In this document: positions 1-49,554 of the stretch, in pieces
Layout of the letters: every line of letters starts with the position of its first letter
How positions within the stretch are numbered: the first letter of the stretch is position 1
DNA from: Deltaproteobacteria bacterium
GTDB taxonomy: Bacteria > Desulfobacterota > DSM-4660 > Desulfatiglandales > Desulfatiglandaceae
Length of the DNA: 49,554 bases
Direction of reading: 5' to 3'
Assembly (NCBI GenBank): GCA_019310785.1
Contig: JAFDDR010000011.1
Location: 1 to 49,554, forward strand
Program-made: the position numbers and the translations under genes
Notes under the pieces: generated by a model
Database searches by the model: none
Seen by the model: the letters and a program-made list of their open reading frames with translations, nothing else
Told to the model about the DNA's origin: nothing

Positions 1-170
1 TTGTCCACTTCAACCACTTCCATCGCGCCTTCAGATAGAGCTTCATCCAATAACAGGTATTCCAGGTCCAAACCGTATGTTGATAGGAGAGGGAATATCG
101 ATAGATTTTTGAAGGATTGTTTCCGTCCGATTTTGGCCTGATCAAGATAGTCAATAATGATGTTTTGCAT
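1..170 (-). CDS. partial CDS (truncated by window edge), ARPP-1/DUF6569-like N-terminus
   Basis: Reverse strand from ATG at 170 reads MQNIIIDYLDQAKIGRKQSFKNLSIFPLLSTYGLDLEYLLLDEALSEGAMEVVEVDK and runs off the window; resembles ARPP-1-type domains (FKNLxVFPLL...YLLLDEAL). Not in the ORF track. Confidence 0.55.
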   Translation of the reverse strand, partial: MQNIIIDYLDQAKIGRKQSFKNLSIFPLLSTYGLDLEYLLLDEALSEGAMEVVEVD

Positions 171-631
171 AATAATCCCTCCTGTTGACTTAAACAAAAT
201 ATTCACCACAGAGACTCCGAGAACACAGAGAACTATGAGCGCATGAACCCCGCGTAGCCGGGCTCCCAATGGCTTGGCATTGGGAACGATGGAAAGTCAC
301 CTGACATGAAAAATAAGCGAGCTTGTTTTTCCGGTTAGGGCGCCTCCCATTCTACATGCGCTCATCCCAGCCAATTCATTCACTTCCCATCACTATAATT
401 AGAGGCTCTGTGAACTCCATGTCTCGAAGGAGCGAAGCGACTGGGTGGTGATTGGCTTTACCATATCAGGGGTGTTTGACAGATACGGTCACACTCAAGA
501 AAAAAACTTTGATATAGCCGCAAAAAGTCACAAAATACGCAAAAACAAAGGATGGTTTTTGAAATTTTATTGATAAATTTGTTGTTTTGGGTTTAACTGT
601 TCAAAATCTTTAATTTTATTGGGGGATTATC

Positions 632-1570
632 ATGGCCAGGGGAGACCAGTTGGGAAGGCAATGGAGCATTATTCAAATCCTAATATCATCCAAAATGGGC
701 AAATCAGCGGCCGATCTTGCGGAGGAGCTTGAATGTCACCCGAGAACGGTTTACCGGGACCTTGAGGCACTCCAGGTGGCAGGATTTCCCATTTATAATG
801 AAATGGTGGAGAGGAAGCACCTCTGGTCATTGCTGGACACCATGAAGCACCAGATCCCGATCCCCTTCAATCTCACGGAACTGATGGCCCTTTATTTCAG
901 CCGGGACATGCTTAAGGTTTTCAGGGACACGGTTTTTTACGACTCACTGGAATCCCTGTTCAAGAAGGTAAAAACCACCCTGCCGCCCGAATCCGTCAAA
1001 TACATGGAACAGGTGGAGCAGATCCTTCACGTGGGCATTAAGCCTTATAAGGAATACGCAAAGTTCAAAGAGATCATCAACCGGGTAAACGAGGCAGCCG
1101 CTGCAAAACAATCCGTGGAGATCCATTTTACTTAATTGGTCTCTGCCATATGAGAAATGAGGTCAGGATATTCGCCTTAGACCGGATTAAGATGCTCCAC
1201 CAGACAAAAGATACCTTTGTGATCCCGGAGGATTTCAATCTGGAAGAATTCATAGGGCCGAGCTTTGGCGTATTCCAGGGAGAAGGTCAAAGTCTGGTTC
1301 GATTCGGACGTTGCCGGATACATAAAGGAGAAGATCTGGCATGAGAGCCAAAAGATAGAGCAACGGGACGATGGTTCGATTATTTTCGAGGCCGAGGTGG
1401 CCGGCACCGATGAAATCAAGTTCTGGATTATGAACTGGGGATCAAAGGCCGAGGTCCTTGAACCTGAATCCCTCAGAGACGAAATCCTGAGAGAGACCGA
1501 AGTAATGCTTGAGAGATATAAGAAAATTCCTGGCAAAATGGCGGAAGAACATTTAAAGGCTTGGCCTTGA
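632..1570 (+). pseudogene. WYL-domain HTH transcriptional regulator, disrupted
   Basis: HTH half 632-1135 ends at ...QSVEIHFT*; continuation ...IGLCHMRNEVRIFALDRIKMLHQTKDTF is in another frame, and ...EKVKVWFDSDVAGYIKEKIWHESQ.. returns to the first frame after about 1285. Confidence 0.8.
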
Positions 1571-1641
1571 CGGGGTCTGTAGATCTATTGCACAATTGAA
1601 AAATCGCCTGAGAAACCCCCAATACAAAGGAGCACCGACCC

Positions 1642-1926
1642 ATGACCCTCACCAAAGCAGCTATAATAGACAAAATATACAACCAATGCGGCTTTTCCAA
1701 GTCTGAATCAATTCAACTTACTGAAAAACTGCTGGAAATCATTAAATCAACACTTGATAAAGGGGAAGATGTCCTCATCAGTGGTTTCGGGAAATTCTAT
1801 GTTCAGGCCAAGAAGAAAAGGAAAGGGAGAAATCCTCAGACTGGAGAAGATATGATCTTGGATGACAGGAAGGTGATTGTGTTTAAGTGTTCAGGGAAGT
1901 TGAGGGAGAAGATGAACAAAAAATGA
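1642..1926 (+). CDS. HU/IHF-family DNA-binding protein (IHF alpha-like)
   Basis: 94 aa with ISGFGKFYVQAKKKRKGRNPQTGEDMILDDRKVIVFKCSGKLREKMN, the canonical HU/IHF beta-arm GRNPxTGE motif. Confidence 0.9.
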   Translation: MTLTKAAIIDKIYNQCGFSKSESIQLTEKLLEIIKSTLDKGEDVLISGFGKFYVQAKKKRKGRNPQTGEDMILDDRKVIVFKCSGKLREKMNKK

Positions 1927-1973
1927 TGGACCTAGGGCGGCGACCTTGAAATAAATATTTGGAAATTAAAGAT

Positions 1974-2511
1974 ATGAGTTCTATCCTGGATATTGACCTG
2001 GACTATTTCAATCTAATCGAAAATCGCTGAACAGCGACTTAAAGAAATATTGGATTGGGGAAATCATCGGATAACTTTTGTTGTTGAAAAGCATCACAAG
2101 GCTTATTCTCGCTGGAAAGATCGCGTTAAAAGAGGGACTCTCACACCCCCGTCTCATATTTTACATGTTGATGAACATCACGACATGATGGACCAAAAAA
2201 GATATCTGAATATCGCAAATTTCATGTATCACGCTATGAGAACGTGGAGAAACTGCCGTGTGCACTGGTTGGTAGATCATGCAATTGATTCACCGGATAT
2301 GTGGCTTGATGATGACGTATGGGAATCATTCTCTCCAAGATTTAGCGTTGGTTCAGACCTACCCTATAGATGGCCCAGACCAGATATAGTATCGATATGC
2401 ACAAGTCCAGATTTCGTCAATAAGGATTTACTTCAACGACTCTTAAAAACAACCGAAGGATTTATGACAACAAAACAGATCACCGCCATAAAAATGAAAA
2501 ATAATGGATAA
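1974..2511 (+). pseudogene. UPF0489-family protein, frameshifted
   Basis: ATG at 1974 gives MSSILDIDLDYFNLIENR*; the remainder (AEQRLKEILDWGNHRITFVVEKHHKAYSRW...HILHVDEHHDMM) continues in another frame from about 2026. Confidence 0.65.
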
Positions 2512-2592
2512 AATGGACAAATAGGTATCTGGAAAACTTTTTGAATACTACAGAAATAGAAAAAGGTTTCATCTCCAAGGAACACTTTCTCG

Positions 2593-2748
2593 AAGCCAAA
2601 ACCATGTAAAGGAATTTTAGATATTCATTTTGATGAAGACATGATTCAGATTCATTGGCATTGTGAAATTTGTCAAGATGAGGGTGTTGTTGCCGGCTGG
2701 GAAGGTCCTATTTGGGATATGTTAGACCGGCTTGCTGAAATTCATTAA
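2593..2748 (+). other. short orphan ORF segment with Cys motifs (KPKPCKGIL...CEICQDEG)
   Basis: Open frame reads KPKPCKGILDIHFDEDMIQIHWHCEICQDEGVVAGWEGPIWDMLDRLAEIH*; only internal ATG at 2641. Confidence 0.4.
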
Positions 2749-2776
2749 CAAAAATTAAAGCATATTCAAGGCTTAA

Positions 2777-3328
2777 ATGTATATATTTATTGTCGGGGTA
2801 AGTTGCGTTGGAAAATCAACAATTGGGAACAGGTTGGCCGAAAAGATTGATTTCCTGTTTTTTGATTTAGATGACGAAATCGAAGATTTTTTCGGCAGAT
2901 CAATAGAGCAAATCCAAAACCAATATTTATCTGGATATTCTTATAGAGAACAGGGTGCCAAAGTATTAAACAAAATCATTGATACCAGTAAAAACAATGA
3001 CCTTGTTGTAGCATTAACACCAAAAGGCCTTCATGATTGGTACTACAGGCTCATTAAGAAATCTGGTGCTATTGTTATTGAACTGAAAGATACACCGGAA
3101 AATATTTTGGATCGGATTGTCTTTTATGATGAGGACTCAAATCTCATAGAAAAAGATTTACCTGAAGATGATAGGCGGTATTACTTATCGGAAATAAAAA
3201 AGGATATTAGCTATTATAGAAAATTTTACAAAAGAGCCCATTATCATGTTGATATTTCCGGATTGGATGTTGAAGGCAGTGTGAAGAAACTGGAAAAGCT
3301 AATTGAAGAAGATTACGGGAAGAGATAG
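2777..3328 (+). CDS. P-loop kinase, shikimate kinase-like
   Basis: MYIFIVGVSCVGKSTIGNRLAEKIDFLFFDLDDEIE: Walker A GxxCVGKST and the FxDxDxxIE pattern of shikimate kinases. Confidence 0.7.
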   Translation: MYIFIVGVSCVGKSTIGNRLAEKIDFLFFDLDDEIEDFFGRSIEQIQNQYLSGYSYREQGAKVLNKIIDTSKNNDLVVALTPKGLHDWYYRLIKKSGAIVIELKDTPENILDRIVFYDEDSNLIEKDLPEDDRRYYLSEIKKDISYYRKFYKRAHYHVDISGLDVEGSVKKLEKLIEEDYGKR

Positions 3329-3762
3329 GAGCAAGGCACCAATTGACAAAAGCCTGCCCTGGAAGATCAAATTGGGACACAAGGCAGAAGCCATCAAGGT
3401 GCTAAAGTTTTTTCTGGAGAAGTTGGAGGGTGGCACATCCCCCTCTGATGATATTCCTGACGATGTTTGGGGAAAGGACGGTCCATCTGATGATGATATT
3501 CCGTTTTAATAGAGGTTATCCAAACATCCATCCAATATAGCAAAATCAGCAACATCAATCGTTGCCGCCGGGATACCAGCAGGTTCAATCCCTAAATGCT
3601 GGCGCTGGCCTAAACGAAAACCATGCAAAGGGATTTTGGAATTAAGTCGATGTCAAAAATATCCAGAATGCCCTCTGTATAATCACTCAAGTTGTAAAGA
3701 TATTGATAACCCCAAATTCTGTGCGATTGTCAGGGAAGACAAGATAGTAGGGAAAACTAAAA

Positions 3763-4362
3763 GTGCCAGTTGAATACAAGAACAGAAGAGGTAAAACCTA
3801 TTACCTCCATGAAGGCAGAACGAAAACCGGAAAACCTAAATATCATTTTTCTCTGAAAAATAACGGAGAGTTGGTTGCTGAAATACCTTATGGTTATGAA
3901 ATATACGAACATCCCGGAACCGGAGGAGTGTTCTTGCGAAAGAAACTTCCCCAACTCATCACAAATATTGAAAAGGATGCTATTGAGAAAGAACTCAAGA
4001 AAAAAGAAGGTTCAAGGCGTTATCTTTTTGATATTAAAGGGAAAATTATTACTATATGGGAATCAAATCAGGATATTGAAGTATTGAGGGACCTATTCCG
4101 TGATGTTCAACCTACTTCTTTAAATGGTCGTTCGGATAATGTTTCTGCAATTGAAGATATGATTAATATTGCCGCAACTTACGGGCCCGTAATGAAATTC
4201 ACGATTGAGGATGAGAAAAAGAGGACTTTCATTGCAGAGCGGTATTGTTTTTTGGGCTCAATTGATGACTGGATACATATAGGTGAACCTGATTCTTTAA
4301 AGAACCTTGTTAAGAAATATTTAAAACATCTCGATGAAGATTCTTTTTTTGACCTCTTTTAA
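3763..4362 (+). CDS. hypothetical protein
   Basis: 199 aa uninterrupted ORF (MPVEYKNRRGKTYYLHEGRTKTGKPKYHFSLK...), good codon structure. Confidence 0.6.
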   Translation: MPVEYKNRRGKTYYLHEGRTKTGKPKYHFSLKNNGELVAEIPYGYEIYEHPGTGGVFLRKKLPQLITNIEKDAIEKELKKKEGSRRYLFDIKGKIITIWESNQDIEVLRDLFRDVQPTSLNGRSDNVSAIEDMINIAATYGPVMKFTIEDEKKRTFIAERYCFLGSIDDWIHIGEPDSLKNLVKKYLKHLDEDSFFDLF

Positions 4363-4380
4363 GGCTCGGGGCCATTCAAA

Positions 4381-4851
4381 ATGGATATTGAAAAGACTGT
4401 ATCATATCAACTGTTAGAAGGAACAATTGGGATACCCATCATAGAAATTGTATCAAACAGTTTTGAAGATACACCTGGATATGAAGGATCAGTCAATACC
4501 TATCAAGAAATAGTCTTCCAAATAAAAGAGGAGGAACCGGACATATACGCCATTGGAGTTCTTTATGCCCTCTCCCTGATGTCGTTTACTTTTGCTGCAC
4601 CGAGAGGCTATTCTGCTGAATATTTTATCCCGGATGAACAATGGAATTTGGGATATTTTATTCAGGGGCTGGAGTTCAGAAGGAAATGTCTGTGTTTCTC
4701 ATCGGATTATATTTCTGGAAGATTGATGAAAACTGATATTATTTTTGAATCTGGCGGCAAGGTAACGCTCTCAACCAGAAATAGGGGAAGAGGCGCTGAA
4801 AGGTGGTTAATGCATTTGCAAGGGAAGAAGCACATTAAACCTGTAAGCTAA
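4381..4851 (+). CDS. hypothetical protein
   Basis: 156 aa ORF 18 bp downstream of the previous one, same strand. Confidence 0.6.
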   Translation: MDIEKTVSYQLLEGTIGIPIIEIVSNSFEDTPGYEGSVNTYQEIVFQIKEEEPDIYAIGVLYALSLMSFTFAAPRGYSAEYFIPDEQWNLGYFIQGLEFRRKCLCFSSDYISGRLMKTDIIFESGGKVTLSTRNRGRGAERWLMHLQGKKHIKPVS

Positions 4852-4952
4852 AGAACGGATTCCCTTTTTTGGAAAAAACGGAGATCATTCTATAATTTGA
4901 GATACAGGTTAATCTGAAAAAGCAAACATTCAAAATGTACGGAGGCAGCAGT

Positions 4953-5474
4953 ATGGATACAGTCTCAGAAGAATTGGCAGAGGAAACCTGGCAGGAGTTT
5001 GAGGGCTTCTCTCCTGTGCGAGCACAGAAAGAAATGATTAAAGTAAACAAAAACCAGCCGAATCTTCTGGCATTCATGATTGAATTCACCCAGGATCTGG
5101 ACCAGGAAGTAAAGGAGTTGGCCGTCTACATGTTTTACGTTGTATGCCGGATGTTTCAAAAAAGTTCAAAAAAGAGTTTAAAAAGGATATCACCTGAAGA
5201 AATCATCGATTGTTATGAAAAAACCGAGGGCTTTATGGAAAGCCTGGAAGGAACTGATGAGAAATTTCTTGAAAGGATCGCCGAGGTCCAACTCTCCGGA
5301 CAGCCTTATGTCATGAAGTATGTGTTAGAGACCCTTATGGAAGCACCGGAAGAGGAAGAACCCATTGCCCTCACGGAAGAAGATATCGGTTACCTGTTCC
5401 TGTTGTTCAAAACCGTGGTTGACCTGCTTGACGAAACGTTAAGGGCAGGTTTGAAAATATCGTCAAAAAACTGA
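4953..5474 (+). CDS. hypothetical alpha-helical protein
   Basis: MDTVSEELAEETWQEFEGFSPVRAQKEMIKVNKNQPNLLAFM...; start chosen after the GGAGGCAG ribosome-binding-like stretch. Confidence 0.6.
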   Translation: MDTVSEELAEETWQEFEGFSPVRAQKEMIKVNKNQPNLLAFMIEFTQDLDQEVKELAVYMFYVVCRMFQKSSKKSLKRISPEEIIDCYEKTEGFMESLEGTDEKFLERIAEVQLSGQPYVMKYVLETLMEAPEEEEPIALTEEDIGYLFLLFKTVVDLLDETLRAGLKISSKN

Positions 5475-5503
5475 AGCCAAATACGTGAAGCATGGATTAG
5501 CAA

Positions 5504-5854
5504 ATGGCAAAAAAGGCGAAAATCCCAGAAAAATATCAGATCTGGATCAATGTTCGCAAGAGATACCACCTCTCCCATGCCCATATCCAAATGGCAAGGG
5601 AACTCGGCATGAATCCGAAAAGGTTCGGGAAAATTGCAAATCACAAGCAGGAGCCGTGGAAAGCTCCTTTGCCGGTGTTCATTGAAGACATCTATTTCAA
5701 GCGGTTTGAAAAGAGAAGACCGGATAACGTCAAAAGCATTGAGCAAATGGTCAAGATACAGGAGAAAAAGAAGGCGGAACGTCGGATACGTAAACAACTG
5801 AAGAAACAGGGGCTTGGAGAAGTCACCGGAGAAAACAATGTGCTTTCTCATTAG
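5504..5854 (+). CDS. hypothetical basic protein
   Basis: 116 aa MAKKAKIPEKYQIWINVRKRYHLSHAHIQMARELGMNPKRFGKIANHKQEPWKAPLPVFIEDIYFKRF... Confidence 0.6.
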   Translation: MAKKAKIPEKYQIWINVRKRYHLSHAHIQMARELGMNPKRFGKIANHKQEPWKAPLPVFIEDIYFKRFEKRRPDNVKSIEQMVKIQEKKKAERRIRKQLKKQGLGEVTGENNVLSH

Positions 5855-5942
5855 GCTGACGGCCTGGTTAAAGGCCAACTACATGTTTTCCTTTGGATTC
5901 AGGTCACAGACGTTCAATGGTTAGAACAGGAGTCTGAATATT

Positions 5943-6209
5943 ATGGGCATAAACTTACGAGTCTTTCTTGTAAATGATGATGACTCGATACAGTGCCTTC
6001 CTCTGACACGGTATGAGAAATTGATCCAGCGCGATCCAAACGAACGACTTACACAGTATGCCGGCAAACGCGTACGATACATCCTGACAGTGGTGGATTT
6101 GCTAAATCGGGAGCCGGTAGAAATCCTGCGGATTCAATACTCGTATCTATTTTTCGATTCAGAAGGGCTGATAAATTCGGCTTTATGCCATAGTTTTTCT
6201 CCTATTTAA
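5943..6209 (+). CDS. small hypothetical protein
   Basis: 88 aa ORF MGINLRVFLVNDDDSIQCLPLTRYEKLI... Confidence 0.45.
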   Translation: MGINLRVFLVNDDDSIQCLPLTRYEKLIQRDPNERLTQYAGKRVRYILTVVDLLNREPVEILRIQYSYLFFDSEGLINSALCHSFSPI

Positions 6210-6235
6210 GCTCTCGTAGAAAAACGGTCAGTTGT

Positions 6236-6310
6236 TGGAGCGGAGTCGGTGGAATCGAACCCCGACATCTGGGCGGGAAGCCCAGTGCTCTACCATTGAG
6301 CTAACTCCGC
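6236..6310 (-). tRNA. tRNA-Gly (anticodon UCC by position), CCA encoded; T-arm atypical
   Basis: Reverse strand GCGGAGT TA GCTC AATGGTA GAGC A CTGGG CTTCCCG CCCAG ATGTCGGGGTTCGATTCCACCG ACTCCGC T CCA: acceptor (7 bp), D and anticodon stems pair perfectly; U73-CCA typical of Gly. Confidence 0.8.
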
Positions 6311-6360
6311 TTGGCATAATCAGCAATTAACCGGTAGAAAAGCTGCTGATTTCACGCATC

Positions 6361-6738
6361 TTATCCAACCATATCCTTTACCTTCTTCAATGGGCGGATC
6401 TTTACGATATCCCGGGCCGGTTTCGCCTTCAACATCATCTCTTCCCCGGTGAACGGGTTTCGACCTTTTCGTGCTTTTGTTGCAGGCTTGCGCTTGACCT
6501 CGATCTTCAGGAGCCCTGGCAGGATAAATTGTTTGGGACTGCGCGGTTTAATGTGCCGCTCGATGAGGATGTCCAACTCGTCGAACACCGAGGAAACCTG
6601 TTTCTTGGTCAATCCGGTGTTCTCGGCAATTTCAGCCATGATGACGGATTTTGTCATGGGCTTTTTTACTGCGGTTATTTTCCGTGTTGGAGTGGTTTTT
6701 TTGGCTTTCGCCTTTCTGGTGGTCTTTTTTGCAGCCAT
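6361..6738 (-). CDS. HU/IHF-like DNA-binding protein with Lys-rich N-terminal tail
   Basis: MAAKKTTRKAKAKKTTPTRKITAVKKPMTKSVIMAEIAENTGLTKKQVSSVFDELDILIERHI...KARKGRNPFTGEEMMLKAKPARDIVKIRPLKKVKD. Confidence 0.85.
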   Translation of the reverse strand: MAAKKTTRKAKAKKTTPTRKITAVKKPMTKSVIMAEIAENTGLTKKQVSSVFDELDILIERHIKPRSPKQFILPGLLKIEVKRKPATKARKGRNPFTGEEMMLKAKPARDIVKIRPLKKVKDMVG

Positions 6739-7147
6739 AGTGATCTCCTTTCAAGCAATTTTTATTAAGTGTTGGACACTTTTAATATACAGTTTCACTG
6801 GCAGTGTCAACTTATTCCTTTGTTTTTACACAGAAAAAGAGGATCACAATTAGCAGGGAAACAATCGGCTAAACGAAACCTGGTCAGCTTCAGAGTTACC
6901 CTTATTTTCGACTCGATTGACTCAAAAACTGACATGTCACTCCATAATTTTCTGGCAACCGCCAGGACCCACCTCGCACTCTTCTGCCTTTTCCTGTATT
7001 TGCATTGCTGTAGATGGTTTTAAACCAATCTTTACAACGTTGGGCAAGGATCTTTTTGTGGTTCACTTTGAAGTGGTTAAGGGAAGACATAAAGAATTTA
7101 CGCTGTCAGGGGGATTCTATGATGACTACAAGGGTAATATGCGGCTG

Positions 7148-7255
7148 ACTTATCTATGTGAAGCGGTGGGGATCACTGGGGAGCTGAAAGATCCATCCGT
7201 AACTTATCTATGTGAAGCGGTGGGGATCACTGGGGAGCTGAAAGATCCATCCGTA
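7148..7255 (+). repeat. perfect tandem duplication, 2 x 54 bp
   Basis: acttatctatgtgaagcggtggggatcactggggagctgaaagatccatccgta occurs at 7148-7201 and again at 7202-7255. Confidence 0.97.
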
Positions 7256-7295
7256 CTCTTGGGTAAGTTTGTCAAACTGAGAGTGGTTCCTAAAA

Positions 7296-7593
<298 letters not shown>

Positions 7594-7597
7594 GCCA

Positions 7598-7861
7598 TCA
7601 GATTCCAAGATCGTCAAAGAGTTCTTGCGGGGTGTTGAACCTTTTTCCCATGCCCTGTCTTGAGTTCTCAATGGCTTTCATGGTCTTTTCGTTGGGAACC
7701 TGAAGTTCAAAAGGCAAACCGCGTTGTGCAATAACCTGCCTGTAAAACAATTCAAATGATTTCGAAACCGACAGGCCCAATTCCTTTAGTATGTTTTCAG
7801 CCTGTATCTTGACTTCAGGATCGAGTAAAGCCCTTGCCGTCGCTGTTTTTGTAGTGCCCAT
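7598..7861 (-). CDS. RelB/DinJ-family antitoxin
   Basis: MGTTKTATARALLDPEVKIQAENILKELGLSVSKSFELFYRQVIAQRGLPFELQVPNEKT is typical of RelB/DinJ. Confidence 0.88.
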   Translation of the reverse strand: MGTTKTATARALLDPEVKIQAENILKELGLSVSKSFELFYRQVIAQRGLPFELQVPNEKTMKAIENSRQGMGKRFNTPQELFDDLGI

Positions 7862-7890
7862 TTTTTCCTCCTGTTAGTGTTATGTATATG

Positions 7891-7903
7891 GCATATTATA
7901 TGC
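7891..7903. promoter_or_regulatory. candidate antitoxin operator dyad
   Basis: gcatat-t-atatgc palindrome 30 bp upstream of the relB/dinJ-like start. Confidence 0.4.
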
Positions 7904-7938
7904 TATTGATTGATAAGTTGTCAAGCTGTTGATGATGA

Positions 7939-8340
7939 TTACTTCACCCAATTATCAATTTTGAGATTGGGGACTCGATTAAATTCCTTTTCGTTATTCG
8001 TGACCAAAATGCAGCCTACCGAAAGAGCATGCGCGGCGATTAGCATATCAAGGGATCCAATGGGGGTGCCTTGTTTTTCTAAATATACTCTAAGTTTACC
8101 ATAATGCTGTGCGGCTTCATCACCATATGACAATAGTTCCATAGGAGCCAAAAACTGGGCTAATGCGAATTGATTCTGATCCGGCTTTGAGCTTTTGACA
8201 ACGCCGTATTCAAGCTCGCTAAAGGTTATTGATGAGATTCCGACTTGCGAAATCCGGGTTTTCCTAAACCGTTCGATTACATCCACCGGTTTTCTTTTGA
8301 TAATATAGATACATATGTTTGTATCGAGCATATACTTCAT
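7939..8340 (-). CDS. vapC: VapC-type PIN-domain toxin
   Basis: MKYMLDTNICIYIIKRKP...SSITFSELEYGV...IGSLDMLIAAHALSVGCILVTNNEKEFNRVPNLKIDNW: PIN motifs LDTN, E, D, NNxxEF. Confidence 0.93.
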   Translation of the reverse strand: MKYMLDTNICIYIIKRKPVDVIERFRKTRISQVGISSITFSELEYGVVKSSKPDQNQFALAQFLAPMELLSYGDEAAQHYGKLRVYLEKQGTPIGSLDMLIAAHALSVGCILVTNNEKEFNRVPNLKIDNWVK

Positions 8341-8567
8341 TATAATGTTTCCAGAGAACCCTGCGGAGGTTGATCTCTGGTTTCCATATAGTCGTCGGTG
8401 AACTGGTCAAGGCTGTTTGCCAAGGATGCCCAAGGATCATCTTTAGGAATAAGTATTACTATCTTCCCGATTTTTTTAACAAAAACATCATTTCCCGAGA
8501 ACCGGAAATCCTTAGGAAGCCTTACGGCCTGGCTTCTACCGTTTATAAAGATTTTAGCAGTTTGCAT
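8340..8567 (-). CDS. vapB: VapB-type AbrB-fold antitoxin
   Basis: MQTAKIFINGRSQAVRLPKDFRFSGNDVFVKKIGKIVILIPKDDPW; overlaps the vapC start by 1 bp. Confidence 0.93.
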   Translation of the reverse strand: MQTAKIFINGRSQAVRLPKDFRFSGNDVFVKKIGKIVILIPKDDPWASLANSLDQFTDDYMETRDQPPQGSLETL

Positions 8568-8818
8568 TTTAATCCTCCCATGAAAATGATAGATACCAAA
8601 GTATATACCATATCTGAGAACATGTCAAATTCTATTAATGCATCAAATGCCGTTAAGTTCCTAAAACCATCAAATTTACATTTATGATATTTCTTGATAA
8701 TGGGTTGTTAACCCATTTAAGGGAAACATAATGAAATCAGAGGGACCAGAACTAAGGAGTATCTCATCTGTTGACGTTATCAGCAGAGAGAAGGGTATTT
8801 TGAGGGGTTTATTTTCAT

Positions 8819-9282
8819 ATGAGAAAAAATAATATGCGTGTCAAATTTATTGCCGATGTCCATCATGCCTTTGCCCAGGTGGAGAGACTACTTAAGAGAA
8901 CGGAAGCTGATCTCTATCTCGTCACAGGGGATCTGGTGTCTCGTTCCTTTTTTAGATACACGACAGCCTGGATCTGGACCGGATCATGCAGGCAATTGAA
9001 GATGAGGACCCAGAGGATGGTCAACTCCAGCGATTCATCTTTTACAGACTCGTATGCAGGCCCGTCAACCTGAGGGTTGTGAAGCGCGTTGAGAACCTGT
9101 TGTTGGAAAAGTACCACTTCAGGAGAAAGGTTGAGGAGGGTCTGGAAGAATATATCCAGGTACTTGTTTCCTCGGTGCGGCACGTCAAATCCTTTGAAAA
9201 ATATAAAGCGCGCCTTAGAGAAAGAGAAATAGAAATTCCACCCGATGTGGAGGAGGCCATACGCAACTACCTCAGAGGCTAA
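8819..9282 (+). pseudogene. metallophosphoesterase-like gene with internal deletion/frameshift
   Basis: N-terminal MRVKFIADVHHAFAQVERLLKRTEADLYLVTGDLVSRSFF, then an out-of-frame C-terminal piece DEDPEDGQLQRFIFYRLVCRPVNLRVVKRVENLLLEKYHFRRKVEEGLEEYI... Confidence 0.55.
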
Positions 9283-9311
9283 TGAGAAATGCGGATGTCC
9301 CTCTCGTCTTT

Positions 9312-9530
9312 TTAACCGGCTATCAACCCCAATAGACCATGAACTGATGCAGTAATGAAAAACGCAATGCCCGTCTTTCTATGAACGCCGAAGGGCATTT
9401 TTATCCAGCGTAATCCCGTGGACATCTGGAAAAGAATCAAGACGAAATTCACGATGCCCAGAATAAGTATAATTGAAATGCCTCCAATCGTCATGACAAG
9501 TACCTCTATTGCATTATGAAAAGAGGGCAA
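9312..9530 (-). CDS. small membrane protein, possible heme-binding (His in both helices)
   Basis: 72 aa MPSFHNAIEVLVMTIGGISIILILGIVNFVLILFQMSTGLRWIKMPFGVHRKTGIAFFITASVHGLLGLIAG. Confidence 0.55.
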   Translation of the reverse strand: MPSFHNAIEVLVMTIGGISIILILGIVNFVLILFQMSTGLRWIKMPFGVHRKTGIAFFITASVHGLLGLIAG

Positions 9531-9593
9531 AAGAAAAGCTGCCTGAGGAATCTGTTTTTGGGTCCCATTTTTATAAAGGTAGCTCCGGACGTC

Positions 9594-9971
9594 TCATTTA
9601 ACGGAAATCTTTTTCCTGTCAACTCCGGCACTTCCATGGAGATTGCAGCTTGCCTTCGCTTCAATCACCAGGTCTTCATTCACGGTTACCTTTATTTCCT
9701 TAGTAAACCTGGCTCCTTCAGGCAGGTCGGTCATGGAATACTCCCAGCTCCCTATTTCCTTTCCGTTGGCCTTGATACTTAGCCACTCGGTATGATGGAA
9801 AAAATTATTGGCACTGTGGCTCACATGCACTTTAATCACGACCTCTGATCCCTTGACGACTTCATCCGGGGCCTCTATCTTGACTGTGGACTTATCTGCC
9901 AAGGCGTTAGATGTGTTTAGCAAGATAAAAAAGAGAGAAATAAAACCTACCACCAGTTTTCGAGTATTCAT
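9594..9971 (-). CDS. secreted desulfoferrodoxin/neelaredoxin-like (superoxide reductase-type) protein
   Basis: Signal peptide MNTRKLVVGFISLFFILLNTSNALA, then HVSHSANNFFHHTEW...CNLHGS, matching the H/HHxxW/CNxHG iron-site pattern of superoxide reductases. Confidence 0.65.
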   Translation of the reverse strand: MNTRKLVVGFISLFFILLNTSNALADKSTVKIEAPDEVVKGSEVVIKVHVSHSANNFFHHTEWLSIKANGKEIGSWEYSMTDLPEGARFTKEIKVTVNEDLVIEAKASCNLHGSAGVDRKKISVK

Positions 9972-10133
9972 TGAAACCTCCTTTATCTTTTTGCTGAAGT
10001 CTTGCGTCATGGCCTTTTTTCTGATAGGACACCAACAACCTGTTCAGGGATGGGTTAAAGTGTTTCATATAGGCCTCTCCAGGGGACAAAACCTAACGGT
10101 TAGCTTTTACTGCGGTTATCTATTTTTGGGAGC

Positions 10134-10439
10134 GTGAAGATGTCCGGTTTAATGGAAATCCTTCTGATTGTCGCGATCATTTTAGGCATTTTTATGCTTC
10201 CCAGATTGCTGCGCAGACAGCAGGAAAATGAAGTTCGGCCGGCAGATCAAGGCCAGGGCCTTTCAGGATGGAAGCGATTAGCAATTCTTGCCTCTTTCCT
10301 GTGGCCGGCCCTCCTTGCACTATATTTGAAACCCTGGAACAGCCACTGGCATATCTTTCTCTATGTGGCGGTTGGCCCCGTTGCCTTAGCGTGGGGCATC
10401 TTATGGATCTTTTCGGGCTTCAGAAAACAGGAAAAGTAA
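10134..10439 (+). CDS. small membrane protein
   Basis: 101 aa with three hydrophobic segments. Confidence 0.5.
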   Translation: MKMSGLMEILLIVAIILGIFMLPRLLRRQQENEVRPADQGQGLSGWKRLAILASFLWPALLALYLKPWNSHWHIFLYVAVGPVALAWGILWIFSGFRKQEK

Positions 10440-10494
10440 CATCCTGATTGAGCTGACACCCAATAAGGAAGGAGTCTGAGATCAGCAGTCAGCC

Positions 10495-11421
10495 TTAAGC
10501 GATGGTATTTTTCTGACCGCTTCTCTCAAGGTACTCCACGATCCTGTCATACCCCTTGAGGTCATTAATCCATTTATCAGGGATACCGGAGTTCTCTCCA
10601 TGATATGCCCCGAGTACCATGCCCACTATCATTCCCCTTGCTGCGGAATCTCCTCCGGCCATTACGTTTTCAATTAGTCCGTTTTTGAGGTCATTTTCAT
10701 ACGTCGTTAAAAGATGTATAACAGAGGGTAAGGCCGACCCTGCCTCACACATCTGACCGAAGCCTAATATTGTCTGCCTGGTCTCCTGACCTTTACTTTT
10801 TAATCCCGCTTCTATAAGCGGGGAAAGCATGTAATTGTCGGGTCCATCTGAAAGTACTTTCTGAAGTGCATCAAGAGGGGGTGTACCTTTTAATGCCTCT
10901 AAGGTTATTCTTGCAAGAAGGGCTGCGCTTTCAATTACAACAGAATTGTTGTGGGTCATTGCGGTCTGTTCTCTTACATTTTTGTCAAGCCTGTCCGGTT
11001 CATTATGCAAGGTAAATATGAGGGGGCTGATGCGTGAAGCCCCTCCAAGGTCTGATGACGGCGAACCGCATGAATCAGGTGACTTGCCTTTCTCCATATT
11101 GGATATGGTCTGTTTTGTGGCATTATCCATATAACCATCATATTTTGTCATACAATGGAGCCATTTTTCAGCAAATTCCCGCAATTCGAATACCCGGTTA
11201 TCCCTCAATAATTCAAGAAGAAGCATTGTCTGGTCCCCGTAATGAGTAAATTCTCCCGCATCCTTTGTGGGGTGGAAAGAGTTTTCAAGGGGTTTCAACA
11301 GATCCTCGACTCTTCCGAATTTTCGATCAATTGCCGAGGTATCATAGATCCAGTGGGCACCCAGTGCCAACGAATCGGCCGCCAGTGATATGAGAACCAT
11401 TTCTTTTGTATTTGGCTTCAT
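10495..11421 (-). CDS. ADP-ribosylglycohydrolase-family protein
   Basis: EMVLISLAADSLALGAHWIYD..., FTHYGDQTMLLLE, GGDSAARGMIVGMVLGAYHG; start at 11421 after an aggagggg-like RBS. Confidence 0.75.
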   Translation of the reverse strand: MKPNTKEMVLISLAADSLALGAHWIYDTSAIDRKFGRVEDLLKPLENSFHPTKDAGEFTHYGDQTMLLLELLRDNRVFELREFAEKWLHCMTKYDGYMDNATKQTISNMEKGKSPDSCGSPSSDLGGASRISPLIFTLHNEPDRLDKNVREQTAMTHNNSVVIESAALLARITLEALKGTPPLDALQKVLSDGPDNYMLSPLIEAGLKSKGQETRQTILGFGQMCEAGSALPSVIHLLTTYENDLKNGLIENVMAGGDSAARGMIVGMVLGAYHGENSGIPDKWINDLKGYDRIVEYLERSGQKNTIA

Positions 11422-11550
11422 GATTTCCCCTCCTGTTGTTAAATCCATGGAAGAGCGGTTTGTAGTGTCTGATATACCAATAAATCTATGTGGATAAGTC
11501 AACAGAAAATTTGTCCCATTTACTTCTTCTTACTTAGTGTTCATCCATTA

Positions 11551-11854
11551 ATGAAAAAAGGGCACTACTCGGCGGGGCAAATAGACGGAGAAAAGCAACC
11601 TCTTAAGGCACACCCACACGGATTGGCAGGCCTGCCTGAAGAGACCCTCATCAAAGTGATCGAGACGTATTCGATAAATTGGATTACAGTTGATAGACTC
11701 TGGTTCAGCGGTGTTGAAGAAAAATATGGCCTGCTTCAACAACGTGATTCAGATTGTCGACCCCAGGGTAAAGGTGGAATGCATTTTCTGTCCTCCTGAT
11801 CCTCATCCGGATGACAATTGGTGCCAATGGGTTTTTTCGATCCCTGAATTGTAG
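11551..11854 (+). pseudogene. truncated DUF6125-like paralogue of the 41357-41872 gene
   Basis: LAGLPEETLIKVIETYSINWITVDRLWFSGVEEKYGL, then a frame change and [41 protein letters not shown]; compare [24 protein letters not shown] at 41.8 kb. Confidence 0.7.
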
Positions 11855-12089
11855 ACGGGGGGCCTTTTCACACAGGGTCTTTCATCTTTTTTCGAAGGTT
11901 CGGCCAGAAACTCAAGATCCTGGTGCCTATTGTGCGGGGGTAACGTTGTTGACCATATTGAATAACTTTTATGACTGGTGACGGTTTCCCTTGTGAAATA
12001 CAGGACGCCCCGGCCGCGCCCTTTAAACAGCATACCCTACGCCTGGAAAGCTGATACCCGGGTGCCCGGGCAGACCTCTACGCACATAC

Positions 12090-12587
12090 TCAGTCCGTGC
12101 TTTTTTTATCGTGAATTTTATTGAAGACACTGTTTGTAACTTCAGCTATTTTTTCCTGGGCCACAAACGGCACCTGCTCTATCATACGGTTGACCTCCTC
12201 CACACTCCTGTTGATGCTTTTGGCAATCATGGCAGTTGTAATTTCCTCTTCCGGAATACCGGTCCCACATACAACAACAGAGCCCATGAACTCGGCATCT
12301 GAAAACACAGGGATCATACATTTGGTCATGTTAGCTTCGCAAGAGACAATCACCGGTTTGCGTGTCTCCTTTGCCTCCTTTGCCATGAATTTTTGTGTCC
12401 TGGCACATATGCCGATCAATGATTCTTTGTTCGCTCGAATCGCTTTACAGAGTTCGTGTCGCTCCCCGCTTTCCTGAAGGACGAAGCTCTGAGGATCCAC
12501 AAGGGCTGTCGGCATATTCAGCGCCTCGCTTAGATCGTCCAGAATCTGTTGCCATTCATCTTCGTCATTGATGTAGTAAAGATTCAT
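12090..12587 (-). CDS. PocR sensory-domain protein
   Basis: MNLYYINDEDEWQQILDDLSEALNMPTALVDPQ...LCKAIRANKESLIGICARTQKFMAKEAKETRKPVIVSCEANMTKCMIPVF is PocR-like. Confidence 0.75.
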   Translation of the reverse strand: MNLYYINDEDEWQQILDDLSEALNMPTALVDPQSFVLQESGERHELCKAIRANKESLIGICARTQKFMAKEAKETRKPVIVSCEANMTKCMIPVFSDAEFMGSVVVCGTGIPEEEITTAMIAKSINRSVEEVNRMIEQVPFVAQEKIAEVTNSVFNKIHDKKSTD

Positions 12588-12957
12588 TGTCCCCTCCTTT
12601 TGTTTGATCATTAGGTAAGTGGGGGAATATAGGCGAATATAAAAGGTATGTCAATTATGTTCTCTTTTTCTCCGGTACTCTACGCTTTAGCCTTATATGT
12701 TGTTGGACGGTAACTGCTCAGGTTCAACGTTCAGAGTTCAGCCATTATTTCTCCTGCCCGGATCGTTATAGAGGAAGAGTGATGGCGGGGATGGAGATAT
12801 TGTAGGTCAACTTATTGGAACCGCAAGATGTTGTGGGTATGACGGTCGTCGAACCCCTGACCCCACGGGTCCCAAAGTCAGAGACCCCAAAGGATGGAGG
12901 GAAGTGTTTTCAATAAGCTTGACATATGTGTCTGTGATCAATACATTTTTAGTCATT

Positions 12958-13509
12958 ATGAAAGTATCTTTGCTGAATAGAGAAAATACAGGACTCGTGA
13001 TCGTTGATGTTCAGGATAAACTCATGGGGGTAATGGGGAGAAAAAAGGAAATAATTGACAACATCGTTAAACTCCTTCACCTCTCAAAGATCTATGACCT
13101 GCCTTTGATCCTCACGGAACAATACCCCAAGTGGCTCGGTCCCACCCTTCCCGAGTTAAAGGACTCCCTGCCGGTCTATGAGCCTTTGAACAAAGTGCAT
13201 TTCAACTGTTGTGATGTGGAGGCGTTCAACAATCGCCTGGATTCGACAGATCTGAAAGATATCATCCTGATGGGGGTCGAATCACACATCTGCGTTTTCC
13301 AGACCTGTTTTTCCCTCATAGAAAGAGGTTACCGGGTACATGTCCCCCAGGATGCCGTGGATTCAAGGACAGAAGCGAACTGGAGGGTTGGACTCGAATT
13401 GATGGGGGAGAAAGGGGCGGTGATCACCTCAACCGAGGCTGTCATCTACCAGGTACTGAAAAAGGCAGGCACAAAAGAATTCAAAGAGATGTTGAAAATA
13501 ATCAAATAG
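12958..13509 (+). CDS. isochorismatase-family cysteine hydrolase
   Basis: TGLVIVDVQDKLMGVM...ILMGVESHICVFQTCFSLIERGYRVHVPQDAVDSRTE. Confidence 0.88.
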   Translation: MKVSLLNRENTGLVIVDVQDKLMGVMGRKKEIIDNIVKLLHLSKIYDLPLILTEQYPKWLGPTLPELKDSLPVYEPLNKVHFNCCDVEAFNNRLDSTDLKDIILMGVESHICVFQTCFSLIERGYRVHVPQDAVDSRTEANWRVGLELMGEKGAVITSTEAVIYQVLKKAGTKEFKEMLKIIK

Positions 13510-13575
13510 CAGAGATTCATCCGTTGAAGGCGGAGGGTCAGCGTGGCGGGAATTAAAAGAAAGGAAAATGATTAA

Positions 13576-15324
13576 ATGGATTACGAACCAATTCGAAAAG
13601 GTGATGTGAGCGGCTTCAGGGTGGCACCCAACTTGTCCGATTACCAAAAGGCGATTGACCGGTTTCAGTGGGAAGATATTCACAGTGACCTGGACTGGCT
13701 CGATAATGGGAAGCTCAATATCGCATACGAGGCCCTGGACAGACATGTGAATTCGCCGGTCAGGGACAAGGTTGCCCTTTACTGGGAAGGGAAGGGCGGG
13801 GAGGAGGAGAAATACACCTTCGGCGACTTGAGCAGGCTGACCAATCGTTTTGCCAACGTGTTGACCGGTCTCGGGGTCACGAAGGGAGACAGGGTGTTTA
13901 CATATATGGACAGGATTCCCGAGGCATTTGTGTCGCTGCTTGGGGCTCTGAAGGTGGGGGGAGTGATCGGACCCCTGTTTTCCGCCTTTGGACCAGAGGC
14001 GGTGAGGGACCGGCTTGGAGATTGCGAGGGGAAAATATTGGTGACGACCCCGAAGCTGGTCAATACGATTCATGAGATACTTGATGACCTTCCGGCCCTG
14101 GAGAGCATCATCATTGTGGAGAGGGGTGAAGCCGGGTATGAGTTGAAGAATAAAGAGGTGAGTTACGAGAGGCTCATGGGAGGAGCGTCCGAGGAATTCG
14201 AGTTGGTTGCGACGGATAGGGAGGATTACGCGATTATCCATTACACCTCCGGAACTACGGGGAAGCCAAAAGGCGTAGTCCATGTGCATGAGGCGATCGT
14301 GGGACACTACGCGACGGCCAAGTATGTGCTCGATCTCCATCCCGATGACATCTATTGGTGTACGGCGGACCCGGGGTGGGTGACCGGAACCTCCTATGGA
14401 ATATTCGGCCCCTGGTCGAACGGGATCACCCAGGTGGTCTACGAGGGGGGGTTTGGGGCGAGCCGCTGGTACAAAGTAATCGAGAAATACAAGGTGAGTG
14501 TGTGGTACACGGCTCCTACGGCCATCAGGATGCTGATGAAGGCTGGTGATGAAGTGCCGAAGAAACACGACCTGAGCAGCCTGAGGTACCTGTGCAGTGT
14601 GGGGGAACCCCTGAACCCCGAGGCGGTGCTCTGGGGGGAAAAGGTTTTTGGCATGCCCTTCCATGACAACTGGTGGCAGACGGAAACGGGATGTATCAAG
14701 ATAGCGAATTACCCGATCCAGGACATCAGACCGGGGTCTATGGGGAGGCCCTTTATGGGGGTGACACCCGGGATACTTGACGACAATTACGAAAAGGAGC
14801 TTCCTCCGGGCGAGGAGGGGCACCTGGCCCTCAGGGCGGGCTGGCCTTCGATGTTCAGGGCTTACTGGAACAAGCCGGAACTTTATGAGTCGAGGTTCAA
14901 GGGGGGATGGTACATCACAGGAGACAAGGCGATCAAGGACGAAGATGGTTATTTCTGGTTTGTCGGGAGGGCGGACGACGTGATCAACACGGGGGGTCAT
15001 CTCGTCGGACCCTTCGAGGTGGAGAGTGTTTTAGTAGAACATCCTGCGGTTGCCGAAGCAGGTGTGATAGGAGTTCCGGACCCCATTGCGATGGAGGTGA
15101 TCATGGCCTTCGTCTCCCTCAAGGACGGCTATGAGGAATCAGAGGAACTCATGCGGGACATCAAAAAATTTACCAGGAAGAAACTGCATTCGGTCGCCTG
15201 CCCGAGAAAGATGAAGTTCCTCCCCGGCCTTCCCAAGACAAAGAGCGGAAAGATCATGCGTAGGCTCCTGAAGGCAAGGGAACTTGGGTTGCCCGAAGGG
15301 GATGTCTCGACACTCGAGGAGTGA
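13576..15324 (+). CDS. AMP-forming acyl-CoA (acetyl-CoA-type) synthetase
   Basis: IIHYTSGTTGKPKGVVHVHEA, YWCTADPGWVTGTSYGI, WWQTETG, YITGDKAIKDEDGYFWFVGRADDVINTGGHLVGPFEVE, PKTKSGKIMRR. Confidence 0.93.
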   Translation: MDYEPIRKGDVSGFRVAPNLSDYQKAIDRFQWEDIHSDLDWLDNGKLNIAYEALDRHVNSPVRDKVALYWEGKGGEEEKYTFGDLSRLTNRFANVLTGLGVTKGDRVFTYMDRIPEAFVSLLGALKVGGVIGPLFSAFGPEAVRDRLGDCEGKILVTTPKLVNTIHEILDDLPALESIIIVERGEAGYELKNKEVSYERLMGGASEEFELVATDREDYAIIHYTSGTTGKPKGVVHVHEAIVGHYATAKYVLDLHPDDIYWCTADPGWVTGTSYGIFGPWSNGITQVVYEGGFGASRWYKVIEKYKVSVWYTAPTAIRMLMKAGDEVPKKHDLSSLRYLCSVGEPLNPEAVLWGEKVFGMPFHDNWWQTETGCIKIANYPIQDIRPGSMGRPFMGVTPGILDDNYEKELPPGEEGHLALRAGWPSMFRAYWNKPELYESRFKGGWYITGDKAIKDEDGYFWFVGRADDVINTGGHLVGPFEVESVLVEHPAVAEAGVIGVPDPIAMEVIMAFVSLKDGYEESEELMRDIKKFTRKKLHSVACPRKMKFLPGLPKTKSGKIMRRLLKARELGLPEGDVSTLEE

Positions 15325-15647
15325 GTTCAAGAGTGGCGCACCTACCCAAATAAACCGTTTCCCTTTTCATTTGAGATACCTTCTGGAGATCACACTTACA
15401 GCCAATCCTTTTAGAAGAGAGTAATATCTTTAAATCCTTTGTGGCACTAAGTCACGTTACCCCAATTTGTTGTATCTGCTATCTATCTTGTGTCTTGAAG
15501 TTAGTTCAGAAGTTATGATATCAAACCAGAAGAATCGAACTATCGAGTGATGCCTTGACTCGCCTCCAGATCCTGTGGAAAGGGGGCACCGAGGCAAGAA
15601 GCGACTTATTAATTAGGGTATCAACAGAGGATTGAAAGGAGAAAGAC

Positions 15648-17099
15648 ATGCCTATGATGACAGCGGAACAATATGAGGAAAGCCTGAGACAACTCAATAT
15701 GGTGGTTCATCTGTTCGGAAAGCGTGTGGAAAACCTGGTGGATAACCCCATCATTCGGCCCTCTATGAAGGCCGTTGCCAAAACCTACGAATTGGCCCAG
15801 CTTCCCGAGCACGAGGACATCATGACCGCCGAGTCACATATTACGGGCAAAAAGATTAACCGTTTCACCCATATTCACCAGAGCATCGAGGATCTGGTGA
15901 AGAAGAGCAAGATGGGGAGGCTGCTGGGACGTGAAACCGGGTGTTGTTTTCAGAGATGTGTGGGCATGGATTCCCTTAATGCGCTATCTATCGTGACCTT
16001 CAACATAGATGAAAAATACGGGACGGAATACTACAGACGTTTTTTAAAATATCTCGAATATGTCCAGGAAAATGACCTGACCTGCGACGGCGCCATGACA
16101 GACCCCAAGGGCGACAGGAGCCTGCCGCCCCATAGACAGCCTGACCCGGATCAGTACGTGCATGTGGTGGAGGAAAGAAAAGAGGGCATTGTGGTGAGAG
16201 GCGCCAAGGCCCACCAGACAGGGGCCGTGAATTCTCATGAAGTAATCGTTATGCCCACAATTGCAATGAGGGAAGAAGATAAGGATTATGCCATCTCCTT
16301 TGCATTGCCGAGTGATGCGGAAGGCATTATTTATATTATGGGACGACAATCCTGTGATACCCGAAAGCTTGAAGGCAATACCATTGACAGGGGGAATATG
16401 TTGTTTGGAGGGCACGAAGCCCTTGTGGTTTTTGACAATGTTTTTGTGCCATGGGACCGTGTTTTCATATACAAGGAATACGATTTTGCCGGGCAATTAG
16501 TTGAGAATTTCGCGGCTTATCACAGGCAAAGCTATGCGTGTAAGGTCGGGGTTGGAGATGTCCTGATAGGCGCTGCTCAGACGGTTGCCGAGTACAATGG
16601 GGTGGCTAAGGCCTCGCATGTAAAAGACAAAACCGTGGAGATGAACCATTTGAATGAGACGCTCTATTGCGGTTGTATCGCCTGTGCCTCCGAAGGACAC
16701 AAGGAGCCAAGCGGGACATACAATGTCAATATCCTGTTAGCCAATGTGCACAAACATAACGTAACGCGTTTTCCTTTTGAGATTGCGAGACTTGCACAGG
16801 ATATTGCCGGTGGGTTGATGGTGACCATGCCCTCCGACGCAGACCTGAGGTCCCCGGAGACCGGCAAATGGCTTGAAAAATACCTGAAGGCCAATTCCGA
16901 TATCCCAACGGAAAACCGCATGCGTATTCTGAGGTTGATTGAAAATATTACCCTCGGTACGGCCGCGGTAGGTTATCTTACAGAATCCATGCATGGGGCC
17001 GGGTCACCGCAGGCACAGAGGATTATGATCTCGCGCCGTGAGAACATGCAGGAGAAACAGAGGGCCGCAAAGAAGCTTTGTGGAATTGAGGAGTCATAA
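15648..17099 (+). CDS. abfD: 4-hydroxybutyryl-CoA dehydratase / vinylacetyl-CoA delta-isomerase-like flavoprotein
   Basis: GRETGCCFQRCVGMDSLNA, GRQSCDTRK, GGHEALVVFDNVFVPWDRVF, YHRQSYACKVGVGDVLIGAAQ, ESMHGAGSPQAQRIMI. Confidence 0.88.
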   Translation: MPMMTAEQYEESLRQLNMVVHLFGKRVENLVDNPIIRPSMKAVAKTYELAQLPEHEDIMTAESHITGKKINRFTHIHQSIEDLVKKSKMGRLLGRETGCCFQRCVGMDSLNALSIVTFNIDEKYGTEYYRRFLKYLEYVQENDLTCDGAMTDPKGDRSLPPHRQPDPDQYVHVVEERKEGIVVRGAKAHQTGAVNSHEVIVMPTIAMREEDKDYAISFALPSDAEGIIYIMGRQSCDTRKLEGNTIDRGNMLFGGHEALVVFDNVFVPWDRVFIYKEYDFAGQLVENFAAYHRQSYACKVGVGDVLIGAAQTVAEYNGVAKASHVKDKTVEMNHLNETLYCGCIACASEGHKEPSGTYNVNILLANVHKHNVTRFPFEIARLAQDIAGGLMVTMPSDADLRSPETGKWLEKYLKANSDIPTENRMRILRLIENITLGTAAVGYLTESMHGAGSPQAQRIMISRRENMQEKQRAAKKLCGIEES

Positions 17100-17103
17100 G
17101 GCT

Positions 17104-17367
17104 TTGAAACTGCGTGTGGGGATAAAATACTGCGGCGGTTGCAATCCCGAATATGACCGGATCGAGGTTGTAGACCATATAAAAAAAAGCCTGCAGGACA
17201 AAATCGAAATTGTTCGGCCCGAAAGCGAGGATGTTGATTTAATCCTGTCTGTGAATGGTTGCAGTACCGCGTGCGCTGATTTGAAGCCTTTTGAGGATTT
17301 GAAAATTTATACAATAACAAGTCTAAAAGATTCAAATAAGTTCATAAAAATAATAAGAGGTGGCTAA
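17104..17367 (+). CDS. small Cys-motif protein (CGGCNPEYDR)
   Basis: TTG start 5 bp after the abfD-like stop; LKLRVGIKYCGGCNPEYDRIEVVDHIKKSLQDKIEIVRPESEDVDLILSVNGCSTACADLKPF... Confidence 0.65.
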   Translation: MKLRVGIKYCGGCNPEYDRIEVVDHIKKSLQDKIEIVRPESEDVDLILSVNGCSTACADLKPFEDLKIYTITSLKDSNKFIKIIRGG

Positions 17368-17545
17368 ATTCACTTTAATGGGAATATCAATGGGCAGGTA
17401 TATTTTGAGGTTGCAAAATATCTGTTAACCGTATAAAATCCTTATTCAAAATGGATCATTTTCCTCCTTCTCCGACTTATCTCGGAGGGCAGAGCGATTA
17501 TAGAGTATCTGCTCAATATTTGGGGGAATTCGAATTTATTGGGAT

Positions 17546-17831
17546 ATCTCTTGAATAACGACCGGCGTCCCGCCACAAGAACGGCGGGCAAGCAGTCGAA
17601 GCATGCGGATCTCTTTTCAAAGAGCCGCATAACCTTGCTGTGGCGCGAATCACGGCGGTCCTCTTTACAATTCGACTCCGGAAAGCTCCCTCAATGATAG
17701 CTCCTATTATGCTTGGCTGTCCCGCCTGTCGGAAGCCGGCTGGTTAATGTATTTGGTGCGTGGCAGATGCTTTGTAGAGATAAAAATGCGCCTCTTTGAA
17801 AAGAGATCCGCATGCTCCGCCATTATGGACT
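17546..17831 (+). repeat. dispersed repeat copy A (interrupted by the 217 bp element)
   Basis: atctcttgaataacgaccggcgtcccgccacaag (17546-17579), gcgggcaagca (17584-17594) and cgccattatggact (17818-17831) all recur in reverse complement at 45163-45230. Confidence 0.85.
17600..17816. mobile_element. MITE-like 217 bp element with 31 bp terminal inverted repeats
   Basis: Left agcatgcggatctcttttcaaagagccgcat (17600-17630) vs right atgcgcctctttgaaaagagatccgcatgct (17786-17816): 30/31 inverted match. Confidence 0.75.
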
Positions 17832-17871
17832 GCCACTGCTAAATATTGAGCTGATACATTATAGAAATGTT

Positions 17872-18222
17872 ATGAAAGAAAAAATGGAAAATAGTTTATA
17901 TGCTGATGCTGGGATTCCGGAGTTTGTCTTTCCCTTATTCTGGGAGTACGATCCCGGAACAATCAAGATTATAAAGCATGCCGATCTAATCATTTGTCGT
18001 ATTATGGAAAGAGGAACGTGGAGTTCAATGCTCTGGCTTGCAGAAACCTATCCGAAAGAGAAACTCGTTTCCTTTTTAGAAAAGAGGGGAAGGCGTATCC
18101 TCCCATTCCGTGAACTTAATTACTGGGCTCTTGTGAGCGGAATATCTATCGAGAAGAAAGAAAAGTGGGTCAAAGAATCAAGAGAAAATCCTGATGTTTG
18201 GAGAGCCAGGCATGCACATTGA
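17872..18222 (+). CDS. DUF6922-like protein upstream of AbiEii-type toxin
   Basis: IPEFVFPLFWEYDPGTIKIIKHADLIICRIMERGTWSSMLWLAETYPKEKLVSFLEKRGRRILPFRELNYWALVSGI. Confidence 0.7.
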   Translation: MKEKMENSLYADAGIPEFVFPLFWEYDPGTIKIIKHADLIICRIMERGTWSSMLWLAETYPKEKLVSFLEKRGRRILPFRELNYWALVSGISIEKKEKWVKESRENPDVWRARHAH

Positions 18223-18841
18223 AATTTTAAGTAATGAACAAAGGGAAGTCCTTCTGTTATTGGGAAAGGCACTGGCCGGTTCTGATTTTTATTTGGCAGG
18301 CGGAACCGCTCTCGCGCTTCAAGTGGGTCACCGTATTTCTGTTGATCTTGATTGGTTTATTACAAAATTTGGGGAACCAGAGGCATTCTTCCACAAGCTC
18401 AAGTCTTTTAAAATTGATTTTATGGTTAGCTCAGTCAATCTTGAAACCGTTTACCTCACTATACACGGTGTTCAGGTTAGTTTTATTGGTTATGACTATC
18501 CGATGCTCCAGCAAAAAGTCAGTTTGCCCGAGTTCGGAATCCAAATGGCAGGGATAGATGATATAGGCTGCATGAAGTTGTCAGCTATTGCTTCACGGGG
18601 ATATCGAAAAGATTTTATCGATTTGCATTATTTGATAAATCATTTTCACTCCCTTAAGGAGTATTTGCGATTATATACCAGAAAATATCAAAATCGGGAT
18701 ATTGGCCATGTGGTTAGAAGTCTTGTCTATTTTAGTGATGCTGAGACAGAACCTGACCTAAAGACAATAAAACCCGTGATCTGGCAGGACCTGAAAACAG
18801 ACTTCGAAAAATGGGTAAAAAGTTTAAGTAGCTCATCATAG
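18212..18841 (+). CDS. nucleotidyltransferase AbiEii/AbiGii-family toxin
   Basis: DFYLAGGTALALQVGHRISVDLDWFI...; GGTALxLxxGHRxSxDxD nucleotidyltransferase motif; overlaps the upstream gene by 11 bp. Confidence 0.85.
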   Translation: MHIEILSNEQREVLLLLGKALAGSDFYLAGGTALALQVGHRISVDLDWFITKFGEPEAFFHKLKSFKIDFMVSSVNLETVYLTIHGVQVSFIGYDYPMLQQKVSLPEFGIQMAGIDDIGCMKLSAIASRGYRKDFIDLHYLINHFHSLKEYLRLYTRKYQNRDIGHVVRSLVYFSDAETEPDLKTIKPVIWQDLKTDFEKWVKSLSSSS

Positions 18842-18894
18842 GGCTTGCGCAAAAATAACTTAATATCTTTGCGTAAGGCCTAAGGAGGAATGAA

Positions 18895-19341
18895 ATGAGA
18901 AAGGAAGATATGATTCCCTATCTGGCAAATGCTGCGTTGGTTTCCGTAGCAGATGGGGAGTTTAATCCCGATGAGGCAAAGGCGATTGACAGTATCCGCA
19001 AGGAAATCGGGGCAGGCGAACAGGAATTGAAAGAAGCCCTTAATATTGTTGCCCGGGGAGGTCTCAAGCTAATGCCTGTTGGGAGGTTTTCCGATAAAGT
19101 TCGCAACCTCGAAGATATGATTTTTGTTTCTTTGGCAGATGGGAAACTCGACAAGAAACAAAAACCGGAAATCCTTTCTTTTGCAAAGGCCATAAAGATT
19201 TCACAAACACAGCTTACCCAACTCCTGTCCGAGACAAAACTCCGCTTAAAACCTCAAAGCGGTCCAATAAAATGCCCGTCCTGCAGCAAAGAGATTCCTC
19301 CTGAATCAAAATTTTGTCCATTTTGCGGGGGAAAGATTTAA
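18895..19341 (+). CDS. TerB-like helical domain + C-terminal zinc ribbon
   Basis: ANAALVSVADGEFNPDEAKAIDSIRKEI...; C-terminal CPSCSKEIPPESKFCPFCGGKI. Confidence 0.7.
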   Translation: MRKEDMIPYLANAALVSVADGEFNPDEAKAIDSIRKEIGAGEQELKEALNIVARGGLKLMPVGRFSDKVRNLEDMIFVSLADGKLDKKQKPEILSFAKAIKISQTQLTQLLSETKLRLKPQSGPIKCPSCSKEIPPESKFCPFCGGKI

Positions 19342-20607
19342 TTACCATCCCTTGGTCCACATCTCATCGTCTTCATATACCTTTTCATCTTCCAGGTGAC
19401 TCTCTTCGGCATCTTCCTCGCTTATTCGCGGGGGATTGGGATCGTTCAGCAACTCCTTGTAATACTCGTGCTGGATAAGAAGACTCATGATCTCGTTGGT
19501 GCCTGTCCATATCTGCGCGAGCCTCGAATCACGGACCATTTTTTCAATGGGGAATACGTTGGTGTAACCAATGCCGCCGATGATCCGCATGGACTGGTTG
19601 CAGACCTCCCAGCACATATCGGTTGCGAACTTTTTGGCCTCACTCACGAGGCGCCGTGCCGAGGTAAGACCCTCGTCCGCTGCCTTTCCCGCCGCATGTG
19701 TAATGGCCCGGGCAGCGTCCAACTGTGTTATTCCGTCCGCCACCTTGAAACTTATGGCCTGATAATCGCGGATCTTCCTGCCAAAGGTATACCTCCTGTT
19801 GCTGTAGCGGGTGGCGACCTCGAGCGCGGCCCGGGCCAGACCCAGTGCCCCGCCCGCAGAGGTAAGGCGTTCCGGGACCATCATGGAGTTGAAGATGAGG
19901 GCCCCCTGGTTGAGTTGGCCGATGAGGTTGGATGCGGGGACTCTTACATCTTTGAAAATGAGCCTCCCTGTTCCGCCTCCCCTTGTACCCAGAAGATTGT
20001 ACAGATGCTTTGCCTCCACCCCTTCCCGGTCCGCCTCGATAAGGATGAGGCTGATACGCTCGCGGGGGTTGCCTTCAGGATTGGTCTTGCAGTAAACCAC
20101 AAAGAAATCCGCGCCGCTCGCCGCAACGACAAAGCGCTTCTGGCCCTTTACCATGAAATGATCACCATCGAGTTTTGCGACAGTGGTGGCCCCGAAAAAG
20201 TCCGACCCGCCACGCGGCTCGGTCAGCGCCTCGGCCGAGACAAGTTCCCCTTTCAACATGGGCTTCAGGAATTTTTCCTTAAGCTCTTCTGATGCAAAAC
20301 CATGAAGCGCCTCACCCACGATGGAGGGCATGGCAAAGGCACAGCCCAGTGCCATACCAAGGACCCCGATTTCCTCATGGGCCGCTATTTCGGCGGTCCA
20401 GGGAAGCCCACGTCCCCCGTATTTCTTTGAAAATCTTAAACCCAGAAGATTGCGTTTCCCCAATGCCTCCACAAATTCCTTAGGGTAGGTTATTTCATCC
20501 CGGTCCATCTTCTTGAGCAAATCGGAAGGCACCTCGTTTTTTACAAATTCCCTGACCTCCTGTTTCAACTTCCTTTCTTCATCGTTCAAGAGCACGTCTT
20601 GCAGCAT
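19342..20607 (-). CDS. acyl-CoA dehydrogenase
   Basis: GEALHGF..., ALTEPRGGSDFFGA, SNRRYTFGRKIRDYQAISFKVAD, MRIIGGIGYTNVFPIEKMVRDSRLAQIWTGTNEIM. Confidence 0.93.
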   Translation of the reverse strand: MLQDVLLNDEERKLKQEVREFVKNEVPSDLLKKMDRDEITYPKEFVEALGKRNLLGLRFSKKYGGRGLPWTAEIAAHEEIGVLGMALGCAFAMPSIVGEALHGFASEELKEKFLKPMLKGELVSAEALTEPRGGSDFFGATTVAKLDGDHFMVKGQKRFVVAASGADFFVVYCKTNPEGNPRERISLILIEADREGVEAKHLYNLLGTRGGGTGRLIFKDVRVPASNLIGQLNQGALIFNSMMVPERLTSAGGALGLARAALEVATRYSNRRYTFGRKIRDYQAISFKVADGITQLDAARAITHAAGKAADEGLTSARRLVSEAKKFATDMCWEVCNQSMRIIGGIGYTNVFPIEKMVRDSRLAQIWTGTNEIMSLLIQHEYYKELLNDPNPPRISEEDAEESHLEDEKVYEDDEMWTKGW

Positions 20608-20693
20608 GGTCTTTCCTCCTTATTATAATAATTGTAATGATCAATAATGATGCCTGAACTGTAACCAAAACATTTTCTTAAACTTTATCCATA

Positions 20694-21281
20694 TCACTTT
20701 TCCCCCGTCAGATCGGCAGTGAGTTCGGCGGATGTGGCAACCCTCAACAGCGGATCCAGCGGATTACGTCGATAGATATTCAGTATATGCTGGTGAGTCT
20801 CTTCCGGGAAAGCGGCAGTGCAATCCTCCAAAAGGACTACCTTGAAGTCATGGCAGATGGCATCCATTACCGTGGTCAGGACACAGAAATTAGTTGCAAT
20901 ACCGGCAACCGCGCAAAGCGTCACTCCCTTTTCCCTGAGCCAGTCTTCCAGCCCGGTCTTAAAAAAGGCGGAAAATCTGGGTTTGGGGAGCCAGAAGTCC
21001 TCCTCTTTACGGTCCAGTTCATCAATGACCTCCGCGCCCGTAGTGCCGGCTAAGGAGTGGGGCTTCATCCGTCCCTTGAAGAAAAAGTCGTCCTCGTGAA
21101 AGGCGTCCGAGGGAAAGACAATCGGCCAGTTCTCCTTTCTGAATGCACCGATCATTGCGTTTATGGGTGCAATGATCTTTCTGGCAAACGGGGTAATAGG
21201 AAAATGGTGTTTATCATCAAAGTCGTCCTTTAGCATATCTATGATCAGCAGTGCGGGCTTTTCGTTAATTTGTTTTTCCAT
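20694..21281 (-). CDS. isochorismatase-family cysteine hydrolase
   Basis: KPALLIIDMLKDDFDDKHHFPI...LCAVAGIATNFCVLTTVMDAICHDFKVVLLEDCTAAF. Confidence 0.88.
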   Translation of the reverse strand: MEKQINEKPALLIIDMLKDDFDDKHHFPITPFARKIIAPINAMIGAFRKENWPIVFPSDAFHEDDFFFKGRMKPHSLAGTTGAEVIDELDRKEEDFWLPKPRFSAFFKTGLEDWLREKGVTLCAVAGIATNFCVLTTVMDAICHDFKVVLLEDCTAAFPEETHQHILNIYRRNPLDPLLRVATSAELTADLTGEK

Positions 21282-22428
21282 CTCGCATCCTTTTCACCTG
21301 ATTAATGATGAGTTCGGCGGCCTCTTCGATTTGATCCATGGTATTGCTTCTTCCCACGGTGAGCCTGAGCGCGCCCATGCCGATTTCGGGCGGGACGGCC
21401 ATGGCCGAAAGTACATGGGAGAGTCTGACGGCCCGGTCATGGCAGGCGGCCCCTGTGGAGGCCATGATGGTTGGCAGGCCCTCGAGGATTTTCCCTCCCT
21501 CCAGGCCGGGGACCGAGACATTAAGGGTATTTGGGAGTCGCTCATGGGGATGACCGTTTAATACAAGGCCGTCCAACTCCCCAAACAGGAGTTCCTGCAG
21601 ACGATCTCTTAATTTTTTCATGTTTTCGATATTATTTTTTAACCTTTCTTCGGCAATACGGCATGCCGCACCAAGACCGGACGCCAAGATAATATTCTCG
21701 GTTCCGGCCCTCTTTCCCGCCTCCTGGGACGCTCCATGCATAAGGGGCGTCAGTTTCCGGCCGTTACGTATGAACAGCGCCCCTACACCTTTAGGTCCGT
21801 AGACCTTATGCCCGGCAACCGTCAGGAAATCGACGCCCAGCTCACTCACGTCCACTTCAATCTTTCCGACTGCCTGGGCAGCGTCCGTATGGACCGGGAT
21901 GCCGTGTTCCCTTGCTATATTAGAGATTTCCTTTATTGGCTGGAGCGTGCCTGTTTCGTTGTTGGCCAACATTATGGTGATCAACGCGGTATTGGGCAAA
22001 ATGGCCTTTTGGACCGAGTCCGGGTCTACAAGCCCAAAGCGGTCAACAGGCAGGATCGTGACATTAACCCCCAGTTCCATGAGATATACCGCAGGATTCA
22101 GGATGGCCGGATGCTCCACCGCACAGGTTATCATGTGGAACTTTTCAGGGTTCTTAAAATCAATCAGGCCCTTTAAGACCATATTGTTGGATTCGGTTCC
22201 GCCTGATGTGAAGATAAGTTCGTTATTCTTGCACCCCAAAATAGAGGCAACTTCTTTTCTTGCCCTTTCAACGCCCTCTTTGGCCTTTATGCCGAGAGTA
22301 TAGCCGCTTGATGGATTGCCGAATTCTTCCTGCAAATAGGGCAACATTGCCTTTACTGCCTCCGGTTCCACGGGCGTGGTCGCGTTGTGATCCAGATAAA
22401 TAAATTTTCCGTAATTATATCCAATCAT
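21265..22428 (-). CDS. cysteine desulfurase (NifS/IscS family)
   Basis: FIYLDHNATTPVEPEAV, FTSGGTESNNMVLKG, VHTDAAQAVGKIEVDVSELGVDFLTVAGHKVYGPKGVGAL, STGAACHD; start moved to MIGYNYGKF. Confidence 0.9.
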   Translation of the reverse strand: MIGYNYGKFIYLDHNATTPVEPEAVKAMLPYLQEEFGNPSSGYTLGIKAKEGVERARKEVASILGCKNNELIFTSGGTESNNMVLKGLIDFKNPEKFHMITCAVEHPAILNPAVYLMELGVNVTILPVDRFGLVDPDSVQKAILPNTALITIMLANNETGTLQPIKEISNIAREHGIPVHTDAAQAVGKIEVDVSELGVDFLTVAGHKVYGPKGVGALFIRNGRKLTPLMHGASQEAGKRAGTENIILASGLGAACRIAEERLKNNIENMKKLRDRLQELLFGELDGLVLNGHPHERLPNTLNVSVPGLEGGKILEGLPTIMASTGAACHDRAVRLSHVLSAMAVPPEIGMGALRLTVGRSNTMDQIEEAAELIINQVKRMRDGKTN

Positions 22429-22450
22429 TAAAATCACCAGCCTTTCAATC

Positions 22451-22719
22451 TTGATGGTCTCGTAAAAAGCTAATCTATGCCGCAAGCGGCATCCTATGAG
22501 GAACGAACTTGATCAAGAGCAAGTAATGCTTAAAACAGTAAGTAATTTCAGGTACTTGATCAATGGTCGCGATGTATCATCAAAAATGAGTTCGTTGGAA
22601 GTCCCAAAGTCCGTCACTCCGGCGAAAGCCGGAGTCCAGAAGTGGTTGATTCCCCTGAATTCCCGCCTTCGCGGGAATGACGAAAACTGTTGCTTTCTGA
22701 CTTTTTACGAGTGCATCAA
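22451..22719. mobile_element. MITE-like element with terminal inverted repeats and internal hairpins
   Basis: Left ttgatggtctcgtaaaaag vs right ctttttacgagtgcatcaa (inverted); internally ccgtcactccggcgaaagccggagtccag and attcccgccttcgcgggaatgacg hairpins. Confidence 0.7.
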
Positions 22720-22778
22720 TCTTCAGCTTTCACAGATTTTTGTGAGTTATCGGGTTTGATACCTAACCTTTAGGAGAG

Positions 22779-24083
22779 TTACTCCTTTTTCCTTGCCCCC
22801 ATTCTCTTCCTGATTTCCCGCTCAAAGCCCCTGTCGGTCGGCCGGTAAAAAACCCGGTTTTTTATGTCTGCGGGAAGGTATTCCTGTTCCACCCTGCCGC
22901 CCGGATAATTATGAGGATAAAGGTATCCGCGGCCGTAACCCAATTTTTTCATCAGTGAGGTGGGGGCATTTCTGATATGCAGGGGGACTGGCTGTGCCCC
23001 GGATTTTTCGATCTCCTGTTTGACTGATTTTTCCGCTAAGTAAAGGGTATTACTCTTTGGGGCCGAGGCCAAATAAACCGCGGCCTCTGCTAATGCCAGT
23101 TCCGCCTCCGGGGGTCCTACCTTTTGCCATGAATCAAAGGCCGCAAGGGCCACCTGCAGGGCATCGGGGTCGGCCATGCCCACGTCCTCGGTGGCAAAAC
23201 GGATCATCCTCCGGCAGATAAAAAGAGGGTCCTCTCCTGCCATCAACATTCTGTAAAGCCAATAAACGGATGCCTGGGTGTCACTTCCCCTCATGCTTTT
23301 GTGAAATGCCGAAATCAGGTTGTAGTGTTCTTCCCCGTCCTTGTCGTATGGCAAAGCCTTTTTTTGAAGGGCCTTTTCAATGGTTTTCAGGTCCAGCCGG
23401 ACCGGCGATTCGTCCCGGCCTTCTGAGGCATAGTAAACAGAGGCCTCCAAATTATTCAGTGCTACACGGGCATCCCCCTGTGAGAGATCGACCATGTGTT
23501 CGAGGGCATGGGGCTCTATTTCAATATCGAGTGCCCCTATCCCTCGTTCCCTGTCCTCGAGGGCCCGGAGCAGGATGGCCCTTATTCCCTCTTTACCCAA
23601 AGGCGTAAGGGTCATCATCCTGGCCCTTGAAAGGAGGGGCGAAATTACCTCAAAGGAGGGATTCTGTGTGGTTGCGCCGATCAGGGTGATGAGCCCGCTT
23701 TCCACGTACGGCAAAAAGGCATCCTGCTGGGCCTTGTTAAACCGGTGGATCTCATCCACAAAGAGGATGGTGGACCTGTCCGAAGTTGCCTTTACCATTT
23801 TTGCCTGTTCAATGATCTGTCTCAGCTCCTTGACCCCGGAAGTAACCGCGGAAAATGAATGAAAAGGGATCTTCGCATACTCACCCATCAATTTGGCCAA
23901 GGTGGTCTTGCCCGAGCCGGGAGGGCCCCAAAAAATCACTGAAAAAAGATGCCCGCTGCGAATGGCCTTAGACAGGGGAGAACCGGGGCCAATGAGGTGT
24001 TCCTGGCCCACGATATCTTCTAATCTTTTAGGTCGCATCCTTTCGGCCAAAGGGGCCCCGATGTTTTCCGTCGGCTTGTCCAT
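22779..24083 (-). CDS. rarA: RarA/MgsA-type AAA ATPase
   Basis: LAERMRPKRLEDIVGQEHLIGPGSPLSKAIRSGHLFSVIFWGPPGSGKTTLAKL, LFVDEIHRFNKAQQDAFLPYVE. Confidence 0.95.
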   Translation of the reverse strand: MDKPTENIGAPLAERMRPKRLEDIVGQEHLIGPGSPLSKAIRSGHLFSVIFWGPPGSGKTTLAKLMGEYAKIPFHSFSAVTSGVKELRQIIEQAKMVKATSDRSTILFVDEIHRFNKAQQDAFLPYVESGLITLIGATTQNPSFEVISPLLSRARMMTLTPLGKEGIRAILLRALEDRERGIGALDIEIEPHALEHMVDLSQGDARVALNNLEASVYYASEGRDESPVRLDLKTIEKALQKKALPYDKDGEEHYNLISAFHKSMRGSDTQASVYWLYRMLMAGEDPLFICRRMIRFATEDVGMADPDALQVALAAFDSWQKVGPPEAELALAEAAVYLASAPKSNTLYLAEKSVKQEIEKSGAQPVPLHIRNAPTSLMKKLGYGRGYLYPHNYPGGRVEQEYLPADIKNRVFYRPTDRGFEREIRKRMGARKKE

Positions 24084-25675
24084 TAAGATTTCGATCTCGT
24101 TGCCAATACCCCGGAAATAAGGGAAAGCGCCTTATCCATATTCAGGGGTCTGCCGATTATTAGGTCCGCACCCAAATTCTTGAGTTTACGGGAACGTCCC
24201 TTCTCTTCAGGAGCATTAACCAGGGCAACGGCTAAACTCTTATCCATGTTTTTTATTTTTGGAATAATTACGGGAGCATTGAGGTATGGTGTATCCAGAT
24301 CGGCAATCACCAGATCAAACCTGTTTTTCCTCAACAATTTCAGGCATTCCATATCAGTGGAAATATTAGCAACTTTGCCGCCCTTACTCACGAGTAATTG
24401 GGACAGAAGATCCTTGACAATGCCTCCATCCGCAATGATCAGGATATTCGAATCCCTGATTCTTTTCTTAGGACCTTTAGCCTTAGAAGGGGGGGGCTCC
24501 GGGGCCAGGGGGAGCTTGATAGTAAAGGTGGCCCCTTGCCCTTCCTGGCTCATGACCTCAATTTCTCCTTTATGGCGATTGATAATGGCGTAAGCCAGAC
24601 TCAACCCCAGTCCCAACCTGGAATCGCCTCTGGTGGTGAAAAAGGGGTCAAATATCTTGTCCTTGATGTCATCCTTAATTCCTACACCATTATCCTGTAC
24701 ATATACGTGAGCAAAACCGGCATTTTCTTCTGTGGTCAAATAGATCTCACCACCCGCAGGCAATGCATCTATGGCATTCAGCATAATGCTCAAAAGGGCG
24801 TCCTGGATCTCATGAGGACAAGCTTCTACGGGCGAAAGGGCTCTCAGGTAGGTCTTGACGTTTATCCCGACTCCCCGGTCCTCCAAGTCTTCTTTCCACT
24901 TGGGCCGGGTCATGGCAACAATATCCTGAACCGTCTTTTTCAGGTCCAAAAGCGTAATGTCCGATCTCTCATTTTCAGTCATGGTCAGGCAGGAGAGTTG
25001 TTCAATGATAAAATTTCCCCTTTCCCTTGCCGCCTCAATCTTTCTCAACGATCTAATTAGATCCTTATCTGTAGCAGATTCAATGCCTTGAGCGTACAGG
25101 TCATGTTCGTCGAGCATGCTTAAGAAACGGTTGAATTCTCGATTCAGACCGGTTGCCATCCGGGTGAGGGCTTCCATCTTCCGGGAATGGAGGAGCCGCA
25201 TTTCTTTCTGCTTCCTTTGATCAAGGCCAGTTATGTTGAACAGAAATGCGGTACGCCCCTGATATCTGATTTTTTTTACCTGAACCTCGCAGCACAGCTC
25301 ATCACCACTTTTTGTGATTAGATAGGTTTCATAATCATCAGGGACCGGTTTTCCTAAAATCCTTCTTCGGTGGAGATTTTTTACGTATTCAACGGAGTCA
25401 GGGTGAATGAAGTCGAGGAAATTTCGACCCAGGATCTCTTCCTCGGCATACCCTAACTGGTCTCTGGCCGTTTCATTCATGAGAACGATCTTTCCGTCCT
25501 GGATGAGCACTACGGATCCGGGGATATCTTTGAGCAAGTTGAGGCTGTCCCTTAATGCCTTTTCAAGAGATTTGTTCTCCTTTTTAAGCGCATTCAACTT
25601 TTCTCTCAGAGTAAGGTTTTGGTCCTTGAGTTTTTCAACCCTGTTTTCAAGGTTTTGCTGCTGCCGGACGCTCAT
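24083..25675 (-). CDS. PAS sensor histidine kinase with C-terminal receiver-like domain, degenerate HisKA
   Basis: PAS (LIQDGKIVLMNETARDQLGYAEEEILGRNFLDFIHPD); HATPase DNGVGIKDDIKDKIFDPFFTTRGDSRLGLGLSLAYAI; receiver DLVIADLDTPYLN; H-box reads GLNREFN. Confidence 0.9.
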   Translation of the reverse strand: MSVRQQQNLENRVEKLKDQNLTLREKLNALKKENKSLEKALRDSLNLLKDIPGSVVLIQDGKIVLMNETARDQLGYAEEEILGRNFLDFIHPDSVEYVKNLHRRRILGKPVPDDYETYLITKSGDELCCEVQVKKIRYQGRTAFLFNITGLDQRKQKEMRLLHSRKMEALTRMATGLNREFNRFLSMLDEHDLYAQGIESATDKDLIRSLRKIEAARERGNFIIEQLSCLTMTENERSDITLLDLKKTVQDIVAMTRPKWKEDLEDRGVGINVKTYLRALSPVEACPHEIQDALLSIMLNAIDALPAGGEIYLTTEENAGFAHVYVQDNGVGIKDDIKDKIFDPFFTTRGDSRLGLGLSLAYAIINRHKGEIEVMSQEGQGATFTIKLPLAPEPPPSKAKGPKKRIRDSNILIIADGGIVKDLLSQLLVSKGGKVANISTDMECLKLLRKNRFDLVIADLDTPYLNAPVIIPKIKNMDKSLAVALVNAPEEKGRSRKLKNLGADLIIGRPLNMDKALSLISGVLATRSKS

Positions 25676-25854
25676 TTATTTTCCTTCTCAAAAAAAGCGA
25701 GTTTCTATACAATCAAGTTCAAAAAGGGCCTTGATGATTGATTTTTTATACCGTATCATATTCGCCGATTCCGTGACAACAGGTAATGATTTTTGCTGAA
25801 GCGCTGCAGTCCATTTTGTTGATAAATGTAGCGCGTGGCTTTCGCCGTGCTATG

Positions 25855-25884
25855 GCGTGAGCAGGGCTAAAGCCCTGCTCACGC
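25855..25884. repeat. perfect 14 bp-arm palindrome
   Basis: gcgtgagcagggct-aa-agccctgctcacgc upstream of dnaE. Confidence 0.9.
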
Positions 25885-25948
25885 AGAGTTCGTGCTTATG
25901 TCATAATATTAGGATATCATTAATAAATCGATATTTTGAGGAGATAAC

Positions 25949-28900
25949 GTGCCTGGAAATTCACCTTTTGTCCACCTTCATGTGCATACCGAATACAGTC
26001 TTTTGGACGGGGCCATTCGGATTGATAAAATGCTTGCCAAGTGCAGGCGACTTGAAATGAATGCCGTGGCTATAACGGATCATGGCAATATGTTCGGGGC
26101 TGTCCAGTTTTACAAGGAGGCTGAAAGGGCCGGCATAAAGCCGATCATCGGGTGTGAAATATATGTGGCGCCCGGGGACCGGCGCGTCCGGTCTCCTTCG
26201 GCGGACGGGGGGCCAAATGCCCACCACCTGATCCTTCTGGTCATGAGCGAGAAAGGATACAAGAACCTGAGCAAGCTGGTAACTTTAGGCCACTTAGAAG
26301 GGTTCTATTATCACCCCCGTGTGGATATGGAACTCCTCAAGGAGCATAATGGGGGGCTCATTGCCCTGTCCGCATGCCTCAAAGGGATTGTCCCCTATAA
26401 TATAAATATCGGAAGGATTGATACGGCTAAGGAAAAGGCAAAAGAGCTGGCCGCTATTTTTGATAATGACCGGTTCTATTTTGAGGTACAGGCCAATAAA
26501 CTGCGCGACCAGATAAAGGTGAACGAGACCATCGAGGAATTTTCCCGTGAACTGTCCATTCCGATGGTAGCCACAAATGACTGCCACTACCTGGACCAGG
26601 AAGATGCAGAGGCACACGATGTGCTGCTCTGTATCCAGACAGGCAAATCCGTTGATGATGAGAAACGACTCAGGTTTTCCTCAAACGAGTTCTATTTCAA
26701 GAATCGCTCTGAAATGGAACAGGCGCTTCCGGGTTTTGATGATGCCATTTCCAATACCGCCCTGGTGGCAGACCTTTGCAACTATGAAATGGAATTCGGT
26801 CATTACAAATACCCCGTGTTTCAGGTTCAGGGAAAGAAGGGCCTGAATGACATGCTGAACGAAGCCGCGGGGACCGGGCTCAGCAAAAGACTCGCGCAGA
26901 TGGAAGAAGAAAGGGGTTCTCTTTCCGAAGAGGTCATCAGCCAATACAAAGAAAGACTCGATTTCGAGCTTGAGACTATAGGGAAAATGGGTTTTGCCGG
27001 ATACTTCCTTATAGTGGCCGATTTTATTGACCATGCCCGCAGCCGTGATATCCCTGTAGGTCCCGGACGCGGATCAGCAGCCGGCTCTTTAGTAGCCTAT
27101 TCCTTAGCCATTACCAATATCGACCCCATTAAATACGGCCTTCTTTTTGAGCGGTTTCTGAATCCCGCACGCATAAGCATGCCCGATATTGATATTGACT
27201 TCTGCGTGGAGGGCAGGGACGAAGTGATCCACTATGTGGCCGAAAAATATGGCCGTGAAAACGTCGGCCAGATAATTACTTTCGGGAGTATGAAGGCGAG
27301 GGGCGTCATAAGGGACGTGGGCCGCAGCCTGGATATACCTATCAGGGAAGTGGACCGTATTGCCAAATTAGTTCCTGAAGGTCCCGGCGTTAAGTTGGAA
27401 CGGGCTATTCAAGAAGACCCGGAACTGGAAAAGCTTGAAAAGGGAGACGGACCTGCAAAAAAACTCTTGAAAATATCCCGTGCCTTAGAGGGTCTGGCCC
27501 GGCATGCATCCACACATGCATGCGGGGTTGTCATAGCAGACAAGCCTCTTGTGGAGTATCTGCCTCTTTTTAAGGGTGCCAGAGACGAGATCATGACCCA
27601 GTATACCATGGACCGGATCGAACAATTAGGTCTCATCAAATTTGATTTTTTAGGGCTTAAGACCCTGACCGTGATTAAACATGCACTGAGATTGATCGAA
27701 GAAACTACCGGTGATAAATGGGATATTGATAAAATACCCTTAAACGATGAGGCTACCTATCGGCTCATAAGCGAAGGAAGGACAACCGGCGTGTTCCAAT
27801 TGGAGAGTTCGGGCATGAAAGAACTCTTAAGAAAGCTCAGACCGGAGGTCTTTGAGGACGTGATTGCCCTTGTTGCCCTTTACCGGCCGGGTCCCTTAGG
27901 CAGCAACATGGTTGACGACTTCGTTAATGGAAAGCATGGTAATGGCAAGATCAATTATTTTCTTCCCCAGCTTGAGCCCATCTTAAAGGAGACATATGGT
28001 GTCATACTGTACCAGGAACAGGTCATGAAGAGCGCCCAGATCTTAGCAAACTATACCATGGCAGAGGCCGACGAACTCAGGAAGGCCGTTGGAAAAAAGA
28101 AGCCTGAGGTTTTGGCAAGACACAGGGCGCGTTTTATTGAAGGGGCCGTGGAAAACGGCGTTGAGCCGAAAATGGCCGAGAGGATTTTTGAGTTGATTGA
28201 TAAATTCGGGGGATACGGATTCAACAAGTCTCATTCCGCGGCCTATGCCATGATCGCTTATCAAACTGCGTATCTGAAGGCCCATTATCCCGTGCAGTTC
28301 ATGGCCGCCCTTTTGACACAGGACATGGGTAACCAGGACAAAACCATCAAAAATATTGCCGAATGCAGGGACATGGGCATTCGGATTCTGCCTCCGGATA
28401 TCAATGAAAGCCGGGCCGACTTTTCTGTTGTGGGTGATAAAATCCGTTTTGGCCTGGCGGCCGTGAAGAATGTGGGAATAAAGGCCGTGGAGTCTATCAT
28501 TGTGGAGCGGGAAGAACACGGGCCTTTTCGAGACCTGGTTGAATTCACAGGGAGAATAGAGGGGGCCAGGGTTAATCGCAGGGTCATCGAAGGCCTGATC
28601 CTTTGCGGGGCCCTTGATTTTACGGGCGTCTACAGGTCAAGGCTTTTTGCGGCCTTAGATGATGCGCTCAAGATATCCGGTGCCAACCATGACCCTAATC
28701 AGTTAAATATGTTCGGGTCTTTGGACTTAAAAGATGGTGGTTTAAATGGTCTTATCGATCTTCCGGATATTGATGAATGGAATGAAAAGGAAAAGCTAAG
28801 AAAAGAAAAGGAGGCCCTTGGCTTCTATATTACAGGACACCCTTTGGCCGGGTATAGTAAGGAGATAGAACGGTTTGCCACCTGCCCCGTACAGGACCTT

Positions 28901-29437
28901 CCTGCACAGAATGACAAGAGCATTGTCAAAATCGCCTGCGTTGTGGAAAACCTGAAGATGAAGCGGACCAGGAGGGGCGACAAGATGGCTATACTTTCCT
29001 TAGAAGACCTTACAGGGTCAACGGAAGCGGTAATATTCCCCGATGTTTTCAACAGAACAGCTCCTATTCTAAAAGGGGATGAACCTCTACTTATCACCGG
29101 CAGTGCCGAAATCGGTGACAGCACTGCTAAGATTATTGCCCAGGAAATAGTCACTCTGGATTCAATCCGGCAGAAAACCATTAAGGCCATTGAATTAAGC
29201 CTCAGGGAGGAAAGTGTATCAAAAGAACTCTTAGAGGACCTGCAGGATATCGTATTCAAATACCCCGGAGAGTGCAGGCTCGTCTTTAAGGTGCAAATGT
29301 CTAACGGAAAAGAAGTTGCTGTTTTCGCTAATCCTCGCTTCAATGTGCTTCCTTCTCACGAACTCATGGCTGAAATCGAAACCCTTGTCGGAAACAAGGT
29401 CCACAAAGTGATGCCTGAAAACGCCCACATATTTTGA
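25949..29437 (+). CDS. dnaE: DNA polymerase III subunit alpha
   Basis: FVHLHVHTEYSLLDGAIRIDKML, VGPGRGSAAGSLVAYSL, NPARISMPDIDIDFC, YRPGPLGSNMVDDF, 1162 aa. Confidence 0.97.
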   Translation: MPGNSPFVHLHVHTEYSLLDGAIRIDKMLAKCRRLEMNAVAITDHGNMFGAVQFYKEAERAGIKPIIGCEIYVAPGDRRVRSPSADGGPNAHHLILLVMSEKGYKNLSKLVTLGHLEGFYYHPRVDMELLKEHNGGLIALSACLKGIVPYNINIGRIDTAKEKAKELAAIFDNDRFYFEVQANKLRDQIKVNETIEEFSRELSIPMVATNDCHYLDQEDAEAHDVLLCIQTGKSVDDEKRLRFSSNEFYFKNRSEMEQALPGFDDAISNTALVADLCNYEMEFGHYKYPVFQVQGKKGLNDMLNEAAGTGLSKRLAQMEEERGSLSEEVISQYKERLDFELETIGKMGFAGYFLIVADFIDHARSRDIPVGPGRGSAAGSLVAYSLAITNIDPIKYGLLFERFLNPARISMPDIDIDFCVEGRDEVIHYVAEKYGRENVGQIITFGSMKARGVIRDVGRSLDIPIREVDRIAKLVPEGPGVKLERAIQEDPELEKLEKGDGPAKKLLKISRALEGLARHASTHACGVVIADKPLVEYLPLFKGARDEIMTQYTMDRIEQLGLIKFDFLGLKTLTVIKHALRLIEETTGDKWDIDKIPLNDEATYRLISEGRTTGVFQLESSGMKELLRKLRPEVFEDVIALVALYRPGPLGSNMVDDFVNGKHGNGKINYFLPQLEPILKETYGVILYQEQVMKSAQILANYTMAEADELRKAVGKKKPEVLARHRARFIEGAVENGVEPKMAERIFELIDKFGGYGFNKSHSAAYAMIAYQTAYLKAHYPVQFMAALLTQDMGNQDKTIKNIAECRDMGIRILPPDINESRADFSVVGDKIRFGLAAVKNVGIKAVESIIVEREEHGPFRDLVEFTGRIEGARVNRRVIEGLILCGALDFTGVYRSRLFAALDDALKISGANHDPNQLNMFGSLDLKDGGLNGLIDLPDIDEWNEKEKLRKEKEALGFYITGHPLAGYSKEIERFATCPVQDLPAQNDKSIVKIACVVENLKMKRTRRGDKMAILSLEDLTGSTEAVIFPDVFNRTAPILKGDEPLLITGSAEIGDSTAKIIAQEIVTLDSIRQKTIKAIELSLREESVSKELLEDLQDIVFKYPGECRLVFKVQMSNGKEVAVFANPRFNVLPSHELMAEIETLVGNKVHKVMPENAHIF

Positions 29438-29651
29438 TTGTCTAAGGCGTGTTGTTTATGCAATGTTAAATTTTCAGAAGTTCGTCTGTTTACACAAGGC
29501 ATAAATGTAAACCTTTCTTCAATTCTTGAGATTCAGATAGGTCTCAACAGTTTTTCTACATTGACGAGATGTTTGAGTAAACCAAGGAAACCGGATCAAA
29601 CGGCTTCAAGAATTCTGAATGCCTGAGCTCTTTCCGTTGGAGTTGGATTTT

Positions 29652-30272
29652 ATGGCTGTTTATAATCTGAAAAAGAGGGAAATATCCTGCAAGATAGTAT
29701 TTTACGGGCCTGCGAGATGTGGGAAAACGACCAATTTCAGGCATATTGCCGATGCGTATAAAGAACTGTTAAGAGGTGAAATAGTTTCCATTAATACTGA
29801 AAGCGATCAAACACTTTTTTTTGACTTTGTTCCAATGGACCTCGGTAAAATTGAGGGTTTTAATGTGCGGGTTCAATTATATACCGTTCCGGGCCATGTA
29901 CTCTACAAATCGACGAGGAAACTGGTCCTGAGAGGGGTTGACGGGATTGTATTTGTTGCGGATTCACTTGAGGTCAGGCGTGAAGAAAATATTAGTTCAT
30001 TAAAAGACCTGGAGAAGAACCTCAGATATTTTGATAAAAACATTTTGGAGATTCCTCTGGTCCTTCAATACAACAAAAGGGATCTGGACGAGCGGGTTAC
30101 CCCACTGATGTCTATCGAGAAGATGGAAAAGGAACTAAACGGACAGCTCAAGGCCCCCTCATTCCCGGGCAGCGCTGTTGACGGACATGGGGTAGGCCAG
30201 GCATTGAAAGCATGTTTGAAATTGATGTGGCCACACCTCAAAGCAGAATTGAAAGGTTTGTTTAATGAGTAG
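29652..30272 (+). CDS. MglA-like small GTPase
   Basis: SCKIVFYGPARCGKTTNFRHI...QLYTVPGHVLYKSTRKLVLRGVDGIVFVADS...LQYNKRDL. Confidence 0.88.
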   Translation: MAVYNLKKREISCKIVFYGPARCGKTTNFRHIADAYKELLRGEIVSINTESDQTLFFDFVPMDLGKIEGFNVRVQLYTVPGHVLYKSTRKLVLRGVDGIVFVADSLEVRREENISSLKDLEKNLRYFDKNILEIPLVLQYNKRDLDERVTPLMSIEKMEKELNGQLKAPSFPGSAVDGHGVGQALKACLKLMWPHLKAELKGLFNE

Positions 30273-30291
30273 TATAGGAGGCTGTCCCTTC

Positions 30292-30352
30292 GTCCCACCG
30301 TACCCCCGTTCCATCCTTTCTTGTATGCAAGGGAATGGGGGTACGGGGGGAC
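30292..30352. repeat. 21 bp inverted repeat between the mglA-like and PilZ genes
   Basis: gtcccaccgtacccccgttcc (30292-30312) vs ggaatgggggtacggggggac (30332-30352): 19/21 inverted match. Confidence 0.8.
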
Positions 30353-30397
30353 GGAGGGACGGTGATGCGAAAGTTCGGGAAGCGAGGAGGACATGTG

Positions 30398-30745
30398 ATG
30401 GGAACAGAAAGAAGAAAACATCCGAGATTCGAATCCCTCAACCTTTTGTCCTATGTCTGTCTTGATGAGAATAACCGCGCACTGGATCAGGGAATGGGAA
30501 GGACTTTGAACGTCAGTAAAGGCGGAATCCTGTTAGAGACATACAATCCTATTGATCCGGAACATACTATGGTCCTGACCATCGGCCTCAAAGATAATAT
30601 GGTGGATATCAAAGGAAAGATTATTTATTTCAGAACAGATGAAGACGGAAAGTTTGAATCAGGGGTCCAGTTCATAGAAATGGATAAAGAAACACGCCTG
30701 ACCTTAGAAGCGTATATTACGGAATTTGAGAAACAGAATGACTGA
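30398..30745 (+). CDS. PilZ-domain protein
   Basis: MGTERRKHPRFESLNLLSYVCLDENN...GRTLNVSKGGILLET: RRxxxR and (D/N)xSxxG motifs. Confidence 0.85.
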   Translation: MGTERRKHPRFESLNLLSYVCLDENNRALDQGMGRTLNVSKGGILLETYNPIDPEHTMVLTIGLKDNMVDIKGKIIYFRTDEDGKFESGVQFIEMDKETRLTLEAYITEFEKQND

Positions 30746-31337
30746 TATAATCCTTCAAGGTATCAATATCCCTGTCATCATAAAACCCTTCAGGTTCCAC
30801 AAGGCATACCTGCTCGCCGTATCGCAGAAACAGTTCCCTGGCCCCCACATCACCTTTTAACTGATGCAATTCACGATACAACTTGCGACCGAAGATGACA
30901 GGGTGGGAGCGTTTTCCCTTGATACTGACGGCCCCTAAGGGCAGGCAGGACTTCAGAAATCGTTGAAGGAGAAGGTTGATCAGCCGGGCGTCTATATGTG
31001 GCATATCGGCCAAGAGGATCATCACGTTATCATGGTCTTCCTCTGCCTTCGACAGCCCGGCCCTGATGGAAGTGCTTATGCCCTTCTTATAAAGACTGTT
31101 TTCGATAACCTTTAGTTTAGGGTGATTTGGGGTTTTTCCGAGGGCAGCCCTGATCTCTTCTGCATGATGGCCCAAGACCAGAAAGACTTTATCCAGGTCA
31201 GATTTCAATGCCTCATCAATGATCAGGCCTAAAAGCGTTTGTCCATGGACGGGCAGCAATTGCTTTGGTTTGCCCATTCGGGTGGAGGCCCCTGCGGCAA
31301 GGATGATGCCGGCAACCCTTTGCCCACGTGATTTCAT
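30717..31337 (-). CDS. MobA/MocA-like nucleotidyltransferase
   Basis: VAGIILAAGASTRMGKPKQLLPVHGQTLLGLIIDEA; converges on the PilZ gene with a 29 bp overlap. Confidence 0.88.
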   Translation of the reverse strand: MKSRGQRVAGIILAAGASTRMGKPKQLLPVHGQTLLGLIIDEALKSDLDKVFLVLGHHAEEIRAALGKTPNHPKLKVIENSLYKKGISTSIRAGLSKAEEDHDNVMILLADMPHIDARLINLLLQRFLKSCLPLGAVSIKGKRSHPVIFGRKLYRELHQLKGDVGARELFLRYGEQVCLVEPEGFYDDRDIDTLKDYISHSVSQIP

Positions 31338-31364
31338 GCATGCTCTATTCGTAATAGTTCGCCG

Positions 31365-31931
31365 TTACCGATTTTCTTTCGATCCTTTTTCGAAACCTGC
31401 ATCAAAGACCTTGAGATTTATCTCCTTGAACCGGTCGGGGCTGACCTGATCTATGGTCGCGCGAAACTCATCATGGCCGACGGGACCTTCTTTGAATGCG
31501 GAAAAAAAACCGAGCAGGGCCAGGTTTATAGACATGGGGGCACCCAGGTCCATTGCCATATCCGCGGCAGGAACGGAACGGCTGATGACGCCTATCTTCT
31601 CCAGATAAGGCCTCACCTCCTGCCTGGGAAAGGAATTTTCCGATGCGCTTGCATACATCCTGCCTTTTTTAGCAAGAAATGGGATATTGCGATATGCCTC
31701 GTTTTCTTCTAAGGCTAATAGAAAATGGGCCGAATCGGTCCTTACCAGGCTGCTTTTTACATCCCCTAATCTCAGGTGTGAAACAACGGATCCGCCCCTC
31801 TGGGCCATTCCGTGGGTCTCGGCCCCCATGACCTTGAGGCCCTTGTTTAGTGCTGCCCGGGCCAGGATCTTGGTCATAAATAAAACACCCTGGCCTCCCA
31901 AACCGCTTAAAACAAAATTTATCGTCTCCAT
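31365..31931 (-). CDS. iorB: indolepyruvate oxidoreductase subunit beta
   Basis: FVLSGLGGQGVLFMTKILARAALNKGLKVMGAETHGMAQRGGSVVSHLRLG. Confidence 0.93.
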   Translation of the reverse strand: METINFVLSGLGGQGVLFMTKILARAALNKGLKVMGAETHGMAQRGGSVVSHLRLGDVKSSLVRTDSAHFLLALEENEAYRNIPFLAKKGRMYASASENSFPRQEVRPYLEKIGVISRSVPAADMAMDLGAPMSINLALLGFFSAFKEGPVGHDEFRATIDQVSPDRFKEINLKVFDAGFEKGSKENR

Positions 31932-31948
31932 ATCTCCGGCCTTTACAA

Positions 31949-33805
31949 TTACGCCTCAACAATAGCGCCCTTTGGACATATTTGCAGGCACACACCGCAA
32001 CCGGTGCACAGGGCCTGGTTTACTGCGACCCGTTCCAGTTCTTCATCCTTAAAAAGGGCAGGGCATTCAAAACGATCAAGACACAGGTTGCATTCCTCGC
32101 AATCCTCCGTCACCGTCACCTTTATTGGCTGCGGAATGGCTTCTTCCCTGTAAGCGATCACACAGGGGTGACGCGCGATGATTACGGCAATGCCTCCGTT
32201 CGGGTCATTTACATATTCGTTGGCCTTTTTTATCAGTTTTGTCGTGGCCTTGATATCATAGGGATCTATCACCTCAATAAAGTCAACGCCACACCCGGCC
32301 ACAACCTTTTCCAACGGAATGGCATTTCCCTTGCTCCCGTCCGCCCTGATGCCCAGACCCGGCGTGGGCTGCATGCCCGTCATGGCCGTGATCGCGTTAT
32401 CTAAGATTACAAGAATAAACCGTGCGTCGTTGTAAACGGCGTTTAAGAGCCCCGAAGTGCCCGAGTGAAAAAACGTGGAATCCCCGATGGTGGCAACGAT
32501 GGGCTGCTTCACCTGATCCTGGTCAAAAGAATGGTAAAACCCGGATGCCAAGGTGATGGCAGCGCCCATGTCAAGACAGGTATCCACGGCCCCTAAGTTG
32601 AGGCCCAAGGTATAACAGCCGATATCCGAGGTAAATATGGCCTTTGGCCTGGCCTTGCGAATTGCGAAAAAGGATGCCCTGTGAGGGCAGCCCGGGCAGA
32701 GGGTCGGCTTGCGGATCGGCAGGTCCAGACTCTGTACCAGCTCAAATGCCTCACGGTCACCGTTACCGGCAAAGGGTTTTAAATTGAGATTCTCAAGCAC
32801 CTTGCTTATAAGGCCGTAAATAACCTGGGGCACCAGCTCGCCTTCCGAAGGCACATGGCCCGAGAGACGGCCTAAGACCTTTTCCCTGTCCCTTAAAAAG
32901 TACTCGATAACCGTATCGGTTTCCTCGATAACAATAACCTTTTCGCACGCCGCCATAAACTCAAGGGCAAGGCCGTCCGGAAAAGGATACGGGGTACCGA
33001 TCTTTAGCAAGGGGATATCTTTGCGGCCCTCTTCATCTAAGATATCCCTGACAACAGAGTATGGAACACCCCCTGCAATGATGCCTAATGGATACTTTTT
33101 CCCTGGCTCAAGATCGTGAAAGTTATATGCGGTCAGGCCGTCGAATTTCTTTGCAATCTTCCTCAGTTTTTCATTTAATTGCCCATGGAGGACCAGACGG
33201 AACCGGGGCGTTGCGGCCCACCTGCCGGGATCCTTTTCAAAGGATGCCTTTTTTTCATTGTTTTCAAGGGTATCCCATGAAAGATTCTGCCGTGCGTGAC
33301 ACACTCGAATGGCCGGTCTCAAAATCACTGGTACCTTGAATTCCTCTGAAAGATCCAGGGCAAATTTGACCATGTCCCGCGCTTCCTCCGGGTTTGAAGG
33401 GTCCAGTACCGGCACCTTTGCAAGACGGGCCATGAGTCGCGTGTCCTGCTCGGTCTGCGAAGAATGGGGGCCCGGATCATCACATGAAATGATGACAAGG
33501 GCGCCGGTCGTGCCTATATACGCAGCGCTCATAAGGGAATCCGCCGCCACGTTCAGACCCACCTGTTTCATGCAGCAGGCCGCCCTTTTCCCTGAAATAG
33601 CAGCCGCATATGCATTATCAAGGGCCACCTTCTCATTGGTGGACCACTCGACGTAGGTATTGAGGCCTTCCGACTTTACCAGACGAACCACCTCGGGCAG
33701 GATCTCGGAACTGGGCGTGCCAGGATAAGATGTCACTACCTGGCAGCCTGCCTCTACAAGCCCTAAGGCAACGGCCCCGTTTCCCAAAAAAATCTCTTCT
33801 CGCAT
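31949..33805 (-). CDS. iorA: indolepyruvate:ferredoxin oxidoreductase subunit alpha
   Basis: LGNGAVALGLVEAGCQVVTSYPGTPSSEI, TLCPGCPHRASFFAI, TSDIGCYTLG, C-terminal CEECNLCLDRFECP...CTGCGVCLQICPKGAI. Confidence 0.96.
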   Translation of the reverse strand: MREEIFLGNGAVALGLVEAGCQVVTSYPGTPSSEILPEVVRLVKSEGLNTYVEWSTNEKVALDNAYAAAISGKRAACCMKQVGLNVAADSLMSAAYIGTTGALVIISCDDPGPHSSQTEQDTRLMARLAKVPVLDPSNPEEARDMVKFALDLSEEFKVPVILRPAIRVCHARQNLSWDTLENNEKKASFEKDPGRWAATPRFRLVLHGQLNEKLRKIAKKFDGLTAYNFHDLEPGKKYPLGIIAGGVPYSVVRDILDEEGRKDIPLLKIGTPYPFPDGLALEFMAACEKVIVIEETDTVIEYFLRDREKVLGRLSGHVPSEGELVPQVIYGLISKVLENLNLKPFAGNGDREAFELVQSLDLPIRKPTLCPGCPHRASFFAIRKARPKAIFTSDIGCYTLGLNLGAVDTCLDMGAAITLASGFYHSFDQDQVKQPIVATIGDSTFFHSGTSGLLNAVYNDARFILVILDNAITAMTGMQPTPGLGIRADGSKGNAIPLEKVVAGCGVDFIEVIDPYDIKATTKLIKKANEYVNDPNGGIAVIIARHPCVIAYREEAIPQPIKVTVTEDCEECNLCLDRFECPALFKDEELERVAVNQALCTGCGVCLQICPKGAIVEA

Positions 33806-34086
33806 TACGATTCTTCTTCCTTTGCTTTTTTAGCCTGTTCAATTAATTCGATCAAAGAGACTGTCTTTGTTTTGGTAGACCTCTTGAAGGCCTTCTCCCA
33901 TTCATCGGGCGAAAGCTCTTTTCTCAAATAATCTTCCACCAAAAAATGGTTATACCAGCAGTCTAAGGTCTTGAAACATGGAAGACCCTTGTTCTCTGAA
34001 CGGCAATATGAAAAAGGTATCTGATGACCCAATCTGGGGCAACGGATCTCATAATCATCTTCAGGGGGCGTACTTTGTCGTCTCAT
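33805..34086 (-). CDS. small Cys-containing conserved-type protein coupled to iorA
   Basis: MRRQSTPPEDDYEIRCPRLGHQIPFSYCRSENKGLPCFKTLDCWYNHFLVEDYLRKEL...; stop overlaps the iorA start (TAATG). Confidence 0.75.
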   Translation of the reverse strand: MRRQSTPPEDDYEIRCPRLGHQIPFSYCRSENKGLPCFKTLDCWYNHFLVEDYLRKELSPDEWEKAFKRSTKTKTVSLIELIEQAKKAKEEES

Positions 34087-34099
34087 GATAAAATCACCA

Positions 34100-34241
34100 G
34101 AGACCTTTGAAAAACGCCCCCTTTTACCCGATTTCGGCGTCAAGCGCAAATTTCAATCCTCAAAATCCTCAATGTATTTCTGCGGTTGAAATTTTTGCCT
34201 TCCTTGAACTTGACCAAAATTGAGCATTTTTCAAAGGTCTC
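34100..34241. mobile_element. MITE-like 142 bp element with 18 bp terminal inverted repeats
   Basis: gagacctttgaaaaacgc (34100-34117) vs gcatttttcaaaggtctc (34224-34241): 17/18 inverted match. Confidence 0.75.
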
Positions 34242-34314
34242 AACCAAGGAAAATCCGAGCGGAGAAGAGCTTACTCTTCCCCGCCCGGGTTTATGAGTTA
34301 TACTATAGAAAGGA

Positions 34315-35727
34315 TCAACCCGTAAACTGCTTGGGTTTCGGGAGGGGAGCAATCTCCTTTAAGGCCCGGTCGATCTCTTCCTGCGGCAGTTCGTGATCAG
34401 CTAATTCGCCGGTCAGATATGCCTCGTATGCGGCCATATCAACTAAGCCGTGCCCGCTCCAGTTAAAGAGGATGACCTTTTCCTTTCCTTCTTCCTTTGC
34501 CTTGAGGGCCTCCCGGATGACGACCGCGATTGCATGGTCGGTCTCGGGTGCGCTGATAAACCCTTCTGTCCTCGCAAAGGTAATACCCGCCTGAAAGGTC
34601 TCAAGCTGCTGGATGGCTACGGGCCTGATCAGGTTGTCAAGGATGAGCTGGCTGATAATTGGAGCCATACCGTGATACCTCAGGCCTCCCGCGTGGATCG
34701 GTTCCGGCACAAAACCGTGGCCTAAGGTGTGCATGGGCAGCAGAGGTGTCATTTGCACCGTGTCACCAAAGTCATAGGCAAATGGTCCCCTTGTCATGGT
34801 GGGGCAGGACGCGGGTTCAACGCCGATGATATCGATATCCTTGCCATGGATCTTATCACAGACAAAGGGGAGACAGTGGCCTGCAAAATTGCTGCCGCCG
34901 CCCGCGCATCCGATTATCACGTCAGGGTAATCGCCTGCGATGGCCATCTGCTTCTGGGTCTCAAGACCGTTAACGGTCTGGTGCAGCATGACATGGTTCA
35001 GAACACTGCCCAAAGCATACTTGGAGTTTTCGCCTGTGACCGCGGCCTCCACGGCCTCGCTGATGGCCATGCCGAGACTTCCCGGACAATCAGGGTCATC
35101 ATCCAAGATCTGCTGGCCGGCCTTTGTCAGCGTGCTGGGACTTGCAACACACTTTGCCCCCCAGGTCTCCATCATCATGCGGCGATAGGGTTTATGGTCA
35201 AAACTGATCCTCACCATCCAGACATCGCACTGCAGACCAAACATGGCGCAGCACATGGCAAGCGCGCTTCCCCATTGGCCCGCACCGGTCTCAGTGGTGA
35301 TCCTCTTGGTGCCGGCAACCTTATTGTAGTATGCCTGCGCAATGGCCGTATTCGGTTTGTGGCTGCCCGCCGGGCTCACGCCTTCATTCTTGAAATAGAT
35401 TTTGGCAGGCGTATCCAAGTATTTTTCGAGCTGGTATGCCCTGTAAAGAGGGGTCGGTCGCCATATCATATATTTTTCCAGGACCTCTTCCGGTATATCA
35501 ATCCATCTTTCCGTGCTTACCTCTTGCTCTATTAAATTCATGGGAAAGATTGGGGCCAGATCATCCGGACCTACCGGCTGGCCGGTCCCCGGGTGAAGCG
35601 GGGGTTCCATTGGCGTGGGCATATCCGCCATGATGTTGTACCATTGACGCGGCAATTCCGACTCTTTGAGTATTGGTTTGTCGTTTAAGTTCGCGGCAAG
35701 CCATGCCACGAACCGCCCCTGACCCAA
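34315..35727 (-). CDS. TrpB2-type tryptophan synthase beta-like PLP enzyme
   Basis: [63 protein letters not shown]. Confidence 0.93.
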
Positions 35728-36099
35728 ACTGCTACTTAGTGTCCATCCAGAAACGACCTATTCCTGGATGGGGCTTTCAGCGGTCAGCGAACAGCAATCA
35801 GCCAACACTTTGTTTTTAATGTCCTTTGCTGAAAGCCGAAAGCTGATGGCTGATAGCGCGAATCCAAAAACGATAGTTTCTGGATTCGCACTAATTAGCA
35901 GGTCTTCTAAACTCTAAAAAAGTACCGGAAAGGACAGATAGAACGGGGATTCTGAATCCCGTGAATCCTGTGAATGAATGCGGGAAGCGTAAGCTTTTTG
36001 GCTCACAAAGTCAAACGGTATTTTGGGGCCGTTTTAAATCCTCTTAATTTCCCTTTTCAAACCCCAAAAAATGATTTATAGTCCTAATTACACAGTGTT

Positions 36100-36135
36100 C
36101 AAGAAAATATTTTTGTGTACAAAATTATTTTCTTG
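36100..36135. promoter_or_regulatory. AT-rich 16 bp-arm dyad upstream of the pilB-like gene
   Basis: caagaaaatatttttg-tgta-caaaattattttcttg: 15/16 inverted match, about 100 bp upstream of the start at 36234. Confidence 0.55.
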
Positions 36136-36233
36136 AGCTGTATACATGCTACTTCCTCATATTTTATATATGAAGACCGGAGTCTGAGGGCTCAACCCTG
36201 CAATTGTAAACATATGTGTTCAGGAGCTTAACA

Positions 36234-38531
36234 ATGGAAGCAAAAGCAAAAAATAACCTTTCCGACGACCAAAAAAAGCTGATTTATTACAAAGCGTTGA
36301 ATGATATCGGCAATCAAATCCACGCTGCAAAGAATATCGATGAAATTCTTATCAGCCTCAAGGACAACATCCTGAGCCTTTTTGAGGCCGACCGGATCAC
36401 GATCTATGTGGTGGACGTGAAGAAAAGGGAGATCTATTCGCGCTTCAAGGGCGGGGGTGATACCGTGGAAATCAGGGTCCCCATCAATAACAAGAGCCTT
36501 TCCGGGTACACTGCCGCAAACGCCCAGATCACTAATGTGGTCAATGCATATGACAGTGCTGAACTGGCCATGATAAACAAGGATCTTTCCTTTGACAGCA
36601 ACTGGGACAAGAAATCCGGTTATAACACAAAACACATTCTGACCGTTCCTATCCTGTACAAGAAGTATGTAATCGGCGTGCTGCAGCTTATAAACAAGAA
36701 AAACGGCGACCGCTTTACCTTGGATGACCAGAACTCGGCAGTGGAAATGGCAAAGGTCCTGGGCATAGCCTTTTTCAACCAGAACAAGATGACAAAGAAG
36801 AGGGGGAAGAAGACCCGGTTTGATTACCTGCTCAAAAACAATCTTATTACCGATAAAGAGCTGCAACAGGCCATTACATCGGCCAGGGCCCAGAGGACTT
36901 CAGTTGAATCGATCTTTTTAAACGAAATGAAGGTCAAGAAGGCCGATATCGGTCAATCCCTTGCCGAGTATTACAAATGCAAATACATTGCCTTTGATAA
37001 CAACCACCCCATTCCCGGAGACCTCTTGCCCAGAGTGAAGCAGGTCTTCTTGAAGAGAAACCTGTGGGTGCCCCTTGCCAAAGAAAATTCCAAGGTAACG
37101 ATTCTCATAGACGATCCCCAGCGTTTAGACAAAATTGACACCATAAAATCCCTGATCAAGGCAAAGGAGTACGAGTTTGCCGTGGGTCTCCAGGAAGATA
37201 TCCTCCAGTTTTTGGACTATTTCTATGGCACGCCTCCTCCCGAGGACCAGGGCTCCATTGACGAAATCTTAGGGAAATTGGACTCGAATGAAGATGAAGA
37301 TTTTGACGATGGCACGGACATGCTGACGGAAGACGACAGCGCCATTGTCCAGCTCGTAAACAAGATCATTTTAGATGGCTACAAGAAGAATTGCTCGGAT
37401 ATCCATATCGAACCCCAGTTGGGTAAACTTGGCGCCGAAATCCGGTTCAGGATTGACGGTGCCTGCCAGAAATACCAGACGGTTCCTTACCAGTATAAGC
37501 GGGCCGTGGTATCAAGGTTAAAAATCATGTCGGATCTGGATATCTCCGAGCGCAGAAAACCGCAGGACGGAAAGATCCAGTTCAAGAAATTTGCACCCCT
37601 TGATATCGAATTAAGGGTGGCTTCACTTCCCACGGTAGGAGGGGAAGAAGATATCGTCATGCGTATCCTTGCTGCAGGCGAACCCATTCCCTTGGAGGCC
37701 ATGGGGATGAGTGAAAGAGACCACAAGCTTGTCCTCGAAAAGATTGCCACTCCTTACGGTATATTCCTGGTTGTGGGACCAACCGGAAGCGGAAAAACCA
37801 CCACCCTTCACTCGGCGCTGGCCCATATCAACAAGCCGGAGACCAAGATCTGGACGGCAGAAGACCCGGTGGAAATCACCCAGAAAGGGCTGCGCCAGGT
37901 CCAGGTCCAGCCCAAAATAGGCCTTGACTTTGCCGCGGCCATGCGCTCTTTTTTGAGGGCCGACCCGGATGTGATCATGGTGGGTGAGATGAGAGACCAC
38001 GAGACCGTTTCTACCGGTATAGAGGCATCCCTGACAGGCCACTTGGTCTTCAGTACCCTCCATACGAACAGCGCCCCGGAGACCATTACAAGGCTCTTAG
38101 ATATGGGCATGGACCCGTTTAACTTCGCTGATGCCCTCTTAGGTGTCCTGGCCCAGCGTCTTGTGAGGACACTGTGTAAATCCTGCAAAGAAACCTATCA
38201 TCCTGATCGCAAGGAATACGATATGCTCGTCCATCAGTATGCCGGGGATTTTGACGCCCTGGGCTTCCCCTATTCCGAGGACCTGGAACTTTACAGAGCC
38301 AATGGATGCGATAAGTGTGCGAACACCGGGTACAAGGGCAGGACCTGCCTCATGGAGATCCTTGACGGCACGGACGAAATGAAGACGCTCATCCAGCAGA
38401 AGGCCTTAATGGAGGATTTGAGAGAACAGGCCGTAAAGGATGGGATGACCACCCTTATGCAGGACGGGATCAGAAAGGTGTTTCTTGGCGTGACCGATAT
38501 CCTGCAGGTCAGGAAGGTGTGTATAAAATAA
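36234..38531 (+). CDS. GspE/PilB-type secretion ATPase with N-terminal GAF domain
   Basis: GAF-like N-terminus (ADRITIYVVDVKKREIYSRF..VPILYKKYVIGVLQLINKKNGDRFT); T2SSE VVGPTGSGKTTTLHSAL, PDVIMVGEMRDHET, CKSCKETY..CDKCANTGYKGR. Confidence 0.95.
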   Translation: MEAKAKNNLSDDQKKLIYYKALNDIGNQIHAAKNIDEILISLKDNILSLFEADRITIYVVDVKKREIYSRFKGGGDTVEIRVPINNKSLSGYTAANAQITNVVNAYDSAELAMINKDLSFDSNWDKKSGYNTKHILTVPILYKKYVIGVLQLINKKNGDRFTLDDQNSAVEMAKVLGIAFFNQNKMTKKRGKKTRFDYLLKNNLITDKELQQAITSARAQRTSVESIFLNEMKVKKADIGQSLAEYYKCKYIAFDNNHPIPGDLLPRVKQVFLKRNLWVPLAKENSKVTILIDDPQRLDKIDTIKSLIKAKEYEFAVGLQEDILQFLDYFYGTPPPEDQGSIDEILGKLDSNEDEDFDDGTDMLTEDDSAIVQLVNKIILDGYKKNCSDIHIEPQLGKLGAEIRFRIDGACQKYQTVPYQYKRAVVSRLKIMSDLDISERRKPQDGKIQFKKFAPLDIELRVASLPTVGGEEDIVMRILAAGEPIPLEAMGMSERDHKLVLEKIATPYGIFLVVGPTGSGKTTTLHSALAHINKPETKIWTAEDPVEITQKGLRQVQVQPKIGLDFAAAMRSFLRADPDVIMVGEMRDHETVSTGIEASLTGHLVFSTLHTNSAPETITRLLDMGMDPFNFADALLGVLAQRLVRTLCKSCKETYHPDRKEYDMLVHQYAGDFDALGFPYSEDLELYRANGCDKCANTGYKGRTCLMEILDGTDEMKTLIQQKALMEDLREQAVKDGMTTLMQDGIRKVFLGVTDILQVRKVCIK

Positions 38532-38687
38532 TGGCTTGATTTTCCCTGTTTTCCCTTCTTCTCACAACTACATTTATGTTCTTCCCTAATAAGCTGGCCG
38601 GGGCGCTTCAGGGACACCTCAACCTTTGCCCAAAATATCCGCATAATAAGTCCGGAAGTTCACGCGGTAATCAAGGAGTAAAAAAAT

Positions 38688-39401
38688 ATGGCAGGACTAA
38701 AATACGAGTTAGATGAGAAAGTGGCCGTTTTGACCATGAACGATGGTGAAAACTTGTTTAATCTTCCATTTCTGGAAGACTTCCTCTCGATTTTGGATAA
38801 GATCGAACAAGAGACAGACGCCAATGCCCTGGTTGTTACCTCTTCCCACGAAAAAATCTTCTGTAACGGGATTGACCTTGACTGGCTGGTCCCTCTTATT
38901 CAGAAAGGGGACAAAGAGACTGCGATGGCCTTTTTTCGCACAATGATGAAGCTTTTCAAACGCATTCTCCTTTATCCAATGCCCACGATAGCTGCCATAT
39001 CAGGCCATTCCTTTGCGGGCGGCGCCATCATAAGCTGCGCCTTTGACTTTAGATTTATGCGGTCAGACAGGGGGTTCTTCTGCTTTCCTGAGGTGGACCT
39101 GAGCATTCCGTTTCTACCAGGGATGATTGCCATCATCACCAAGGCCATCCCCATGTACAAATTTGAAGAGATGCAGTACAGCGGAAAACGGCTTACTGCA
39201 GGGGAGTGTGAAGCCCACCACATTGTCATGAAGGCATGTCATATGGATGACCTCATGAATGAGGCCCTTTCATTTGCAAAAGGCCTGAACAAGCGAAGAG
39301 AGATAATCTATGAGATGAAAAAGAGGCTGTACAAGGACATCATCCATATCCTCGATGTAGAAGATCCACAGATGATCGAGTCGGGCGTTTTTTATGTATA
39401 A
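38688..39401 (+). CDS. enoyl-CoA hydratase/isomerase-family protein
   Basis: AAISGHSFAGGAIISCAFDFRFMRSDRGFFCFPEVDLSIPF. Confidence 0.88.
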   Translation: MAGLKYELDEKVAVLTMNDGENLFNLPFLEDFLSILDKIEQETDANALVVTSSHEKIFCNGIDLDWLVPLIQKGDKETAMAFFRTMMKLFKRILLYPMPTIAAISGHSFAGGAIISCAFDFRFMRSDRGFFCFPEVDLSIPFLPGMIAIITKAIPMYKFEEMQYSGKRLTAGECEAHHIVMKACHMDDLMNEALSFAKGLNKRREIIYEMKKRLYKDIIHILDVEDPQMIESGVFYV

Positions 39402-39409
39402 TCTAAAAT

Positions 39410-39735
39410 GAGCGGTTCACGGTTCAGGGTTCAAAGGTTATAAACCATTGAAATCCATCAGCCATACAAGTTAAAAGTGTCTAAAGTGATCCAAAGTTCA
39501 TAAAGTTATGGAGTCGCTTTGCTCCATTGATTTTATATGATTGACAGAATTCCTTAACTTTAGCTCACTTCAAACTTTAGTTCACTTCAAACCCTTGCGG
39601 TTTAAAAATGAAACATGCGTGTCTTCTCTACTGAGCTATCATTGTTTTGATATCAGACAGTTAGGGCTCTTTAACCGTGAACCCGCCGGAGGCGGAAAAG
39701 CCGTGAACATTGAACCGCTTAACCTGGGTATAAAG
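39410..39735. repeat. repeat-rich intergenic region with inverted arms
   Basis: gagcggttcacggttca vs gccgtgaacattgaaccgctt at the ends; ctaaagtgatccaaagttcataaagtta vs ttaactttagctcacttcaaactttag inside; ggagtcgctttgctcc hairpin. Confidence 0.55.
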
Positions 39736-39743
39736 TAAAGGAC

Positions 39744-40214
39744 ATGAAATATTTCAGCTATCATCCCGATGGGACAAACATTATCTTAATAGGAACTGAT
39801 AAAAAGCACATAATAAGTACACTGATGAATTATGCTTTGCCGATCCCCCCTGAAGAAGATATGCACCAGCTTGCAAAGGTAAGTATTATGTGTGCCCTTG
39901 GGTATCCGGTTACGAGTTATTTTTTAGAGGCCGAAATAAAGGACGGCGTGCTTTTCAGAGTCCATGCAAATGCATTTAAATACATCAAAGAAATCGCAGA
40001 AGATTTCGAGGATCTGAAAAGGGGAGATTTGTACAAATTCGACACAGGTCGAAGGGACTATGGTCTCCTCTTCCTGCCGGAGTATATAATGCAGGGGCTG
40101 AAAGATTATGACTGGAACCGGCACAAGGAACAGGTTGATGAGTGGATGGAGGGTGAGCAGGAAGCCCGACCCGAAGAGGTTAAGACAGGACAGTTTTTAG
40201 TAAAACCGGATTAA
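39744..40214 (+). CDS. hypothetical protein
   Basis: 156 aa ORF MKYFSYHPDGTNIILIGTDKKHIISTLMNYALPIPPEED..., same strand, 40 bp before the next CDS. Confidence 0.6.
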   Translation: MKYFSYHPDGTNIILIGTDKKHIISTLMNYALPIPPEEDMHQLAKVSIMCALGYPVTSYFLEAEIKDGVLFRVHANAFKYIKEIAEDFEDLKRGDLYKFDTGRRDYGLLFLPEYIMQGLKDYDWNRHKEQVDEWMEGEQEARPEEVKTGQFLVKPD

Positions 40215-40253
40215 AAGGTAAACAAGAATTCACATGTGGAAAGGAATTCATAC

Positions 40254-41048
40254 ATGAAATACCATGACCTGTTAATTGAAAGGGACGGGGCCTTAGTAAG
40301 GGTGATACTGAACCGGCCCGGCTCAATAAACACCCTGTCTGCGCGTATGCTTAAGGAACTGAAAGATGTTGCCCTGAGCCTTCAGGATGATCCGGACATC
40401 CGTGTGGTCATCCTGACGGGGGCTTCCGGGAAATTCTCTGCCGGAATGGACCTAAAGGATCCGGAAGTCCGGAAAATGTCATCCGGCACGATGTCAGAGC
40501 GCAGAGAACGTGTCATACTCGGACCTGAGGCATGCCGGGCCTGGGAGGAGGCCAGACCTTTAACCATTGCCGCCATCGAGGGCTTTTGCCTCGGAGGCGG
40601 TGTATCTTTGGTGATTTCCTGCGATTTTCGCATCATGGGACAATCCGCATTCATGCGCATTCCCGAGGTGGAACTGGGCTTGAATTACAGTTGGGGCTCC
40701 ATCCCTCGATTGCTCCATCTCATGGGACCTGCCAGGACCAAGGAAATGATCATTTTGTGTGAGCCCGTACCTGCCGAAAAGTGCCTGGCATGGGGCCTTG
40801 TCGAGCAGGTAGTTCCGGATGGATCAACCGTTGAAGCTGCTCAAATTATGGCCGAAAAGATTCTCGAAAAACCACCCATTCCCGTTTCCATGACAAAACA
40901 GGCCGTATTAAACATCAGCGGAGCGCTTGACCGGGCAGGCATCTATATGGACGCGGACCAGTTTCTACTTACCACATATACGGAAGATCACAGGGAGGGA
41001 GTGGGAGCATTTTTTGAAAAAAGAAAACCGCGGTTTAAGGGCAAGTAA
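40254..41048 (+). CDS. enoyl-CoA hydratase/isomerase-family protein
   Basis: GFCLGGGVSLVISCDFRIMGQSAFMRIPEVELGLNYSWGSIPRLLHLMGPARTKEMI. Confidence 0.92.
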   Translation: MKYHDLLIERDGALVRVILNRPGSINTLSARMLKELKDVALSLQDDPDIRVVILTGASGKFSAGMDLKDPEVRKMSSGTMSERRERVILGPEACRAWEEARPLTIAAIEGFCLGGGVSLVISCDFRIMGQSAFMRIPEVELGLNYSWGSIPRLLHLMGPARTKEMIILCEPVPAEKCLAWGLVEQVVPDGSTVEAAQIMAEKILEKPPIPVSMTKQAVLNISGALDRAGIYMDADQFLLTTYTEDHREGVGAFFEKRKPRFKGK

Positions 41049-41124
41049 AAATCTTGGCCCAGAGGACCAGGCTTTGGTCGTCCCCATAGGGGATTTGCTT
41101 TTTTGGAGTTTCATTGACTTATTG

Positions 41125-41265
41125 AAATTCCAAATATCAAATTCCAAATATCAAACAAATTCCAATGACCAAAATTCAAAAATCCAAACGATGTCTTGTC
41201 CTGGAAGGTTTTGGTCATTGAATATTAGAATTTGAGATTTGTTTGTAATTTGGTGATTGGAATTT
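41125..41265. repeat. AT-rich inverted-repeat element
   Basis: aaattccaaatatcaaattccaaatatcaaacaaattccaatgaccaaaa vs ttttggtcattgaatattagaatttgagatttgtttgtaatttggtgattggaattt (imperfect inverted arms). Confidence 0.75.
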
Positions 41266-41356
41266 GTATTTTTAGACACAAAACTCCAAGGCAAAGCCAT
41301 ATAGCTCTGACCTGGCCGAGAGGATCAGGATTTCAATGGAAAAATAAGGGGGACAT

Positions 41357-41872
41357 ATGGATCTTGACATTTTTAAGGACATGGAGGCGCCTGAGCTTCG
41401 CCGATACATTGAATTTCTTCTCTGGCATTACAGGGTAGTAGATGCCTTCTGGTTTATCAATGTGTCCGAGCGCTTTGACCGGGAAACGGCAGAAAGGATC
41501 AATGAAAAGGTATGGGACCGTGTCGCAGGTATGGCCGCAGGAGACCTGGCCTCGAGATTCGGGATAAAGGAAAAGGGGCTCAAAGGTTTTGTAAAGGCCC
41601 TCAGGTTCTTTCCATGGTGCATCCTTGTTGGATATGAGATCCGGGAATCGGAAGATGAGGTGATTATTACCGTGCCGTCATGCCCGACCCAGGAGGCCAG
41701 GCTTAAGAGGGGCTTAGGCGAGTTTGTATGCAAGGAGATGCACCGAGGGGAATTTTCAAGCTTTGCACGGGAAATAGATGATCGCATTCGGGTTGAATGC
41801 CTTTTCGCCCCGCCGGACCCGCACCCCGACGATGTGTTCTGTAAATGGCGATTTTTCCTCGAAGATAGATAA
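41357..41872 (+). CDS. DUF6125-like protein
   Basis: 171 aa; [13 protein letters not shown]..., [23 protein letters not shown]; homologous in sequence to the remnant at 11.55-11.85 kb. Confidence 0.65.
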
Positions 41873-41893
41873 CCTTTAAGCACAGGGGAACAA

Positions 41894-43177
41894 ATGGAAA
41901 ATCCCGAAAAAGGGAAGCGCTTCTTTGACGAGGCGCGCGAAACCATGGACTGGGAAGAACGAGAGTCAGACCTCAGCATCAGGTTCCTGAAAACCTTTGA
42001 GCATGCCTTTCGTCATTCAAAGGCATACAGGGAGATCTTCGATTCTGCCGGTATAGAACTGCCTGACATCAAGGATCTGGAAGACCTCGAAAAACTCCCC
42101 GTCCTCAGTATGGACGACTTGGTAGAGCGGCAGAAAAGGGATGTGCCTTTCGGGGGGTTTGAGACTGTAGATCACGACAGAATCAGACGAATCTATGTTA
42201 ATCCCGGTCTTATATGGCAGCCCGGAGAATGGGAATTTCTGGATACTTCATGGGCCGAGGCACTCTGTGGTCTTGGCTTTAATTCCGGGGACCGCATACT
42301 CAACACCTTCAATTACCACATGTGGCCGATTGCCTTTATGCTGGATGCCTCCGTGAAGATGATTGGCGCGACGGTAATTCCGACAGGTGTGGGCAATACC
42401 CTCATGCAGGTCAAGATAATGCAGACACTGAAGGTCAATGGGTTCATGGGCACACCCAGCTTCATCATGACCCTGATCCAGCGTGCCGAGGGCATGGGCC
42501 TGGATCTTAAGAAGGATCTATCGTTTGAAACTGCACTGGTGGGCGCAGAAATGCTCTCCGAGTCCTTGCGCTCCCGAATTGAGGATAAATTGAAAATGAC
42601 CGTCCGGCAAGTATACGGCACGGCGTTTCTGGGCTGCATAGGATACGAGTGCATGCACATGACCGGCCTGCATGTGCCTGACAACGTCATAGTGGAAGTG
42701 GTGGACCCCAATACCGGGAAACAAGTGCAGCCCGGAACTACCGGTGAAATCGTGGTAACCACTTTCAACACCACATATCCCATGATCCGCATGGCTACGG
42801 GGGATCTTTCCATGCTGACCCGGGAATCCTGCGAATGTGGCAGGACAGGACCGATGCTGAAAAAAATATTCGGAAGAATCGATCAGGCCACAAAGGTGAG
42901 GGGGACATTTGTCCATCCGTGGCAGGCGGACGAAGTCCTTTCCAGATATCCGGAGGTCTTTAAGTATCAGGTGGTTATTACACGGGAAGACGATAAGGAT
43001 GTCATGACCTTTGTGGTGGAGTTGGTTGAAGAGACGGATCGGTCCGAGCTGATTCGCGGTCGAATTGAAAGGGATATAAAGGATATATTAACAGTAAAAG
43101 GTGCAGTGCAGATCGTTCCCCGGGGGACTATTCCCGACCTCCATAAAAAGATTGAAGATAAAAGGACCTGGGAATAA
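41894..43177 (+). CDS. phenylacetate-CoA ligase-family protein with atypical A3 motif
   Basis: GATVIPTGVGNTLMQVKIMQTLKVNGFMGTPSFIMTL, VRQVYGTAFLGCIGYEC, IRMATGDLSMLTRESCECGRTGPMLKKIFGRIDQATKVRGTFVHPWQ. Confidence 0.85.
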   Translation: MENPEKGKRFFDEARETMDWEERESDLSIRFLKTFEHAFRHSKAYREIFDSAGIELPDIKDLEDLEKLPVLSMDDLVERQKRDVPFGGFETVDHDRIRRIYVNPGLIWQPGEWEFLDTSWAEALCGLGFNSGDRILNTFNYHMWPIAFMLDASVKMIGATVIPTGVGNTLMQVKIMQTLKVNGFMGTPSFIMTLIQRAEGMGLDLKKDLSFETALVGAEMLSESLRSRIEDKLKMTVRQVYGTAFLGCIGYECMHMTGLHVPDNVIVEVVDPNTGKQVQPGTTGEIVVTTFNTTYPMIRMATGDLSMLTRESCECGRTGPMLKKIFGRIDQATKVRGTFVHPWQADEVLSRYPEVFKYQVVITREDDKDVMTFVVELVEETDRSELIRGRIERDIKDILTVKGAVQIVPRGTIPDLHKKIEDKRTWE

Positions 43178-43201
43178 CCCGAAACGCCAGGAGAGTGGTC
43201 C

Positions 43202-43705
43202 ATGGAGAAGATTAAAATCGGCGGAATCATGCAGAGCGACGGCAGGGCACTGATTAAAATCATGTCAGTGCCGGATCATGTGAGCGTTGCAGGCACCGTA
43301 TTGGAAGCATTGGGAGAAAACGGCATTAACATCGAGCTCTTAGTGGAGAGTTTCGACCTTGACGACTGCGGTAATTTTTCCCTGATCATCGACCACAAGG
43401 ACCTGGATCATGCCCTGAACGTGTTAGACGAGATAAAATCCACTATTGACGCCAAGGTTGTTTCTTACACCCCTGACGTGGCCGTGATCACTGTCTTCGG
43501 GCCTCACCTGCGTGAAAAACCCCGCACACATGGGATGATGTTCTCCTGTATTGCCTCGGTGGGAATCAGTTCCTTAGCCATCAGCACATCCATTTCCAGC
43601 GTCTCCTGTGTCGTGGAAGGCCAGCATCTGGATGCGGCCATACAGGCCCTGACCGAGGCATTTGATGCGCCGTTTCAGGTAAAGGAAAGGCCTAAAGATT
43701 ATTGA
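43202..43705 (+). CDS. stand-alone tandem ACT-domain protein (aspartokinase regulatory-domain-like)
   Basis: IKIMSVPDHVSVAGTVLEALGENGINIELLVES..., VAVITVFGPHLREKPRTHGMMFSCIASVGISSLAISTSISSVSCVVEGQHLDAAIQALTEAF. Confidence 0.85.
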   Translation: MEKIKIGGIMQSDGRALIKIMSVPDHVSVAGTVLEALGENGINIELLVESFDLDDCGNFSLIIDHKDLDHALNVLDEIKSTIDAKVVSYTPDVAVITVFGPHLREKPRTHGMMFSCIASVGISSLAISTSISSVSCVVEGQHLDAAIQALTEAFDAPFQVKERPKDY

Positions 43706-43741
43706 CTCCTTAACACGAAAATTTCGCAAAGGAAAATAAGA

Positions 43742-44992
43742 ATGGCATTCGATACAGTCAGAAATCTGCTTGGACAATACCCCTTCATGGCCCAGATGCT
43801 CATGGCCGTGGGCGTATTGATCCTCAGCTTTGTTTCCTATTTCATGACCAAACACTACCTCCTGAAGGCCGTGTCAAAACTGATACAGAGGACCAAAACC
43901 AAATTTGATGACATTCTAATGCAAAGGGACGTGCTGCGACGATTGTCGTATGTCGCGCCCATCATTGTAATCTATATCTTTGCCCACCTGTTTCCCTTTG
44001 CCGAAGATGTCATCCGCAAGGTCTCGGTCGCCCTTATATCCTGGTTCATGTTATTGGCATTAGGTGCTATTTTGACCGCATTCAGCGACATTTATCTCAC
44101 CCTTGATGTGTCCAAAGGGAGGCCTATCAAGGGGTACATTCAGATCTCAAAACTCATCGTCTATGCGATCGGGGCCATCATTATCATCAGCAGTCTCCTT
44201 GGCCGCTCCCCAATGGTGCTGTTGAGCGGCTTCGGGGCAATGACCGCGGTCATACTCCTGATCTTCCGAGATACCATCCTCTCGTTCGTGGCAAGCATTC
44301 AGATCACTTCCAACGATCTGGTGCGCGTCGGAGACTGGATAGAAGTGCCAAACTTCGGGGCGGATGGAGACGTGGTTGACATTGCCCTTCACACGGTAAA
44401 AATCCAGAACTGGGACAAGACCTTTACCGTAATCCCCACATACAAACTCATTGACGTGACCTTCAAAAACTGGCGGGGGATGCAGCAGAGCGGGGGGAGG
44501 CGCATCAAAAGGGCGGTCCATGTTGACATAGGGAGCATCAAATTCTGCGATGATCGGATGATCGAGCAATTCAGGAAGATCCATCTGATTACGGACTATA
44601 TAATGCGCAAGCTGGAACAATTGGATCAGTACAACAGGGAAGAGAACATCGATACCAGTGTGCTGGTCAATGGACGGCGCATGACCAATATCGGAACGTT
44701 CAGGGCCTATGTTAAGGCATATTTACGAAATCATAAGCAGATCCATCAGGACATGACATTCCTGGTGCGGCAACTGCCCCCGGGTCCGGCAGGGCTTCCC
44801 ATTGAGATATATGTATTCACCAATGACACGGCGTGGGCCAACTACGAGGCGATACAGGCGGACATCTTCGACCATATCTTAGCCGTTGTGCCCCAGTTTG
44901 ACTTGAGGGTGTTTCAAAATCCTACGGGAGAGGATTTCGGTAAATTAGCGGCAGGGAAGGATGGAATGGATGAGCAATTTTGTGCAGGATAA
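43742..44992 (+). CDS. MscS-family mechanosensitive channel (YbdG-like)
   Basis: TKFDDILMQRDVLRRLSYVAPIIVIY..., GAMTAVILLIFRDTILSFVASIQITSNDLVRVGDWIEVPNFGADGDVVDIALHTVKIQNWDKTFTVIPTYKL. Confidence 0.92.
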   Translation: MAFDTVRNLLGQYPFMAQMLMAVGVLILSFVSYFMTKHYLLKAVSKLIQRTKTKFDDILMQRDVLRRLSYVAPIIVIYIFAHLFPFAEDVIRKVSVALISWFMLLALGAILTAFSDIYLTLDVSKGRPIKGYIQISKLIVYAIGAIIIISSLLGRSPMVLLSGFGAMTAVILLIFRDTILSFVASIQITSNDLVRVGDWIEVPNFGADGDVVDIALHTVKIQNWDKTFTVIPTYKLIDVTFKNWRGMQQSGGRRIKRAVHVDIGSIKFCDDRMIEQFRKIHLITDYIMRKLEQLDQYNREENIDTSVLVNGRRMTNIGTFRAYVKAYLRNHKQIHQDMTFLVRQLPPGPAGLPIEIYVFTNDTAWANYEAIQADIFDHILAVVPQFDLRVFQNPTGEDFGKLAAGKDGMDEQFCAG

Positions 44993-45162
44993 TGGTCCGC
45001 TCATAGGTTAAAATTAAAACTGCCGCAATAATGGTTTAAAAGACAGCTCGTGGAGGAAAAGACCTGATTTTCGTAGCTACTGTTTCCCACGTGCAGGGTA
45101 TTGATTTGACAAAAAAATATTTTGATAATATGATTAAATGTAATAGCTCAGTAAGCGGTGTT

Positions 45163-45230
45163 AGTCCATAATGGCGAGGCATGCTTGCCCGCTTTCCTTG
45201 TGGCGGGACGCCGGTCGTTATTCAAGAGAT
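45163..45230 (-). repeat. dispersed repeat copy B (uninterrupted)
   Basis: Reverse complement of 45197-45230 is identical over 34 bp to 17546-17579; tgcttgcccgc (45182-45192) and agtccataatggcg (45163-45176) match the other segments of copy A. Confidence 0.85.
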
Positions 45231-45323
45231 GTCCGCACAAATTCGATTTCCCCGAAATACCAAGCAGACACGAACTGAAGTACTGCATAGGTTTAGAACG
45301 AAGGACTTAAAGATTCGGACTTC

Positions 45324-47903
45324 ATGGAATACGTAGAGGAAATAGTAAGCGGAAAGATGGATGTCACTGCCGTCAAAAAGGTCCTTGATGAAAGTCTGAA
45401 TGAGGACGATTTCTATTGTCATAAAAGCCGTAACCTGCTGAACGGCATGGGCCTTAAGGCAGAAGAGGCCCTCAAGTTGTTAGCCCACCATAAATCGAGT
45501 GTCAAATATGGCTACGATCTTTCCGCAGACGCCCTCTCCCATCTACTGGAACTTGCCGGAACAAGAGAAAAAGAAGCCCCGCTCAAAATGCTGATCAAAT
45601 CCCCATTTTTCCTTGTGAAGACCTGCTGGTTATACGAACATGCCCCTTATTTCTATTTTTTCGGCGAGTATAATTCAGATGACCTTGACTCTCTGATAGT
45701 AGATTTTGCCGGCAAATACGAAAGCCGTTTTTTGAAGAACAAGGTTGCTATTGACACGTGGAAAAAAACAGAAAAACCAAGGCGCGTTATAGCTACCACG
45801 TTTTGGGAAAGCGAAATCATTGATCCCGTCTTGTTGGTCAAGAAAGCAATGGATGATAATATTCAAGGGATTGAAGTCTGTTTTGATTTTCATCCATTCA
45901 ATTACAGCAAGCTGCTCCCGGAAGAGCTGACGAGCGAAAAACGGGAACAGATAAAAAAGGCATGTATGAGAAGTGGAACAAAAATTAATATCCACTCACC
46001 CATTGTGGGCCCTTATACTCCCTCGCCCGACCCATCCAAGGGAACACAACGATTTTTTGATCCTACACAATGCATTGAAGTCCAGCATGACGTCATTGAA
46101 TTGGCGAAGGATATTGGAGCGGGATCCGTGGTTTTCCACTTGATTGACAGCGCTAACCTTAAAAAATTAGCGGGCTTGATTGAGAAGGCGGGCGGAAGCG
46201 ACGTAAGGATAACCATTGAGAACTACTGCCAGACAAAAGAGTGCCAGAATTCGGATATGTTCATCGCCTGTATGGATGAAATCTTCCATTTGCTTCCCAA
46301 AGAAGTAAGAGAAAGAAATTTCGGGTTAACCTTGGATGTGGGCCATTTGAATATTGAGGGGGAGGATCCCTTAGTGGGGGCCGAGAGAATCGGGTACTGG
46401 TGCCTGGAAAATGGCATATATCTTCGTATGCACGCCACCGATAATTATGGGAACCTCCTTTTCAGCCCACCCGCTTTCAGTGCCGACGTACACAGCAATG
46501 TCTCGGGCCGGGGAGTAAACAATGCGCTGATTATCAAGCTTTTACGCAGCATGGGGATCCAATTCGATACCGTTGCGGAACAGATTCAACCCCTTACGCC
46601 GGAAGACATTGCCACCATACATGACGCACAGACCTATCCCCTTGATAAGACCTATGCGTCTTTTGTGAAAGAGGGTGGGGAGAAGCTGTCTGCAGCGGAA
46701 TCAGGTGCGATTATAGGGCCTGAGATCGTTAAAGAAAATGCCTACCTGTTTTTGGCGGGAATGGAAGATATCTCTTCGCTTCGAGAATACCTTGTCTACA
46801 GAAAAATTCAGGAGAAAAAGAACTTATCCGTTGATGAGGCAAAAAGGATATCCCAGGAATTTATAAAGATGCCTCAGAAACTGAAGGCGGACTTGACCAC
46901 ATACATTGACGATCTATTGCTGCCGATTCAGAGTGAAACCGGCGCCATACAGAAGAGTGTGCTGGATTTGGTCTGCCAGAATATAGCCGGGGCCGTATTC
47001 GGGTCCATCAGCAATGAACACCTGAACAAAATTTTTGATAAAGAGAAGGTCTACGAGAACAAGGATACTATCTGTGAGCAGAACAGCCTCGGACACGAGA
47101 TGTATTACTTGAAGGATGGCGAAGTGGCTGTCTACATTGACGGGTCTCGTGTGGCTTTATTAGGTCCCGGAGAAATATTCGGCGAGATGAGCCTGTTTTA
47201 CAATATTAATAAATCGGCTACCATCAAGGTCGCCGATAAAGAAGCAAAAGTTGGGGTATTAACACGCAAAGGGCTGGAAAACCTGTTCAAAAGCGGCCAG
47301 CCATATGCCCACGATCTGATCTACAGGCTTTATAATCTCCTCCCTGAGAGGCTAAGAAATCTTAATGACAAGTATAAGACCGCAATTCGCACGCTTCATC
47401 TCATTTTTGACGGGGATGAGAAGAGTATCCCAAGCCTCGACCACATAACCATGGATATCAAACGTGAAGAAGCGGACCTCTTTCCCACGCTGTCTCAAGA
47501 CGAGATAACTAATGTTTTTAAGGAATTCAGGCTCTTTGATGCGGACCATTCTGTTTTTTCAGAGGGAGATCAGGGGGACGGGGCCTATTTTATTATTGAA
47601 GGAAACGTTAAAGTAATTACCCAATCCTATGATTGCAAGGAGATAGTCTTGGGCGAACTGGGCGAAGGTGAGATCTTTGGTGAAATGGCCCTCATAGATG
47701 CCAGGGAGCGATCTGCGTCCGTTGTGACCCTTACCCCGTGCAAGATGGCGTTTATTGCCAAAAAACCGTTTAATGAATTCATTGAAGCCAGGTCTGACCT
47801 GGCTTTCCGTTTCATGGGTTTTACCTGCTTATCGCTTTTCAGGCACATCCTTCGGTTAGACATGCTCTATTCGGATATCAAAAAAGAAATTAACGCTTTC
47901 TGA
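45324..47903 (+). CDS. TIM-barrel (xylose isomerase-like/AP endonuclease 2 fold) protein with two C-terminal cNMP-binding domains
   Basis: Barrel motifs GIEVCFDFHPF, INIHSPIVGPYTPSPDP, VVFHLID, ITIENYCQ, LTLDVGHLNIEGEDP, LRMHATDNYGN; CNB1 GPGEIFGEMSLFYNINKSATI; CNB2 GEGEIFGEMALIDARERSASV. Confidence 0.85.
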   Translation: MEYVEEIVSGKMDVTAVKKVLDESLNEDDFYCHKSRNLLNGMGLKAEEALKLLAHHKSSVKYGYDLSADALSHLLELAGTREKEAPLKMLIKSPFFLVKTCWLYEHAPYFYFFGEYNSDDLDSLIVDFAGKYESRFLKNKVAIDTWKKTEKPRRVIATTFWESEIIDPVLLVKKAMDDNIQGIEVCFDFHPFNYSKLLPEELTSEKREQIKKACMRSGTKINIHSPIVGPYTPSPDPSKGTQRFFDPTQCIEVQHDVIELAKDIGAGSVVFHLIDSANLKKLAGLIEKAGGSDVRITIENYCQTKECQNSDMFIACMDEIFHLLPKEVRERNFGLTLDVGHLNIEGEDPLVGAERIGYWCLENGIYLRMHATDNYGNLLFSPPAFSADVHSNVSGRGVNNALIIKLLRSMGIQFDTVAEQIQPLTPEDIATIHDAQTYPLDKTYASFVKEGGEKLSAAESGAIIGPEIVKENAYLFLAGMEDISSLREYLVYRKIQEKKNLSVDEAKRISQEFIKMPQKLKADLTTYIDDLLLPIQSETGAIQKSVLDLVCQNIAGAVFGSISNEHLNKIFDKEKVYENKDTICEQNSLGHEMYYLKDGEVAVYIDGSRVALLGPGEIFGEMSLFYNINKSATIKVADKEAKVGVLTRKGLENLFKSGQPYAHDLIYRLYNLLPERLRNLNDKYKTAIRTLHLIFDGDEKSIPSLDHITMDIKREEADLFPTLSQDEITNVFKEFRLFDADHSVFSEGDQGDGAYFIIEGNVKVITQSYDCKEIVLGELGEGEIFGEMALIDARERSASVVTLTPCKMAFIAKKPFNEFIEARSDLAFRFMGFTCLSLFRHILRLDMLYSDIKKEINAF

Positions 47904-47948
47904 AGAAAAGAGATCTGGGTTTTTCGGGCATATGAGGGAAGCTGGGGG

Positions 47949-49340
47949 TTAGGCGTTTTCCCTAATACTCCTGGAAAGGCGTTGGATCAACGTCATTGCA
48001 AAGGTTTTCAGGAAGAGCAGCTGCATGGATTTTGAAGCCCTGTCTAACAACGTGGCACTGATCTTCATCAAGTTACAATCAGTCTCAGCCAATACCGTTG
48101 CTGCACGTGCCTGACCGCTAAGATATGACATCTCTCCAAAACATTCGCCCCTGCCGATTCGGGCGATAAGCTTATCGTTTTTCCGGACCACGGCCTTCCC
48201 GCTGAGGATAATAAAAAAAGCATCGTCAATCTCCCCTTCGGCCACCACTATCTTGCCTTTGCGAATCTTGATAACATTGCTTGCCTTCAGGATCTCTCTG
48301 ACCTGATTTTTGTTGAAATGCTCAAAAAAGGGCGCACTGTGTACGTAATCAATCACATCCTCAACTTTTGAGCTTTTGATGGTCCCTTTCAGGCCCCTTA
48401 AGGCAACTCTCAGATCGTAGGCAAAATCCCCGCAAGTCTGATACCGCTCATTGGGATCCTTGGCAAGTGCCTTCTTCGTAATCTTTTCCAATATTGAGGG
48501 GATCTGCGGACGAATTTCCCGCATGGGAATCGGGTCCTCTCTGGCGATTTTATACATTATGGAAAAATGATTTTCGCCTGGAAAGGCCAGTTCACCGGTC
48601 AGGAGTGCATACAATAGACACCCTAAGGAAAAAATATCGCTTTTGTCATCAACCGGCTGGTCTCTCACCTGTTCAGGGGACATGTAACTTGGGGATCCCA
48701 CAATACCATGTGATGCGGTCTGATCCGATTTGATCTTCGCGATGCCGAAATCGGTTATTTTAACGTATCCGGCCTTGTTGATCATAATATTTGAAGGCTT
48801 GATGTCTCTATGGATCACTCCTTTTTTATGGGCATAATCAAGTGCCTTACAGGTCACAAAGATGATCTGGACAACATTACTGATGGGTAGCAGGTACTCC
48901 TTATTGCAGAATTTATTGAGCGTGGGACCGTCAATATATTCCATTGTCATGTAACAAAAATCCTTGATTATGCCTACATCGTAAATCGACACAATATTGG
49001 GATGCATGAGCCTTCCCACTGACTGGGATTCGTTAAAAAACTGCTTCCGATATCTGTCGGCCTTCTCTCCCACAACATCGGCGGAAGGTCTGGAAATCTT
49101 GACGCCCACATGTCTATTAATATAGGGATCTTTGGCCAGATAGACCACGCCCATACTGCCCTGACCTACTTTTTTAATGATTTGATATCTGTCAATAGTA
49201 TTAACGTCCGAGATGTCATCAAGAAACTTGTTGTCGACCGGGCCTGCCTTTTTGCCACCACCCAAAAACTTGACCTTCAACCAACCGGTTAGTCCATGCT
49301 TCTTGGGTTCGGCCTTTTCTGCTTTTTGTTGCTCTGTCAA
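47949..49340 (-). CDS. Ser/Thr protein kinase with C-terminal cNMP-binding domain
   Basis: YQIIKKVGQGSMGVVYLAKD, VGVKISRP, GVIHRDIKPSNIMI, KITDFGIAKI, GSPSYMSPEQV; CNB GRGECFGEMSYLSGQARAATVLAETDCNLMKI. Confidence 0.95.
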   Translation of the reverse strand: MTEQQKAEKAEPKKHGLTGWLKVKFLGGGKKAGPVDNKFLDDISDVNTIDRYQIIKKVGQGSMGVVYLAKDPYINRHVGVKISRPSADVVGEKADRYRKQFFNESQSVGRLMHPNIVSIYDVGIIKDFCYMTMEYIDGPTLNKFCNKEYLLPISNVVQIIFVTCKALDYAHKKGVIHRDIKPSNIMINKAGYVKITDFGIAKIKSDQTASHGIVGSPSYMSPEQVRDQPVDDKSDIFSLGCLLYALLTGELAFPGENHFSIMYKIAREDPIPMREIRPQIPSILEKITKKALAKDPNERYQTCGDFAYDLRVALRGLKGTIKSSKVEDVIDYVHSAPFFEHFNKNQVREILKASNVIKIRKGKIVVAEGEIDDAFFIILSGKAVVRKNDKLIARIGRGECFGEMSYLSGQARAATVLAETDCNLMKISATLLDRASKSMQLLFLKTFAMTLIQRLSRSIRENA

Positions 49341-49457
49341 GTTTGATAACCTCCATTTGAAGTGAATTCAAATGGTTCCACCCCCACCCCAAGCCGGGGC
49401 TTACCCGCCCTCGGCCCGTTGATGGTCTTTTACAAGTCCATCAAGTTTGATAACCTC
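49337..49457. repeat. 17 bp direct repeat (tcaagtttgataacctc) 104 bp apart
   Basis: tcaagtttgataacctc at 49337-49353 and 49441-49457. Confidence 0.9.
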
Positions 49458-49554
49458 ACAAAAAGTCGCTTCGCACGTTTTTAAGTTTACTCATCAGTCC
49501 TCACCAAAGAATACATTGGTGATTAGAGCACAAAAGGCTTTAAAAGTACATAAA

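Follow-up and report, generated by a model that had tools for sequence, protein, structure and literature searches.

What does a bacterial protein do that carries a metal-site (beta/alpha)8 barrel and two cyclic-nucleotide-binding (CNB) domains in one chain? The question is raised by a gene in the 49,554-nucleotide stretch of deltaproteobacterial DNA analyzed here (the window). The predicted domain architecture points most naturally to a nucleotide-gated enzyme, and we therefore considered what the barrel may catalyze and whether the CNB domains look able to bind a ligand.

Domain layout and conservation of the fusion gene

The open reading frame (ORF) at 45324..47903 on the plus strand begins with ATG and encodes 859 amino acids without interruption, as a sequence-only reading of this DNA had reported, and every motif quoted in that reading was found in it (ITIEN, LTLDVGH, RMHATDN, AEQI, FGEMSL...NINKSAT and FGEMAL...RERSAS). 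From the N terminus, the protein comprises a helical domain, a PF01261 barrel, a helical linker, CNB1 and CNB2. The Pfam-type search and the AlphaFold model that the same reading had proposed both agree with its description of a barrel fused to two CNB domains. PF01261 (AP_endonuc_2) covers residues 177-412 at E 2.7e-8, its 34.3 bits exceeding the cut-off of 31.1, and PF00027 (cNMP_binding) matches two stretches, at 128.9 bits and E 7.3e-38 together and at 82.1 and 56.5 bits individually against a cut-off of 27.5. The model of residues 10-445 (pLDDT 88.3, pTM 0.89) contains the eight strands of a barrel, and the top fold matches of the CNB tandem are PKA regulatory subunits and PKG, with E values down to 5.8e-16. 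In the full-length model (pLDDT 74.7, pTM 0.61), the placement of the barrel relative to the CNB domains is poorly defined.

Conservation is uneven along the protein. The all-helical N-terminal domain (residues 1-150; 45324..45773, plus strand) matched no Pfam family even at E 5 and is the least conserved region, whereas the barrel (residues 151-440; 45774..46643, plus strand) is the most conserved, with a mean identity of 63% compared with 46-58% elsewhere. The helical linker between the barrel and CNB1 (residues 441-565; 46644..47018, plus strand) is also conserved and is modeled in part with low confidence.

Searching 84,980 species genomes for two conserved peptides identified 29 loci; with just these two patterns in the search, the number is a minimum. 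Nearly all of the loci belong to Desulfobacterota/'Deltaproteobacteria' MAGs (Desulfobacterales, Syntrophales, Smithella), with one in a Lentisphaerae-labelled MAG, and the fusion is present in 11 of 61 related genomes, the window's own genome included. The family alignment (A3) combines the window protein with those of 25 loci whose full-length protein was usable; these 25 are 40-87% identical to the window protein. All 26 members have the same architecture and match both PF01261 (at E<=0.001) and PF00027. In two samples of the phylum, of 395 and 297 genomes, a barrel-only search returned no copy without CNB domains. Comparison with the nearest relative gave a dN/dS of 0.065/0.288 for the whole gene and 0.052/0.387 for the barrel. 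The presence of both Pfam families in 26/26 members and the whole-gene dN/dS together indicate a real gene under purifying selection, conserved in sulfate-reducing and syntrophic bacteria, and the strong conservation and low dN of the barrel are as expected of an active enzyme.

Some loci are broken or incomplete: L058, which shares its contig with L019, carries an in-frame stop, and in L059 and L062 the fusion gene is split. These may reflect sequencing error or decay. The homologue in the Lentisphaerae-labelled MAG (L060, contig JABHEG010000179.1) is about 50% identical and may have arrived there by transfer or by mis-binning.

The barrel and its predicted metal site

The strands of the modeled barrel span residues 153-158, 180-186, 220-224, 268-272, 295-299, 333-338, 366-372 and 414-419. 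Strands 3, 4, 5, 6 and 8 end at H224, H272, E299, D338 and E419, respectively; H341 lies just past strand 6, and H370 lies within strand 7. For endonuclease IV (Endo IV, Nfo), we take the ligands of the trinuclear site to be H69, H109, E145, D179, H182, H216, D229, H231 and E261. In a joint alignment with Nfo, eight of the nine ligands fall in the same columns: H224 (45993..45995) with H69, H272 (46137..46139) with H109, E299 (46218..46220) with E145, D338 and H341 of the DVGH motif (46335..46346) with D179 and H182, H370 (46431..46433) with H216, and D388-x-H390 (46485..46493) with D229-x-H231. The last pair sits in the loop between strand 7 and helix 7, which is modeled at a pLDDT below 50. 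The ninth, E419 (46578..46580; all on the plus strand), occupies the position of E261 in strand 8 with the alignment off by about two columns.

All nine positions are invariant in the 26 members. Given 71 invariant columns among the 290 of the barrel, the hypergeometric probability of this is about 2e-6, a value that flatters the case because the ligands were picked after the alignment had been seen. From the strand positions in the model, we infer that the nine residues cluster in space, and the barrel looks to hold a trinuclear metal site with all the ligands of Endo IV. Two uncharacterized PF01261 proteins of the same genome (L065:1486-2277 and L066:1414-2214, both on the minus strand) show this trinuclear-type pattern as well; the first adjoins an ORF at 386-1396 that is DHH-type phosphoesterase-like by sequence. 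The D-x-H pair occurs in both and in a third such protein (L068); the ligand set is thus common to a wider group than Endo IV and is no proof of Endo IV chemistry.

Profile-profile comparison placed CbiR nearest to the barrel (E 2.3e-7, probability 93.5), followed by Endo IV (E 1.9e-3, probability 14.2). The CbiR model was weakly matched by 22/26 members and the deoxyribonuclease IV model weakly by 6/26. Xylose isomerase has a similar fold at 14% identity, and no xylose-isomerase family model was matched. The earlier description of a xylose isomerase-like metal-site TIM barrel is supported as to the metal-site barrel, with PF01261 above its cut-off and ligands at the strand ends, and needs revision as to the likeness, since the ligand set, including D-x-H, is that of Endo IV and the nearest profiles are CbiR and then Endo IV.

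In a phylogenetic tree the fusion barrels form one clade (support 100/100) that is separate from both CbiR and Nfo and has a branch length of 4.8 changes per site; its exact neighbors are poorly supported (60/44) in a tree with long branches. CbiR (NF041277; PMC7733943) shares the PF01261 barrel and the His/His/Glu/Asp-x-x-His/His ligands through strand 7, but it lacks CNB domains, is about 250-290 amino acids long, is encoded in cobamide loci, and has D-H with a gap where the fusion barrel has D-x-H and H-x-H-G where the fusion has HATDN. Endo IV (TIGR00587) shares the fold and the complete nine-ligand set at equivalent positions, but it too lacks CNB domains, its profile match is weak, and it falls in a separate clade.

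The CNB tandem and its signaling context

CNB1 (47019..47294, plus strand) has the phosphate cassette FGEMSLFYNINKSAT with E621 and K630. In CNB2 (47529..47789, plus strand) the cassette is FGEMALIDARERSAS and contains E787 and R796, which are invariant in 26/26 members. In CNB1, the glutamate is likewise present in 26/26 and the cassette arginine in 23/26, with lysine only in the window protein, L036 and L044, a change that the tree identifies as derived. The position of PKA Ala202 is held by Ser or Gly in CNB1 and by Ala, Ser or Gly in CNB2; Glu, which at this position turns trypanosomatid PKA to nucleosides (PMC10959531), is absent. In PKA, the corresponding Arg-to-Lys substitution lowers cAMP affinity nearly ten-fold (Kannan et al. 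2007; PMC2246266).

The earlier observation that the usual arginine of CNB1 is replaced thus holds for the window, where the replacement is a conservative lysine, but not for most of the family. The conclusion drawn from it, which reserves ligand sensing for CNB2, lacks support: CNB1 keeps the Gly-Glu pair and a small residue at the Ala202 position, and the equivalent substitution in PKA reduces affinity without abolishing it. With both glutamates kept, arginine or a conservative lysine in the cassettes and no Glu at the Ala202 position, binding of a cyclic nucleotide seems possible for both CNB domains; in this species CNB1 may bind with lower affinity. The tandem order and canonical cassettes resemble those of PKA-R and PKG; however, the fusion is bacterial, and its tandem is joined to an enzyme barrel rather than to a kinase or a kinase-inhibiting segment.

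The window's own genome (G000, a 4.0-Mb MAG) encodes 15 class III cyclase (Guanylate_cyc) domains and 17 CNB domains, which makes a ligand and a signaling network plausible. These counts suggest that the host has a rich cyclic nucleotide network and likely makes the cyclic nucleotide itself. Convergent to the fusion gene lies a PknB-type Ser/Thr kinase gene with a C-terminal CNB domain (47949..49340, minus strand), a single-chain bacterial counterpart to cyclic-nucleotide-dependent kinases. The kinase is 96% identical in L036 and 79% identical in L044. Only these close relatives keep its gene near the fusion, and in L044 the arrangement is looser. Elsewhere in the window (36216-38531, plus strand) a T2SSE/PilB-type ATPase carries MshEN and an N-terminal GAF domain.

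Examination of the neighborhoods of the 29 loci revealed no neighbors conserved beyond subclades, and an operon-based assignment of function was rejected for this reason. Within subclades, signal peptidase/NusG-like neighbors recur in one family, and abhydrolase and 5'-nucleotidase genes recur in two loci. Two related loci, L042 (6125-7834) and L046 (equivalent position), have a gene for a 5'-nucleotidase/calcineurin-type phosphoesterase immediately upstream of the fusion and on its strand. In the window the fusion gene stands alone behind a 331-base gap, and a sigma-70-like site, TTGACA-17-TATGAT (11/12), lies upstream (45106..45134, plus strand); such sites were no more frequent than in shuffled sequences, so transcription as a single gene is only suggested. 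An anti-phage role was discarded, as all PADLOC matches were to Pycsar effectors and confined to their CNB parts, with no cyclase partner next to the gene, and so was an origin from a virus or plasmid, the sole matches being CNB-only.

Candidate activities and their biological meaning

We tentatively favor, on the strength of predicted sequence and model features, a cytoplasmic, cyclic-nucleotide-regulated, metal-dependent phosphoester or phosphodiester hydrolase. According to this proposal, a host class III cyclase would produce cAMP or cGMP, which would bind the CNB tandem in its PKA-R/PKG-like arrangement, and the movement on binding would pass through the conserved helical linker to open or close the active site of the barrel. 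Once active, the barrel would hydrolyze a phosphoester or phosphodiester, the type of reaction catalyzed by CbiR and Endo IV, its nearest characterized relatives. As a substrate, abasic DNA fits less well than a nucleotide or a small-molecule phosphodiester. There is a slim prospect that the fusion represents a new class of second-messenger effector, a trinuclear-metal phosphodiesterase gated by cAMP/cGMP whose substrate is new for the superfamily; one example would be a nucleotide second messenger, whose hydrolysis would close a feedback loop in this cyclase-rich bacterium.

The strongest competitor, which we consider unlikely, is a cyclic-nucleotide-gated sugar or sugar-phosphate isomerase or epimerase. 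Such enzymes fall within PF01261, and the fold search ranked MJ1311 (tagatose-epimerase-like) first and returned D-tagatose 3-epimerases and glucose isomerase; Endo IV ranks among these sugar isomerases, so the search does not separate isomerase from hydrolase chemistry. However, the invariant D-x-H after strand 7 aligns with that of Endo IV, the CbiR and Endo IV sequence profiles are favored over any isomerase model, and no sugar pathway genes travel with the fusion in the neighborhoods across the loci. Because the nearest characterized profiles are those of phosphodiesterases and the D-x-H pair is kept, we rank the hydrolase above the isomerase as a moderate preference.

It is improbable that the barrel has lost catalysis and serves as a scaffold, or that the CNB domains play a structural part without binding nucleotide. 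Many bacterial CNB-like domains do bind other ligands or none (PMC2246266), and the lysine in CNB1 of this species could be read in that light. Against this, the metal ligands are invariant throughout the family, purifying selection is strongest on the barrel, and both cassettes are canonical across the members.

A cyclic-nucleotide-gated AP endonuclease or other DNA or RNA nuclease, perhaps standing in for a missing Nfo, would account for the full Endo IV ligand set, for the weak deoxyribonuclease IV matches and for the window's genome, in which Nfo was not found (no match to TIGR00587 at E<=0.001, the fusion ORF included). We nevertheless regard it as quite improbable. After the first ligand histidine, the fusion barrel reads HSPIVGPY where Nfo reads H(D/N)SYLIN, and I227-V228 would, by this alignment, replace Tyr72-Leu73, which we take to be the DNA-recognition pair of Endo IV. 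Moreover, G001, G010 and G024 carry both Nfo and the fusion, which rules out replacement of Nfo as a rule. A CbiR with a sensor, that is, a cNMP-gated cobamide phosphodiesterase, is very improbable, for although CbiR is the closest characterized profile, the barrel falls far below the CbiR equivalog cut-off (NF041277; 27.9 versus 105 bits), lies in a separate clade, differs at the D-x-H and HATDN positions, and has no cobamide genes identified among the fusion neighbors examined, whereas 203 CbiR genes of the defining study adjoin cobamide genes (PMC7733943).

The hydrolase that we favor would belong to an architecture for which no earlier description was found in the open-access literature, of which coverage was partial; this agrees with the sequence-only reading, which knew of no characterized protein of the kind. 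Bacterial proteins that combine CNB domain(s) with a catalytic domain in one chain include the EAL enzyme Bd1971 (PDB 6hq4), the acetyltransferase Pat and the Pycsar CNB-TIR effectors. CNB-enzyme fusions are thus already known, and it is the pairing with an Endo IV/CbiR-type barrel that was not found in that literature. The catalytic domains of these proteins differ from that of the fusion, and they generally carry one CNB domain instead of two in tandem at the C terminus. Nor was any paper found there on cyclic-nucleotide effectors of this kind in Desulfobacterota. As the fusion is a soluble single-chain protein, its metal content, ligand and substrate are directly testable. If the barrel is gated as proposed, cyclic nucleotide signaling in Desulfobacterota would act through the fusion directly on metabolism or nucleic acids.
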